IMG/VR virus record: IMGVR_UViG_3300045977_000498
Span: 1 to 49,996 of that record
Origin: a virus
Direction: 5' to 3' (one strand)
DNA length: 49,996 nt
Each line of letters opens with the position of its first letter. Positions within the stretch are counted from its first letter, which is position 1. The translations under genes and the position numbers were made by a program. Positions 1 to 49,996 of this stretch are shown piece by piece. A model generated the notes under the pieces. The model was not told where the DNA came from. It saw only the letters and a list, made by a program, of their open reading frames with translations, and did no database searches.

Positions 1-3000
1 GGACAACAACGACCCGTCCATCACCGACAGCAGCGCGAGCGAGAGCGTGTGCATCCGGCACCTGACGGCGGGCACGCCCACGGTGGACGCCGAGGCCGAT
101 CTGGACACGATGGATAGCGACGGCTTCACGCTCGATTGGACCACCGCCGACAGCACGGCGCGCGAGCACGGCTATCTGGCGATGGCCTCGGGGGCCGCCG
201 CCGCGCCCTCCCGGAAGGCCCTCACGCTCCTCGGGGTCAGTTGATGGCCACGGGCTCGATCGACTTCACCGTCAGCGAAACGGCCGGCGTGACCCGCGCC
301 GCCGGCGGCACGCTCGCCTCCCCTCGGTTCCCGTTTGCGATCCCGCTCCGCGCCGACGAGGCGAAGCTCAACACCAATCAGTTCCGGGTCATCGACACGT
401 CCACCAACCAGCCGCTGACACAGGTGGCCTTCCGCATGGCGGAGCTGCCGCTGGGGCATGCCAGCGGCGGCTGCGTGGGCGGCGCCCGCTGGGGCGACTA
501 CGGCAACACCGGCCATCGGGGCGCGGTGTGCCTGGTGGACTTCCTGCCCACGGTGGGCGCCAACGAAACGCGCACCTACCAGCTGCAGACCTCCGGCGGC
601 AGCGGCTCGACGGCGGGCGGCATCACCGTCGGCACGAGCAACCCCGACTACTACGAGATCAACACCGGCGCGATCACCGCGCGCGTGCCCCGGCGGGGCG
701 CGATGTCCGTCCTCGAGTTCCTACGCGAGAACAGCACCGGCTTCGCCGCGATCAATGGGGATGGCGGCGGGCTCTGGATGCAGGGCATTGCGGGCAGTCC
801 CCCGAGCCCCGGCACCGGCCCCGCCAACAATCAGGCGGGCGACTACGTCTCCAACCTGGACATCAGCGGCGATGGCGCCAGCAACGGCGGCGACCCGCTG
901 GAGATTGCCCGCCCCACCAAATACTTCACGTCGATCGAGTTCGCCAACTCGCAGCGCGTGCGGATCAAGATCGACACGATCCGCTGCGTCGGCGCCACCG
1001 GCGAGTTCAAGGGCATGAACCGGGACCATCAGGGCAGCGCCAGCGCCGTCCCGACCCCGCGCGCGGCCACGTGGGATGTCTACTTGGAGTTCTTCCGCAA
1101 CTCCGGCGCCATCCGGCGCCAGTTCATCTTCAAGTCCACCGGCGGCGGGGAGCCGCTGGCGAACGGCGGCGAGGCCAGTGATTGCGCGGTGCAGGGCTAC
1201 GGCGTCGATACCGTCACGACGTTCACCGGCTCCATGACGGCGCACACCCGCGACGAGACGGGTGCCACGAAGGTCATGTCGGTGACGAGCGCGACGGCCA
1301 AGACGCTGCGCCAGTTGCAGGCGCCGACGTCGTCCACCTACGGCATGAGCCTGCAGCGCACGGGCGACTTCACGCCGACCGGCACGCCGATCACCATGCT
1401 GGAAGCGTTCTACGCCGTCTCCAACGGCACGGTCACGCTGCTGGAGATCCCCTTCCAGTGGCGTGAGCGCCAGCCCATGGGGTTCTCCCATACGCCCGCG
1501 ACGGGGCGCCTGCGCTGGGAGATGCTGAACCCGAGCGAAGGCGATCTCCACCACATGAGCATCTTCCCGCACACGTACCACAACCGGAAGGGCCATCACT
1601 GGGCCTACCACGAAGACTGGCTGGTCCTCGTGCCGGGCACCCTCACCGCCACGCAGATGCGGGAGATGGTGCAGGCGCTCGCGGGCAAGCACGAGCTGAA
1701 GACCAACGGTGTGTACGCGGCCACCGCCAGCGAGACCGCCGCCGGGGCGCAGCAGCCCTCGCTGCTCGGCCAGGCCGACGCCAACCACTGGGATGATACG
1801 CGCGTCTGGGGGCGGATGCCGGTGAAGACCACGTCGCGCCCGGATCTGCTCGGCACCCCGGGCTTCTTGGGCCTCGCCGGGGGCAAACCCGGGAGCGTGT
1901 CGAAGTGGGACGACGTGGATGACCGCATGAACCAGTGGGCCGACGTCTGGCATGACGAGGCGGCGCGGTCCGGGCTGAGCGAGCCTGGCGACGCCTCATT
2001 CCGCACACTCCAGGCCAACTCCACCGAGCGGCAGTTCTGGAATGATCGCTATTTCGGCTGCCACGCCGCCTCCGGCGGCATCGGCCCCAACGACTACGAG
2101 TATGGCAGTTATCCGATCTATGCCTGGCTCCGCCGGAACGACCGGGGCGATTTCGCCATCGCGTGGGAAGCGACCACCCACTTCGCGACGGTGGACATCC
2201 TGCACAAGCTCCCGAACCTCGCCGGATGGGCCTGTGGGCAAGTCAGCGATATCGCCGCGCCGCCCGGCACCTTCCACTGGGGCGGGGGCAACGCCGGGCT
2301 GGAGTACCAGCAGGAGTGGGAATGCCTCTCCTTGATGTATCTCCTGACGGGGGAGTACCTGTATCTCGAAGCGGGCATCCACTGCCTCAACTTCTACAAC
2401 CACTGGCTCTACGGCTTCACACGCGGCTCGGGCCCGACGTTTGTCGGGCACTACCAGACCGATACCGGCACGGTCAACGGCAACGCGGTCACCTTTTCCA
2501 ATCCCTCGCGCTGGACCGGCACGCCGCAAGGCATTCCGACGGGCCGGCCCCCGCAGACGCGCATCGCGATCCGCCCATCGGATACCACCACGTTCATTTC
2601 AAGCAGCCCGGCTACCGTGTCCTCGTTCGGCCAGTTCCTGGTCATCACCGGCACCACCTGGGGCGCCCTCTCGGTCTCGGTGGGCACCGGGCCGGTCGAC
2701 GAGGGGTGGGGCGCGTCCGCAGTTCCGTTCTTCTTGGAGACCTCCGGGCGCTGGGTTGGCGCGGAGATCACGGTGGGGGTCTCCGTGTACCGCGTGACGA
2801 ATCTTTGGACGGCCACGAACGATCAGGTTCGGGTGACGGCCAATGGTAGTCAATCGGCGTGGTCGATTTCGACCAACGCCAGCGTCGGAGCCGTCACCTA
2901 CGCCAACAAGACCGATGTCCGGGTGCAAGTGGCCGGCGCGACGAAGACGGTCGATACGCACTACACCGTCTCCGGTTTGGGAACGACCACCGCCACGGTG

Positions 3001-3735
3001 ACGTTCACGGCGGGGAACATTCCCACAGCAGGCCAACTCGTCGTGATCCAGTCGTTTCAGGGTCGGCGCGTCCTGATCTCACCGAGCCCGGCCCCCGCGA
3101 TCAGCGGGCAGATCGCCACGATCACCTCCTTCCCTCGGCGCACGACGTTTGCGGGATACGTGGAATCCATCAGCGGATCCGTCGCGCAGGTGTCGTGGCA
3201 GTTCGGCACGCCTGCGTCCGGCACGTATAGCTTTGAGCCCATGCTGGTCCACTACAACTCCCCCCGCGCGTACACCTGGCCCCTCGCCGGCATCATCGGG
3301 CTGGCGCGCTGCCTGGGCGGCACCGTCGCGACGACGTATGCCACGGGGGGGAGCTACGATCTCTACCGACGCATTCACGACAGCAGCCGGTTCATGCTCT
3401 GGTGGGAACAGTCCTGTACGCATCCGTCGATGAGCCCGTCGATGGGCGGCATTGGCACCTGGGGCACGACGAATGGGACGGCGACCTTCACGAATCACTG
3501 GTATGGCGGGCATGGCGCCATCCATGCGACGGCCCACGAATATCCCACGATCCCCCTGCGCAACGCCCATCAGTTTGCGGAATCGCGGCGCGCCCTCGGC
3601 CTCGGCCCGAGCTTCTTCACGGCCGGCTTCGGCACCGACATCATCAATCTCCTCTATCGGTGGGGTTGCCATACCTGGATGGGCGTGGATGGCCTGAGCC
3701 CCATCACGTCCGGCACGCCCGCCTCCGGCGGCGGC
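1..3735. repeat. Direct repeat, copy 1 (start of unit genome)
   Basis: This stretch recurs at 46262-49996 with constant offset 46,261. By eye the copies agree apart from five substitutions between 3639 and 3657. The repeat starts inside one gene and is cut by the window end inside another, so it has no natural boundaries. It most likely reflects a circular or circularly permuted genome assembled past its own start; a physical terminal redundancy is the alternative. Confidence 0.9.
2..244 (+). CDS. 3' end of three-repeat fibre protein (partial)
   Basis: This is the last 80 codons of the 416-residue fibre-like protein that is complete at 45255-46505. The open frame enters from the left edge with no start, and its residues are the same as the C-terminus of that gene, including the DSDGFTLDW repeat signature. 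The stop overlaps the ATG of the adhesin gene as TGATG, indicating translational coupling. It is not an independent gene: the break is where the circular map was opened. Confidence 0.9.
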   Translation, partial: DNNDPSITDSSASESVCIRHLTAGTPTVDAEADLDTMDSDGFTLDWTTADSTAREHGYLAMASGAAAAPSRKALTLLGVS

Positions 3736-6153
3736 AGTGACCCGAGCGGGGTCAACGCGCTCAAACGCCTGCCCATCGGGCGCGGCGGGCATCTGGCCTC
3801 AGCCAGTTCCTATCAGCCCTTCGGGTCACCCTACGGGTGGACGTTCACCGACAAACCAACGGCGATCGGGAAAACGCGCCTGGATTTCCTCTATGCGGCG
3901 CGGAATCCCAATCAGATCGGTGACATCGGCTTCATCTTCTTCGAGGGGCCCACGACCACGGGCTACGGCACGGCCCTGATGGGGGCCGACATCCTCGCCT
4001 ACGTGGCCGCCCACAAGCTCCACCCGGCGGGCGAGTTCGCCAAGCGTGACCTCTGGCTCCGCATCGCCATGGAAATGTGGGCGGCGTGCCTCACGATGGG
4101 CAGCGACCTGACGTTCGGCTTCGGCAGCTATTTCAACCCGACGAACTTCGGACGCGTGCGCACGCATCTCGCCGGCAATGGCGCGGCCAACGGCACCGTG
4201 CGCTTCCCGCATTGGGTGCGCAAGCACGGCGCGGAGGTCACGCGCTACGCGCAGGAGGGCTTCGCGGGGGGGCAGCCGCCCGACACGCAGGCCCCGACCG
4301 AGACGCAGGCGCTCGCGCTGGTGTCGAAGACCGACGTGCAGATCGTCGTGGACGGCCCCGCCGCCACCGATAACGTGGCGGTGGTGGGCTACCGCTTTTT
4401 CAAGGATGGCGCGCAGGACGGGCCCGACCAGGCGGGCACGAGCCACACCTACTCGGTCCTGACCGCCAGCACGACCTACAGCCTGAAACGCCGCGCGCTC
4501 GATGCGGTGGGCAACGTCTCCGGCGACTCCAACACGCTGTCCATCCAGACCAACGCGGCGGCCGATACCACGCCGCCGACCGTGCCGGAGATCGACACCC
4601 CGCGCACGGTCGGGCAGGACTTCATCACCTACACGTGGTCGGAGTCCATCGACACGCAGTCAAGCCTGCTGCGCTACCTCGTGCGGTTCGACGGCGCGGC
4701 CGATGAGGAGGTGCTGCCGCCGACGCGCACGATCACCAAAAGCGGCCTCACCCCCGACACCACGCACACCTGCCAGGTGCGGGCGCAGGATACGCAACTG
4801 AACCTCTCGGCCTACGGCACGCTGGTCAGCGACACCACGTTGGCGCAATCGACGGACATTGACCCGCCCTCGACGCCGGGCACGCCGACGTTGACCGCGA
4901 GCACCAGCACCAGCCTCACTGTGACCTTCGCGGAATCGACCGATGACGTGGGTGTGGTGAACTACCTCGTGGCGGCGACGGAGGGCGTGCAGGTCGATGA
5001 CGGGACGGCCGTGGCAGACCGCGAGACGACGGTGACTGCCCCGCCGGCCCTCCTGACCGGGCTGACGCGCTTCTCTGACTACACCGTGTCGGTCGTCGCT
5101 CGGGACGCCGTGCCGAATGCCTCGCCAGCCAGCAGCGCGGTGCTCCGGACGCGCCCCTTGGCTCGCGTGTTCAATGGCTCGACCCAGCTCGTGCGGGCCA
5201 CCGCACTCAGCACTGACGGCAGCTATCCAATCACCGTCGGCATCAAATTCTACCCGACGGCGGCGGCCGCGGGCTTCCTCTGGTCCCTGGCCAACCACAC
5301 GGGCAACAACGACTGGCTCGCGATCAAGGTGCTCGCGAACCTCACCGTCCAGGCCCTACGCAGTAACGCCACTGGCTTCTCGCCGGGTGCGACGAGCCTC
5401 GGGACGGCCACGCTGAACACATGGAATCGCGTCATCGCGGTATTCGCCTCTGACACGCTCTGCACGATCCGCCTGAATACCGATGCCACTGCGGGGCAGG
5501 ACACGACGCTCAAGGTCGCCCCGGCCGGCATCACGCGCGAGGCCATCGGCGGGCTGGACCGTCTCACGCCAGTGCAGTACTACACGGGTCGCGCGGCCCA
5601 GCGGGCGCTCTGGGCCGCCGCCCTGGACGCCGTCGAGCAGGGCGCCTTCCTCGGCGGCGCGAGCGCGTGGCTGATTCGCCCCAGCGCGTTCGCCTCCTTC
5701 GTGCCGCTGGCGCTGGGTGCCGATCCCGAGGCCGATGTCGCCGGGCCGAGCGCCATGGCGCTGGTCAATGCCCCCACGACGGCCGACGGCCCCGACGATG
5801 TGCTGGACCTCACCGATCCGGTGCCGCCGGGGCCCCCGCAGCCGCCGACCAACGTGGTCGTCTCCGCGCTCGGCGCCACCACCGTGAGCATCACCTTCAC
5901 GCCGGGCACCGATACCACCGGCACGCGCGTGCGTCGCCTGGACACCTCGGTCGTCTTTGAGCTGCCCGTCGCCGACACGACGTTTGTAGACAACGGCCTG
6001 GCGCCGTTCAGCACGTACCGCTACACGTTCGCCGGCATCCAGAGCGCCCTCGAATCGGCGCAGACGGCCCCCATCGAGATCACCACGCGGGCGATCCACC
6101 AGACCCCCGCCTCCGGGCGCACCCTGCGCTCCGGCGTCACGCCCAAGGGCTAG
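244..6153 (+). CDS. Giant receptor-binding protein / candidate polysaccharide depolymerase
   Basis: The product has 1969 residues. I chose ATG 244 because it overlaps the upstream stop (TGATG); an earlier in-frame ATG at 136 lies inside the upstream gene. Residues 1-400 look beta-rich. Residues about 640-1335 contain Trp/His-rich helical blocks (for example HWGGGNAGLEYQQEWECLSL, then MYLLTGEYLYLEAG) resembling alpha/alpha-toroid polysaccharide lyases such as the YetA/PcRGLX group, with a beta-rich insertion at about 740-1000. Fibronectin type III-like repeats follow at about 1342-1640, a LamG-like sandwich at about 1641-1820 and a last FN3-like unit at about 1866-1953. No catalytic residue can be assigned. 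Role inferred: tail spike or fibre binding or cutting a surface glycan. GC is far above the rest of the genome (45 of 60 bases at 661-720), suggesting transfer. A structural role is likely; enzyme activity is uncertain. Confidence 0.75.
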   Translation: MATGSIDFTVSETAGVTRAAGGTLASPRFPFAIPLRADEAKLNTNQFRVIDTSTNQPLTQVAFRMAELPLGHASGGCVGGARWGDYGNTGHRGAVCLVDFLPTVGANETRTYQLQTSGGSGSTAGGITVGTSNPDYYEINTGAITARVPRRGAMSVLEFLRENSTGFAAINGDGGGLWMQGIAGSPPSPGTGPANNQAGDYVSNLDISGDGASNGGDPLEIARPTKYFTSIEFANSQRVRIKIDTIRCVGATGEFKGMNRDHQGSASAVPTPRAATWDVYLEFFRNSGAIRRQFIFKSTGGGEPLANGGEASDCAVQGYGVDTVTTFTGSMTAHTRDETGATKVMSVTSATAKTLRQLQAPTSSTYGMSLQRTGDFTPTGTPITMLEAFYAVSNGTVTLLEIPFQWRERQPMGFSHTPATGRLRWEMLNPSEGDLHHMSIFPHTYHNRKGHHWAYHEDWLVLVPGTLTATQMREMVQALAGKHELKTNGVYAATASETAAGAQQPSLLGQADANHWDDTRVWGRMPVKTTSRPDLLGTPGFLGLAGGKPGSVSKWDDVDDRMNQWADVWHDEAARSGLSEPGDASFRTLQANSTERQFWNDRYFGCHAASGGIGPNDYEYGSYPIYAWLRRNDRGDFAIAWEATTHFATVDILHKLPNLAGWACGQVSDIAAPPGTFHWGGGNAGLEYQQEWECLSLMYLLTGEYLYLEAGIHCLNFYNHWLYGFTRGSGPTFVGHYQTDTGTVNGNAVTFSNPSRWTGTPQGIPTGRPPQTRIAIRPSDTTTFISSSPATVSSFGQFLVITGTTWGALSVSVGTGPVDEGWGASAVPFFLETSGRWVGAEITVGVSVYRVTNLWTATNDQVRVTANGSQSAWSISTNASVGAVTYANKTDVRVQVAGATKTVDTHYTVSGLGTTTATVTFTAGNIPTAGQLVVIQSFQGRRVLISPSPAPAISGQIATITSFPRRTTFAGYVESISGSVAQVSWQFGTPASGTYSFEPMLVHYNSPRAYTWPLAGIIGLARCLGGTVATTYATGGSYDLYRRIHDSSRFMLWWEQSCTHPSMSPSMGGIGTWGTTNGTATFTNHWYGGHGAIHATAHEYPTIPLRNAHQFAESRRALGLGPSFFTAGFGTDIINLLYRWGCHTWMGVDGLSPITSGTPASGGGSDPSGVNALKRLPIGRGGHLASASSYQPFGSPYGWTFTDKPTAIGKTRLDFLYAARNPNQIGDIGFIFFEGPTTTGYGTALMGADILAYVAAHKLHPAGEFAKRDLWLRIAMEMWAACLTMGSDLTFGFGSYFNPTNFGRVRTHLAGNGAANGTVRFPHWVRKHGAEVTRYAQEGFAGGQPPDTQAPTETQALALVSKTDVQIVVDGPAATDNVAVVGYRFFKDGAQDGPDQAGTSHTYSVLTASTTYSLKRRALDAVGNVSGDSNTLSIQTNAAADTTPPTVPEIDTPRTVGQDFITYTWSESIDTQSSLLRYLVRFDGAADEEVLPPTRTITKSGLTPDTTHTCQVRAQDTQLNLSAYGTLVSDTTLAQSTDIDPPSTPGTPTLTASTSTSLTVTFAESTDDVGVVNYLVAATEGVQVDDGTAVADRETTVTAPPALLTGLTRFSDYTVSVVARDAVPNASPASSAVLRTRPLARVFNGSTQLVRATALSTDGSYPITVGIKFYPTAAAAGFLWSLANHTGNNDWLAIKVLANLTVQALRSNATGFSPGATSLGTATLNTWNRVIAVFASDTLCTIRLNTDATAGQDTTLKVAPAGITREAIGGLDRLTPVQYYTGRAAQRALWAAALDAVEQGAFLGGASAWLIRPSAFASFVPLALGADPEADVAGPSAMALVNAPTTADGPDDVLDLTDPVPPGPPQPPTNVVVSALGATTVSITFTPGTDTTGTRVRRLDTSVVFELPVADTTFVDNGLAPFSTYRYTFAGIQSALESAQTAPIEITTRAIHQTPASGRTLRSGVTPKG

Positions 6154-6156
6154 GAT

Positions 6157-6489
6157 GTGGCGACCGCGCGATCAGCGATCACCGCACGCGGGGCCACGAC
6201 GGGGCGCAGCGTGCTGACCGCGCGCCTCGGCCGGGAGCCCACCCTTACAGGCAGCGTGACCATCAGCGAGCTGGACGTGAGTGTAGAGATCACGCTGCCA
6301 GTCCGCTACCCGAACACCAACTACACTGTTATCTTTGGCGGTGTTTCCACAGTCATTGGTCTGCCATCGGCGACCGCACTTCTCGAGCCAAGCGCCAACA
6401 ACAAGACCATGGGAGGCTTCACTCTCACCCTTCAAGCTGCTCCAGGCGTGGGGGCGTCTGTGTCCGCGCCATGGCAGGTGAACCCATGA
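6157..6489 (+). CDS. Small fibre-tip-like structural protein
   Basis: GTG start, 110 residues, four bases after the adhesin stop; the nearby ATG 6155 is in a frame that closes after 21 codons. The C-terminal two thirds (ITLPVRYPNTNYTVIFGG and on) reads like the beta-rich tips of phage fibres. Composition changes within the gene: the first 30 codons are very GC-rich like the adhesin, and from about 6245 the sequence drops to the genome norm (30 of 60 at 6301-6360). The gene therefore spans the right edge of the GC-rich module and looks like a recombination product. No enzymatic motif is present. Confidence 0.65.
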   Translation: MATARSAITARGATTGRSVLTARLGREPTLTGSVTISELDVSVEITLPVRYPNTNYTVIFGGVSTVIGLPSATALLEPSANNKTMGGFTLTLQAAPGVGASVSAPWQVNP

Positions 6490-6722
6490 GCCAGCGTGTT
6501 GTGAGAGTCGTTCCCGTGGGGCCTGGCACTGAGATCCGAGGCGCACAGGTGGGTTCCGTGCCCTGCCCCACGCACTGGCCCGATGGGGCGCACGCCTTCC
6601 ACCACTGCATGCACGTGGTGACGCGGTATGCGCCTGTTGCACCCCTCAAAGACGGCTATGTGGAAGACGTCCACGACGGTCCTCACGTGTGCTCCTGTGG
6701 GGCCAAGAAGGAGGCAAGCTGA
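6486..6722 (+). CDS. Small His/Cys-rich protein, unknown function
   Basis: 78 residues. ATG 6486 overlaps the previous stop (ATGA); a second in-frame ATG lies at 6471. The product has a Cys/His cluster (PCPTHW, FHHCMH, CSCG) compatible with a small zinc-binding fold, though the spacing matches no family I can name. It sits between the fibre genes and the portal, and its stop overlaps the next ATG, so it is the first typical-composition gene after the GC-rich module. Function unknown. Confidence 0.6.
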   Translation: MSQRVVRVVPVGPGTEIRGAQVGSVPCPTHWPDGAHAFHHCMHVVTRYAPVAPLKDGYVEDVHDGPHVCSCGAKKEAS

Positions 6723-6883
6723 TGCCGAAGAAGAAGCTCTCAGGAGCTCAGAAGCAGCGCATCTCAGGCATGGCGGAGGAGATGGCGCAGAGCTCCTTTA
6801 AGCGCAACTCGAAGTTCAAAGGCAACAGGAAGTCCCAGATCTTCGCCATCACGACTGCCAAGGAGAAGAAGCGCAGTGCTTGA
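6722..6883 (+). CDS. Very basic 53-residue protein
   Basis: ATG 6722 overlaps the previous stop (TGATG). The product is rich in Lys and Arg (starts MPKKKLSGAQKQR, ends TTAKEKKRSA) and has no hydrophobic segment. It overlaps the portal start by eight bases. Nucleic-acid binding or packing inside the capsid is a guess from charge alone. Similar short Lys-rich genes occur at 12143 and 12574 in the same operon. Confidence 0.6.
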   Translation: MPKKKLSGAQKQRISGMAEEMAQSSFKRNSKFKGNRKSQIFAITTAKEKKRSA

Positions 6884-8459
6884 CGACGCAGCACGATGGG
6901 CTGACCGTCTCGAGGCTTGGGAAGGTCTCTACAAGCACGAGAAGGAGGAGAAGTTCAACAAGGTCAGGGACTGGTATGGGAACAAGTTTCCCCAAGGTCT
7001 CCTGACAGTCAATCTCCTGTTCAGCTTTGGGCGCGCAGTGGTTCCACAACTCTACTTCAAGAACCCAACAGCCGCTGTCACCATCTACCAGCCAGGGTAC
7101 GGTCCTGACCAGCTCACGTTGCAGAAGGTTGACGATCGCCTCCTGAAGCTCATGAAGGTGAAGCAGACGGTCAAGAAGATGATCGTCAGCGCCTTCTGCT
7201 TCAGCAGGGGAGTGTGCAAGGTAGGCTACCTCGGTGGAGGTGATACCTCGTTCGGACTTAGCCTAACCGGCACGATTCCCCACTACCAGAGACAGGACAG
7301 GTACGCACCAGAGCGGCCGTACGTCGCGCACATCCATACGAAGGACTTCGCCTTCGACTATCAGGTGTCGGACGTGGATGACAGCGGCTGGTTCGCCATG
7401 CGCTTTGACCGCTCGCACGCGCAGCTGAAGGAAGACACCAGTCCTCTGGGTGACTATTTCCGTGACAAGGGCAAGGCATCTGACAACCCTGATCAGATGG
7501 AGACCTTCTGGGAAGTGTGGGACAAAGGCACAGGCAAGATGCATGTCATGTGCGAGAAGGACCAGGTCGGCGATCAGGAGGACTTCAGTATTTGGCCCTT
7601 CTACGTGTTGGACTTCAACTGGGTGCCAGAGATGCCCCTCGGCCTGTCCGACGCTGAGCTGATCCTCGATCTCCAGAAAGAATTCAACGAGATCAAGACT
7701 CAGATCCACGACCACAGGCGCACAAGCCTGTTGAAGATCCTTGCCAAGAAGGGCAGCCTGACGCGTGAGGCGATTGCACAGCTCAAGAGTGAGGAGACGG
7801 GTCCTGTGGTGGAAGTGGAAGGAGAGGTCAACACAAGCATTGCTCCTTTCAGCCCCACCATTCCTGTCGAGCTCTTCACCACAGCCAACACGAATGAGAG
7901 TGACGTGAGGGCCGTCATTGGCTTCAGTCGCAACCAGCTTGGGGAGACCAGTCCCCAGAAGAAGACGGCCTCTGAGGCCAACATCATTCAACAGCAGACC
8001 ATGATCAGGCTCGACGAGAGGCGTGACATGGTTGCGGACACCCTGAACGAGATCCTGATCGCTGTCAACTCTCACGTGCTGGACAAGTGGTCTCCTGAGA
8101 CTGCGGCCCAGTATGGTGCGGATCCTGCCTCCTGGGTGCGCCTCCAGCAAGTGAACGCCACCATGACTGTGGATGTTGTACCTGACAGCACCCTTCCTCT
8201 CAGCCGCCAGGTCAAGCAGGAAGAGGCCCGCACCATGTACCTGACGCTGAGGGACGACCCCCTCATCGACCAGGTTAAGCTGCGCATGAAGCTCCTGGAG
8301 GCCTTTGAGACGGCAGACATGAGCCTCCTGAACCTTCAGGCCATTGAGCAGATGCAGGCTCTGGCAGCACAGATGCCCATGCAGCAGCAAGCTATTAGTG
8401 AGGGACGCCAGCAGCGTGGTCCTGACCAAGGTCAGCGGAGGCCAAGGTCCATTGCCTAG
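6876..8459 (+). CDS. Portal protein (head-to-tail connector)
   Basis: 527 residues from GTG 6876, with AAGGAGAAG upstream. The product would form the dodecameric portal ring at the capsid vertex through which DNA is packaged and ejected. Supporting features are the long helical middle with FNEIKTQIHDHRRTSLLKIL, the block ETSPQKKTASEANIIQQQT followed by DERRDMVADTLNEILIA typical of podovirus-type portals, a Gln-rich C-terminus and the usual length. Its place ahead of scaffold and capsid genes agrees. The C-terminal codons overlap the next small gene. Confidence 0.9.
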   Translation: MLDDAARWADRLEAWEGLYKHEKEEKFNKVRDWYGNKFPQGLLTVNLLFSFGRAVVPQLYFKNPTAAVTIYQPGYGPDQLTLQKVDDRLLKLMKVKQTVKKMIVSAFCFSRGVCKVGYLGGGDTSFGLSLTGTIPHYQRQDRYAPERPYVAHIHTKDFAFDYQVSDVDDSGWFAMRFDRSHAQLKEDTSPLGDYFRDKGKASDNPDQMETFWEVWDKGTGKMHVMCEKDQVGDQEDFSIWPFYVLDFNWVPEMPLGLSDAELILDLQKEFNEIKTQIHDHRRTSLLKILAKKGSLTREAIAQLKSEETGPVVEVEGEVNTSIAPFSPTIPVELFTTANTNESDVRAVIGFSRNQLGETSPQKKTASEANIIQQQTMIRLDERRDMVADTLNEILIAVNSHVLDKWSPETAAQYGADPASWVRLQQVNATMTVDVVPDSTLPLSRQVKQEEARTMYLTLRDDPLIDQVKLRMKLLEAFETADMSLLNLQAIEQMQALAAQMPMQQQAISEGRQQRGPDQGQRRPRSIA

Positions 8460-8649
8460 CTTGCCTCCTGAATCGGCAGACCTGGTTCTCCGCATATTGG
8501 ACACCTTGAGGGCACGCTTCTCAACGCCTACGAAGCCACCACAGCATGAGGTGATGCAGTTTGCGCTGCGGCGGCTGTTCGAGCCGCAGATGCGACGGCG
8601 CGCCTTCGAGACTGCTCGGCGGCCTACTGGTCAGGAACAGGAGTACTAG
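8452..8649 (+). CDS. Small protein after the portal, unknown function
   Basis: 65 residues from TTG 8452, chosen because GGAGG at 8437-8441 lies ten bases upstream; GTG 8416 is an alternative inside the portal gene. The product is Arg-rich and helical (VMQFALRRLFEPQMRRRAFE). It overlaps the portal stop by eight bases and ends two bases before the next TTG start, so it is embedded in the head operon. No family recognised; a minor head or packaging factor is possible. Confidence 0.5.
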   Translation: MPSLPPESADLVLRILDTLRARFSTPTKPPQHEVMQFALRRLFEPQMRRRAFETARRPTGQEQEY

Positions 8650-8651
8650 TC

Positions 8652-9236
8652 TTGCCCAGGATAGAGCCGCGTGCTGAGGAGCTTGTGCGGCAGATCATGG
8701 GCTCTGAACCCAACATGACTGCGGAGGCGATGGGCCTTGTCGCGCCACCTGCCGCTCTCGTTGGCTCAGGTGCCCAGATGCTGAGGCGGACGTACCCGAA
8801 CCTCGCGAAGCGCTTCGAGGTCTTGCCAGACCTGTTTGAGATGATCCTTGGTAGGATTCCTCCTGAGGTCCTCGCACGGTTCGGACTACCATTCACCACG
8901 CAGGGCCTTGCGTTCCCCAAGATGGGAGAGCGGTTCCGCACGTACGTGTCGCCTAGCTTTCCAAACATCAAGGGCACCATGGCGCACGAAGGCTTGCACA
9001 GCGCGTACTTTCAAAAGGGCATGGGCGGTGTTCCCAAGGAGGAGCACGCCAGAAAGATTGTCGAGCATTTCAAGAAGAAGCACCCTGCCAAGCCAGGTGA
9101 GGCCAGTCTCGACGACTGGCTCCGCACATACCAGGAGATGGGAGACACTCCTGCCATGGCGTACGGCGAAACTGCTGTGGAGGCGATGGCTCAGAACATG
9201 GCGAGGGCAGCCCGAAGGCAGGGGAGGATTCCATGA
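8652..9236 (+). CDS. HEXXH-containing protein in the prohead-protease position
   Basis: 194 residues from TTG 8652. The segment TMAHEGLHSAYF carries HEGLH at residues 112-116, the zincin HEXXH signature, flanked by hydrophobic residues as in real metallopeptidases. A downstream AYGETAVEAMA (E173, E177) could supply the third zinc ligand as in gluzincins. The gene lies between portal and scaffold/capsid, where phages often encode the maturation protease, usually a serine enzyme. No signal peptide or membrane segment. I infer a possible zinc protease or inactive structural relative; the family is not identified. Confidence 0.55.
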   Translation: MPRIEPRAEELVRQIMGSEPNMTAEAMGLVAPPAALVGSGAQMLRRTYPNLAKRFEVLPDLFEMILGRIPPEVLARFGLPFTTQGLAFPKMGERFRTYVSPSFPNIKGTMAHEGLHSAYFQKGMGGVPKEEHARKIVEHFKKKHPAKPGEASLDDWLRTYQEMGDTPAMAYGETAVEAMAQNMARAARRQGRIP

Positions 9237-9571
9237 TTGTGCGGTACGACTTCGTGTGCAAGCACGGACATGTCTTCGACGAAGTTCGCCAGTCTGGAGA
9301 CACGAAGGCCACACAGTGCAAGTGTGGATGCATGGCGTACTGGAAGCCGTCTTTCCAGGCGCAGCCGCAGTTCAAACCCTTTGACCATCCCGACCTGGAT
9401 CCCTCTGGTCCTGTCAGGATTGAGAGCCGAGAACAATATGCCAGAGAGTGCGAGCGTAGAGACCTCAACGGCCCCTACAACAGAACAAGCGAAGCCCCTA
9501 GACGCACTGCGCGTCAGGGAGAAAGTCGAGCGCTACGTAAGGCTCGATTGGAAGCCCGACGGAAGGCATGA
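9233..9571 (+). CDS. Zinc-ribbon protein (FmdB-like N-terminus)
   Basis: 112 residues; ATG overlaps the previous stop (ATGA). The N-terminus YDFVCKHGHVFDEV followed by QCKCGCMAYW resembles the FmdB-type zinc ribbon found in many small phage proteins. The C-terminal half is strongly basic (RRTARQGESRALRKARLEARRKA in part). Its last 134 bases also encode the first third of the next gene in another frame. Precise role unknown; nucleic-acid or protein binding is likely. Confidence 0.65.
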   Translation: MIVRYDFVCKHGHVFDEVRQSGDTKATQCKCGCMAYWKPSFQAQPQFKPFDHPDLDPSGPVRIESREQYARECERRDLNGPYNRTSEAPRRTARQGESRALRKARLEARRKA

Positions 9572-9722
9572 CATTCTTGTGGTGGGCATGACCAAGCCGA
9601 GCGAGCTTCGTGTCTTGTTGGAGTTCGGCCTTCGCCATATAAGGGCCTGTCTGTTCAGAGGGCGTCCGATCACCAGTCCACCTCAGGTGGCCTCGCAAAA
9701 GCGAGAGGGAGATGACACATGA
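9438..9722 (+). CDS. Overlapping small head-operon protein, unknown
   Basis: 94 residues from ATG 9438, out of frame with the zinc-ribbon gene, which it overlaps by 134 bases. The product reads like a folded protein (VERYVRLDWKPDGRHDILVV then GMTKPSELRVLLEFGLRHI) after an acidic N-terminus. Its stop overlaps the scaffold ATG (ATGA), supporting translation. The frame is open further upstream, but there it is only a shadow of the zinc-ribbon gene. No recognised family. Confidence 0.55.
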   Translation: MPESASVETSTAPTTEQAKPLDALRVREKVERYVRLDWKPDGRHDILVVGMTKPSELRVLLEFGLRHIRACLFRGRPITSPPQVASQKREGDDT

Positions 9723-10390
9723 GCATACCAGAAGAGCATCTCAAAGCACTTGGTGGGAACCTGCTGGGAGAGCCACCGAAGCCTCCTGCTCCAGAGCCAG
9801 AGCCCGAGCCAGAGCCCCAGCCGGACCCCAGGGACGCCATGATAGAGGAGCTCCGGCAGCAGAACCGCGAGCTCAGCAGGAAGATGGACCAGCAAGCAGG
9901 ACTGGTCGCCAAGATGGTGGACCAGACGTCAGAGCGCCCCGTTCAGAGGACCGAGGCCGCCGAGCCTGACTTCGAGAGCATGACTCCCGCTCAGCTCGCC
10001 CGCCACGTCATGGACTCTGTGAAAGAGGGGCACGATGCCATTCGACGTGACCTCGGCTTCGAAATCGTGAGGATGCGCCTGGAGGGCCAGCTCACGTCGC
10101 TCCATGAGAGCGACCCCGAGGGGTTCGAGAAGCACAGCGAGGACATCGTCCGCATCGTCAAGGAGAAGGGAGGAAAGGTCACGCCTGCAGAGGCTCTCGC
10201 CATTGCGAAGTCTCAGGCTGCACCTGTGGCGCCGAAGGAAGAGACGCCTCCTCCAGCACCGCGACGTGTCGCCAGCACGGGGACCGTACCGGGTCGCTCA
10301 ACCGCAAGACAGGCACCTGCTCCAGTGAAGACGAGCAGAGAGGCGGCGACTCGCGCGTACGAAAACATCTTCGGACGCAAAGCAAGATAG
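9719..10390 (+). CDS. Capsid scaffolding protein
   Basis: 223 residues, ATG overlapping the previous stop. It has the features of a scaffold: a Pro/Glu repeat (PEPEPEPEPQPDP, residues about 25-37), a coiled-coil stretch (IEELRQQNRELSRKMDQQ), charged helices, then a Pro/Ala-rich linker and a basic C-terminus (AYENIFGRKAR) that could bind the capsid protein. It lies directly before the major capsid gene, the usual place. It would guide procapsid assembly and be removed before DNA packaging. Confidence 0.78.
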   Translation: MSIPEEHLKALGGNLLGEPPKPPAPEPEPEPEPQPDPRDAMIEELRQQNRELSRKMDQQAGLVAKMVDQTSERPVQRTEAAEPDFESMTPAQLARHVMDSVKEGHDAIRRDLGFEIVRMRLEGQLTSLHESDPEGFEKHSEDIVRIVKEKGGKVTPAEALAIAKSQAAPVAPKEETPPPAPRRVASTGTVPGRSTARQAPAPVKTSREAATRAYENIFGRKAR

Positions 10391-10401
10391 GAGACTGACA
10401 C

Positions 10402-11367
10402 GTGGCAGCTCCAGCAACCATCACAGAACAGCTAGACTCGCTGTACTCCTCCACCTGGCAGGAGATGCAGGGGAGAGCCTGGGACCAGATCTACAGCGCC
10501 AGGCCCTTCTACTGGTGGCTGTACAGCAACGAGCGGATGGAGACGCAGAACGGCGGCCGCTTCATCGGCGTGCAGCTCAACTACGCCAAGCCGGGTACTG
10601 CGAAGTCCATCGGCCGTGCTGGCACGATCAACATCCAGCCTGTGGATCCCCTGACCACGGCTGTGTACAACTGGAAGTACGTCGCCAACAGCGTGCAGCG
10701 TCTGTTCGTCGACGATCAGCAGAACAGCTCGGAGTACGAGATCATCGACAGGGTGCAGAACGCGGTGGACAACTGCATCTTGGACCTGCAGGACACTCTG
10801 GCCCAGATGTGCTTCGGTGACGGGTCAGGGAACGGAGGCCTGGACATCGAGGGCCTCGACAAGCATATCACCACCACGCCGACAGTGGACAACGGCCTGG
10901 GCGGCATCAACAACGCCACTCACACCTGGTGGAGGAACATTCAGAACACCTCCCTGGGTGCCATGGACGTCTACCTGCTGGCGGACCTGCGGAAGCTGTT
11001 GCGCAGCGTGTCTGACGGCGTCGACTACCCCCGCCTGCTCCTCACCACGGCGGACATCTTCGAGGCCTACGAGGCGGAGGTGCTGGAGTTCTACCGCACC
11101 GACAACCGGAAGGCCACGGACATGGGCTTCGAGAACTTCACGTTCAAGGGCGTCACGATGTTCTGGGACGCGCTGTGTGGCGCCGGACGTGTGTACGCCA
11201 TCAATGACAAGTACATGAAGCTGAAGTACGACCCTCGCGTCATGTTCGCCATGACCGAGTGGAAGCAGATCCCGAACCAGCTGGACCGCGTAGCACAGGT
11301 TGTTCTGGCAGCGAATCTCGTGACCACCCAGCGCCGTCGGCAGGGTGTCACGACGGGCATCGCATAA
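10402..11367 (+). CDS. Major capsid protein (HK97-fold type)
   Basis: 321 residues from GTG 10402, with AGGAG at 10388-10392. The sequence resembles phage major capsid proteins: an amphipathic N-terminus, a beta-rich E-loop-like region (TINIQPVDPLTTAVYNWKYV), CFGDGSGNGGLDIEGLDKHI, then TTADIFEAYEAEVLEFYRTD and FKGVTMFWDALCGAGRVYAI near the C-terminus. There is no N-terminal scaffold domain, in keeping with the separate scaffold gene. A short weak hairpin follows the stop at 11367-11381. It would assemble into the icosahedral shell. Confidence 0.87.
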   Translation: MAAPATITEQLDSLYSSTWQEMQGRAWDQIYSARPFYWWLYSNERMETQNGGRFIGVQLNYAKPGTAKSIGRAGTINIQPVDPLTTAVYNWKYVANSVQRLFVDDQQNSSEYEIIDRVQNAVDNCILDLQDTLAQMCFGDGSGNGGLDIEGLDKHITTTPTVDNGLGGINNATHTWWRNIQNTSLGAMDVYLLADLRKLLRSVSDGVDYPRLLLTTADIFEAYEAEVLEFYRTDNRKATDMGFENFTFKGVTMFWDALCGAGRVYAINDKYMKLKYDPRVMFAMTEWKQIPNQLDRVAQVVLAANLVTTQRRRQGVTTGIA

Positions 11368-11403
11368 GAGCGAATAGCTCTCAACCCTGAGGGAGACCCA
11401 GGC

Positions 11404-12132
11404 ATGGGACGAGTCAAGTCTGTATGGGGCACAGCACTCACTGACGTCAACACGAAGGACCTCGAGGGGCTGGGTCAGATCCGTCTGGAGACCGACCCGA
11501 TCCTAGGGGAGCGGTGGTACCGGTGGATGAAGAACGCCTCTGGCGGCTCTTTGGCAGCCGACAGTGTAGCGGGCTTCGAGTCCATCAGCGAGTCTGCCAT
11601 CACGGCAGCCGCCAACACGGCCCTCAACCAGATCATCCGCGGCTCAGGCACGTGGACGCAGGGAGCCGTCGTCGGCTACTACGTTCGAGTGCTCGACGAT
11701 GCGGGTGGTGCGGGTGCAGCGCCAGAAGGCGAGTTCGCACGCATCATTGGCAACACCACGACGGTGCTGACGCTCGACCGCAACCTGACAGCGGCCGTGA
11801 CAACGTCAGACACGTTCGAGATCCACAGACCCTTCCACCTGGTGGCCTCCGCGGACGCCATGGTGAGTCAGGAGGTGGCTGGTGTGCTGATGGCCACCAT
11901 CGCCAACGGTGAGTATGGATGGGTGCAGTTCCGCGGGCTGCACACGAACGTCAACTGCGTGGCTGCCGGCACTGCCCTGGCAGCTGGCGCAGCAGTGAAG
12001 GCAGGTGCTGGGCTGGTAGTGGTGGCAGCGGACAACGCGGACAACGGTGAGATCATCGGTGCCAACGTGCTGGCCATTTCGTCAGACACAGTGCGCCGGA
12101 AGGCCTTCATCAACCTCAACCTGAGCATCTAG
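11404..12132 (+). CDS. Head protein, probable decoration or minor capsid protein
   Basis: 242 residues with GAGGGAGA before the ATG. Sequence is Ala/Gly/Thr-rich and beta-like, with GEYGWVQFRGLHTNVNCVAA and a C-terminus ending RRKAFINLNLSI. Position immediately after the capsid gene and composition suggest a capsid decoration or auxiliary head protein. No family signature is certain; a fibre-like head protein is also possible. Confidence 0.55.
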   Translation: MGRVKSVWGTALTDVNTKDLEGLGQIRLETDPILGERWYRWMKNASGGSLAADSVAGFESISESAITAAANTALNQIIRGSGTWTQGAVVGYYVRVLDDAGGAGAAPEGEFARIIGNTTTVLTLDRNLTAAVTTSDTFEIHRPFHLVASADAMVSQEVAGVLMATIANGEYGWVQFRGLHTNVNCVAAGTALAAGAAVKAGAGLVVVAADNADNGEIIGANVLAISSDTVRRKAFINLNLSI

Positions 12133-12142
12133 GGAGGCGCGT

Positions 12143-12244
12143 GTGAGCAAGAAGAACGAACACCTTTCCAAGACCGCTCCGAAGTCAGCCAAGACCATCG
12201 AGGGGAGTCCTCTGCCGATGAGCAAGACTCCTCCGAAGAAGTAG
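12143..12244 (+). CDS. 33-residue Lys-rich peptide
   Basis: GTG 12143 follows GGGAGG at 12131-12136 with proper spacing; the frame closes at TAG 12242-12244. The peptide is hydrophilic and Lys/Ser/Pro-rich (MSKKNEHLSKTAPKSAKT, ending MSKTPPKK). The next gene has its own GGAGG just after this stop. Coding status rests on the ribosome site and tight packing between two head genes; function unknown. Confidence 0.5.
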   Translation: MSKKNEHLSKTAPKSAKTIEGSPLPMSKTPPKK

Positions 12245-12256
12245 GAGGCAAGTGGC

Positions 12257-12571
12257 ATGGGTGCCACCACGATCGTCTACACCACGCCCATCCGTCGGAT
12301 CAGTCGGCATCTGGTCAGCAGGAGTGGGACGCTCACGTTCACCGGCACACACACCGCTGCGGGCGACGACTTCGCGCCTGTGGTGGGGAAGGAGATCCTC
12401 AGCATCAACATCGAGCCGAAGGCCGGCTTCATACACGAGTACAGTGCAGGGAAGGCGTTGTCCTACCACTCGGACTACGACGCCGTGGCTGATGGGGCTC
12501 TGATCGCTGTACCAGACTCAGGAACAGTGGCGACCGGCGCGGTCCGCTGGAGTGCCCTGGGAAAGAAGTGA
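12257..12571 (+). CDS. Small structural protein, unknown
   Basis: 104 residues, with TAGGAGG about ten bases before the ATG. Beta-rich, with RSGTLTFTGTHTAAGDD and INIEPKAGFIHEYSAG. It lies between head and adaptor genes, so a minor head or head-tail joining role is inferred from position only. Confidence 0.55.
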   Translation: MGATTIVYTTPIRRISRHLVSRSGTLTFTGTHTAAGDDFAPVVGKEILSINIEPKAGFIHEYSAGKALSYHSDYDAVADGALIAVPDSGTVATGAVRWSALGKK

Positions 12572-12573
12572 CT

Positions 12574-12636
12574 ATGGGGAAGCCGAAGAAGCCACCGCTG
12601 CCGTTCAAGCCCAAGCCCAAGAAGCCAGGGTACTAG
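12574..12636 (+). CDS. 20-residue Lys/Pro peptide
   Basis: ATG 12574 starts two bases after the previous stop; GAAAGAAG upstream may serve as ribosome site. The peptide is almost only Lys, Pro, Gly and Phe (MGKPKKPPLPFKPKPKK). One base separates its stop from the next GTG. It resembles the other Lys-rich short genes at 6722 and 12143. Weakly supported but consistent with the gapless operon. Confidence 0.4.
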   Translation: MGKPKKPPLPFKPKPKKPGY

Positions 12637-12637
12637 C

Positions 12638-13348
12638 GTGAACCTCGGCGACATCATACTGCTCGCTCGTAAGTTCTCCAATGACCGTCTTGCCAGTGGG
12701 CAGTTGATGTCGCAGGAGGACTTCCTCAGGATCATTCTGAACGAGAGCGTGGTGCCAGACTTTGTCGGACGCAAGGATTGGTTCTTCAAGGAGCAGCTTG
12801 TCACCACGCAGATCCTGACGGACACGTACGTGTTGCAGATGCCCAAGACCCTTCAGGATGTCGCCGTGCTTATCCTTCACACAGGAGAGCTTGGTACGAC
12901 GAAGAAACTGACGTTCAAAGACTACGGGGAGTTCCTCAGGCTCTTCCCCGACCCTCTGCTCATCACGAGGGGCTTCCCAGACTTCTACACCTACGTCAAC
13001 AAGCAGGTGTGGTTCGACAGGCCTGTGGACGAGGACTACAACATACGTATGCTCGGCCTTCTCAGGCCAGGTAAGTTGCTCGTCAACAGTGATGTGCCTG
13101 ATTGGCTTGACGAGGACAAGCACATGCTCCTGGTGTACGGCCTTGTTGGGTTTCTGTACCTGAGTGTCGAGGACACCAAGAACAGTCAGGTGTGGTTCAA
13201 CATCTACGAGCAGGGAGTGGAGACCTTTTGGAAGGAGAGTGAGAGCAGGAAGGATGGCGACAAGCGCCTTGGGAAGTTCGCTGAGAGTGCAGACATCCTT
13301 CTGAACGACCCCATCAACAACCCGTTCGTCAAGAGGTACAACTCGTGA
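12638..13348 (+). CDS. Head-tail adaptor (connector) protein
   Basis: 236 residues from GTG 12638. Largely helical, with an N-terminal helix pair (LGDIILLARKFSNDRLASGQ), a middle with VWFDRPVDEDYNIRMLGLLR and a C-terminal region resembling phage adaptor proteins that dock under the portal. Position between head proteins and tail hub fits. Its last four bases overlap the next GTG. Exact family not certain. Confidence 0.6.
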   Translation: MNLGDIILLARKFSNDRLASGQLMSQEDFLRIILNESVVPDFVGRKDWFFKEQLVTTQILTDTYVLQMPKTLQDVAVLILHTGELGTTKKLTFKDYGEFLRLFPDPLLITRGFPDFYTYVNKQVWFDRPVDEDYNIRMLGLLRPGKLLVNSDVPDWLDEDKHMLLVYGLVGFLYLSVEDTKNSQVWFNIYEQGVETFWKESESRKDGDKRLGKFAESADILLNDPINNPFVKRYNS

Positions 13349-13479
13349 GTGAGATCTGCGATGTCGAAATCGAGGAGAGTGTCCTTTCTCTGGCAGTCCA
13401 TCCAGTCCCTGCGTTCGTCCAGAATTGTCAGGTGGCTGTGGGCACTGATGCAGAAGATCCGCTCCTGATTGCAGCCTGA
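13345..13479 (+). CDS. 44-residue acidic protein
   Basis: GTG 13345 overlaps the adaptor stop (GTGA) and its TGA overlaps the next ATG (TGATG), so it sits seamlessly between two structural genes. The product starts MSEICDVEIEESVLSLAV and is acidic with two Cys. Function unknown; the double coupling is the main evidence for coding. Confidence 0.6.
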   Translation: MSEICDVEIEESVLSLAVHPVPAFVQNCQVAVGTDAEDPLLIAA

Positions 13480-14663
13480 TGCAGAAACGTCATGTAGTTG
13501 CGTTTGACCCTGTGACAGGCCAGGCGAGAGCCTCTGCGTCTGTCAAGGTGTTGCTGGCTGGCACCCTCACGCTCGCCGGGCTCTTTGCGGATGACGAGGT
13601 CACGCCTCTCAGCAATCCCCTGACTGCGGACCTGGCGGGGCGTACGGCTTTCAAGACTGTGGATGGTGACTACGACATCGAGGTGTCTGGAGCAGGCTTC
13701 ACCACCTACACCCTGACGGACGTGCAAGTGGCCGACAAGGACAGCTTCCAGCCTGTCACTGCTGTGGTGGGCGTGCATACGCATGAGAGCAACCCAGAGG
13801 GTGGGCAGCTCAATGCGTCGAACGTGTTCAGCAGTGGTACAGTACCTCCCGCACGGCTCGGCTCAGGCGCCTCCGCCACTACCTTCCTGGCTGGAGACAG
13901 CACGTTCAAGGAGGTCTCCTCCCCTCGCGGATATATTGCGGGCTACAAACTTGCGAACAATGTGGGGGATCCGAACAACGATGTGGACGTGGCGAGTGGT
14001 GCCTGCCGCTCAGATGACAACATGGAGGACATTCTGCTGGCGGGTACGCTTACCAAGCAATTGGATGCCGTGTGGTCTCAGGGCACAAACCTGGGAGGCC
14101 TGGACACAGGCGCGAAGGCCGCGGACACCTTCTACCACGTGTACGCCATCAAGAACCCCTCCACAGACGTGGTGGATGTCCTGCTGAGCACGTCCATGAC
14201 GCCCACCATGCCCTCAGGCTTCACGCTCAAGAGACGCCTGGGGTCCGTCAGGACAGATGGCAGCAGTAATCTGTTGGCTTTCTCCCAGGAGAGCGATGAG
14301 TTCCTTTGGGCCGCGCCCACCCTCGACGCCACGAATTTGACAGTCAACGCAACGGCTGCCCTGCAGGCTGTTAAGGTTCCCTCGGGTGTCAAGGTGTTTG
14401 CGATCCTGACGAGTGTCTGGCAGGGGAACGCGGCGGCCGGCCTTGGCATCATCTCGTCCCCTGACGTGAATGACGTGGCACCCTCCTTGACTGCCGCACC
14501 TCTTCTGACCCACAGGACTGTGGACGCCACGCCTGCTGGATGGTCCACACTACGGGTGCGGACGAACACCTCAGCACAAGTGCGCCTGAGAGGCGGCATA
14601 GCTACGCAACACCTCTGGCTCTGCACTCTTGGTTGGCTGGACTCTCGAGGGAGGGATGCCTGA
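13479..14663 (+). CDS. Tail or head fibre-like protein
   Basis: 394 residues, ATG overlapping the previous stop. The N-terminus (RHVVAFDPVTGQARASASVK, then YDIEVSGAGFTTYTLTDV) resembles an anchor domain. A fibre-type segment follows (HTHESNPEGGQLNASNV, TVPPARLGSGASATTFLAGD), then a beta-rich C-terminal region with GYIAGYKLANNVGDPNNDVD, a theme seen in several phage fibre-like proteins. Likely a virion surface appendage. GC content is that of the genome core, unlike the adhesin. Confidence 0.65.
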   Translation: MQKRHVVAFDPVTGQARASASVKVLLAGTLTLAGLFADDEVTPLSNPLTADLAGRTAFKTVDGDYDIEVSGAGFTTYTLTDVQVADKDSFQPVTAVVGVHTHESNPEGGQLNASNVFSSGTVPPARLGSGASATTFLAGDSTFKEVSSPRGYIAGYKLANNVGDPNNDVDVASGACRSDDNMEDILLAGTLTKQLDAVWSQGTNLGGLDTGAKAADTFYHVYAIKNPSTDVVDVLLSTSMTPTMPSGFTLKRRLGSVRTDGSSNLLAFSQESDEFLWAAPTLDATNLTVNATAALQAVKVPSGVKVFAILTSVWQGNAAAGLGIISSPDVNDVAPSLTAAPLLTHRTVDATPAGWSTLRVRTNTSAQVRLRGGIATQHLWLCTLGWLDSRGRDA

Positions 14664-15130
14664 TGCCACTTGACGCAAACTACTCAGGCTCCACTCAAGT
14701 TGCGAACCTCGGCACCAAGCTGGCTGGGAGCTTTGGAAGTGTGGCCGCTGGGTATGTCGTGTACCCTGTCACCTTCCTCGCGAGTGGCACGCTGACTGTG
14801 GGTGCCAACAAGGCTCACGAGTTCCCTGTGGTCTTCGACGCCGGCGCCCTTCCCACAATCGTGAGCGTGACCACGCGCGTGAAGACTGCACCCACAGGAC
14901 AGGCCTTGCTCGTGGATGTCAACAAGAACGGCACGACAATCTTCACCACGCAAGGGAACCGGCCGTCCATCGCTGCCGGCGCGAAGACCAGTGCCATCAT
15001 GGTCCCCGACGTCACTGTGCTGGCAAGCCTGGACATCCTGAGTGTGGATGTGGATCAGGTAGGCTCTGGTGTGGCTGGGGCGGACCTGTGTGTCGTCGTG
15101 CTTGTCAGGCAAAGGGCGGTGTTCCCCTAA
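14663..15130 (+). CDS. Small beta-rich structural protein
   Basis: 155 residues. ATG 14663 overlaps the previous stop (TGATG) with GAGGGAGGGA upstream. The product is Val/Thr/Ala-rich and beta-like (RPSIAAGAKTSAIMVPDV). Related in style to the neighbouring fibre-like protein; probably a virion surface or fibre component. It ends immediately before the tail-hub ATG. Confidence 0.6.
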   Translation: MPLDANYSGSTQVANLGTKLAGSFGSVAAGYVVYPVTFLASGTLTVGANKAHEFPVVFDAGALPTIVSVTTRVKTAPTGQALLVDVNKNGTTIFTTQGNRPSIAAGAKTSAIMVPDVTVLASLDILSVDVDQVGSGVAGADLCVVVLVRQRAVFP

Positions 15131-16729
15131 ATGCCACTCATACAGGGCAGGCAGGAGTGGTATGAGGATATCTGCCCCCTCACGGACGGCATTGTCACTC
15201 ACTTCCCAGCGGAGATCAGCCCGAAGGGCTCCACGCAAGACCTGGACTGGTTTTTTGAGACCAGGCGTGAACTGCGCAAGACTCCTGGGCGCCTGAGGCG
15301 TGCAAGCCTCCCTGGCGGCGGAGCTGTGCGCGGCATGCACTACCACTTCGCCAAGGCGAATGAGGATGACTTCCTCCTCATGCACACGACGGACAGAGTG
15401 TTCCGCACGACGGACCTAAACAACTTCACCCAGACGCTGACGGGCCTCTCAGGGCTGAAGCGCGATTTGATCTCGTATGCCTCTGTGACCATTCCCACGC
15501 ACAACCGCGTCCTGTGGACGGACGGCGTGGACGCTCCGAAGGACATGAACGCAGACACCTTCACTGTGGCAGACCTCATCCTCCCCATAAACGTGACGCA
15601 CGCCAAGATCGTGCGGTTTTTCAAGGTGCGCACCATCCTGATCGACGTCACGGAGAGTGGTGTGAGGGAAGGGCAGAGGGTGTGGTATGCTGCGCCAGCC
15701 AACAGTGGCACATACGACGACTGGAACAGTGCGAATGGAGCTGGCAACCTCGAGTACAGTGACGGGGGCGGACACGTAGTGCAGGCTGTAGAGTTCAACG
15801 ACGCTCTCGTGCTGTTCAAGGAGTTCCGCATAGGCGCCATGCAGCATACTGGCGACGAGCTCTTCCCCTTCCGCATGCAGGACTTCCCTGAGGTGCCTGG
15901 GACGCTGTTCCCGAACAGCCCCGTCGTCACACCACGCGGCGTGCTGTACTTGGCGTACGATGGTGTGCGCCTGTTCGACGGACAGCGTTCCATTCTCATC
16001 TCAGGACAGACTGGCTTTGACATCGCGGCAGTGGCAGCGGATGTGAGAGAGGCCGTTGTGGGTAGCTGGGACCTTCGTCTTCAGCGCTACCTGCTTGCCA
16101 TTCCTGGATCAGGCGCCTCTGACAACGATACGGTGTGGGCCTTTCACTTCGGCACCAATGAGGCGCAGCTCATCAGCCAAGGACAGCTGTACAAGCGCAG
16201 TCAGCCTGTCAGTGTGTGGGGGCAGTTCCTACGGAGGACACCTATGACCCTGGCAGACCTGCCTGTTGAGCTTCAGAGGGTGCCAGGCGAGCTTGGCGAT
16301 CCAGCTTTGTCCGGTGCCTTCCCCGTCATTGTGTCGGGAGACTATTCCGGCGGCGTCCATGAGCAAGAGCTCTTGACGGACGATGATGGCGAGGCCGTTC
16401 ACGCGCATGTGGAGTTCGGACCTTTCCCCAAGGACCCCATCATGGTGGCGCACATTGGAAAGGTGTTGACGGAAGTACGGTTCAGAGGCAAGCTTGCGTC
16501 GGGCAGCTCAATGAATGTCAAGGTCCGTCCCACACACAAGAGCACGTGGACAGCCTTGCCGACGCCTGTGGCCTTTCAAGGTGACCACTTCACCGTGAAG
16601 GTGGATGGCTCAGGTGTGGAGGGAGAGCAGTTCTTCATCCGCCTGGAAGACATGGGGCAGTACTCGTGGACACGCCTGCACAGCATGTGTCTCATGGGCA
16701 CGCATACGGGAAGGCCTTGGAAGCCATGA
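15131..16729 (+). CDS. Tail hub / nozzle-like protein (beta-propeller type)
   Basis: 532 residues, starting on the base after the previous stop. The middle (VVQAVEFNDALVLFKEFRIG, FPEVPGTLFPNSPVVTPRGV, LYLAYDGVRLFDGQRS) resembles podovirus tail hub or stabilisation proteins with propeller-like repeats (P22 gp10 / T7 gp12 type). The C-terminal part (FFIRLEDMGQYSWTRLHSMC) resembles the receptor-side domain of such proteins. It would close the portal channel and carry the fibres. Functional class is likely, exact homology less so. Confidence 0.7.
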   Translation: MPLIQGRQEWYEDICPLTDGIVTHFPAEISPKGSTQDLDWFFETRRELRKTPGRLRRASLPGGGAVRGMHYHFAKANEDDFLLMHTTDRVFRTTDLNNFTQTLTGLSGLKRDLISYASVTIPTHNRVLWTDGVDAPKDMNADTFTVADLILPINVTHAKIVRFFKVRTILIDVTESGVREGQRVWYAAPANSGTYDDWNSANGAGNLEYSDGGGHVVQAVEFNDALVLFKEFRIGAMQHTGDELFPFRMQDFPEVPGTLFPNSPVVTPRGVLYLAYDGVRLFDGQRSILISGQTGFDIAAVAADVREAVVGSWDLRLQRYLLAIPGSGASDNDTVWAFHFGTNEAQLISQGQLYKRSQPVSVWGQFLRRTPMTLADLPVELQRVPGELGDPALSGAFPVIVSGDYSGGVHEQELLTDDDGEAVHAHVEFGPFPKDPIMVAHIGKVLTEVRFRGKLASGSSMNVKVRPTHKSTWTALPTPVAFQGDHFTVKVDGSGVEGEQFFIRLEDMGQYSWTRLHSMCLMGTHTGRPWKP

Positions 16730-17034
16730 GTCACGCTCGCCTGGTGACCACTGTGCCTCATACTCTCAGTGACGCCTGGAGGAAGCTGATATCTGCCTTT
16801 GAGGCCTTGCACGCAGAGGGTGTGGTTGGCAAGCGTGTGACCTACACCTCGAACGCCACGCCGAACACACAGGACGATGTGCCGCACGGGCTGGGGAAGG
16901 CACCGTCCGGTTTCGTGGTCCTCTCACTGGACAAGGCAGCCACGGTCTACAAGAGTGCTGCCTTTGATGAGGTGAACTTGCACCTGAAGTGTGACGTGGC
17001 GACAGTCGCGGTCACACTCCTCGCGGTGGAGTGA
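16726..17034 (+). CDS. Small tail-associated protein
   Basis: 102 residues; ATG 16726 overlaps the hub stop (ATGA). Contains YTSNATPNTQDDVPHGLGKA and a beta-rich C-terminus (DVATVAVTLLAVE), a pattern common in short phage virion proteins that bind fibres or hubs. Function inferred from position. Confidence 0.55.
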   Translation: MSHARLVTTVPHTLSDAWRKLISAFEALHAEGVVGKRVTYTSNATPNTQDDVPHGLGKAPSGFVVLSLDKAATVYKSAAFDEVNLHLKCDVATVAVTLLAVE

Positions 17035-17035
17035 G

Positions 17036-18235
17036 ATGCCATTCAAGAACCTCGATCCAGCCGTCATCGACGACATGGCCCTGGCAAGCATCTCGACAAA
17101 GGACCCGACGAAGAAGAACGCCTTCTCCACCTCCTTGCCTCGCATACTGAGTGGTGAGGGTGCCCTGGGCTTCGGCACCGAGGGCGGGGCGACGGGTCTT
17201 ACGTTTGGGGGCCTGTCGGGCGCGGACCTCCTGGGAGCTGCAAGCATGATGGCTGGCGAGACACAGTCTTCGGCTCCCTTTGGTGAGGCGCCTGGGAGTG
17301 CAGAGGCCACCGCCGTCACTGGCGGCCCAGGGCCTGTCACAGCACAGAGCCTGACACAAGCTGTGGCGAACGCGGCCCTTCGCGGCCAGGATCCCACACA
17401 GGCCTTCAGTCAGGCTGTGGCACCTAATCAGGCGGACATCGCTTTTGCTGATGCGTTCAACACCATGATGGGGAGGGGCAGGACGCTGACCAACCTCACC
17501 ACCTTGGCAGGCCGTATGGCTGGCCTCGCCATCCCTGCCATTCCTGGTCCAGTAGGCTTTCCATTGACAGTCATGCAACAGGCTCTTCGTCAGCTGTCCA
17601 CCCGAGCCAAGGCAGAGACCACACAGGGCGCACGCATGGCTCAAGAGACAGCACGCTTCATTGAGACCAACGTACCGCCTCCAACAGTGAGTGGCGAGGC
17701 AGCGCCTGGAGAGGGGGTGCCTGGCGCACCGTCGGGAGGGCAAACAGGTGTTGGCACAGTGGGAGGCTTGACTGGTAGCCTAGGCTTTGGAGAGGCTCCT
17801 CCCTCAGGCACGGTGGCTGGCTTCACAGGAGAGGTAGGGCCTGCGGCGGCCGCCACTGCTGAGGCTGCTGCACAGGGAACAGAGTCAGGCATACCTGCGG
17901 GACCAATCGGAGAAGGCGAGGCCTCCGACGGTGGAGCGGGAGCGGGCGCAGCTGGAGACGGAGGCACGTACATCTGCACAGCCTACAACACACTTGGCTA
18001 CCTGGAAGGCAAGGAGTGGATGCGCTGCTCAGTGGTAGGGCGCAACATGCCTGCGGACGTCATGCGTGGCTACCAGAGGTGGGCACTAGGGTTCTCACTC
18101 TGGCTTCTTCGACATCCATTCGCTGCCTGGCTTATGTGGCCACTGGCCAGGCGTTGGAAGAATGAACTCCTTGGCAGGCGCCGCTGGCTCCTGATGAGAG
18201 TTGCCGTTCCCATCTGTCGCTGGCTTGGGAGGTGA
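17036..18235 (+). CDS. Internal virion (ejection) protein, Gly/Ala-rich
   Basis: 399 residues from ATG 17036. N-terminal 250 residues are Ala/Gly/Thr-rich with an Ala/Pro hydrophobic stretch (LAIPAIPGPVGFPLTVM). A Gly-rich linker at about 220-315 leads to a distinct C-terminal domain, YICTAYNTLGYLEGKEWMRC then MPADVMRGYQRWALGFSLWL and further Trp-rich hydrophobic segments. This type of C-terminal domain occurs in ejection proteins of short-tailed phages. Likely released with DNA to reach or span the host envelope. Confidence 0.6.
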   Translation: MPFKNLDPAVIDDMALASISTKDPTKKNAFSTSLPRILSGEGALGFGTEGGATGLTFGGLSGADLLGAASMMAGETQSSAPFGEAPGSAEATAVTGGPGPVTAQSLTQAVANAALRGQDPTQAFSQAVAPNQADIAFADAFNTMMGRGRTLTNLTTLAGRMAGLAIPAIPGPVGFPLTVMQQALRQLSTRAKAETTQGARMAQETARFIETNVPPPTVSGEAAPGEGVPGAPSGGQTGVGTVGGLTGSLGFGEAPPSGTVAGFTGEVGPAAAATAEAAAQGTESGIPAGPIGEGEASDGGAGAGAAGDGGTYICTAYNTLGYLEGKEWMRCSVVGRNMPADVMRGYQRWALGFSLWLLRHPFAAWLMWPLARRWKNELLGRRRWLLMRVAVPICRWLGR

Positions 18236-18241
18236 TGCGCT

Positions 18242-18961
18242 GTGGGCCTGTTTGACTTTTTCGACTACGCCGACGCGTGGGGTGGCGCGGGCGAGGCTGC
18301 TGAGGCGGCTGCACCCGTTGCGCAGTCCTTCCCTTCTGAGCTTATCTCGGAGCCAGGCACTGACTACCTGAGCTCCTTCCTCAGCAGTGCTGGGAACGTA
18401 GGGCGGATGGCAGGAGACATCCTGTCCAATCCCAAGTTCCTGTCTTTCGCTCTCCCAGCGGCAGCCATTGGCGGCGGTGCCATCCTAGGCAACAGGGCTG
18501 CACAAGGAGTGCGGAGGCAGTTTGAGCCCACGATGGAAGAGCGGGCCATGACCTCCCGGCTGGGGAGTCAGCCCATCGACATCCCCACCCTTGCCGCCCA
18601 GATGACACAGCTGCTGGGACCTGACATCCAGGAGACTCTGAACCAGGAGCGCATCAGAGCCAACGCCCTCAACGAGCAGAGCATTGGACGGGGTGTGCCG
18701 TTCACCAGTGCTCTGCCTGAGGCACGTGGACGCCTTGTGGCGGGCACGAACAGAGGCATCGCGTCAGCCATCGGACAGGCTGTCACGGGGCAGCGGGGGC
18801 AGAACATCAATGCCATGGTGGAGGCGCTCATGCGTGGGAACCAGATGCGCACGCAAGGCATCGGACCAGCCATGCAGGCAAGCGCTCAGGCAGCCAGGAC
18901 TCCTGTGGACATGCTGGCCCTGATGCAGATGCTGGGGGGTAGAGGAGGCCTCCTCGCGTAA
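18242..18961 (+). CDS. Internal virion protein
   Basis: 239 residues from GTG 18242, GGGAGGTGA upstream. Contains a hydrophobic stretch (FLSFALPAAAIGGGAILGN, about residues 67-85) and a long amphipathic helical C-terminal half rich in Gln/Arg/Met. Sits in the row of ejection-protein genes; its stop overlaps the next ATG (TAATG). Role inferred: component of the ejected channel. Confidence 0.55.
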   Translation: MGLFDFFDYADAWGGAGEAAEAAAPVAQSFPSELISEPGTDYLSSFLSSAGNVGRMAGDILSNPKFLSFALPAAAIGGGAILGNRAAQGVRRQFEPTMEERAMTSRLGSQPIDIPTLAAQMTQLLGPDIQETLNQERIRANALNEQSIGRGVPFTSALPEARGRLVAGTNRGIASAIGQAVTGQRGQNINAMVEALMRGNQMRTQGIGPAMQASAQAARTPVDMLALMQMLGGRGGLLA

Positions 18962-20076
18962 TGGCTTTCAGTCCGTTCGGCCTCACAGGTGCAGGAGCTG
19001 CATCGCAGGCAGGCGTAGACGTCGCTGCCCTCGCCAAGCGTCTGGCACTCGCTCAGCAAGAGATGGACCTTCGCGCTCAGCACAACCGCCTCCAGCAAGG
19101 TGTCGCACTCCTCGGTGCAGGGGATCCTGTGGGAGCTGCTCCTCTGATGGGTGCCAGTGGCCCTCTTCAGGACCCCCTCGACAGGAAGATGGCCTACGAG
19201 ATCTCACGATACTGGAACCTGCCTCCCGAGAGCCTGCAGGGAGGTCTGATGCGTGAGATGTACACGCCTCAGAGCTTCGAGACACCTTTGAGAGGCGCAA
19301 TGGAAGGGGGTCAGCCACCCACCTCTGTGGGAGAGGCGAGGCGCACGCCTCCTATGGGGGCTGGTGGTCCGATGAGGCAGCCCAGCCGGCTGGAGATGAT
19401 CGCTCAACTCCTTTCCGAGAAGCGGGGTGTATCTCCTCGCGAACGAGAGATGGAACGCATGCTCTCCATTCCTGAGGCAGAAAGGACACCAGATCATAAT
19501 GAGATCCTCTTCCAATACATGATGGGAGACCCGAAGGAGCCAGGCTCCGCACTCGACCGCCTTGCCCTCTTGTACGCACAAGGAAAGGGTGGAGAGCCTG
19601 CTAGACGAGCTTTCGAGGCCAAGATCAAGCAAGCCGAAGGCAGTCCTGAGAAGGTTCAGCTTCTTGGTGAACAGCTCGCGCTCGCGCAGGCACGCATCAA
19701 CCACCTAGTTGAGATGACGACTCTCGGCAGGAGGAAACTTGAAGAGGTTGAGAAGCCAAAGGTTGGCGTCGAGGTCTCTGAAGAAGCGCGCAAGAAGGCA
19801 GAGGCAGGCAGGAAGGTGCGAGAGACCCTTCAAGCCGATCTCAACAAGACCAACCAGAACTTTGGCATTGAGATGGGCAAGCAGTTCAATGAGGAAGGCA
19901 GGAATGAGGTCCGTCGCAGGTACCTGACTCACGTTCAGGGCCTCTTCAGGACCGCCATCGACCACACCCCAGACGAGGAGGGCAAGGCAGCCCTCCGCGA
20001 GCAGGAGAAGCAGGTACTCAGGCAGTATAGGCCACCGCTTGTGGCACCTGGCGGCAAGCCGTCCTTGGGGTTCTAG
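18961..20076 (+). CDS. Internal virion protein, helical
   Basis: 371 residues. Long Gln/Glu/Arg-rich helices (LAKRLALAQQEMDLRAQHNR near the N-terminus; KAEAGRKVRETLQADLNK near 290) with a Pro/Gly-rich spacer in between. No enzymatic motif seen. Encoded just before the giant polyvalent protein, so probably part of the same internal complex. Confidence 0.55.
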   Translation: MAFSPFGLTGAGAASQAGVDVAALAKRLALAQQEMDLRAQHNRLQQGVALLGAGDPVGAAPLMGASGPLQDPLDRKMAYEISRYWNLPPESLQGGLMREMYTPQSFETPLRGAMEGGQPPTSVGEARRTPPMGAGGPMRQPSRLEMIAQLLSEKRGVSPREREMERMLSIPEAERTPDHNEILFQYMMGDPKEPGSALDRLALLYAQGKGGEPARRAFEAKIKQAEGSPEKVQLLGEQLALAQARINHLVEMTTLGRRKLEEVEKPKVGVEVSEEARKKAEAGRKVRETLQADLNKTNQNFGIEMGKQFNEEGRNEVRRRYLTHVQGLFRTAIDHTPDEEGKAALREQEKQVLRQYRPPLVAPGGKPSLGF

Positions 20077-20079
20077 CTC

Positions 20080-23000
20080 GTGGCCCTCGAGCAGGAATAC
20101 CCCGTCTTCCGGGACGAGATCGTCAAGGCGCGGGGCAAAGGTATCGGCGAAGACGCCATCCGCGCCCGCATTGACCAGTACGTCGGAGGCCTCAAGGAGC
20201 AGGGGTACGAGGACGACGAGATCGAGACCTTCCTGAAGACTGTCCCCGCTCCCACACCCTCCACCCCTTGGAGTCGTACGAAGGAGCGCTTTCATGCTGG
20301 CGCGGGCGAGGTGGTGAAGGCTTTCACGCCAGGTCCAGCAGGCTATTGGGCGCGCACGAAGGGCGCAGCGATGGGTGCAGCAGAGATGGCTGTGCCCTCC
20401 GTCATGGCAGGAGAGATTGCCAGTCAGTACATCGGTGAGCCTCTTGCCAGGCGTCAGGACCTCTCTGAGGAGGGCATACGGGAAGCCGTGCGCGCCACTG
20501 AGCGTGGGGACCTCTCTCCCATGGCCAACGTCATTGCCATGCGCAGTCAGGCACTCCTCGCAATGCCTGAGGAACAGAGGCGTGAGGAGTGGGTGAGGGA
20601 GGGTGGTAGGGCCCTTGGCGCTGGCGTGGAGTTCGCGGCTGGCTTCACACCTGCCACAGCTGCGGCCACATCGCTCTTCAAGAAGGTTGCGCGGGCGCAG
20701 AAGGTGTCCGAGATTGCCTCGGCTGAGCGCTCGGTTCAGGCGGGGCAGCAACAGATGGCAGCCACTGCTGTACGGCAGGAGGCAACCGAGGCCAAGCCTG
20801 TCGAGGAGCTCGTGAAGCAGGAGAAGGTCGTCGAGCACAAGGGCGCCTATGCGCCTAACCTGTGGTCTAATGAGACCCTCCTCGACGCCTATGTCAAGAG
20901 TGTCGCCAGAGGTGAGATCCACAGGCCTGAGGTTGTCGCTGAGGTTGCCAGGCGTTCGAACCAGGACGCTGAGTTCCGCACCACCCTCACTCAAGAGATC
21001 CTCAATGCGAAGAGGGCTATAGAGGAGAGCAAGGCGGTCGCTGAGAGGGCGGAGGGCACGGTTGGACAGAAGGTTGTGAAAGAGCTGTCTGGTGAGATGC
21101 GCAAGCTTGGCACTGTCCGCATGAAGGATATGACGCCTGACGAGCTGTCTGCGGCGGCTGTGGACATCACCAGGAAGATGAACCTGATGGAGTCCAAGGG
21201 TCTCACAGGCTCCGCTGAGTACGCCCGCCTTGGTGAGATCCAGAATAGGATCACCAAGGAGCGCCTCGCCCGGCAGGAGAGCAGTGTGGGCGCCATGGCG
21301 TACCGTGGAGACGTCAACCTCCCCCCGCACGTCCAGCGCGCGATTCATTCGTTTGAGAAGATCGCCATTGAGGGCGGGCCCCTGCACAAGGTGGCAGCGC
21401 AAGCTGTGGCAGAGCTCCGCGCCAACCACAGGTTGTCCGACAAGACAGCGCGCAGTCTGGGTCTTGAGCGTGCCACGCCAAGTCCGAGTCCGATGGTGCA
21501 GACTGAGGTGCCTGCTCCTCCTCCCGCGCTAGAGAAGCCTCCGAAGGGAGTCGTGCAGACTGTCGTGAAGGCTGGGGCGGAGCCTGCTGTCATCGTCCGT
21601 CAGCCTGCCACAGTGGAGGTCACGAGAGGTGGGCAGCCTACCGGTCACCATGAGTTTGAGGACATCCTTCAGGCCCAGGAGTACGCCAACAGACTTCGTG
21701 AGCAAATGAAGGGTCAGGAGGGCTTGGAGATACGTGTCAACCTGAGGGGCGAGACAGTCAGCACGCAGGCGCCCCCAGCCAAGACACTTGTGAACGTCTA
21801 TAAGAGTGGACGCCTGGCCAACCAATACGAGACCGCCAGCTTTGCTGAAGCAGAAGAGATGACCAACATGATCAAGGAGGCAGTCGGCCAGCATCCCACA
21901 CCCGAGATCTATAGGGTGGAGATTGCGCCTGCCACTCCTGCTGCACCGAAGCCCACGCGCACACGTGCAAGGAAGGCAGAGGTAGAAGAGACTACCGCCA
22001 GACCTCCTCAGATCAGTGAGGCGCAGGCCATTCAGGAAGGCCTTGCAGTGCGTGGTGCGCCTGAGGCTCCGCCTCCCCCTCCTGCTCCCGCCTACAGCCT
22101 GTCGAGTGTGAAGCTCCTAGCGGATGCCAAGGGCGTGCGGACAGAGGTGAACACTAAGGGTGACCTACTGATCAGGCTCACAATGCCTGATGGCCAGGTG
22201 CACCAGACGGCCAGTCTGAAGGAAGCTACACAGTTCCTCATGAAGAACCCTGACAAGGCGAAGGCGTCCGCCATCGACAAGGCGCTCGACGGCAAGCCCC
22301 TCACTGACGCGGACCGCAAGGAGATCAACCGCTTTGCAGGTGACGAGCTGACGCCAGAGCCGAAGGAGACCGACGTCCCTCACCCATCAAGTGAGCTGAT
22401 TCCCGAGGCAGGCCCTCCTGAGAACCCTGGCATGCCCGAGATCAGTGGTGGGGCGGGAGCCTCGCTCACCACGGACAACATGCTCCTTGCTGTCGCTGCA
22501 AACAGAGGCTACGGTCCAGCGAAGACGACTGAGTACCTGACCACCATGACCCGTCTCTTCGGCGAGCATCCCCACCTCGAGCCTTGGTTCAGGAATGAGA
22601 TGTCCGCTATCCGAGGTCGAACAGCCTTCAAGAACCCTGCTGACTACCTCTCCATGCCACAGTTCAGCAGCAATGCAGGCATCCGCACCATCACCATGGA
22701 CGCCCTCATGAACCACGCCCTGCCTAAGGGCTTTGAGCTCCGCAAGTGGATCGACTACTACAACAAGTGGTGGGGGAACTTGTCGCCCGGCGACAGGCGC
22801 GACATCTGGCTTGCCATGCGAGGCAGGAAGGCTGTTGACAAGCTCTCTGAGGATGGCAGGGCAGGCTATGAGGCAGCCAAGGCGTTCACGGAAGACGTGG
22901 GCACACGCCTCGGTGTGGGCAGTGACTGGGCCAGGTACCTGACCGGACTCATCGACCACGAGGCAAACTACAAGGGCTGGCGTGCCGTCCTCACCAGCTT

Positions 23001-24864
23001 TGACAATTGGGCAGCTGTGCCGCCGGACTTCAAGGAAAAGCTTGGACACAACCCCAATACCTTCGAGATGGTCAAGCGTGCTATGGACAAGCACGAGCAG
23101 TATAAGGACCTTCCGAAGAGTGTGAAGCGCATCCTGGACAAGGAACTCATCCCCTGGTACGACAAGGCTAAGTACGAGCAGCTTCCACAGTTCATTCGTG
23201 ATATGGTGCCAGAGGACGCCTGGTCCAAGTTTTCAATGACGGGCGGCATGCCTCTCATTGAAGACTGGAATGCCACGTTCAGGGGCGTATTGCCAGTCAT
23301 CTTGGACAAACTGTACACCAAACCGTGGGAGGCGAAGTGGAGGCCTCTGTGGGAAAGCCTGCCTGGCGGCTCGTATGGCCCAGTCACGAAGTTCACCACA
23401 CGCGCCTACCTGCAGAACTGGTGGACGCATGCCCGTGGAGGTGCCGAGCGCAGTGGCATCAGCGAAGCCGTGGACGGCCTCATTGAGCAGGTGGAAGAGA
23501 AGCTTGCAGTGTCTCTCACCAACCCTGACTGGCTCGGGAATCTGGCCAAGGCAGCTGGCCGGAATGTGTACGCCAGCACCCTTGGCGCTGCGCTGGATAG
23601 CGGCACTCTCAACCTCTTCCAGAACCTCAACACCTGGGCAGAGACAGGAAGGGTGACGAGGGGCATGATGGCGCGCATGATGTCCAGCGACAGGCAAGCC
23701 CTTGTCAGTCAGGTGCCAGGCGGTGTCGGTATTCTTGAGGAGATGGCCTGGCACACCATGCACAAGACTGGAGATGAGCTGGCTAAGATGTGGGGCCTGC
23801 CGAGGGACAGGTTTCTCGCTTTCCAGAGCAAGGTGCAAGAGCTCGCCATGAGCCCCATGCACATCGCGGAGTTCATCAACAGAGGTGTGGCATTCAATGC
23901 TGGCCTAGATGAAGCCCTCGCTATGGGTCTGGACGCACAGACAGCCATGTACATGGGCTTTGCAAGACAGAGCCGCGTCATTCCCAGCCTCCACCTCTCC
24001 CCCGCCATGCAGCACGCCTTGGGTGTTGTCGCACGCACACAGTTTGGCTATCAGCCTGTCATGCAAAGCCCGTACATGCAGGGCCCTCTGATGAAGGCCT
24101 CAACACTCTTCTGGTCCTACCCCACGAAGCAGTTTCAGTTCCTGTCGAATGGCATTGCGAGGAGCCTATACGCCACATTTACGGGAGACAGCAAGCTCGA
24201 GAACTTCACTCGCTCCATCCGGTACAGCCTCCTCACTGGTATGTACCTGGCAGGGCCTACGGCGGCCGTCGCCATTGGCGTGAATCTTGAGAATGCCTTC
24301 AGTCCCAACAGCATCCTCCCCAAGGCGGCCACGCCAACCCTTCAGCCCCTCATGACCATGTACAACATGATCCTTGGTAGGGATCCCATCTCACAGAGAG
24401 ACTGGGACCAGATGTGGAAGAACTTCATTCACATGATTGGTATACCAGGCTACAGGTTCGGCAAGAAGAGCATGGAGGTCTACCAGAACCTCGAGCGCGG
24501 CCACAGTGTGAACGCCTATGGGAAGAAGATGTACGAGGTCACGCCGTGGGGAGAGTACACACGCCTCTTCGGCTTCGAGGCTGGGCGCACCTTCCAGGAG
24601 CGCATGATCGTGCGGAAGGATATTGAGAATGGCATCCTCATGAGGCAGGAGCGCGAGAATGCCATCAGCGCCGCCGTCACGAAGGGCGATGTGTCCGGCG
24701 TCGAGAGGTTCAATAAGCGCTGGGGAGGCTACGGACCAAGCACGGCGATCACAGGAGAGGACCTGGCGAACTGGGCTCGGGGCGCAAGCATGACTGCAAT
24801 CCAGAGGCGGCGTACGTCGGACACCATTCAGGGGACCATGCAAGAGTATGGCTACACACCATGA
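20080..24864 (+). CDS. Giant internal virion / polyvalent protein
   Basis: 1594 residues from GTG 20080, the longest gene in typical-composition DNA. N-terminal 60 residues are compact (VGGLKEQGYEDDEIETFLKT). Residues about 130-800 are helical, Glu/Lys/Ala-rich and Pro-punctuated. The C-terminal half has features of large polyvalent phage proteins injected with DNA: ASTLGAALDSGTLNLFQNLN, then AEFINRGVAFNAGLDEALAM, AYxGFARQ-like motifs and a hydrophobic segment (LLTGMYLAGPTAAVAIGVNL). No transglycosylase or polymerase motif recognised. In short-tailed phages such a protein takes the place of T7 gp16. It overlaps the next gene by 17 bases. Confidence 0.65.
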   Translation: MALEQEYPVFRDEIVKARGKGIGEDAIRARIDQYVGGLKEQGYEDDEIETFLKTVPAPTPSTPWSRTKERFHAGAGEVVKAFTPGPAGYWARTKGAAMGAAEMAVPSVMAGEIASQYIGEPLARRQDLSEEGIREAVRATERGDLSPMANVIAMRSQALLAMPEEQRREEWVREGGRALGAGVEFAAGFTPATAAATSLFKKVARAQKVSEIASAERSVQAGQQQMAATAVRQEATEAKPVEELVKQEKVVEHKGAYAPNLWSNETLLDAYVKSVARGEIHRPEVVAEVARRSNQDAEFRTTLTQEILNAKRAIEESKAVAERAEGTVGQKVVKELSGEMRKLGTVRMKDMTPDELSAAAVDITRKMNLMESKGLTGSAEYARLGEIQNRITKERLARQESSVGAMAYRGDVNLPPHVQRAIHSFEKIAIEGGPLHKVAAQAVAELRANHRLSDKTARSLGLERATPSPSPMVQTEVPAPPPALEKPPKGVVQTVVKAGAEPAVIVRQPATVEVTRGGQPTGHHEFEDILQAQEYANRLREQMKGQEGLEIRVNLRGETVSTQAPPAKTLVNVYKSGRLANQYETASFAEAEEMTNMIKEAVGQHPTPEIYRVEIAPATPAAPKPTRTRARKAEVEETTARPPQISEAQAIQEGLAVRGAPEAPPPPPAPAYSLSSVKLLADAKGVRTEVNTKGDLLIRLTMPDGQVHQTASLKEATQFLMKNPDKAKASAIDKALDGKPLTDADRKEINRFAGDELTPEPKETDVPHPSSELIPEAGPPENPGMPEISGGAGASLTTDNMLLAVAANRGYGPAKTTEYLTTMTRLFGEHPHLEPWFRNEMSAIRGRTAFKNPADYLSMPQFSSNAGIRTITMDALMNHALPKGFELRKWIDYYNKWWGNLSPGDRRDIWLAMRGRKAVDKLSEDGRAGYEAAKAFTEDVGTRLGVGSDWARYLTGLIDHEANYKGWRAVLTSFDNWAAVPPDFKEKLGHNPNTFEMVKRAMDKHEQYKDLPKSVKRILDKELIPWYDKAKYEQLPQFIRDMVPEDAWSKFSMTGGMPLIEDWNATFRGVLPVILDKLYTKPWEAKWRPLWESLPGGSYGPVTKFTTRAYLQNWWTHARGGAERSGISEAVDGLIEQVEEKLAVSLTNPDWLGNLAKAAGRNVYASTLGAALDSGTLNLFQNLNTWAETGRVTRGMMARMMSSDRQALVSQVPGGVGILEEMAWHTMHKTGDELAKMWGLPRDRFLAFQSKVQELAMSPMHIAEFINRGVAFNAGLDEALAMGLDAQTAMYMGFARQSRVIPSLHLSPAMQHALGVVARTQFGYQPVMQSPYMQGPLMKASTLFWSYPTKQFQFLSNGIARSLYATFTGDSKLENFTRSIRYSLLTGMYLAGPTAAVAIGVNLENAFSPNSILPKAATPTLQPLMTMYNMILGRDPISQRDWDQMWKNFIHMIGIPGYRFGKKSMEVYQNLERGHSVNAYGKKMYEVTPWGEYTRLFGFEAGRTFQERMIVRKDIENGILMRQERENAISAAVTKGDVSGVERFNKRWGGYGPSTAITGEDLANWARGASMTAIQRRRTSDTIQGTMQEYGYTP

Positions 24865-25183
24865 GGAGGAGAGGCGTCGTGACGAGGGCTACGAGGCTCG
24901 GTCCTACAAGGGGCCCAGCATCGAGGAGCTTGGCATCCGGTATCGCAACACTGAGCTCCTGGCCAAGGGAGGGGTCTCGATCTCCCTGATCCTGACCATC
25001 GCACTTGGCGCCTTATTCTTCTACGGCTACCGTGAGCAGTCTCGACAGCACGACCGCATTGAGCGCCGGATGGTCACCGCGATCTGCATTTCCATGTACG
25101 ACTTCAGTGAGCGCCGGGTGCTGCGCGAAGCGTGGCTGAACAACAAGGCGGCGGTCAAACACTGGTGTCCGGATCTGGACTGA
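24848..25183 (+). CDS. Single-span membrane protein, lysis-region
   Basis: 111 residues from ATG 24848, overlapping the previous stop. A charged N-terminus (HHEEERRRDE) precedes one transmembrane helix (VSISLILTIALGALFFYGY, about 43-61), then a basic C-terminal part with two Cys. Adjacent to the holin, so a lysis accessory role (antiholin, spanin-like or pinholin) is plausible. No lipobox is visible. Confidence 0.55.
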   Translation: MATHHEEERRRDEGYEARSYKGPSIEELGIRYRNTELLAKGGVSISLILTIALGALFFYGYREQSRQHDRIERRMVTAICISMYDFSERRVLREAWLNNKAAVKHWCPDLD

Positions 25184-25197
25184 AAGGAGACCGCCCT

Positions 25198-25395
25198 ATG
25201 GCATTCACAAACCTTCATCCTCTCCTACAGGTCGTCCTGGCCATCCTAGTCGTGGGGGTCATTGTATGGGTGATCAAGTCGCTCCCGCAGATCGACGAGG
25301 CGTTCAGGCATGTGGCAGTTGTTCTTCTTGTCGCGCTCTTGGTGATCTTTGCGCTCTTCATCGTGTTTGGCTGGCTTGGGGCGGTGATCAAATAG
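25198..25395 (+). CDS. Holin (two membrane segments)
   Basis: 65 residues from ATG 25198 with AAGGAGA at 25184-25190. Two hydrophobic helices (VVLAILVVGVIVWVI and VVLLVALLVIFALFIVFGWL) with a short charged turn between, the layout of a small class II holin. Last gene of the late operon, the common position for lysis genes. It would permeabilise the inner membrane at the end of infection. No endolysin gene lies beside it. It faces the minus-strand replication operon with a 24-base gap and no obvious terminator. Confidence 0.7.
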   Translation: MAFTNLHPLLQVVLAILVVGVIVWVIKSLPQIDEAFRHVAVVLLVALLVIFALFIVFGWLGAVIK

Positions 25396-25419
25396 TCCTA
25401 CCGCCCCGCAGCCGTGTAC

Positions 25420-26664
25420 TCATGGACGAAGAGCACCACGACCACGTTCCTCCTGAGGAGGTTCAGTGAGGTAGTAGGTGTGCTGTCCGTCCTTAAGGTC
25501 GGGGCGCTCACCTATGAGGCGGGCGTGTAGGAGGGTTTCGATCGCCTGCCTGTACTGCATGCCGTTCATGTAGAACACAAGCCTGCGCAGTAGGTCTCCG
25601 CTCCTCATCTGTCCACCGTGTGCGCGAAGGATCTGGAGGATCCTGCTCTGGTCCACACCAATTGGCCGACTCCCAAGCCACTTGAAGTTCTTCAGCATAC
25701 TCTCCTCAAGGAAGCCCAGGAGCTTGTTCGCCGTGACCATGTCTTCCGTAGTGATGCGTATGCGTTCCTCACTGACGGCAATGACCATGGCGAGGCGCAG
25801 AAGGTGGTCGGGCTTGCGCTCGTGGTAGCCGGCCATCTTCTCATCCTCAGGCACGTTCTTCTTGCTCGCCGTATACCACATCTGATACCACAGCTTGTCC
25901 TGAGGAGTCTTGAAGTGCATCTCCCCGATCTCTTGCTTGCGGAGGGCGCGCAGCCAGTCAGTGAGGTTCTGAGGCTTGTCGCGAACGTCCGGTATGGGGA
26001 AGCAGCGAGGAGTGTCCTCCTGCACGACGAAGAGCAGACGGCTCATGAATCCTCCGCCGAAGGCGTCCTGGGGGATGGCTGTGATGAGCCAGTCTGGAGT
26101 GGAGGCACCAAGGAAAGTGAGACAGACGTTGTGGAGCTCCGTCTTCCCCGCGCCCTTCGTACTGATCTCCCACTTGTCTGGGTTGTCGAAGAGCGCCGTG
26201 AGGAGGGTGATGAGGCCCTCATTGTATTTCTGTTTGCCAAGGAAGACTGCAAGCTCTGGAGCATAGATAACACCTTCCGCTGGCTTGGCTGCCAGAAGCT
26301 GTTTGTCACCAACTGTAAGACTAGATAGTTCAGACGCGAGGGCTTCGGGTGTGATCTTATCTGCCAGGACATTGCACTCATCAAGTTCACGTAGGAGACC
26401 AAGTCCCAGGTTGAGCGCCGACGTCTTGCGACACTTCCCAGTGGGAGCAACCAGAATGACCTGATGGTTGGGGAAGACCTTGTAGTACCCTTTCTGGAAC
26501 CACGCTCGACGAGACAGTGTAGCTCCCAGTACTGCCGCCCCTGTGAAGAAGTGAAAGGCGGCGGGCGCTTCGCTCCAGTTCGTGTATTGGAGGTACGCAT
26601 GCAGGAATCCTTTCCTTGGTGCGATGTCCATGAAGGGTTCGTGAGGGAGGTCTGTGTCAGTCAT
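25420..26664 (-). CDS. Replicative helicase-like ATPase (DUF3987 type)
   Basis: 414 residues from ATG 26664, overlapping the dpdA stop by eight bases. The ATP-binding loop is VILVAPTGKCRKTSAL (residues 69-84), the variant Walker A of phage DUF3987 proteins. YAPELAVFLGKQKYNEGLIT and GGGFMSRLLFVVQ are the family's later conserved blocks. A winged-helix-like tail (LRAHGGQMRSGDLLRRLVFY) ends the protein. Expected role: unwinding or priming partner at the phage fork. Last gene of the replication operon. Confidence 0.78.
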   Translation of the reverse strand: MTDTDLPHEPFMDIAPRKGFLHAYLQYTNWSEAPAAFHFFTGAAVLGATLSRRAWFQKGYYKVFPNHQVILVAPTGKCRKTSALNLGLGLLRELDECNVLADKITPEALASELSSLTVGDKQLLAAKPAEGVIYAPELAVFLGKQKYNEGLITLLTALFDNPDKWEISTKGAGKTELHNVCLTFLGASTPDWLITAIPQDAFGGGFMSRLLFVVQEDTPRCFPIPDVRDKPQNLTDWLRALRKQEIGEMHFKTPQDKLWYQMWYTASKKNVPEDEKMAGYHERKPDHLLRLAMVIAVSEERIRITTEDMVTANKLLGFLEESMLKNFKWLGSRPIGVDQSRILQILRAHGGQMRSGDLLRRLVFYMNGMQYRQAIETLLHARLIGERPDLKDGQHTYYLTEPPQEERGRGALRP

Positions 26665-27355
26665 TCTGCGCGATCTCTCGGAAGCGATCCATGTTGAACC
26701 GCATCCGCTCCACAGTCTCTGTGTCGTAGACTGCTTCCATATCAATGCGTCCGTGCCCGCGGAGGTGGGCGTGAAGGTCCGCATGGTATATGGCAGCCTT
26801 GATCGGCTTGCTGGTGTCCACACTACTGTTCTGCAGGCGGAAGGACTTGAGGATCTCAAGTTCCTCCATGCTGTTCAGTCCGAGGAAGTGGTACCAGGTG
26901 TTGTCCCCGTCAAACCAGCCCCGAGCGGCGATGGCCTTGAGAATCTCCACGCGGGGAGTGCGGAAGGGGAAGCAGATGATCTCGCAGGCTTGGTCGCGGT
27001 ACCATCTGTAGAGGTCAACCATTTCCTGGACGTTCTTGCCTTGGAGGACGCCGGCGACTTCGCAGTCGAATCTTGCGGAAGCAAGGCGCCAAGCGTCGCG
27101 CGTACGGTCAGCATCTCCCATGAAGTCAGGTGCGATAACAACAGTAGGGCGGGCGAGACGAACAGCGCGTGTGAGCTGGCCAATCTCGAGAGGCTCTCCA
27201 AGCTCGAACATGCCGTTGTCCATGACACTTCCAGGCCCGTAGGCCGTTCGGTAAGCCTCACTTGACAACCACATGTGAGCAAGAGTGAAGTCATATTCCA
27301 TATGCTCGCGCAACTCTTTTACGTGCGCAGTCGGTATCTCGAATGAACATTTCAT
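26657..27355 (-). CDS. dpdA: DpdA-like DNA 7-deazaguanine transglycosylase
   Basis: 232 residues. ATG 27355 overlaps the LAGLIDADG gene stop (ATGA) with AAAGGTGG upstream. TGT-like motifs are in order: YGPGSVMDNGMFELGEP (D46; cf. the substrate-pocket D-S/N-G of TGT), VVIAPDFMGDADRTRD (D77, D81) and VAGVLQGKNVQEMVD. The zinc-binding Cys/His cluster of tRNA enzymes is absent, as in short phage DpdA proteins. It would swap guanine in DNA for preQ0 or a derivative. The context of folE, queD, queE and queC in the same operon strongly supports this. The catalytic nucleophile cannot be assigned by eye. Confidence 0.75.
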   Translation of the reverse strand: MKCSFEIPTAHVKELREHMEYDFTLAHMWLSSEAYRTAYGPGSVMDNGMFELGEPLEIGQLTRAVRLARPTVVIAPDFMGDADRTRDAWRLASARFDCEVAGVLQGKNVQEMVDLYRWYRDQACEIICFPFRTPRVEILKAIAARGWFDGDNTWYHFLGLNSMEELEILKSFRLQNSSVDTSKPIKAAIYHADLHAHLRGHGRIDMEAVYDTETVERMRFNMDRFREIAQND

Positions 27356-27801
27356 GCCCACCTTTCTGGCCTCCCTCTGTTGCCTCGGTTTATTGCTTGA
27401 AGAATGCCTCCAAGCGTGATCAGTTTCGCCTGGTGTTCTTGGTCGAGCGATCCCTTGACTCCTCTGGGTTTGATCATGGAGCACATCTCTATGACCAGGT
27501 CTAGTTGGTACTTCTTGATGACTAGGTACTGGTGTACTGCTCTACCAACGATGGGGATGTCTTGCGCTGAGTAGAGTCGCCACTGCATTATTGGTTTCGA
27601 CCTGGGAGATTGATTCTTGTATGGGCCCGCCTTGCTTCCTGGATATCGCTCAACTATCCAGTTGATGAGGCGTTCATCCGTATTGGACACAACGATGTAG
27701 GGCATTGGCAGGTTTTGTGAGCCTCTGATGGTGGCAGACACCGTACCCTCCCCATCAATGAGGGCCGCAAGCCTCGCATGGTCAGTCTCTTCACTTGTCA
27801 T
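27352..27801 (-). CDS. LAGLIDADG homing endonuclease
   Basis: 149 residues. ATG 27801 overlaps the polymerase stop (TAATG). Single dodecapeptide motif ARLAALIDGEGTVSAT at residues 9-24, with the acidic D and E for metal binding; one motif implies a homodimer. Free-standing, between polymerase and dpdA; it would cut an allele lacking it and spread by repair. It may bring about exchange of the flanking polymerase or dpdA genes. Confidence 0.85.
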   Translation of the reverse strand: MTSEETDHARLAALIDGEGTVSATIRGSQNLPMPYIVVSNTDERLINWIVERYPGSKAGPYKNQSPRSKPIMQWRLYSAQDIPIVGRAVHQYLVIKKYQLDLVIEMCSMIKPRGVKGSLDQEHQAKLITLGGILQAINRGNRGRPERWA

Positions 27802-29018
27802 TATCTCTTTGCCTCCCCCCAGTTCTGGAGGACCTTGACGTCTGTTGGCGTCCGCAGGCCTGGAAGGCGTTCCTTCTCGAAGTGCTGACGGATGATGGCC
27901 ACGTGCTCTTCCAGGCCCTCCTCGGGCACTTCCATTCCCATGGCGTCATGGTGGTCGAAGACGGGGAACACCTTGCCGCGCAGACGTGGGTCGTCGTGGA
28001 TGTCGACGTGGATTTGCATGAGGAGGTCGTGTGCCGTGCTCTGGGGGATCATGTTCTGTGTCTGACGCTCCCGCTCAGAGTCACTTTGTTCAATGAAATA
28101 CCTACGGCGCCCGAAGGGGTTAGCAATGTACTTGTTCTTGGCAGAAAATATATTGTTGATCGCCATCCACTCCCAGAGACGTGAGAATCGATGATGGTGT
28201 CTGTCAAAGATATCCTGGGCGTCTCGAAGAGTGATGCTAGTGTGTTGCTCAGCCATGCTTTCAGGTCCTCTTCCGTACGGAAGCCCAAAGTTGATGAACT
28301 TTGCTTGGAACCTTTCTTCCCCAGATATTTCCTCAGGGCTCTTTCGGAAAATTTCTGCTGCGGTTTCACGGTGACTGTCGCCTCCTTTCTCCATGATCGC
28401 GAGGCCCACTGGGTCCTGTGACTGATGCCACATGATGCGCAGCTCTATCTGCGATAAGTCAGCCACAACAAGACGCATCCCAGAAGGAGCCACAAAAATG
28501 GACCGAGCCTTCCCAGGAGGGTACGTATGTACGTGGCACGAGTATCGTCCGGTTTCCGTGCCGTGCATCTTCCACTCTGGGTGGTATCTGTCGACTTCGT
28601 CGAGTGTGAGGCTGAAGTAGGTTGACGCAAGTTTCCCAGCCCTCCTTGCATCGAGGATCATGCAGCCAATCTTGTAGATGGCAGGATCGAAGCTCCTCAA
28701 CATGCGGCGGGTCTTGTCTGGATCTTCATGAATGCCACACACCTTCATGATGGCGTCGTCGTCAGTTGTAGGCGTGGCCTTGCCACGCTTACGCTGCACG
28801 TCCATGCCCAGCTCATCGTACAGGAAGGCGGCGACCTGCTGGGAAGAGCGAGGGTTCAGGCCTGGCTTGACCTTCTGTAGGTCTGCCTCAATGGCAGCAC
28901 CCTTCGCCAGCTCTTCGACGTACATGTCTGTCATGCGCTTCCTGTCGACAAGCATACCTCGCTCTTTCATATGCAGCACGGCCTCGGACGCCCGCATGAC
29001 AATCTCAGCGAGCCTCAT
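27801..29018 (-). CDS. Family A DNA polymerase, polymerase domain only
   Basis: 405 residues. ATG 29018 overlaps the small Cys-rich gene (ATGA). Motif A is VVADLSQIELR (D187). Motif B is RFQAKFINFGLPYG (R236, K240, Y248). RQTQNMIPQSTAHDLL matches the conserved helix before motif C, which is HHDAMGMEV (D358). The second acidic residue usual in motif C (HDE) is Ala here. No 3'-5' exonuclease domain: that function is in the separate upstream UDG-exonuclease gene. Length fits thumb, palm and fingers only. Copies the phage genome. Confidence 0.95.
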   Translation of the reverse strand: MRLAEIVMRASEAVLHMKERGMLVDRKRMTDMYVEELAKGAAIEADLQKVKPGLNPRSSQQVAAFLYDELGMDVQRKRGKATPTTDDDAIMKVCGIHEDPDKTRRMLRSFDPAIYKIGCMILDARRAGKLASTYFSLTLDEVDRYHPEWKMHGTETGRYSCHVHTYPPGKARSIFVAPSGMRLVVADLSQIELRIMWHQSQDPVGLAIMEKGGDSHRETAAEIFRKSPEEISGEERFQAKFINFGLPYGRGPESMAEQHTSITLRDAQDIFDRHHHRFSRLWEWMAINNIFSAKNKYIANPFGRRRYFIEQSDSERERQTQNMIPQSTAHDLLMQIHVDIHDDPRLRGKVFPVFDHHDAMGMEVPEEGLEEHVAIIRQHFEKERLPGLRTPTDVKVLQNWGEAKR

Positions 29019-29149
29019 CCTGCCCGCACCTCATGCTCGTCACGACACCACTGACACTCCTTGACCTTGTGCACTCGGCACACTGCTGTGTGGTCAGGAT
29101 GGCACAGCCTGCTGCACGCCGGACACAGCCACGTGAGGTCCTCGATCAT
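29015..29149 (-). CDS. 44-residue Cys-rich zinc-finger peptide
   Basis: ATG 29149 overlaps the UDG-exonuclease stop (ATGA), and its TGA overlaps the polymerase ATG (ATGA), so the three genes are chained. The peptide has LCPACSRLCHPDH, then VCRVH and ECQWC: six Cys and several His fit for one or two zinc sites. Being locked between the two halves of the replicative polymerase suggests it may bridge them or contact DNA; no homologue recognised. Confidence 0.7.
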   Translation of the reverse strand: MIEDLTWLCPACSRLCHPDHTAVCRVHKVKECQWCRDEHEVRAG

Positions 29150-30189
29150 ATGAGGTTCAGCTCCCTCAGCTCAATGAGCTGTTTGTGGAGGGCCATGAGG
29201 GTGACGTCCACATCCCGGCAGTTGTACCAGGCTTTGCGGACAGTGATCTGGTCCTTGTAGTAGGAGTACGGGGAGTAGATTGAGGCGAGGAAGGCTAGGT
29301 CATGAGGCAGATGCGGGTACAGCAGGTGGCTGTACAAGAGGCTGTTGTGAATTGGTGAGGGACAAGGGAAGCCGAAGCGTCTTAGGTGGTAGGCGTCGAA
29401 GATCGAGTCATGCGTGCCGATGCCCTTGGTGTTCTTGAAGAACCAGAACAGCCAGTGCACGTACTCAGGCTCATCCACTGGCACTGAGATGGCGAGGCGC
29501 TCCTGGTAGCACAGGCCTACCAGATCAATGGCAGCAAAACCAAAGTCAGTCTCAATATCCACGACAGTAAGAGGGTGCTGGATGCACTCATGGACGAAGT
29601 CTTTCACCTCCGGGATGGTGGGATTTGTAATATACAGCACGTCGGGTTCCTTGTAGCCTGGCGACTTGCTCAGCTCCTTCACTCGACAGAAGTCGTGGAT
29701 AGTGACGTCCCACATCCTGCGTTGCCGCATTATGAACGCAGGATGATACGCAGCAAAAGCCTGATACACAGTGTCGCCAACCTGAATCGGGAAATGGGAT
29801 CCCCGCCAGTCGCTGATTGTACCTGCAACGAACTGTTGGAGGGGAGTATTTCCGAGGAGTAGGACCAGGTTAGGATCCACGTTTCGAATTCGGGCGTGAA
29901 GGTCGGAGGTCGCCGCCTTGAGATTCGCAAGAGCGATGTTATTCCCTGGCGGCCTGTGTGAAACAACGTTGTCGATGAAACATGAGCCTCTTGTGATGCC
30001 TGCCCGTCCGAGCCATGCGTCCAGAATTCTTCCAGCTCCTCCCGAGAAGGGGACTCCACTTTGATCCTCCTCTGCACCAGGGGCTTCGCCGAGGATCATG
30101 ATACGCGGACGGCTTGCAGCCCCTATGCCATGCACGTGCCTCGTGCCAGGCCAGTTATTTGCTACGCAGGTGCAGGATGTATCTGTCAA
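29146..30189 (-). CDS. Uracil-DNA glycosylase-3'-5' exonuclease fusion
   Basis: 347 residues from TTG 30189, chosen for AAGGTGG just upstream; GTG 30258 lies deep inside the previous gene. Residues 1-190 are a family 4/5-type UDG: ILGEAPGAEEDQSGVPFSGG (motif A) and AYHPAFIMR (motif B, H149). N-terminal Cys are CxC and the usual CRPP is HRPP, so the iron-sulphur cluster may be incomplete. Residues 205-347 are a DnaQ/Pol I-like exonuclease: VVDIETD (Exo I), THDSIFDAYHLRRFG (Exo II), YNCRDVD (Exo III). It presumably supplies proofreading to the separate polymerase; SPO1-type polymerases also carry a UDG-like domain. Confidence 0.87.
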   Translation of the reverse strand: MTDTSCTCVANNWPGTRHVHGIGAASRPRIMILGEAPGAEEDQSGVPFSGGAGRILDAWLGRAGITRGSCFIDNVVSHRPPGNNIALANLKAATSDLHARIRNVDPNLVLLLGNTPLQQFVAGTISDWRGSHFPIQVGDTVYQAFAAYHPAFIMRQRRMWDVTIHDFCRVKELSKSPGYKEPDVLYITNPTIPEVKDFVHECIQHPLTVVDIETDFGFAAIDLVGLCYQERLAISVPVDEPEYVHWLFWFFKNTKGIGTHDSIFDAYHLRRFGFPCPSPIHNSLLYSHLLYPHLPHDLAFLASIYSPYSYYKDQITVRKAWYNCRDVDVTLMALHKQLIELRELNLI

Positions 30190-30433
30190 GATACCACCTT
30201 GCTTTCTCAAGATCAGCCACTCTGTCCTCCTTGTCTCGGCACACGTACTTGATGACACACCCGAGGTGGAAGGGAAGGTCCCATGCCTCGATCAGGTCGA
30301 TGGGTTCGACGGAAGGTCCTTTGTAGTGCTCGGAGTGAGGAGCCGCTCCCTTCGAGCCCGGATTGCTGCCAGGTGCGCCGGAATACTCTCTCCAGGGACC
30401 TGTGGCAGGATCTGGTCCAGAAGTGTCTCGCAC
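30155..30433 (-). CDS. DUF3310 family protein
   Basis: 92 residues from GTG 30433 (AGAAGG upstream). The C-terminal domain is the DUF3310 signature: HSEHYKGPSVEPIDLIEAW, then FHLGCVIKYVCRDK and DLEKARWYLDRYI. The frame stays open up to 30628, but that part is better explained as the neighbouring gene in another frame, which has far better codon use. DUF3310 proteins are common in phages near replication genes; a nucleotide-related role is suspected, not proven. Overlaps the UDG gene by 35 bases. Confidence 0.72.
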   Translation of the reverse strand: MRDTSGPDPATGPWREYSGAPGSNPGSKGAAPHSEHYKGPSVEPIDLIEAWDLPFHLGCVIKYVCRDKEDRVADLEKARWYLDRYILHLRSK

Positions 30434-30621
30434 TGCTCGACCTTCTGGAGTAATGAGGTTAAAGACGTTTCCTGCGAACCCCTCTGACGCAGGCTGTTCA
30501 GGTAGATCTGGGCGTACGTCTCTGCCCTGTAGTCCAGTGCCTCCAGCATCAAGGTGATCTGCGAGGAGGTAAAGCTCAGATGCCACAGCTCTGATTTCTC
30601 TGGTGACTGACTCCCACTCAC
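30292..30621 (-). CDS. Small helical protein, unknown
   Basis: 109 residues from GTG 30621, with GGAGGA seven bases upstream, overlapping the end of folE's ribosome-site region. Helical (LSFTSSQITLMLEALDYRAE, then LLQKVEQCETLLDQILPQ), with codons dominated by CTG, CAG, GAG and ATC as in neighbouring genes. It overlaps the DUF3310 gene by 142 bases in a different frame. No family recognised. Confidence 0.6.
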   Translation of the reverse strand: MSGSQSPEKSELWHLSFTSSQITLMLEALDYRAETYAQIYLNSLRQRGSQETSLTSLLQKVEQCETLLDQILPQVPGESIPAHLAAIRARRERLLTPSTTKDLPSNPST

Positions 30622-30624
30622 TCA

Positions 30625-31191
30625 TCATTCCTCCCCATTCCCGTTGCCGTTCCTTGCAAGCGAGAAGAACTCTGCTCTTGCCTCAGGCTTCTCTAGAAAC
30701 ACTCCTCTCAATGCGCTGGTGGAGACGTATCCGGCCGTCTTGACTCCGCGCATGGTCATACAGAGGTGCCGACCCTTGATGTGGCAGCCAGCTCCAAGGA
30801 GCTTGTACCGCTTCATCAAGCTGTCCACAATGTCCACCGTGATACGCTCTTGCAGAGCAAGCCGACGACAGGTGTGTTCCACGAGTCGTGGGATCTTGCT
30901 GAGGCCGGGCACATACCCCTTCCTCTTGGGTATGTACCCGACCGCCACGTACATCTCGACTGGCAGCAAGTGGTGTGGGCAGAAGCCCCACACGTGGTGA
31001 GAGTTGTGGACGATCATCTCATCGTACCCGTTGTGAGGGAAGCGCGTCCACTTCACACGGGGAGGATGGAGGACCTCTGAGAACATGCGCGCCACCCGAC
31101 GAGGAGTGTCCTTGAAGTCTGGGTGACGAATGTCAACGCCCAGACCCTCCAGCACGCTCAGCACGCCGATGGCGATCAGTTTCTGGTTCAC
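30625..31191 (-). CDS. folE: GTP cyclohydrolase I
   Basis: 188 residues. Converts GTP to 7,8-dihydroneopterin triphosphate, the first step of preQ0 synthesis. Zinc ligands are visible at C71 and H74 in FCPHHLLPVEMYVAVGY and C144 in HLCMTMRGVKT; the GLSKIPRLVE block is typical. Length is near the usual single-domain enzyme. ATG 31191 overlaps the preceding small zinc-ribbon gene (ATGA). Lies in one operon with queE, queD and queC, indicating a DNA-modification rather than folate role. Confidence 0.95.
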   Translation of the reverse strand: MNQKLIAIGVLSVLEGLGVDIRHPDFKDTPRRVARMFSEVLHPPRVKWTRFPHNGYDEMIVHNSHHVWGFCPHHLLPVEMYVAVGYIPKRKGYVPGLSKIPRLVEHTCRRLALQERITVDIVDSLMKRYKLLGAGCHIKGRHLCMTMRGVKTAGYVSTSALRGVFLEKPEARAEFFSLARNGNGNGEE

Positions 31192-31340
31192 TCCGCTTCG
31201 TCGCCTCCCTCTTCCTCTTCCTCACAGTCCATGCAGGATATCTTCGCCATGGCGATGATGGCTTCGTCCTTCTCCTCCACAGAAATGGTACCCATTTCGT
31301 GGCCGCAGTGTTCGCACTCTAGAGGGAGGTCTTTGAGCAT
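31188..31340 (-). CDS. 50-residue zinc ribbon with acidic tail
   Basis: ATG 31340 follows AAAGGA at good spacing. Two Cys pairs, CEHCG and CMDC, separated by about 25 residues form a zinc ribbon; the C-terminus is a run of Glu/Asp. Wedged between queE and folE with overlap into folE. Unknown function; may be an adaptor or anti-host protein. Confidence 0.65.
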   Translation of the reverse strand: MLKDLPLECEHCGHEMGTISVEEKDEAIIAMAKISCMDCEEEEEGGDEAE

Positions 31341-31354
31341 GTTTGTCCTTTCGC

Positions 31355-32011
31355 TCACTTGATGCTGAGGACCTTGTGAAGTTGGACTGTCAAGCGCAGC
31401 CATGGATTTGCCTCGACAAGCCTGCGTACCTTGTGCACGTTGGGCCAGTCGACATTCGTGTGGAAGTTGGCTGCTGACAGGAAGATGGGGCCTGAGAAGT
31501 TGAACCGGTACCTCTCAACCTCTTCCATGCTGAACTCGTCGTCGACGATGAACTTCAGTTCCTTCGCCAGCCTCAGGACCGCAGCTGCCACTCTCCTTTC
31601 TCGTTTGGGACTCACGACTAGGTGGTCCACGTATGGCAACCAGTCTGGGAGCAGGGAGCCGTTCGACTCCATGTGCACGCGGAAGTTGTTGGCGTGGAGC
31701 TGGCCGATGAGCTCTCCAAGCTTGTGGGCGGTTGGCTCCCCACCAGTGAGGCACGCCGTACGCACCTTGCTGCGCAGGCAGATGTTGATGATCTCCTCTA
31801 CGTCCACCTTCCTGTACGCCAGCTTCCACACCCTTCCCTCACGGTCCTTGAAGTCCTCGTGGATGGTGTCTGGCTGATCACACCACACGCACGCCAGGTT
31901 GCATCCTGCCACACGTATGAATGTCATAGGAGTGCCGAGGAAGACACCTTCACCCTGAAGGCTGGTGAAGATTTCGTTCACAGCGATTTGTCGTCTAGAC
32001 TCGTCCGTCAT
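31355..32011 (-). CDS. queE: 7-carboxy-7-deazaguanine synthase
   Basis: 218 residues from ATG 32011; the frame is open upstream but there it is a shadow of queD. Radical SAM enzyme turning carboxytetrahydropterin into 7-carboxy-7-deazaguanine. The cluster CNLACVWC (C37, C41, C44) has the radical-SAM CX3CX2C spacing, preceded by EIFTSLQGEGVFLGTP and followed by ACLTGGEPTAH, all hallmarks of QueE. Overlaps queD by 17 bases. Confidence 0.94.
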   Translation of the reverse strand: MTDESRRQIAVNEIFTSLQGEGVFLGTPMTFIRVAGCNLACVWCDQPDTIHEDFKDREGRVWKLAYRKVDVEEIINICLRSKVRTACLTGGEPTAHKLGELIGQLHANNFRVHMESNGSLLPDWLPYVDHLVVSPKRERRVAAAVLRLAKELKFIVDDEFSMEEVERYRFNFSGPIFLSAANFHTNVDWPNVHKVRRLVEANPWLRLTVQLHKVLSIK

Positions 32012-32372
32012 GGTCGACCCAACAGGTTGCCGTCTCGAAGAGTCTGAGGTGAACGAGCTCGACTGGATCAGCGAACTGACACTTCTCCAGCTGCGCCCAC
32101 ATCCACTGCACGATGTACTCACTGGTGGCGTCCTGGACATCGAGGACGTCGTTGATGAACTGGTGGTCGAGGCGGTCGTGGATCGCGTGCTTGAGAGCGT
32201 CTCCCACGGCTTGGAAGTCCACGATTGAGTTGGACTTCTCAGAGACGGGACCCTCGTAGGTGGCCTCCACTCGCCATGTGTGGCCGTGAAGCCTGTGACA
32301 GGGGCTGTTCTTCCACGCACTGCTCTGCAGCTGGTGTGCTGCGTCGAACGTGATGGCTTTCGTGACTTTCAT
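31995..32372 (-). CDS. queD: 6-carboxytetrahydropterin synthase
   Basis: 125 residues from ATG 32372; GGGGGAGG is close upstream, and ATGA overlap with the preceding small gene supports this start over ATG 32396. Converts dihydroneopterin triphosphate to 6-carboxytetrahydropterin. Zinc His are H13 (FDAAHQL), H29 and H31 (CHRLHGHTW), with C25 as the catalytic Cys. DHQFINDV and later TSEYIVQWMW match the family. Second step of the preQ0 route. Confidence 0.94.
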   Translation of the reverse strand: MKVTKAITFDAAHQLQSSAWKNSPCHRLHGHTWRVEATYEGPVSEKSNSIVDFQAVGDALKHAIHDRLDHQFINDVLDVQDATSEYIVQWMWAQLEKCQFADPVELVHLRLFETATCWVDHDGRV

Positions 32373-32599
32373 TCCTCCCCCCTGAAGTGAAGGCATGTGG
32401 CAGAGATCCTCTGAGTCGTCCTATTCCTCTCGAGGCCAAGCAAGAGGAAGAAACGAGGACGGCCGTCGGCTCTCTGCCACATGCCTTGTGAGCACCAGAC
32501 TAGCGTGCCACTCTTGACTCGGCAGAAGTCGCAGTCAGTGCAGTTCCTCTCACCGCGGAGCGTACCCCGTGACCTTGTTTCTGTAGACTGGCTTGCCAT
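32369..32599 (-). CDS. Small Cys-rich protein
   Basis: Up to 76 residues from ATG 32599; the start is uncertain because no clear ribosome site precedes it and it overlaps the DUF669-like gene by 50 bases. Cys pattern NCTDCDFCR, then WCSQG and ATCLHF, suggests a zinc or metal site. The stop overlaps the queD ATG (ATGA). Function unknown. Confidence 0.55.
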   Translation of the reverse strand: MASQSTETRSRGTLRGERNCTDCDFCRVKSGTLVWCSQGMWQRADGRPRFFLLLGLERNRTTQRISATCLHFRGEE

Positions 32600-32981
32600 C
32601 CTTGTCCACCATGGGCAGGAGTTGCACGGCTCCTGTGGCCGCGTCGACCTTCTGGGTCATACGTGGCTCACGCACCAGGGTCACGCGGAGGAAGGCGCCG
32701 ATGAGCTCTTCGGTCTTGAAGCCCGTCGGGCCCGGAAAGACACCGCACGCGTTGACGAAGTCTCTCACTCGCCACAGGGCGGCTTCCGTGAGGGTGAGGT
32801 TGTCGAAGAGGATCCTGCGGCCGGCGTACTCGACGGGCTCGGCGACGATGTAGGACACGTCGAGGTAGGGATTGTTCTTCTTGCTGACCTTCCTCTCGAT
32901 CTTCTCTACCTGACACAGGTACTGCGACTCCGGTAGCGCCTCTGCCTCCGGGATGTTCGTGAGGTCGACGTTGATTTCCAT
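32550..32981 (-). CDS. DUF669-like, probable ssDNA-binding protein
   Basis: 143 residues from ATG 32981. SQYLCQVEKIERKVSKKNNP followed by YLDVSYIVAEPVEYAGRRIL looks like the beta-barrel start of DUF669 proteins, which accompany Sak-type ATPases and replication genes in phages. RVTLVREPRMTQKVDAATG follows. It is two bases downstream of the Sak4-like ATPase gene. Expected to coat single-stranded DNA, by analogy. Confidence 0.65.
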   Translation of the reverse strand: MEINVDLTNIPEAEALPESQYLCQVEKIERKVSKKNNPYLDVSYIVAEPVEYAGRRILFDNLTLTEAALWRVRDFVNACGVFPGPTGFKTEELIGAFLRVTLVREPRMTQKVDAATGAVQLLPMVDKDGKPVYRNKVTGYAPR

Positions 32982-32983
32982 GC

Positions 32984-33706
32984 CTAGCCTTTCAGTAGGT
33001 GATTCCAGGCCGCTGCGATGTTTGCCTTCTGCACCGTGACCTGGGCTGGTGCAGATGGAACCCGACTCTTAGCGTAGTAGATTGAGTCAGGCTGTGTGGT
33101 GAGCAGTCGCTCTGTTCCTCCCTGCACGCTGCGTGCGAACATACGGTACACCTCGTCCGCCAAGTAGCACACTTCGGGGGACATCTGCTTGCCGGGCAGT
33201 TCTGGCCCTCCTTTCATCATGCCGGACTGGTCCTTGTCGATGCTCTCCGCCGCAGTGAAGATGACTGTCTTGCCCTTCTGGATCAGCAACCTCATGCGGC
33301 GGAAGAGGTTGCGGAGCCTCTCGAGCGTCAGGTAGAAGTCGAGCTGGGCGCTGAGCTCCGGATGCACACGAGGCGCATTGGGTACCTGACTCTGCACCTG
33401 TACCACACGCCCGCACTCTGTGAGCGTGTCACAGATAACCACGTCATGCTCATCGTCGTTCCACAACCAGTCGATGCCGCGCACCATGTCTGGGTAGGAC
33501 ACGACACGGAAGACGCTGGCCGGCACGTTCTTGACGACGCTGAGACCTGCTTCGAAGTCGAAAGCGAATCGCTTCTTGGCCGGATAGGCGAACGCGAGAC
33601 TTGTCTTTCCTATGCCTGGTGGGCCGTAGATGACGATCGACCTACCGTTCGCGTAGGAGATGTCCTTCATGTCCACCAGGCCTGCGAGAGGTGCTTGTTG
33701 TGTCAT
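32984..33706 (-). CDS. Sak4-like RecA-fold ATPase (recombination)
   Basis: 240 residues. ATG 33706 has AAAGGA upstream and overlaps the nuclease stop. Walker A IVIYGPPGIGKTSLAFAYP at about 20-38; Walker B-like HDVVICDTLTE. Such AAA_24 / Sak4 ATPases work in phage single-strand annealing and recombination with an SSB partner, here the DUF669-like gene just downstream and a Cas4/RecB-like nuclease just upstream. An ATPase role is clear; the recombination role is inferred from the triplet. Confidence 0.78.
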   Translation of the reverse strand: MTQQAPLAGLVDMKDISYANGRSIVIYGPPGIGKTSLAFAYPAKKRFAFDFEAGLSVVKNVPASVFRVVSYPDMVRGIDWLWNDDEHDVVICDTLTECGRVVQVQSQVPNAPRVHPELSAQLDFYLTLERLRNLFRRMRLLIQKGKTVIFTAAESIDKDQSGMMKGGPELPGKQMSPEVCYLADEVYRMFARSVQGGTERLLTTQPDSIYYAKSRVPSAPAQVTVQKANIAAAWNHLLKG

Positions 33707-34533
33707 ACCATCCTTTCCAGGAGCTCTTCCTCGTGGCTGAGCTCCTTCCGCCGGTAACCCATGCCCTCCGCCAGTGTGACGCGGTCGGGGTTGAGGCACA
33801 GCATGCGATAGGGGCAGGTGCCCCAGTTAAAGCACGAGTGGGGTGAGAGCGGCCAGCGGTTCTGGTCGTAGGCGTCAACGATCTCCTGGACGACCTGTGT
33901 GAGCTCGTCTTGGAAGCGGTTCAGTTCATGCTCATCAAGCACAACAAAGTCCCTGACGAGCGCCGGGTACTTCGTCGTCCGTATGATATCGACAAGAGCT
34001 CCCACAGGACGCCTGCCGAGTCGACGCATAGCCCACGTGTATCCACGCACCTGATCGTCCAACTGGAAGCGTCCCACCAGATCGCTAGGTACCTGGCTCG
34101 TGAACTTGCGCTCAACTGTCCACTCCTTCTCATCGTACGTGGCATAGCCGTCGAGCTCTCCGACGTACCACACATGCCGCTTGGTGCGGCCGCTGGTGCT
34201 GACGACGACGCCCATGTCCACCTTCACGGGTGTGCCTGTCATGATGTACTTGAGAGGTTCCTCAGCGTTCTTGATGAAGTACTCTGTGAGGGCATTCGTC
34301 AGGAGCGGATGCTGTGCGAGCTCTGGGTCCTGCACGAGCAGGTCTGCCTTGGACTTGTCTTTCACCCACTCGTCCACTAGTCTGTGGCCAAGGCGTCCGC
34401 GAGCGAAGGGCTCGGGCGTCACGCTGGGCTCCAGGCCCTCCACAGCTGTCCAGTAGTACTTGCGGTGGCACTGCTGGAAGAACAGCCTACTGCTGTGACT
34501 GATCAGCAAGTGCGGGATCTGAGATTCCTGCAT
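33703..34533 (-). CDS. Cas4/RecB-like PD-(D/E)XK nuclease with Fe-S cysteines
   Basis: 276 residues. Nuclease core: GRLGHRLVDEW (H50), VGELDGYA (D128), WTVERKFTS (E141, K143), and FQLDDQVRGYTWAM as the QxxxY-like motif. Cys22 near the N-terminus and Cys 234, 240 and 246 (CFNWGTCPYRMLC) form the four-Cys iron-sulphur arrangement of Cas4/AddB exonucleases. Likely resects ends for recombination or processes replication intermediates. It overlaps the queC end by 47 bases. Confidence 0.85.
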   Translation of the reverse strand: MQESQIPHLLISHSSRLFFQQCHRKYYWTAVEGLEPSVTPEPFARGRLGHRLVDEWVKDKSKADLLVQDPELAQHPLLTNALTEYFIKNAEEPLKYIMTGTPVKVDMGVVVSTSGRTKRHVWYVGELDGYATYDEKEWTVERKFTSQVPSDLVGRFQLDDQVRGYTWAMRRLGRRPVGALVDIIRTTKYPALVRDFVVLDEHELNRFQDELTQVVQEIVDAYDQNRWPLSPHSCFNWGTCPYRMLCLNPDRVTLAEGMGYRRKELSHEEELLERMV

Positions 34534-35185
34534 CGGCGAAACCTTTCTCCCTCACTTTGCATGAGGGGCATTCCATGCACGGCTTCTCGCCTCCGGCGTA
34601 GCAGGACCATGTCAGCTCGAGTGGCGCTCCGAGCTTCTGGCCGAACTTGATCACGTCTCCCTTCGACATATACACGATCGGGGCGAGGATGGAGATTGGA
34701 TGCCGCAGCCCTAGGCGAAGCGCTCCCTCCATGGCGTTGAGGAACGGCGGCCGGCAGTCTGGGTAGCCGCTGAAGTCCACGGCATTCCATCCGCCAGCGA
34801 GGTAGTGGATACGTCGTGCGTCAGCGATGCCGCCCAGCATGGCGAGCATGACGATGTTCCTGCCAGGTACGTACGTGTTGCTGACAGCGTAGCCGGCCTG
34901 GTCCTGCACCGTGCCTGCAGCGTCCTGCTGGTTGAATGCGCCGAGAGGCAGGAGGGCGCTGGAGCCCCGAAGGTACTCGAAGTTGACCTTGATGACTTCG
35001 GGCTTCGGGAACCCACCCACCTCGCAGAGGGTCTGGGCGTGTGCCAGCTCTTTGGCGTGCGACTGGCCGTACTGGAAGTGCACTGTGCTGACGACCTCGA
35101 AGTCGTAGTGCCTGCAGTACCAGAGGGTGGTCGCTGAATCCAGCCCACCACTCACGAGGACGATTGTCTTCTTGTCGTCGCTCAA
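34487..35185 (-). CDS. queC: 7-cyano-7-deazaguanine (preQ0) synthase
   Basis: 232 residues from TTG 35185, chosen for AAAAAGGAG six bases upstream; GTG 35224 is an alternative. ATP-dependent conversion of carboxydeazaguanine to preQ0. PP-loop IVLVSGGLDSAT (12-17 core), VPGRNIVMLAM, AVDFSGYPDCRPPFL and the zinc cluster WSCYAGGEKPCMECPSC (C195, C203, C206, C209) are all present. A strong hairpin at 35236-35265 precedes it. Confidence 0.95.
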   Translation of the reverse strand: MSDDKKTIVLVSGGLDSATTLWYCRHYDFEVVSTVHFQYGQSHAKELAHAQTLCEVGGFPKPEVIKVNFEYLRGSSALLPLGAFNQQDAAGTVQDQAGYAVSNTYVPGRNIVMLAMLGGIADARRIHYLAGGWNAVDFSGYPDCRPPFLNAMEGALRLGLRHPISILAPIVYMSKGDVIKFGQKLGAPLELTWSCYAGGEKPCMECPSCKVREKGFADAGISDPALADQSQQ

Positions 35186-35235
35186 CGTTGGCTCCTTTTT
35201 GAACTCTTGAGAACCTTGTGTCACTTGGTGGCATC

Positions 35236-35265
35236 AAGAGAGGGCCCGTACAGGCGCCCTCTCTT
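35236..35265 (-). terminator. Strong hairpin upstream of queC
   Basis: Perfect 10-bp inverted repeat (AAGAGAGGGC / GCCCTCTCTT) with a 10-base loop between the small basic gene (ends 35274) and queC. On the transcribed strand only CTCTTG follows, not a long U run, so it may be a partial terminator, attenuator or RNase III processing site rather than a full stop. Confidence 0.5.
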
Positions 35266-35273
35266 CGGCCTAC

Positions 35274-35594
35274 CTACGCCACCTCGTCCTTGAGGAGCCC
35301 GAGCTCCTTCGCCTTCGCCAGGAGAGCCTTGTTCTTCGCGTGGTACTTCTTGTGGCTCTCGTAGATCTTGGCCTTGTTCGCCTCGTAGTAGGCCTTACGA
35401 CGCGCCTTGGCCGTCTCGCCCTGGTTGTACTTCTGCCGGGACGTCTTCATCTTCTCGGCCATTGCCGGGTCGGCCTTCATCAGCTCGTTGCGCTTGGTCT
35501 GGTAGGCCGCCCGCTTCTCGCGCTGCGCCTTCAGCCTTGCCACCGCTGCCTGAACTTCTTCCAACGTAGGCTCGTACGTGGTCTCGGAAGACAT
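35274..35594 (-). CDS. Small basic Tyr/Lys-rich protein, family member 1
   Basis: 106 residues from ATG 35594 (GGGAGAG upstream). Very Lys/Ala/Tyr-rich helical protein with repeated Y-x3-Nx-K spacing (KAYYEANKAKIYESHKKYHA, ending LLAKAKELGLLKDEVA). It shares the C-terminal pattern with the proteins starting at 37143, 40283 and 41340, but is the most diverged. An RNA hairpin (35611-35628) lies directly upstream of the ribosome site. Likely nucleic-acid binding. Its first 200 bases overlap the previous gene in another frame. Confidence 0.65.
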   Translation of the reverse strand: MSSETTYEPTLEEVQAAVARLKAQREKRAAYQTKRNELMKADPAMAEKMKTSRQKYNQGETAKARRKAYYEANKAKIYESHKKYHAKNKALLAKAKELGLLKDEVA

Positions 35595-36072
35595 TTCCAA
35601 TTCTCTCCCACTCGTCCTCTCGGACAAGCTCTGTTAGGGGTGAGCTGCGGAGGATCTTGTGTCGACGGGTCCACTTGGACAGTGAACGCTCGACGATGTC
35701 AAGTCCTGTGATGGGTGAGTACCTGATGTGGAGACCATCTTTCAGGATGATCCCACCGCCAGATACGAAGGTCTCTTTCAGATCACCTCCTATGCAGTCA
35801 TGCAGTTGTTGGAGCACGCTCTTGGTGGTCGTCGCACCGAGGAGACCGACGTCACGAAGGAAGGTGTCGACGTCTTCACTCGTGAGGATGGTTTCCCTCA
35901 GCCGCCACTGACGCCCCGCACGCGTGACCTTCTGTAGACCATTCGCAGTGTGGTAGCGCATGTAGCCGTGCTCCTCGTTGTAGAGGACTCCACGATAGCC
36001 ATGGTCCTCAACGACCTTGGCATCAAGGGCCTTCCCTAGGAGCTGTGTGCGGCTGTGTCTTGTCATCAACAT
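35395..36072 (-). CDS. Unknown protein, first gene of the replication operon
   Basis: 225 residues. ATG 36072 lies about seven bases after a consensus -10 box, so the message may be leaderless; ATG 36066 is an alternative. Residues 1-160 look like a normal soluble protein (GYRGVLYNEEHGYMRYHTAN, GGGIILKDGLHIRYSPITGL). The last 65 residues overlap the next gene and are Gly/Arg/Glu-rich shadow-like sequence, so the functional end may be earlier. No family recognised. Confidence 0.6.
   Translation of the reverse strand: MLMTRHSRTQLLGKALDAKVVEDHGYRGVLYNEEHGYMRYHTANGLQKVTRAGRQWRLRETILTSEDVDTFLRDVGLLGATTTKSVLQQLHDCIGGDLKETFVSGGGIILKDGLHIRYSPITGLDIVERSLSKWTRRHKILRSSPLTELVREDEWERIGNVFRDHVRAYVGRSSGSGGKAEGAAREAGGLPDQAQRADEGRPGNGREDEDVPAEVQPGRDGQGAS
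35611..35628 (-). promoter_or_regulatory. RNA hairpin before basic family member 1
   Basis: Transcribed-strand sequence CTTGTCC-GAGA-GGACGAG: a 7-bp stem with one G-U pair and a GNRA-type tetraloop, 16 bases before ATG 35594 with the ribosome site in between. It overlaps the coding region of the upstream gene. Matches the placement of hairpins before the three related genes. Confidence 0.45.
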
Positions 36073-36078
36073 GTGTCC

Positions 36079-36107
36079 ATTATACAGCTTGGTGAAGTGG
36101 TTGTCAA
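36079..36107 (-). promoter_or_regulatory. Consensus sigma70-type promoter for the replication operon
   Basis: On the minus strand TTGACA (36107-36102), a 17-base spacer and TATAAT (36084-36079): both boxes match the bacterial housekeeping consensus. Expected start near 36072, at the ATG of the first gene. It would drive the leftward replication and preQ0 operon down to 25420. Confidence 0.8.
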
Positions 36108-36295
36108 GTGGTCAAGTTGATCTGCCGCTCCAGCTCTCTGCACCTCTCCTCCGCGGTGAGTAGCTGGGCCCTGAGGGTGAGCTTCTCGACAAGCACTTGG
36201 GAGATCTTCTCCGTGAGGCGAAGGTGTTCCCTCTTGAGGTAGGCATTCTCCTCTTTCAGGTTCCTCGCCATCCCCACAAGTCTATTTCGAGCCAT
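36104..36295 (-). CDS. Coiled-coil protein, 63 residues
   Basis: ATG 36295 with GGAG six bases upstream. Nearly all one amphipathic helix with heptad-like Leu/Ile/Val (LKEENAYLKREHLRLTEKIS, then LVEKLTLRAQLLTAEERCRE). Likely oligomerises. Overlaps the upstream gene by 14 bases; its stop touches the -35 box of the downstream promoter. Confidence 0.65.
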   Translation of the reverse strand: MARNRLVGMARNLKEENAYLKREHLRLTEKISQVLVEKLTLRAQLLTAEERCRELERQINLTT

Positions 36296-36452
36296 CAGTC
36301 TCCACCTCCCTCTTGATGTCGATTGAGCCTATGATGTCCAGACGGTGCTGCGTCTCCTCTGCGTGCGCCAGGCCGTCGTGGATGCTGGTGCCCCACCAAC
36401 CGCAACCGCAGCGTACACGCACTTCGATGACCTTGTGAATGCCGCCGCTCAT
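36282..36452 (-). CDS. 56-residue protein with GCGCGWWG motif
   Basis: ATG 36452 overlaps the upstream stop (ATGA). Sequence begins MSGGIHKVIEVRVRCGCGWW with HDGLAHAEETQHR following; the CxC and His may bind metal. Frame extends upstream only as a shadow of the winged-helix gene. Unknown function. Confidence 0.6.
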   Translation of the reverse strand: MSGGIHKVIEVRVRCGCGWWGTSIHDGLAHAEETQHRLDIIGSIDIKREVETDGSK

Positions 36453-36808
36453 GTCAGAGGTACCTCGATGAGAGTCTGGCAGTGCGGACACCGCATGGCG
36501 CGGACCCACACGGCCTTCTTGGGCGCGACGGTGACCTCCTCGATGCTGGTGATGTTTCCGCGGCCGTTGAACGCGCTGAGGATCTCGTTCCTGGTGAGAG
36601 CCTTGTTTGGCTGGAACTTGGTTCTGGACCGCCGACGGATGAGCTTCGCCTCCAGGAGGTCCTTCGTGCGGTGGTGCATCCACGTGCTGCTGGCGTCGAG
36701 CTGCCTGAGGAGATCGATCGGCTTGAAACTGCCTGTGCGCCCTTCGAGAAGCTTGGCGAGTTGGATCTTCTGAGCGACGGCTTGAGAGCCTTTCATGCGT
36801 TCTCTCAT
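36449..36808 (-). CDS. Winged-helix-like DNA-binding protein
   Basis: 119 residues; ATG 36808 overlaps the preceding stop (ATGA). SFKPIDLLRQLDASSTWMHH followed by RTKDLLEAKLIRRRSRTKFQ has the spacing of a winged helix-turn-helix. A C-terminal RCPHCQ adds half a zinc knuckle. Second gene of the operon from the 37.24-kb promoter; candidate phage transcription regulator, perhaps for the palindromic terminase promoter. Confidence 0.6.
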   Translation of the reverse strand: MRERMKGSQAVAQKIQLAKLLEGRTGSFKPIDLLRQLDASSTWMHHRTKDLLEAKLIRRRSRTKFQPNKALTRNEILSAFNGRGNITSIEEVTVAPKKAVWVRAMRCPHCQTLIEVPLT

Positions 36809-37143
36809 GCGCCCTCCTCCGGCTTGTCTACCATGCCCAGCTCCCTCGCCTTCTTCAGGAGCGCCTTGATGCGCTCGTTGCGGCCCTTCATGTACTGCTT
36901 CCGTCGCTCGGCGATGTCTGGACGGGCGTTGTACTCGCGCATGTAGGCCTGACGCTTCTTGAAGCTGTCAACGGCTTTGAGGAGCTCTGGGTCGGCTTCG
37001 TTGGTGTCGCCAGCCTCGACAGCCTCGTCAGCCTCCTGTAGGGCTTGCTGGCAGTTGAAGCACATACCGTCGTACCTGTCGAGCTCCTTGCTGTCTGTCA
37101 CTTCCTCACAGACGTTGCACTTCATCTCATCCATTGTCGGCAT
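36805..37143 (-). CDS. Small basic protein, family member 2, with N-terminal zinc finger
   Basis: 112 residues from ATG 37143, with GGAGG six bases upstream. N-terminus has CNVC and CFNC (residues 9-31), an acidic middle, then the family block KKRQAYMREYNARPDIAERR followed by QYMKGRNERIKALLKKAREL. First gene after the promoter at 37238-37266, and preceded by an RNA hairpin at 37154-37166. Probably nucleic-acid binding; regulatory role inferred. Confidence 0.7.
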   Translation of the reverse strand: MPTMDEMKCNVCEEVTDSKELDRYDGMCFNCQQALQEADEAVEAGDTNEADPELLKAVDSFKKRQAYMREYNARPDIAERRKQYMKGRNERIKALLKKARELGMVDKPEEGA

Positions 37144-37153
37144 TCTCTTCCTC

Positions 37154-37166
37154 CACGGTGGCCGTG
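37154..37166 (-). promoter_or_regulatory. RNA hairpin before basic family member 2
   Basis: Transcribed-strand CACGG-CCA-CCGTG, a perfect 5-bp stem whose 3' side ends at the first base of the GGAGG ribosome site of the gene starting at 37143. Could mask or present the ribosome site. Confidence 0.45.
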
Positions 37167-37237
37167 CCGATGGGGTGCGGTGCGCGCAGGCTGTGTGCGG
37201 CTCCTTTCTGGCGCCTGCTATTGCTGATCATGTTCAC

Positions 37238-37266
37238 ATTGTAACATAATGCGTGCGGTAAATCAA
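37238..37266 (-). promoter_or_regulatory. Early leftward promoter A
   Basis: Minus strand TTGATT (37266-37261), 17-base spacer, TACAAT (37243-37238). An A/T-rich stretch upstream resembles an UP element and is shared with the promoter at 40352-40381. Expected start near 37231, giving an 88-base leader before ATG 37143. Confidence 0.65.
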
Positions 37267-37290
37267 GTGAAAATTTTTGTCCCGATGAGC
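37253..37290. repeat. 38-bp promoter-upstream repeat, copy A
   Basis: Runs from GTGCGGTA to CCGATGAGC and matches 40368-40405 at 36 of 38 positions. Covers the -35 box and upstream A/T tract of promoter A. Conservation outside the boxes suggests a regulator or polymerase-binding element. Confidence 0.8.
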
Positions 37291-37304
37291 GATCGGTCTT
37301 GCGA

Positions 37305-37364
37305 TCACTTGTCTACAAGCATGTTGAGGATCTCGAGAAGGATGTTGATGAGGTCGCGGAGCAT
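37305..37364 (-). CDS. 19-residue amphipathic peptide
   Basis: ATG 37364 has GGGAGGTG at ideal spacing. Peptide MLRDLINILLEILNMLVDK is a regular amphipathic helix with Leu/Ile on one face, like membrane-active small peptides. Last gene of the early operon from 40.3 kb, just before the next promoter. Coding is inferred from the ribosome site and helix periodicity. Confidence 0.45.
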   Translation of the reverse strand: MLRDLINILLEILNMLVDK

Positions 37365-37370
37365 TGTGCA

Positions 37371-37508
37371 TCACCTCCCTTGCATGTGTAGGACGAGCCA
37401 GAACAATCCCAACACCAGTAGGCTTCCTGCTGCTCCCAGCACGAACGCCAGGGTGAGGCTCTTGAGCCGTTGGGAGCGAGGAACGAAGCGTCGACGGTGT
37501 GCGTTCAC
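37371..37508 (-). CDS. 45-residue single-span membrane protein
   Basis: GTG 37508 overlaps the previous stop (GTGA). Basic N-terminus (HRRRFVPRSQRLK) then one membrane helix (LTLAFVLGAAGSLLVLGLFW). Positive-inside rule predicts a cytoplasmic N-terminus. Third in a row of three overlapping single-helix genes; unknown function. Confidence 0.6.
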   Translation of the reverse strand: MNAHRRRFVPRSQRLKSLTLAFVLGAAGSLLVLGLFWLVLHMQGR

Positions 37509-37597
37509 GGCACGAGCCCGATCACGAGGACGGCGAGGCCGAGGCTCAGCATAAGCCCGATGGCGATCCCGATCACGAGGGCGCGGGCGAGGGTCAT
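37505..37597 (-). CDS. 30-residue membrane peptide
   Basis: ATG 37597 overlaps the previous stop (ATGA). Almost entirely hydrophobic after MTLAR (ALVIGIAIGLMLSLGLAVLV). Ends in GTGA overlap with the next gene. Very GC-rich. Candidate membrane toxin, holin-like or superinfection factor; no homologue known to me. Confidence 0.55.
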   Translation of the reverse strand: MTLARALVIGIAIGLMLSLGLAVLVIGLVP

Positions 37598-37689
37598 GGC
37601 ACGGGCCACCACCACAGGAGCCCCGCGAATAGCGCCCACACCACGAACGCGGTCGTGACCACGATTCCGCTCGCACGGCGCAGACTCAC
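37594..37689 (-). CDS. 31-residue membrane peptide
   Basis: GTG 37689 overlaps the preceding stop (GTGA). Short basic start (MSLRRASG) and a helix rich in Val and Trp (TTAFVVWALFAGLLWWW). First of three consecutive overlapping single-span genes. Coding supported by the chain of overlaps; function unknown. Confidence 0.55.
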   Translation of the reverse strand: MSLRRASGIVVTTAFVVWALFAGLLWWWPVP

Positions 37690-38057
37690 GGCGTCTCCTT
37701 CGGCGGGGCGAGGGCGGCGCGGGCGATCTCAGCGGCATTGGCCACGGGCATGGGGTAGCCGGGTTGTGGGACGCCGAGTTCGTTCACGATCTCCCGCAGC
37801 GCCGCCCCCAGCCGGGCGCGGGCTTGGCGCTCCTCACCGTGTTCGCGGGCGCAGTTCTGGTAAGCGCCCTGGAGCCCGAGGTTGTCGTCCTTCAGCCGCT
37901 CATTCTCCTTCACCAGCGCGTCGCGCTCGGCGCGGAGGGCAGTGATGATGGCCCGCGTATCGCACCGGCATCCCGCGTTCAAACCGACAGGGCCGGGGTC
38001 AGCAACGCGGCAATGGTGATTTCCGCACCCGTCTTCCGGCTTCCGCTCCGCGCTCAT
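37686..38057 (-). CDS. Coiled-coil protein of GC-rich island
   Basis: 123 residues from ATG 38057, chosen because GGAGG lies five bases upstream and it overlaps the previous stop (ATGA). Cys/His-rich N-terminus (DGCGNHHCR, GCRCDTR), then a coiled coil (RAERDALVKENERLKDDNLG). GC is extreme (47 of 60 at 37801-37860), unlike flanking early genes, so the segment 37505-38057 looks imported. Function unknown. Confidence 0.65.
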   Translation of the reverse strand: MSAERKPEDGCGNHHCRVADPGPVGLNAGCRCDTRAIITALRAERDALVKENERLKDDNLGLQGAYQNCAREHGEERQARARLGAALREIVNELGVPQPGYPMPVANAAEIARAALAPPKETP

Positions 38058-38242
38058 CGCCGCCTCCATTCTCTCAGACATTTCTCACACACCTCCCATG
38101 TAGGCACATCGTCGTAGGACTGCTTTTGACCCATCACGTTCGCCCTGAGGCAGATGCTGATGTAGCTGTCGCTCCTGACAAGGTGCTGACGGCTCTTGCC
38201 TCGCTTGCTGTGCACCCAAGCGTGCCCGGAGGGCGGCTTCAT
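38054..38242 (-). CDS. 62-residue basic protein with C-terminal CxxC
   Basis: ATG 38242 has GGTGAGG close upstream and overlaps the preceding stop. Contains WVHSKRGKSRQHLVRSDSYI and a C-terminal TWEVCEKCLREWRRR. Basic, one Cys pair; possibly zinc-binding as a dimer. Unknown function. GC returns to the genome norm here, at the edge of the GC-rich island. Confidence 0.55.
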   Translation of the reverse strand: MKPPSGHAWVHSKRGKSRQHLVRSDSYISICLRANVMGQKQSYDDVPTWEVCEKCLREWRRR

Positions 38243-38607
38243 ACCCTCACCGAGTGCGTGCCTGTGAGCCAGCCGTGCACTGTGTTGCCTGTCAAGCGGA
38301 GGCACAGCGCCTGGCAGGACAGGTTGACTGCGAGGAGATCCCCAGGCATCCACACCCATAGGAGTGTGGTGCTGAAGCCGAGGAAGTAGAGGGCACAGTA
38401 CAGTGTACCCTCCTTGTTCATACGTGTTCCCACTACAAGGCATCCGAGGCATCGACGCCTACTGAGGAACGTGCCTACACCGAACAAGATGAGAGTCGTA
38501 GCACGCCACGCCTCGAAGCCTCCCAACACAGCCGCTGGCGAGGCGAGCAGCATGGCAGCGCCACCATTCACTGCGGAGGCACCAGCCTTCTGCCAGACAC
38601 TTGTCAC
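38239..38607 (-). CDS. Membrane protein, 122 residues
   Basis: GTG 38607 overlaps the previous stop (GTGA). Hydrophobic segments at about 18-50 (AAMLLASPAAVLGGFEAW, TTLILFGVGTFL) and 70-105 (YCALYFLGFSTTLLWVWM, LLAVNLSCQALCL), with RRRCLGC between. Probably three or four spans. Early position suggests host-envelope modification; no family recognised. Confidence 0.6.
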   Translation of the reverse strand: MTSVWQKAGASAVNGGAAMLLASPAAVLGGFEAWRATTLILFGVGTFLSRRRCLGCLVVGTRMNKEGTLYCALYFLGFSTTLLWVWMPGDLLAVNLSCQALCLRLTGNTVHGWLTGTHSVRV

Positions 38608-38756
38608 GCGTTCATCTCTTTGTGGAGGATGTCCACGCAGAAGTGGCACACGCGAACGTGTGTCTCGCTCTCCCAGTACTTCGTGGCCTCTGGGATGGTG
38701 CACTCACACACGTCACAGGCTTCGTTGCCGTCTCCTGTCTTCATTGTGCCGTTCAC
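38604..38756 (-). CDS. 50-residue zinc-knuckle protein
   Basis: GTG 38756 overlaps the upstream membrane-peptide stop (GTGA) and has GAGGAGG eight bases upstream; ATG 38744 is an alternative. ACDVCECTIPEATKY and VRVCHFCVDILHKEM give a two-pair zinc ribbon. Unknown role. Confidence 0.62.
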   Translation of the reverse strand: MNGTMKTGDGNEACDVCECTIPEATKYWESETHVRVCHFCVDILHKEMNA

Positions 38757-38854
38757 AGCATGGTCCTCCTCAGGTAGGATGCCGCCCACAGAGCGAGGAA
38801 CACGACGAGCCCAGTCGCGGTCCACGCCAGCAGTTCCTGGTACTCAGCGTACAT
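38753..38854 (-). CDS. 33-residue single-span membrane peptide
   Basis: ATG 38854 with GGGAGG nine bases upstream. N-terminus MYAEYQELL, helix WTATGLVVFLALWAASYL, basic end RRTML. Stop overlaps the next GTG. Orientation probably N-out/C-in. One of five such peptides in the early region. Confidence 0.58.
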   Translation of the reverse strand: MYAEYQELLAWTATGLVVFLALWAASYLRRTML

Positions 38855-39011
38855 GAATGATGTCCTCCCTCGGCCGCAGGGCCTCGCCCAGCCTCTGCAT
38901 ACTGCGACCGATGCCTCGGCACACCTCACAGTTGCGGTCCGCGCAAGGCGAGAATGGTGCCAGGGGCCAGATGTGACGTGCGCGGTAGAGTTCCTCTGCA
39001 GTGTCAGTCAT
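38844..39011 (-). CDS. 55-residue Cys-containing protein
   Basis: ATG 39011 overlaps the upstream stop. FSPCADRNCEVCRGIGRSMQ gives three closely spaced Cys; the C-terminus is basic/acidic mixed (RPREDIIHVR). Overlaps the next ATG by 11 bases. Unknown; possible zinc site. Confidence 0.55.
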   Translation of the reverse strand: MTDTAEELYRARHIWPLAPFSPCADRNCEVCRGIGRSMQRLGEALRPREDIIHVR

Positions 39012-39195
39012 TCTTTCCGTCCTCCCACTCGATGGTGAGCTTGATCTCCTTCGGCCAGCCGCCTCCATTCACGAGCGGCTTGAGGCACGTGAACTTCGGC
39101 ACGTACACGTTCTGCAGGGTCTCCTTGTCGTTGCCCTTGTACAGCACGCTGTGGACGACCTCACGCTCGAACTTCATGGTGGTGGTCTTCTTCAT
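39004..39195 (-). CDS. 63-residue unknown protein
   Basis: ATG 39195 with GGAGG seven bases upstream, overlapping the preceding stop. Begins MKKTTTMKFEREVV, and contains YVPKFTCLKPLVNGGG and a C-terminal beta-like IKLTIEWEDGKND. Upstream in-frame sequence is only a shadow. No family recognised. Confidence 0.6.
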   Translation of the reverse strand: MKKTTTMKFEREVVHSVLYKGNDKETLQNVYVPKFTCLKPLVNGGGWPKEIKLTIEWEDGKND

Positions 39196-39896
39196 GTGTT
39201 GTCCTCCATGTCCCCGTAGGGGCCGTTGATGGTGAGCTGCTCGAACCTGTCCTTCCACTCCTGGAGTCTGATGGGAGCGTCCTTCACCATGCGCTCCCAG
39301 TACTTCACTTCGTGCGCTGCACGCTTCCTCTGGTGATACCAGCGCCGGTACGCTCGAGCACGCCTCACGCTGAGCAACGCACGCTGGATCTCGGCTTGCG
39401 TGTACACCGTGCTGGCGAGGACTGCCTTCTCTGCCTGCTGCTCCTGTTGGAACGCCTCGTCGTTCACGACGACAGGCACCTGGTACAGCTCTCGGATGCG
39501 GTCCTGCGCTTCCTGCGGCATGCGGCTCCTCACGAGGAGCATCTTCGGATACGCAAACTCCGTGCGGAAGCCCGTGGAGCCTTCGAACACCCATCCCCAC
39601 ATGCTGACCTGTGCGAGGACGCCAAACACGCGGATCCTGCTGCTGTCCACGTAGGTGTTAAAGTCCTCCCCCCGCATGTACTTCAGAAGCTCCTTGTCGA
39701 TCAGCCGGCGTGCGTATACACCACACGTGCAGGACGCGACTGTCGTCTCACGCAGGTCGTGTGCGATCCCACAGTACGCCTGGATTGGTTGGCGGGGACG
39801 CCAGTCAGTGCGCTGCTGTGGGCTCTGGAGCAGCGTGCCGTCCCACACCATCGCCTTCCATGCTGTGAAGCCTTCGGCTTCTTGCTTTTCGCTCAC
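39192..39896 (-). CDS. Conserved-looking phage protein with CxC-G-Y-A motif
   Basis: 234 residues from GTG 39896 (GTGA overlap upstream). The N-terminal domain reads FTAWKAMVWDGTLLQSPQQR, then AYCGIAHD, VASCTCGVYARRL, LAQVSMWGWVFEGSTGFRTE, FAYPKML: this order of motifs recalls a domain found in many actinophage proteins of unknown function. The C-terminal 100 residues are helical and charged (RARAYRRWYHQRKRAAHEVK). Possible metal site from Cys/His. Function unknown. Confidence 0.62.
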   Translation of the reverse strand: MSEKQEAEGFTAWKAMVWDGTLLQSPQQRTDWRPRQPIQAYCGIAHDLRETTVASCTCGVYARRLIDKELLKYMRGEDFNTYVDSSRIRVFGVLAQVSMWGWVFEGSTGFRTEFAYPKMLLVRSRMPQEAQDRIRELYQVPVVVNDEAFQQEQQAEKAVLASTVYTQAEIQRALLSVRRARAYRRWYHQRKRAAHEVKYWERMVKDAPIRLQEWKDRFEQLTINGPYGDMEDNT

Positions 39897-40018
39897 GCTG
39901 GCACCTCTTCAGGCTGTTCGACTGGTGTGGGCTGCTGTTCGGGCACAGGCTCGTCCAGCGGCAACTCCTTCGGCTTGGGAACGTCCGTGTGCAGCTTGCG
40001 AGGCTCACCGATCTCCAT
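39893..40018 (-). CDS. 41-residue Pro/Glu-rich peptide
   Basis: ATG 40018 has AAAGGAGA seven bases upstream; stop overlaps the next GTG. The peptide is acidic and Pro-rich (PKPKELPLDEPVPEQQPTPV), unlikely to fold alone. Supported by ribosome site and overlap. Confidence 0.52.
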   Translation of the reverse strand: MEIGEPRKLHTDVPKPKELPLDEPVPEQQPTPVEQPEEVPA

Positions 40019-40035
40019 GATGTGCTCTCCTTTCA

Positions 40036-40116
40036 TCATCCTGTGATGAGTGCTGCCGCCATCCCAAGCATCAGGATGGCGGCGAGCATGCTGAGCGCTG
40101 CGAGCGCGTGCCTCAC
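40036..40116 (-). CDS. 26-residue single-span membrane peptide
   Basis: GTG 40116 overlaps the stop of the basic family gene (GTGA). After MRHALAALS comes one hydrophobic helix (MLAAILMLGMAAALITG). Smallest of the early membrane peptides. Coding inferred from coupling and hydrophobicity. Confidence 0.5.
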   Translation of the reverse strand: MRHALAALSMLAAILMLGMAAALITG

Positions 40117-40283
40117 GCTGTCTTCACCTCCGCGAGAAGCTTGCGGATGCGCTCGTTCCGCCGCTTCGCGTATGCGGCACGCTTGGCGCGGACCTCGGGG
40201 CGCTTCGCGTACTCGCGACGGTACGCGCGCTGGTGCTCGTACTGCTCCAGCGCCTTCTGCATCTCCGCGTTGCTGTACGTCAT
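40113..40283 (-). CDS. Small basic protein, family member 3
   Basis: 56 residues from ATG 40283, AAGGAGA six bases upstream. Contains the family core QRAYRREYAKRPEVRAKRAA followed by YAKRRNERIRKLLAEV. First gene after promoter B; an RNA hairpin (40298-40312) ends one base before its ribosome site. Strongly Arg/Lys-rich, so nucleic-acid binding is likely; whether it acts on its own leader is inference. Confidence 0.7.
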   Translation of the reverse strand: MTYSNAEMQKALEQYEHQRAYRREYAKRPEVRAKRAAYAKRRNERIRKLLAEVKTA

Positions 40284-40297
40284 GTCGCTGTCTCCTT

Positions 40298-40312
40298 GCG
40301 AGCGAAGCTCGC
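40298..40312 (-). promoter_or_regulatory. RNA hairpin before basic family member 3
   Basis: Transcribed-strand GCGAGC-TTC-GCTCGC, perfect 6-bp stem, ending next to the AAGGAGA ribosome site. Lies within the 62-base leader from promoter B. Confidence 0.5.
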
Positions 40313-40351
40313 TGTGGGTGATATGTGAGCTGCGCTTGCTTGCTTGAGATC

Positions 40352-40381
40352 ATTATAACATGTGGTGGTGCGGTAAGTCAA
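40352..40381 (-). promoter_or_regulatory. Early leftward promoter B
   Basis: Minus strand TTGACT (40381-40376), 18-base spacer, TATAAT (40357-40352), with an A/T-rich upstream tract shared with promoter A. Expected start near 40345. Would drive the run of tiny early genes down to 37305. Confidence 0.72.
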
Positions 40382-40405
40382 GTGAAAATTTTTTTCCCGA
40401 TGAGC
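40368..40405. repeat. 38-bp promoter-upstream repeat, copy B
   Basis: Second copy of the element at 37253-37290 (36 of 38 identical). Overlaps the -35 region and upstream A/T tract of promoter B. Confidence 0.8.
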
Positions 40406-40439
40406 TGTCGATCTCTCCTCCTGTCTGCTGAAAGTGAAA

Positions 40440-40619
<180 letters not shown>

Positions 40620-40629
40620 AGTCAAGTGT

Positions 40630-40800
40630 CTACAGCTGTTCCAGTCCTAGCTTCTCGAGGACGGCGTTGACCTCTCTCTTGGTCATCTCGACGGCGGTCC
40701 ACTCCATCTCGTGGTGTTGCCACGCGAGTTGGACCGTGTCGTAGTAGATCGCCAGGCCTCGATGGATGAGCTCCTTGTCCAACGCATTGAGGTCACACAT
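40630..40800 (-). CDS. 56-residue unknown protein
   Basis: ATG 40800 with AGAGGAG at good spacing. Helical (ALDKELIHRGLAIYYDTVQL, EMTKREVNAVLEKLGLEQL in part). Downstream of it lies the inverted-repeat region. No family recognised. Confidence 0.6.
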   Translation of the reverse strand: MCDLNALDKELIHRGLAIYYDTVQLAWQHHEMEWTAVEMTKREVNAVLEKLGLEQL

Positions 40801-40891
40801 GTTCGCTCCTCTCATTTGTAGGCAGACCTCCGGTTACCCCTGGGCGGCCGACTCACCGCCGGTCTTGTCCTGCTGTGCGTAGGGCCTACTC

Positions 40892-40910
40892 GCCGCCTAC
40901 GCTCGGCGGC
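40892..40910. other. GC-rich hairpin in 117-base gap
   Basis: GCCGCC-TACGCTC-GGCGGC in the gap 40801-40917. No U run follows on either strand, so terminator activity is uncertain. Nothing else recognisable in this gap. Confidence 0.35.
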
Positions 40911-40917
40911 TGGCTTG

Positions 40918-41100
40918 CTACTCCAGCGGGATGGTCATGCGCGTCTCGTAGCTCACTAGGAGGTGTACTGTGTGTCGGTACTCCTCAAAGTGACTGTCCA
41001 TCGTTGCGCGCGCCTCCGCTTCGCCTGCCTTCCATACCAACATCGCGTTGCAGTCCTCACACACGACGACGAAGAACGCCTCTTCCTCTTCTCTCGGCAT
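40918..41100 (-). CDS. 60-residue acidic protein with CxxC
   Basis: ATG 41100 with AAGGAGG seven bases upstream. Starts MPREEEEAFFVVVCEDCNAM; one Cys pair plus His in HFEEYRHTVH. Might be a half zinc ribbon. Early leftward gene of unknown role. Confidence 0.6.
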   Translation of the reverse strand: MPREEEEAFFVVVCEDCNAMLVWKAGEAEARATMDSHFEEYRHTVHLLVSYETRMTIPLE

Positions 41101-41157
41101 GTCTTGCCCTCCTTCTGCGCGTGGTGTTGTATGCGCGCCCCACATTGTGGTGTTCTC

Positions 41158-41340
41158 CTACCGCGGGAGCACGCCCTCCTCGCGGGCCTTCTGCGCGACC
41201 TCCTTCAGGCGCGCGTTGCGGGCCTTGTTGTACGCGCGACGCTTCTCGCGCACCTCGGGCCTCTGGTTGTAGGTCTTCATGTACTGCTGGTGCTGCATGT
41301 AGGACTGCAGATCGCGCTGCTCGGACTGAGTCAAGGCCAT
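41158..41340 (-). CDS. Small basic protein, family member 4
   Basis: 60 residues from ATG 41340, AAGGAGG five bases upstream; the frame extends to 41457 without a ribosome site. Core YMKTYNQRPEVREKRRAYNK followed by ARNARLKEVAQKAREEG matches members 2 and 3 closely. First gene of the outermost leftward operon. An RNA hairpin (41354-41371) lies directly upstream. Confidence 0.7.
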   Translation of the reverse strand: MALTQSEQRDLQSYMQHQQYMKTYNQRPEVREKRRAYNKARNARLKEVAQKAREEGVLPR

Positions 41341-41353
41341 GTTGGCCTCCTTC

Positions 41354-41371
41354 GCGGTCCGCAAGGACCGC
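41354..41371 (-). promoter_or_regulatory. RNA hairpin before basic family member 4
   Basis: Transcribed-strand GCGGTCC-TTGC-GGACCGC, perfect 7-bp stem with a four-base loop, ending one base before the AAGGAGG ribosome site of the gene starting at 41340. Confidence 0.55.
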
Positions 41372-41507
41372 ATGTTCGCCTCGGAGGTGTAGGACCCCAT
41401 GCCCCACCCCTCTTTAGCGGTTAGGCCCGCCGGAAGGCCCTCCCATTTTTCGGCCAACTTTTGAGATTTGGGACACGCCCTCTACTCTGCGAATCCCTGA
41501 TGAAATG

Positions 41508-41536
41508 TTGAAAAACATCGTACTTCGAAGTACAAT
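41508..41536 (+). promoter_or_regulatory. Rightward terminase/late promoter
   Basis: TTGAAA (41508-41513), 17-base spacer, TACAAT (41531-41536). Predicted start near 41543, two or three bases before ATG 41546, so a nearly leaderless message. On the opposite strand TTACGG and TACGAT (16-base spacing) could form a weaker divergent promoter across the same DNA. Confidence 0.65.
41520..41533. promoter_or_regulatory. 14-bp palindromic operator candidate
   Basis: GTACTTCGAAGTAC is a perfect palindrome lying in the spacer and touching the -10 box of the terminase promoter, the classical place for a repressor dimer. A protein bound here would block transcription in both directions. Confidence 0.6.
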
Positions 41537-41545
41537 GGCCGTAAG

Positions 41546-42160
41546 ATGAAAGACGAAGTGCTGCTCCAGCTGCTGGACATGAAGAGCCGTGGGCTCTCGC
41601 GCACGCAGAAGGCCGAAGCCCTTGGCGTCGACAGCACGCGTATCTGGCAGCTTGAGCGGGAGCCGGCCTTCCAAGCGGCGTGGGACAGGTTCGTCGAGCA
41701 AGCCATGCAAGAAGTGCGTGCGCAGTTCATGGCCCGCTCGGAGAAGGCAGGAGAGCGGATCGAGCGCCTGGCCGACCAGCAAGCCAACCTCAGGGTGGCT
41801 CTCAGTGCAAACCAGGACATCCTCGACAGGGCTGGCTTCAAGCCCAAACAGGAGATAGAGAACGTCCATGTCGTCAGGATCGAACGAGGAACACTTGAGG
41901 TCTTCGCTCGCGCCGCTCGAGAAGTCGGAGCAGGAGGCTCTCCGCCAGTGGTTGCGGGAATCCTCGAAGCAGAGCTTGTACTTCCTGACGAAGGCTCTCC
42001 TGGGCCGGACGAAGTTGACGACCCCGATCCACAAGGAGATGGCGGACTTCATCCAGACCCAGGGACCGAAGACCCTTCTCCTGGAGCCCCGAGGCCATTA
42101 CAAGACGACGATCGGATCGGAGGGCTACCCAATCTGGCGAAGGATCAACGACCAGAATGA
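41546..42160 (+). CDS. Terminase small subunit (probable)
   Basis: 204 residues. N-terminal helix-turn-helix (MKSRGLSRTQKAEALGVDST, RIWQLEREPAFQAAWDRF) as in DNA-recognising small terminase subunits, then helices for ring formation (RSEKAGERIERLADQQANLR). The last 98 codons overlap the large-subunit gene in another frame and are Asp/Gly/Pro-rich. Transcribed from the promoter at 41508. It would recognise the packaging site. Confidence 0.7.
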   Translation: MKDEVLLQLLDMKSRGLSRTQKAEALGVDSTRIWQLEREPAFQAAWDRFVEQAMQEVRAQFMARSEKAGERIERLADQQANLRVALSANQDILDRAGFKPKQEIENVHVVRIERGTLEVFARAAREVGAGGSPPVVAGILEAELVLPDEGSPGPDEVDDPDPQGDGGLHPDPGTEDPSPGAPRPLQDDDRIGGLPNLAKDQRPE

Positions 42161-43421
42161 CACCTGCCTGCTCTCGAACGCCGTTTTCGCGAATGCACAG
42201 AAGTTCCTTCGCATCATCAAGAACCATGCTGAGAGCAACGCTCTTCTCCGCTGGGTGTTTCCTGAGCTGGTTCCTCGTTCGTCAGATAAGTGGACGGAAA
42301 CCGAGCTCGTCTTCCCCCGCACCAACGACGTTAAGGAACCCAGCATTGGGTGCATCGGCGTTGGTGGAACCGCGGTGGGCCTACATTTTGCGTGCATCAT
42401 CAAGGACGACCTGGTGAACGAGGACCATATCATCAGCCAGGAGCAGATGCAGAAGGTCATCGACTGGCACAAGTACAGTACCAGTCTCCTGATCAGCCCA
42501 GCCAAGGACAGAGAGTGCGTGACAGGCACTCGTTGGGCCTTCTACGACGTGTACAGCCACATCATGGACCACGAGCCGTCCTTCAAGACTCTCAAGCGCA
42601 GCGTCATCGAGAAGGGCCAGCCCATCTTCCCCGAGGAGTTCAGCCTCGAGACCATACAGGAGATCCAAGACAGGCAAGGGCCGTACATCTTCTCCTGCCA
42701 GTACATGAACGAGCCTGTGGATCCCGCACGCACCATCATCCGCCAGGAATGGCTGCAGTACATAGAAGACCTCGACGGACCAGAGAGCTTGGCAAACCTG
42801 TACAAGCGTTGCTCCCGCTTCATCGTCGTCGACCCTGCTCTCAGCCAGAAACGGCAAGGAGACTACACAGGTGTTGTGGTGGTCTACGTCGATCACGAGT
42901 ACAACATGTATGTGGAGTATGCGGAGCAGCACAGGATCAGTCCAGATGCTGTCATCGATCGCCTCTTCGAACTGGTGTGGGTGCATGAGCCCGGTGCGGT
43001 CGGTATCGAGATCGTCAGTCTCAACCAGATGAAGGTGAACATCGACCGCGCGATGAACGAGCGGAAGAAGTGGTTCTACTGTCAGGAGCTGAAGCCCAAC
43101 ACGCACATCAGCAAGGAAATGCGTGTGCGAGCCAGTCTGCAGCCTCTCTTCGCGCGCCGCAAGGTGTGGATTCGCAAGGGACAGCGCGCCTTGATCGATC
43201 AGCTCTTGAAGTTCCCCTTCGGCTCGCATGACGATGTCGTGGACGCCTTGGCGTACGTGCCCCACATGTGGACCGCAGGTGCAGCGCCTTCGGACATGGT
43301 GTCGTACGACCCCGACAAGGATCCCTTCAACATGCAGTACATTCTCAGCAAACTGGGCCATACTGGTGATGTCGACAAGCCGAGGGGCACCTTTCCCTTC
43401 GTGCTGACGAAGGAGAAATAA
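41868..43421 (+). CDS. terL: Terminase large subunit
   Basis: 517 residues; ATG 41868 (TTG 41895 with GAGGA upstream is an alternative). Packaging ATPase-nuclease that pumps and cuts phage DNA. ATPase: TLLLEPRGHYKTTIGS (Walker A variant, about 69-84) and ACIIKDDLVNED (Walker B). Nuclease: RFIVVDPALSQKRQGDYTG with catalytic Asp, and GSHDDVVDALAY near 455. Length typical. Overlaps the small-subunit gene by 293 bases; stop overlaps the next ATG (TAATG). Confidence 0.95.
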   Translation: MSSGSNEEHLRSSLAPLEKSEQEALRQWLRESSKQSLYFLTKALLGRTKLTTPIHKEMADFIQTQGPKTLLLEPRGHYKTTIGSEGYPIWRRINDQNDTCLLSNAVFANAQKFLRIIKNHAESNALLRWVFPELVPRSSDKWTETELVFPRTNDVKEPSIGCIGVGGTAVGLHFACIIKDDLVNEDHIISQEQMQKVIDWHKYSTSLLISPAKDRECVTGTRWAFYDVYSHIMDHEPSFKTLKRSVIEKGQPIFPEEFSLETIQEIQDRQGPYIFSCQYMNEPVDPARTIIRQEWLQYIEDLDGPESLANLYKRCSRFIVVDPALSQKRQGDYTGVVVVYVDHEYNMYVEYAEQHRISPDAVIDRLFELVWVHEPGAVGIEIVSLNQMKVNIDRAMNERKKWFYCQELKPNTHISKEMRVRASLQPLFARRKVWIRKGQRALIDQLLKFPFGSHDDVVDALAYVPHMWTAGAAPSDMVSYDPDKDPFNMQYILSKLGHTGDVDKPRGTFPFVLTKEK

Positions 43422-43714
43422 TGGCACTCAGGGAGCGGTTGCCCATCCTGGCGTACAGGAACCTCACCAGCAACGGCACGACGGTAATCAAGTCCGGCAA
43501 GGGCATCCTGGGTGTTGTGACCCTCAACAGAGCAGGAGCCTCAAGCAACACGCTCACCCTGTACGACAACACTGCTGGAAGCGGCGACAAGATCGCCACG
43601 ATCGACACAACCGCAGGCATTGGCAGCCTTGCCTACGATGTGCCCTTCAACAATGGCCTCACAGCCGTCTTGGCGACCGGCTCAGCGCCAGACGTGACGA
43701 TCATGTACGCCTGA
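43421..43714 (+). CDS. Small beta-rich virion protein
   Basis: 97 residues, ATG overlapping the terL stop. NTLTLYDNTAGSGDKIATID and FNNGLTAVLATGSAPDVTIM are typical of short beta-sandwich phage structural proteins. Likely a virion surface or fibre-base component. Confidence 0.6.
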   Translation: MALRERLPILAYRNLTSNGTTVIKSGKGILGVVTLNRAGASSNTLTLYDNTAGSGDKIATIDTTAGIGSLAYDVPFNNGLTAVLATGSAPDVTIMYA

Positions 43715-43715
43715 T

Positions 43716-43820
43716 ATGCTCCTACTTCTGCGTGCGGGGAGCCTTGGAGAGCCTGCAGCACCCGGCGGTCCTTCGGCAATCATCATGACAATTCGCAGGA
43801 GGATCGTCATTTGGCACTGA
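43716..43820 (+). CDS. 34-residue protein, tentative
   Basis: ATG 43716 begins just after the previous stop; the frame ends at 43820, overlapping the next TTG. The peptide starts MLLLLRAGSLGEPAAPGG and ends basic. Short peptides of this kind occur between phage fibre genes. No clear ribosome site; weak call. Confidence 0.4.
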   Translation: MLLLLRAGSLGEPAAPGGPSAIIMTIRRRIVIWH

Positions 43821-44074
43821 AACAGGCGGTCGCTTGCGATGTTTGTGACGCCCTCCAGGCGCCTTTCAGTCTGGTTCTTGAGCTTGACAGCCGGACAAGC
43901 AAGAACGAGGCGGGTGAAGAGCAGGAAACGGTCATCAAAAAGCGCCTCGACCTGTGCACGGTGTGCGCTGGGCGCGGCTTGGACATCCTTCTCAAGGGCC
44001 TCGGGCATGGAATGACCCGGGCGTGGCTGGAGAAATTGCAGGAAAGACGCGAAAAGGTACCCGTGAATGGCTAA
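43811..44074 (+). CDS. Zinc-ribbon-like small protein
   Basis: 87 residues from TTG 43811, with AGGAGG eight bases upstream. ACDVCDALQAPFSLVLELD and LDLCTVCAGRGLDILLKGLG provide two CxxC pairs about 35 residues apart. C-terminal half is basic and helical. Overlaps the next ATG by eight bases. Confidence 0.62.
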   Translation: MALKQAVACDVCDALQAPFSLVLELDSRTSKNEAGEEQETVIKKRLDLCTVCAGRGLDILLKGLGHGMTRAWLEKLQERREKVPVNG

Positions 44075-45254
44075 CAACGTCACTGTTGCCACAGAAGTCA
44101 CGAACCAAACGCAGACCACGATCGTTGCCACGCACGAAATCAGCGCTGGACTGCACGCCCAAAAGGTCGTTCTGGCTGACACCTCGGGCGATCCGCTGGT
44201 AGATGCCGCGACAAACACGGTTCGGACGCGCCTAGACGTCGAAATTCCTGCGGGGGACCAGAACATCGGGAACGTTGACATCGTCACCGTCCCCGCGCTG
44301 TTCACGGACGGCACGCAGGTGGCCATCGCCCGCGGCGCGGCCAAGGGGTCCACGGCGGCGGCCAGCATCACCGCCACCAGCATCGACGCCGACCACACCG
44401 CCATCGACGTGAACATCCTCGCGGGGGGCGGCACCGGCGGCACCGCGTCCAGCTTCGGCGCGGCCTTCCCGGCCACGGGCACCGCCATCGGCGGCAGCGA
44501 CGGCACCAACATGCTCGGCGTGCGCGTGAAGACGACCGCCGCGGCGGGCAACGATCCCGGTTTCGTGGTGCGCCCCGTCGGCTTCATCACGCCCAACGGC
44601 GACAGCATGGTGGACGACACGCTCAACGGTCTGGGCGTGGTCAACCTGAACAACATCAAGGCATCCGAAGGCGACGACATCGCGGTGATCGGCCTGCAAG
44701 CGCGCGATGCGGCGATCAGCGGGAACAACCCCGTCCTCGGCGGCGCTCGCGGCAGCACGGCCACGCCGACGGCGGTGAGTGCCGACGGGGATGTCGTGGA
44801 CCTGTGGGCAACGCTCAGTGGCAGTCTCCACACCACGGTGGACACGGTGCCCGCCCTCGTCGCGGGGACCGCCCTCATCGGGGACGTGGACCTGCAACTG
44901 CGGGCCACCGGCGGGGCCACCCTGCACAAGACCATCTCGGCCGCCTCCACCAACGCGACCAGCGTCAAGGCCAGCGCGGGCAAGGTCGTGGGGGTCCAAG
45001 CCTTCAACGTCAACGCGGAGGAGCGCTTCCTGAAGTTCTACAACAAGGCGAGCGCCCCCACCGTGGGCACCGACACGCCGGTCAAGACCCTGATGATCCC
45101 CGGGCAGACGACCGGCGCGGGGTTCGTGGTCGGCGTCCCGCACGGCTGGGCCTTCGCTACCGGCATCGCATTCGCCCTGACGACCGGGGTCGCGGATTCG
45201 GACACGGGCGCGGTCGCCGCCAATGAGATCGTCGTCAACCTCGACTACGCCTAG
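44067..45254 (+). CDS. Chimeric fibre/structural protein
   Basis: 395 residues. First 60 residues (VTVATEVTNQTQTTIVATHE and on) have genome-core composition; from about 44270 the gene becomes very GC-rich (46 of 60 at 44281-44340). The protein is Ala/Gly/Thr/Val-rich and beta-like, ending VAANEIVVNLDYA. The pattern suggests a conserved attachment domain joined to an imported distal part, as expected for fibre exchange. Precise role unknown. Confidence 0.65.
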   Translation: MANNVTVATEVTNQTQTTIVATHEISAGLHAQKVVLADTSGDPLVDAATNTVRTRLDVEIPAGDQNIGNVDIVTVPALFTDGTQVAIARGAAKGSTAAASITATSIDADHTAIDVNILAGGGTGGTASSFGAAFPATGTAIGGSDGTNMLGVRVKTTAAAGNDPGFVVRPVGFITPNGDSMVDDTLNGLGVVNLNNIKASEGDDIAVIGLQARDAAISGNNPVLGGARGSTATPTAVSADGDVVDLWATLSGSLHTTVDTVPALVAGTALIGDVDLQLRATGGATLHKTISAASTNATSVKASAGKVVGVQAFNVNAEERFLKFYNKASAPTVGTDTPVKTLMIPGQTTGAGFVVGVPHGWAFATGIAFALTTGVADSDTGAVAANEIVVNLDYA

Positions 45255-46505
45255 ATGGCCCTCTCCGTCGCCAGCGGCAGCTTCCTGACGCCGACCTCGG
45301 CGGATAGCGCCTTCGCGGTCACCGGTGTCGGCTTCCAAGGCAAGCTCCTGCTCCTCTGGGGTGGGCGGCACGCGACGGGCCTCGGGCATCATACGGATGC
45401 GCAGCTCTTTCTCGGGGCCGCGGCGTCGAGCACGTCGCGCTGGTGTTGCGGCACGCAGTGGCAAGACAACCAGGGCACGGCGCTCACCCACCGCACGCAG
45501 AACCTGGATGCGTGCTACCGCGAGTTGACCATTGGCACCACCACCACGGTCATCAACGCCGATTTCGTGTCGTGGGACAGCGACGGCTTCACGCTGGACG
45601 TGGACGTGGCAGACGCCACCGCCTCGCGGGTGTTCTACCTCGTGCTCGGCGGCAGCGACATCACGAACGTGGCCCTGGGCACCTACGACGTGGCGGCCTC
45701 GCAAATCATCGTCTCGAGCCTCAGCTTCCAGCCGAATCTGCTCCTCCTGGCCTCGGCGCAGAACTCGGTGACCAACGCCGGCGTGGAGGGCAATAGCACG
45801 CAGGCGGCCATGACGTTCGGCATGGCCCGCTCCACGTCGGAGGAATGGACAGCCGGCGCCAAATCCCAAACGGGCGCCACCTCCCCCGGCGGGCACGGCA
45901 TCATGCGGTCCGATGTCCCCCTGTTTCAGATCATCCCGACGGGCACCACGGCGGACAAACACCAGAACTTCACGAGCTTCAACAGCGACGGCTTCACGCT
46001 GGGGATCGTCGCGGCTGCGAACGCGACGGCGGTGGGCGTCCTGTACATTGCGCTGGCGGGCACCTACCAGGCGAAGCTCGGCACCTTCACGCAGCGGAGC
46101 GGGACCGGCACCCAAGCCGTCACGGGCGTCGGCTTTATGCCGGAGATGCTCCTGTTCGGCACGGCGTCCCGCGTGGTCAATACCTCGACCACGGTTGATC
46201 CGCGCCTCGGGCTCGGCGTCGCCCTCAGTGCCTCCAATCGGCGCGTCGCCACGATGGCCGAGGACAACAACGACCCGTCCATCACCGACAGCAGCGCGAG
46301 CGAGAGCGTGTGCATCCGGCACCTGACGGCGGGCACGCCCACGGTGGACGCCGAGGCCGATCTGGACACGATGGATAGCGACGGCTTCACGCTCGATTGG
46401 ACCACCGCCGACAGCACGGCGCGCGAGCACGGCTATCTGGCGATGGCCTCGGGGGCCGCCGCCGCGCCCTCCCGGAAGGCCCTCACGCTCCTCGGGGTCA
46501 GTTGA
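45255..46505 (+). CDS. Three-repeat fibre-like protein
   Basis: 416 residues, ATG immediately after the previous stop. Three units of about 130 residues: each begins FQxxLLLL-like (VTGVGFQGKLLLLWG, SLSFQPNLLLLASA, VTGVGFMPEMLLFG) and ends with a DSDGFTL or NSDGFTL signature followed by a beta hairpin. Likely a trimeric or globular adhesin next to the giant receptor-binding protein. GC-rich like its neighbours. Confidence 0.68.
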   Translation: MALSVASGSFLTPTSADSAFAVTGVGFQGKLLLLWGGRHATGLGHHTDAQLFLGAAASSTSRWCCGTQWQDNQGTALTHRTQNLDACYRELTIGTTTTVINADFVSWDSDGFTLDVDVADATASRVFYLVLGGSDITNVALGTYDVAASQIIVSSLSFQPNLLLLASAQNSVTNAGVEGNSTQAAMTFGMARSTSEEWTAGAKSQTGATSPGGHGIMRSDVPLFQIIPTGTTADKHQNFTSFNSDGFTLGIVAAANATAVGVLYIALAGTYQAKLGTFTQRSGTGTQAVTGVGFMPEMLLFGTASRVVNTSTTVDPRLGLGVALSASNRRVATMAEDNNDPSITDSSASESVCIRHLTAGTPTVDAEADLDTMDSDGFTLDWTTADSTAREHGYLAMASGAAAAPSRKALTLLGVS

Positions 46506-49500
46506 TGGCCACGGGCTCGATCGACTTCACCGTCAGCGAAACGGCCGGCGTGACCCGCGCCGCCGGCGGCACGCTCGCCTCCCCTCGGTTCCCGTTTGCG
46601 ATCCCGCTCCGCGCCGACGAGGCGAAGCTCAACACCAATCAGTTCCGGGTCATCGACACGTCCACCAACCAGCCGCTGACACAGGTGGCCTTCCGCATGG
46701 CGGAGCTGCCGCTGGGGCATGCCAGCGGCGGCTGCGTGGGCGGCGCCCGCTGGGGCGACTACGGCAACACCGGCCATCGGGGCGCGGTGTGCCTGGTGGA
46801 CTTCCTGCCCACGGTGGGCGCCAACGAAACGCGCACCTACCAGCTGCAGACCTCCGGCGGCAGCGGCTCGACGGCGGGCGGCATCACCGTCGGCACGAGC
46901 AACCCCGACTACTACGAGATCAACACCGGCGCGATCACCGCGCGCGTGCCCCGGCGGGGCGCGATGTCCGTCCTCGAGTTCCTACGCGAGAACAGCACCG
47001 GCTTCGCCGCGATCAATGGGGATGGCGGCGGGCTCTGGATGCAGGGCATTGCGGGCAGTCCCCCGAGCCCCGGCACCGGCCCCGCCAACAATCAGGCGGG
47101 CGACTACGTCTCCAACCTGGACATCAGCGGCGATGGCGCCAGCAACGGCGGCGACCCGCTGGAGATTGCCCGCCCCACCAAATACTTCACGTCGATCGAG
47201 TTCGCCAACTCGCAGCGCGTGCGGATCAAGATCGACACGATCCGCTGCGTCGGCGCCACCGGCGAGTTCAAGGGCATGAACCGGGACCATCAGGGCAGCG
47301 CCAGCGCCGTCCCGACCCCGCGCGCGGCCACGTGGGATGTCTACTTGGAGTTCTTCCGCAACTCCGGCGCCATCCGGCGCCAGTTCATCTTCAAGTCCAC
47401 CGGCGGCGGGGAGCCGCTGGCGAACGGCGGCGAGGCCAGTGATTGCGCGGTGCAGGGCTACGGCGTCGATACCGTCACGACGTTCACCGGCTCCATGACG
47501 GCGCACACCCGCGACGAGACGGGTGCCACGAAGGTCATGTCGGTGACGAGCGCGACGGCCAAGACGCTGCGCCAGTTGCAGGCGCCGACGTCGTCCACCT
47601 ACGGCATGAGCCTGCAGCGCACGGGCGACTTCACGCCGACCGGCACGCCGATCACCATGCTGGAAGCGTTCTACGCCGTCTCCAACGGCACGGTCACGCT
47701 GCTGGAGATCCCCTTCCAGTGGCGTGAGCGCCAGCCCATGGGGTTCTCCCATACGCCCGCGACGGGGCGCCTGCGCTGGGAGATGCTGAACCCGAGCGAA
47801 GGCGATCTCCACCACATGAGCATCTTCCCGCACACGTACCACAACCGGAAGGGCCATCACTGGGCCTACCACGAAGACTGGCTGGTCCTCGTGCCGGGCA
47901 CCCTCACCGCCACGCAGATGCGGGAGATGGTGCAGGCGCTCGCGGGCAAGCACGAGCTGAAGACCAACGGTGTGTACGCGGCCACCGCCAGCGAGACCGC
48001 CGCCGGGGCGCAGCAGCCCTCGCTGCTCGGCCAGGCCGACGCCAACCACTGGGATGATACGCGCGTCTGGGGGCGGATGCCGGTGAAGACCACGTCGCGC
48101 CCGGATCTGCTCGGCACCCCGGGCTTCTTGGGCCTCGCCGGGGGCAAACCCGGGAGCGTGTCGAAGTGGGACGACGTGGATGACCGCATGAACCAGTGGG
48201 CCGACGTCTGGCATGACGAGGCGGCGCGGTCCGGGCTGAGCGAGCCTGGCGACGCCTCATTCCGCACACTCCAGGCCAACTCCACCGAGCGGCAGTTCTG
48301 GAATGATCGCTATTTCGGCTGCCACGCCGCCTCCGGCGGCATCGGCCCCAACGACTACGAGTATGGCAGTTATCCGATCTATGCCTGGCTCCGCCGGAAC
48401 GACCGGGGCGATTTCGCCATCGCGTGGGAAGCGACCACCCACTTCGCGACGGTGGACATCCTGCACAAGCTCCCGAACCTCGCCGGATGGGCCTGTGGGC
48501 AAGTCAGCGATATCGCCGCGCCGCCCGGCACCTTCCACTGGGGCGGGGGCAACGCCGGGCTGGAGTACCAGCAGGAGTGGGAATGCCTCTCCTTGATGTA
48601 TCTCCTGACGGGGGAGTACCTGTATCTCGAAGCGGGCATCCACTGCCTCAACTTCTACAACCACTGGCTCTACGGCTTCACACGCGGCTCGGGCCCGACG
48701 TTTGTCGGGCACTACCAGACCGATACCGGCACGGTCAACGGCAACGCGGTCACCTTTTCCAATCCCTCGCGCTGGACCGGCACGCCGCAAGGCATTCCGA
48801 CGGGCCGGCCCCCGCAGACGCGCATCGCGATCCGCCCATCGGATACCACCACGTTCATTTCAAGCAGCCCGGCTACCGTGTCCTCGTTCGGCCAGTTCCT
48901 GGTCATCACCGGCACCACCTGGGGCGCCCTCTCGGTCTCGGTGGGCACCGGGCCGGTCGACGAGGGGTGGGGCGCGTCCGCAGTTCCGTTCTTCTTGGAG
49001 ACCTCCGGGCGCTGGGTTGGCGCGGAGATCACGGTGGGGGTCTCCGTGTACCGCGTGACGAATCTTTGGACGGCCACGAACGATCAGGTTCGGGTGACGG
49101 CCAATGGTAGTCAATCGGCGTGGTCGATTTCGACCAACGCCAGCGTCGGAGCCGTCACCTACGCCAACAAGACCGATGTCCGGGTGCAAGTGGCCGGCGC
49201 GACGAAGACGGTCGATACGCACTACACCGTCTCCGGTTTGGGAACGACCACCGCCACGGTGACGTTCACGGCGGGGAACATTCCCACAGCAGGCCAACTC
49301 GTCGTGATCCAGTCGTTTCAGGGTCGGCGCGTCCTGATCTCACCGAGCCCGGCCCCCGCGATCAGCGGGCAGATCGCCACGATCACCTCCTTCCCTCGGC
49401 GCACGACGTTTGCGGGATACGTGGAATCCATCAGCGGATCCGTCGCGCAGGTGTCGTGGCAGTTCGGCACGCCTGCGTCCGGCACGTATAGCTTTGAGCC

Positions 49501-49996
49501 CATGCTGGTCCACTACAACTCCCCCCGCGCGTACACCTGGCCCCTCGCCGGCATCATCGGGCTGGCGCGCTGCCTGGGCGGCACCGTCGCGACGACGTAT
49601 GCCACGGGGGGGAGCTACGATCTCTACCGACGCATTCACGACAGCAGCCGGTTCATGCTCTGGTGGGAACAGTCCTGTACGCATCCGTCGATGAGCCCGT
49701 CGATGGGCGGCATTGGCACCTGGGGCACGACGAATGGGACGGCGACCTTCACGAATCACTGGTATGGCGGGCATGGCGCCATCCATGCGACGGCCCACGA
49801 ATATCCCACGATCCCCCTGCGCAACGCCCATCAGTTTGCGGAATCGCGGCGCGCCCTCGGCCTCGGCCCGAGCTTCTTCACGGCCGGCTTCGGCACCGAT
49901 CTCATCAACCTACTCTACCGGTGGGGTTGCCATACCTGGATGGGCGTGGATGGCCTGAGCCCCATCACGTCCGGCACGCCCGCCTCCGGCGGCGGC
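46262..49996. repeat. Direct repeat, copy 2 (genome wraps around)
   Basis: Repeat of 1-3735 at offset 46,261. Differs at 49900, 49901, 49909, 49912 and 49918: four synonymous changes and one Ile-to-Leu in the adhesin. Sequence after 49918 matches again. Confidence 0.9.
46505..49996 (+). CDS. 5' part of the giant receptor-binding protein (partial, second copy)
   Basis: Same gene as 244-6153, beginning at ATG 46505 with TGATG overlap to the upstream fibre gene, and cut by the window end after about 1164 codons. Contains the N-terminal beta region and most of the toroid-like region. Carries the five-base variant cluster near its end, changing DIINLLYR to DLINLLYR. Confidence 0.88.
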   Translation, partial: MATGSIDFTVSETAGVTRAAGGTLASPRFPFAIPLRADEAKLNTNQFRVIDTSTNQPLTQVAFRMAELPLGHASGGCVGGARWGDYGNTGHRGAVCLVDFLPTVGANETRTYQLQTSGGSGSTAGGITVGTSNPDYYEINTGAITARVPRRGAMSVLEFLRENSTGFAAINGDGGGLWMQGIAGSPPSPGTGPANNQAGDYVSNLDISGDGASNGGDPLEIARPTKYFTSIEFANSQRVRIKIDTIRCVGATGEFKGMNRDHQGSASAVPTPRAATWDVYLEFFRNSGAIRRQFIFKSTGGGEPLANGGEASDCAVQGYGVDTVTTFTGSMTAHTRDETGATKVMSVTSATAKTLRQLQAPTSSTYGMSLQRTGDFTPTGTPITMLEAFYAVSNGTVTLLEIPFQWRERQPMGFSHTPATGRLRWEMLNPSEGDLHHMSIFPHTYHNRKGHHWAYHEDWLVLVPGTLTATQMREMVQALAGKHELKTNGVYAATASETAAGAQQPSLLGQADANHWDDTRVWGRMPVKTTSRPDLLGTPGFLGLAGGKPGSVSKWDDVDDRMNQWADVWHDEAARSGLSEPGDASFRTLQANSTERQFWNDRYFGCHAASGGIGPNDYEYGSYPIYAWLRRNDRGDFAIAWEATTHFATVDILHKLPNLAGWACGQVSDIAAPPGTFHWGGGNAGLEYQQEWECLSLMYLLTGEYLYLEAGIHCLNFYNHWLYGFTRGSGPTFVGHYQTDTGTVNGNAVTFSNPSRWTGTPQGIPTGRPPQTRIAIRPSDTTTFISSSPATVSSFGQFLVITGTTWGALSVSVGTGPVDEGWGASAVPFFLETSGRWVGAEITVGVSVYRVTNLWTATNDQVRVTANGSQSAWSISTNASVGAVTYANKTDVRVQVAGATKTVDTHYTVSGLGTTTATVTFTAGNIPTAGQLVVIQSFQGRRVLISPSPAPAISGQIATITSFPRRTTFAGYVESISGSVAQVSWQFGTPASGTYSFEPMLVHYNSPRAYTWPLAGIIGLARCLGGTVATTYATGGSYDLYRRIHDSSRFMLWWEQSCTHPSMSPSMGGIGTWGTTNGTATFTNHWYGGHGAIHATAHEYPTIPLRNAHQFAESRRALGLGPSFFTAGFGTDLINLLYRWGCHTWMGVDGLSPITSGTPASGGG

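Follow-up and report, generated by a model that had tools for sequence, protein, structure and literature searches.

Phage DNA polymerase I proteins (PolA) that contain a uracil-DNA glycosylase (UDG) domain are already known, as in phage PaBG (PMC7412058). Phage replicase genes that are broken into pieces have also been described. In the T4-type phages 25 and 44RR, gene 43 is divided into two neighbouring genes, and the two products from phage 25, gp43A and gp43B, co-purify with polymerase activity (PMC2988022), which indicates that the halves of a split phage polymerase can be active. In the OM43 phages MEP401/402 (PMC10580990), PolA is encoded by a pair of ORFs that flank a small ORF of unknown function. 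No paper on splitting of this kind in UDG-containing PolA was found in the literature searched.

The locus discussed here lies in a stretch of 49,996 nucleotides (referred to as the window), which consists of the 46,261-bp genome of a soil phage followed by a repeat of its first 3.7 kb, as would be expected if the genome is circular or terminally redundant. Its features are listed in Table 1, together with those of related loci. The original prediction, that the exonuclease is fused to a UDG domain and encoded apart from the PolA core, is confirmed by the ORFs, Pfam matches and motifs described below, and both of the ATGA overlaps by which a 44-residue Cys-rich gene was said to be joined to its neighbours can be read in the window. 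Identical products are encoded by three IMG/VR contigs, and a relative with 70% identity has the same division between exonuclease and polymerase, which rules out an assembly error. ATGA-type overlaps form the junction of many genes in this operon, and junctions so routine give no reason to infer a complex.

Table 1. Positions of features in the window and in related loci.
Feature	Position	Strand	Remarks
UDG-exonuclease gene	29146..30189 (TTG start)	minus	frame open to GTG at 30258; the alternative start is GTG (29146..30258), and TTG is that of the original prediction
Family-4-type uracil-DNA glycosylase domain	29716..30129	minus	P0001 residues 44-181
DEDDy 3'-5' exonuclease domain	29149..29637	minus	P0001 residues about 208-370
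ATGA overlap, UDG-exonuclease stop / peptide start	29146..29149	minus	
44-aa Cys/His-rich peptide gene	29015..29149	minus	
ATGA overlap, peptide stop / polymerase start	29015..29018	minus	found in L005 too
Family-A DNA polymerase core without exonuclease	27801..29018	minus	405 aa
LAGLIDADG-like ORF	27352-27801	minus	weak Pfam match, E = 0.0056; PHROG 5046, 3.3e-14
DpdA-like gene	26657-27355	minus	tblastn to annotated DpdA of Flavobacterium phage immuto
FolE gene	30625-31191	minus	by Pfam
Small Cys-rich (CxxC) gene	31188-31403	minus	71 aa; counterpart in L005
QueE gene	~31355-32002	minus	
QueD gene	31995-32372	minus	
Small Cys-rich (CxxC) gene	32369-32599	minus	76 aa; counterpart in L005
QueC gene	34487-35224	minus	by Pfam
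Group I intron	L025:3209-3456		Rfam RF00028, 56.7 bits
DUF1937 insert	L079:5011-5445		
DUF7768 insert	L096:5010-5522		
DUF4406 insert	L056:5635-5991		
Interrupted gene without insert	L090:3977-6528		cut between Exo II and Exo III
Interrupted gene of phage Kuura	L008 3953-7357		cut between Exo II and Exo III
NrdR-type zinc-ribbon ORF	MW202554 (L009) 2878-3138		PF22811, 3.4e-15

The UDG domain is matched by Pfam PF03167 (E = 2.3e-26) and by TIGR00758 (1.1e-30), yet the latter match lies under the curated cut-off of that model. The AlphaFold2 model of the 347-aa product has a mean pLDDT of 95 and also matches 9qhs, the solved structure of the UDG-containing family-A polymerase of phage phiLo. Its top PDB matches in Foldseek are family-4 UDGs (4zbx, 1l9g, 1vk2), with the Klenow exonuclease lower in the list. 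A structure prediction showing no UDG domain had been named as grounds for dropping the proposal; the Pfam match, the model and the Foldseek matches all show one. Both of the family-4 motifs, GEAPG and HP, are present, as GEAPGAEED and HPAFIMR. The family-4 pattern includes four cysteines, which hold an Fe-S cluster. This set is not complete here: the N-terminal CxC is kept, while a His occupies the expected position of the third Cys. The domain thus keeps the main motifs but may only bind DNA.

The exonuclease has all of the DEDDy motifs (DxE, FD and YxxxD, as DIET, SIFD and YNCRD). The loci of the relatives were chosen largely with the peptide EAPGAEE, and the conservation of this motif within the set is therefore no evidence. 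The exonuclease motifs and the fused or split state played no part in the choice, and the exonuclease D, E, F/Y-D, Y and D are conserved in 43-44 of the 44 alignment rows. In the AlphaFold2 model the final exonuclease helix is intact, at residues 319-343 of 347.

The polymerase matches Pfam PF00476 (E = 1.1e-50). From its residue 10 onwards it aligns with Taq residues 437-830, and by extrapolation it starts at approximately Taq residue 428, directly past the exonuclease-like domain. In the PHROG 17 model a single chain carries UDG, exonuclease and polymerase, and the two products of the window fall end to end on it, at 474-827 and 838-1233. When the two chains are joined and aligned to the fused relatives L033 and L034, 0 residues are lost at the junction. 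All the features of the PHROG 17 type of replicase are found, namely a UDG N-terminal to the exonuclease, the DEDDy motifs and the family-A core, except that in place of one polypeptide there are two genes, as seen in the three contigs and again in the L005 type.

The fused form, with the same domain order, is the rule, being found in Microcystis phage Mel-JY34, vir526, uncultured phages and most IMG/VR loci. A one-chain version of the UDG-exonuclease and PolA core thus exists elsewhere. The nearest type to the window (L005, L029 and L030, 70% identical) is split, and the next nearest loci with a complete gene (L033, L034, L106 and L111) are all fused. The gene order QueE-FolE-pol-DpdA is common to the window and these four fused loci, and the clade of these four has the two split types as its sister group in the tree, with an SH-aLRT of 100. 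In this tree, which is unrooted, it is the nested position of the split types, together with the rarity of the split between exonuclease and polymerase, that argues for fission over fusion. The simplest reading is that the locus results from in-place fission of a continuous gene at a domain boundary, and that the split is derived.

The most likely product of such an in-place fission is a two-chain replicase. We put at about 0.8 the probability that a single UDG-exonuclease-PolA replicase is encoded here as two chains by fission at the border between exonuclease and polymerase, with the chains reassociating and the peptide located at the boundary. The observed part of this explanation comprises the domain content, the collinearity across the junction, the conservation of gene order and the existence of fused sisters. 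The continuous gene would have broken in the lineage that the window phage shares with its relative of 70% identity, at a point between the last exonuclease helix and the beginning of the polymerase core, at the cost of no catalytic residue. As the cut follows a complete helix, the break should be well tolerated. The two chains would be made side by side via coupled translation, and would reassociate non-covalently to rebuild the fused enzyme, the separate subunit still proofreading, while the Cys/His-rich peptide would be a small metal-binding protein at the new gene boundary, co-translated with the polymerase. The separate exonuclease subunit could also have acquired a role of its own. The split itself is real and derived, and it is plausible on functional grounds.

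A survey was made of 63 distinct loci with a complete polymerase. The gene is fused in 44 of them and interrupted in the other 19, at three recurrent sites: within the exonuclease, where motif Exo II is separated from Exo III (7/63), at the border between exonuclease and polymerase (3/63), and within the polymerase ahead of motif A, termed site C (9/63). The tree requires at least 12 changes between the fused and split labels. A cut between Exo II and Exo III means that the active site would have to come from two chains. It is seen in an isolated phage, Caulobacter phage Kuura (L008), and in L090, which has no insert. In L039 and L059 the insert is a long block of genes. Other inserts encode DUF1937, DUF7768 and DUF4406 proteins; these three, at different split sites, weakly cross-match one another. 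In one of the nine polymerase-internal cases, L025, the interruption is a group I intron accompanied by an HNH ORF and not a protein split, so the number of true protein splits is below 19. HNH ORFs also lie within the interruptions of L049 and L054. Introns were not found in L049, L054 or L098 in lower-threshold searches.

The break in the window could have been made by a mobile element, either a homing endonuclease or an intron, which later disappeared. Such a mechanism has been documented for gene 43 of the T4-type phages (PMC2988022), the survey includes the intron and HNH ORFs just described, and in the window a LAGLIDADG-like ORF immediately follows the polymerase. This ORF is however at the far end of the polymerase, outside the break, and no homologue was found at the corresponding place in the split L005. 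The break itself contains only the 44-aa ORF, which has no match to any endonuclease family, and no intron was detected in the window. We therefore regard a lost mobile element as a rather doubtful origin for the break. An intron at the window junction was also considered as a candidate in its own right and was rejected: there was no Rfam match at the gathering threshold and no relevant one even with E allowed up to 1, in the same search that detected the L025 intron.

The 44-aa peptide has a single known type of homologue, in L005, L029 and L030, with 52% identity. All 6 Cys and all 4 His are kept. The substitution pattern, with a dN of 0.45 and a dS of 1.08, suggests selection on the protein, although it evolves about twice as fast as the neighbouring genes. 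Searches of Pfam, PHROGs and NCBIfam gave nothing credible, the best match among PDB sequences was RLP24 (E = 0.26), Foldseek gave no match, and tblastn against phages gave only matches with E near 10. The AlphaFold2 confidence of 67 is too low for a fold to be named. Two further small CxxC genes are present in the same operon, so that neither the location of the peptide gene nor its overlaps are by themselves a reason to infer a complex. In L005 a DUF1508-like ORF (PF07411, 5.1e-5) stands between the exonuclease and the peptide, and the ATGA overlap with the polymerase is kept, which ties the peptide to the polymerase and not to both genes.

It was originally proposed that the three products form a three-subunit replicase, in which the peptide would stand in for the lost covalent linker by bridging or stabilizing the chains of exonuclease and polymerase. 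The peptide is present in both split phage types with its Cys and His intact and its overlap with the polymerase maintained, and a search of the records of the fused sisters, fragments among them, did not find it. These observations speak for the proposal. Against it stand the rapid change of the peptide and the ORF that separates it from the exonuclease in L005, and the overlaps are only what is usual in the operon. Other split members of the family have unrelated inserts or, like L090, none. Nor was any phage found with the same three parts in one protein, the fused junctions and linkers that were inspected having no Cys-rich segment. Nothing other than adjacency, and conservation in two types of phage, supports the three-subunit proposal, which we consider unlikely.

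A distant phage, MW202554, has the same split between exonuclease and polymerase, and the gap there contains an NrdR-type zinc-ribbon ORF, which would favour a bridging role for such proteins. This ribbon is however from a different family than the 44-aa peptide. Its ORF also lacks a start codon close to where the exonuclease gene stops, and so may result from a frameshift or from faulty assembly. A strong Shine-Dalgarno-like AAGGAGG precedes the polymerase gene in this phage. On the widest form of the argument, breaks between exonuclease and polymerase occurred repeatedly and small metal-binding proteins became bridging subunits, with the window lineage and MW202554 representing two independent three-chain inventions. 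Independence of the two splits rests on SH-aLRT support, with MW202554 on a long branch. Scanning viral sequences with the MW202554 protein gave no match, and matches in a genome-contig scan mostly covered the UDG part alone. We regard two such inventions as very improbable.

The peptide could instead be free-standing and physically unconnected to the replicase, perhaps as a regulator that binds nucleic acids; it would sit there because boundaries in packed operons collect small genes. The two further CxxC genes fit this, as does the DUF1508-like ORF that entered the same gap in L005, and unrelated genes have likewise gathered at both of the remaining split sites. The overlap of the peptide gene with the polymerase is nevertheless constant in both phage types, which differ by this insertion and by the endonuclease-like ORF downstream. 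On balance we lean slightly towards a free-standing peptide.

The window also encodes a 7-deazaguanine/preQ0 modification set (Table 1), and DpdA is immediately downstream of the polymerase in 8/8 members of the clade in the tree. Given this position of DpdA, and FolE, QueE, QueD and QueC in the window, these phages probably have 7-deazaguanine-modified DNA.

A natural two-chain family-A replicase that exists beside fused orthologues in the same gene order offers a system in which to study how far proofreading depends on covalent linkage. More generally, a polymerase family that has been interrupted many times in only three places opens the fission of an essential enzyme to comparative study.

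Compared with known systems, the one-chain proteins of PHROG 17, the DNA polymerase I of PaBG (PMC7412058) and the phiLo polymerase (PDB 9qhs) have the same domains in the same order as the window, but in one chain instead of two with a small gene between. The gp43A/gp43B pair is of family B and has an endonuclease or an untranslated spacer at the break, whereas the window has a family-A enzyme that is cut at the border between exonuclease and polymerase, with a conserved 44-aa gene. In MEP401/402 the cut falls inside the polymerase domain, like the cuts at site C, and the available part of that report does not mention a UDG domain (PMC10580990). Caulobacter phage Kuura and its relatives (L008, L070, L079, L096 and L102) resemble the window in having separate UDG-exonuclease and polymerase genes with ORFs inserted, but their cut is inside the exonuclease domain, so that Exo III stays on the polymerase chain.
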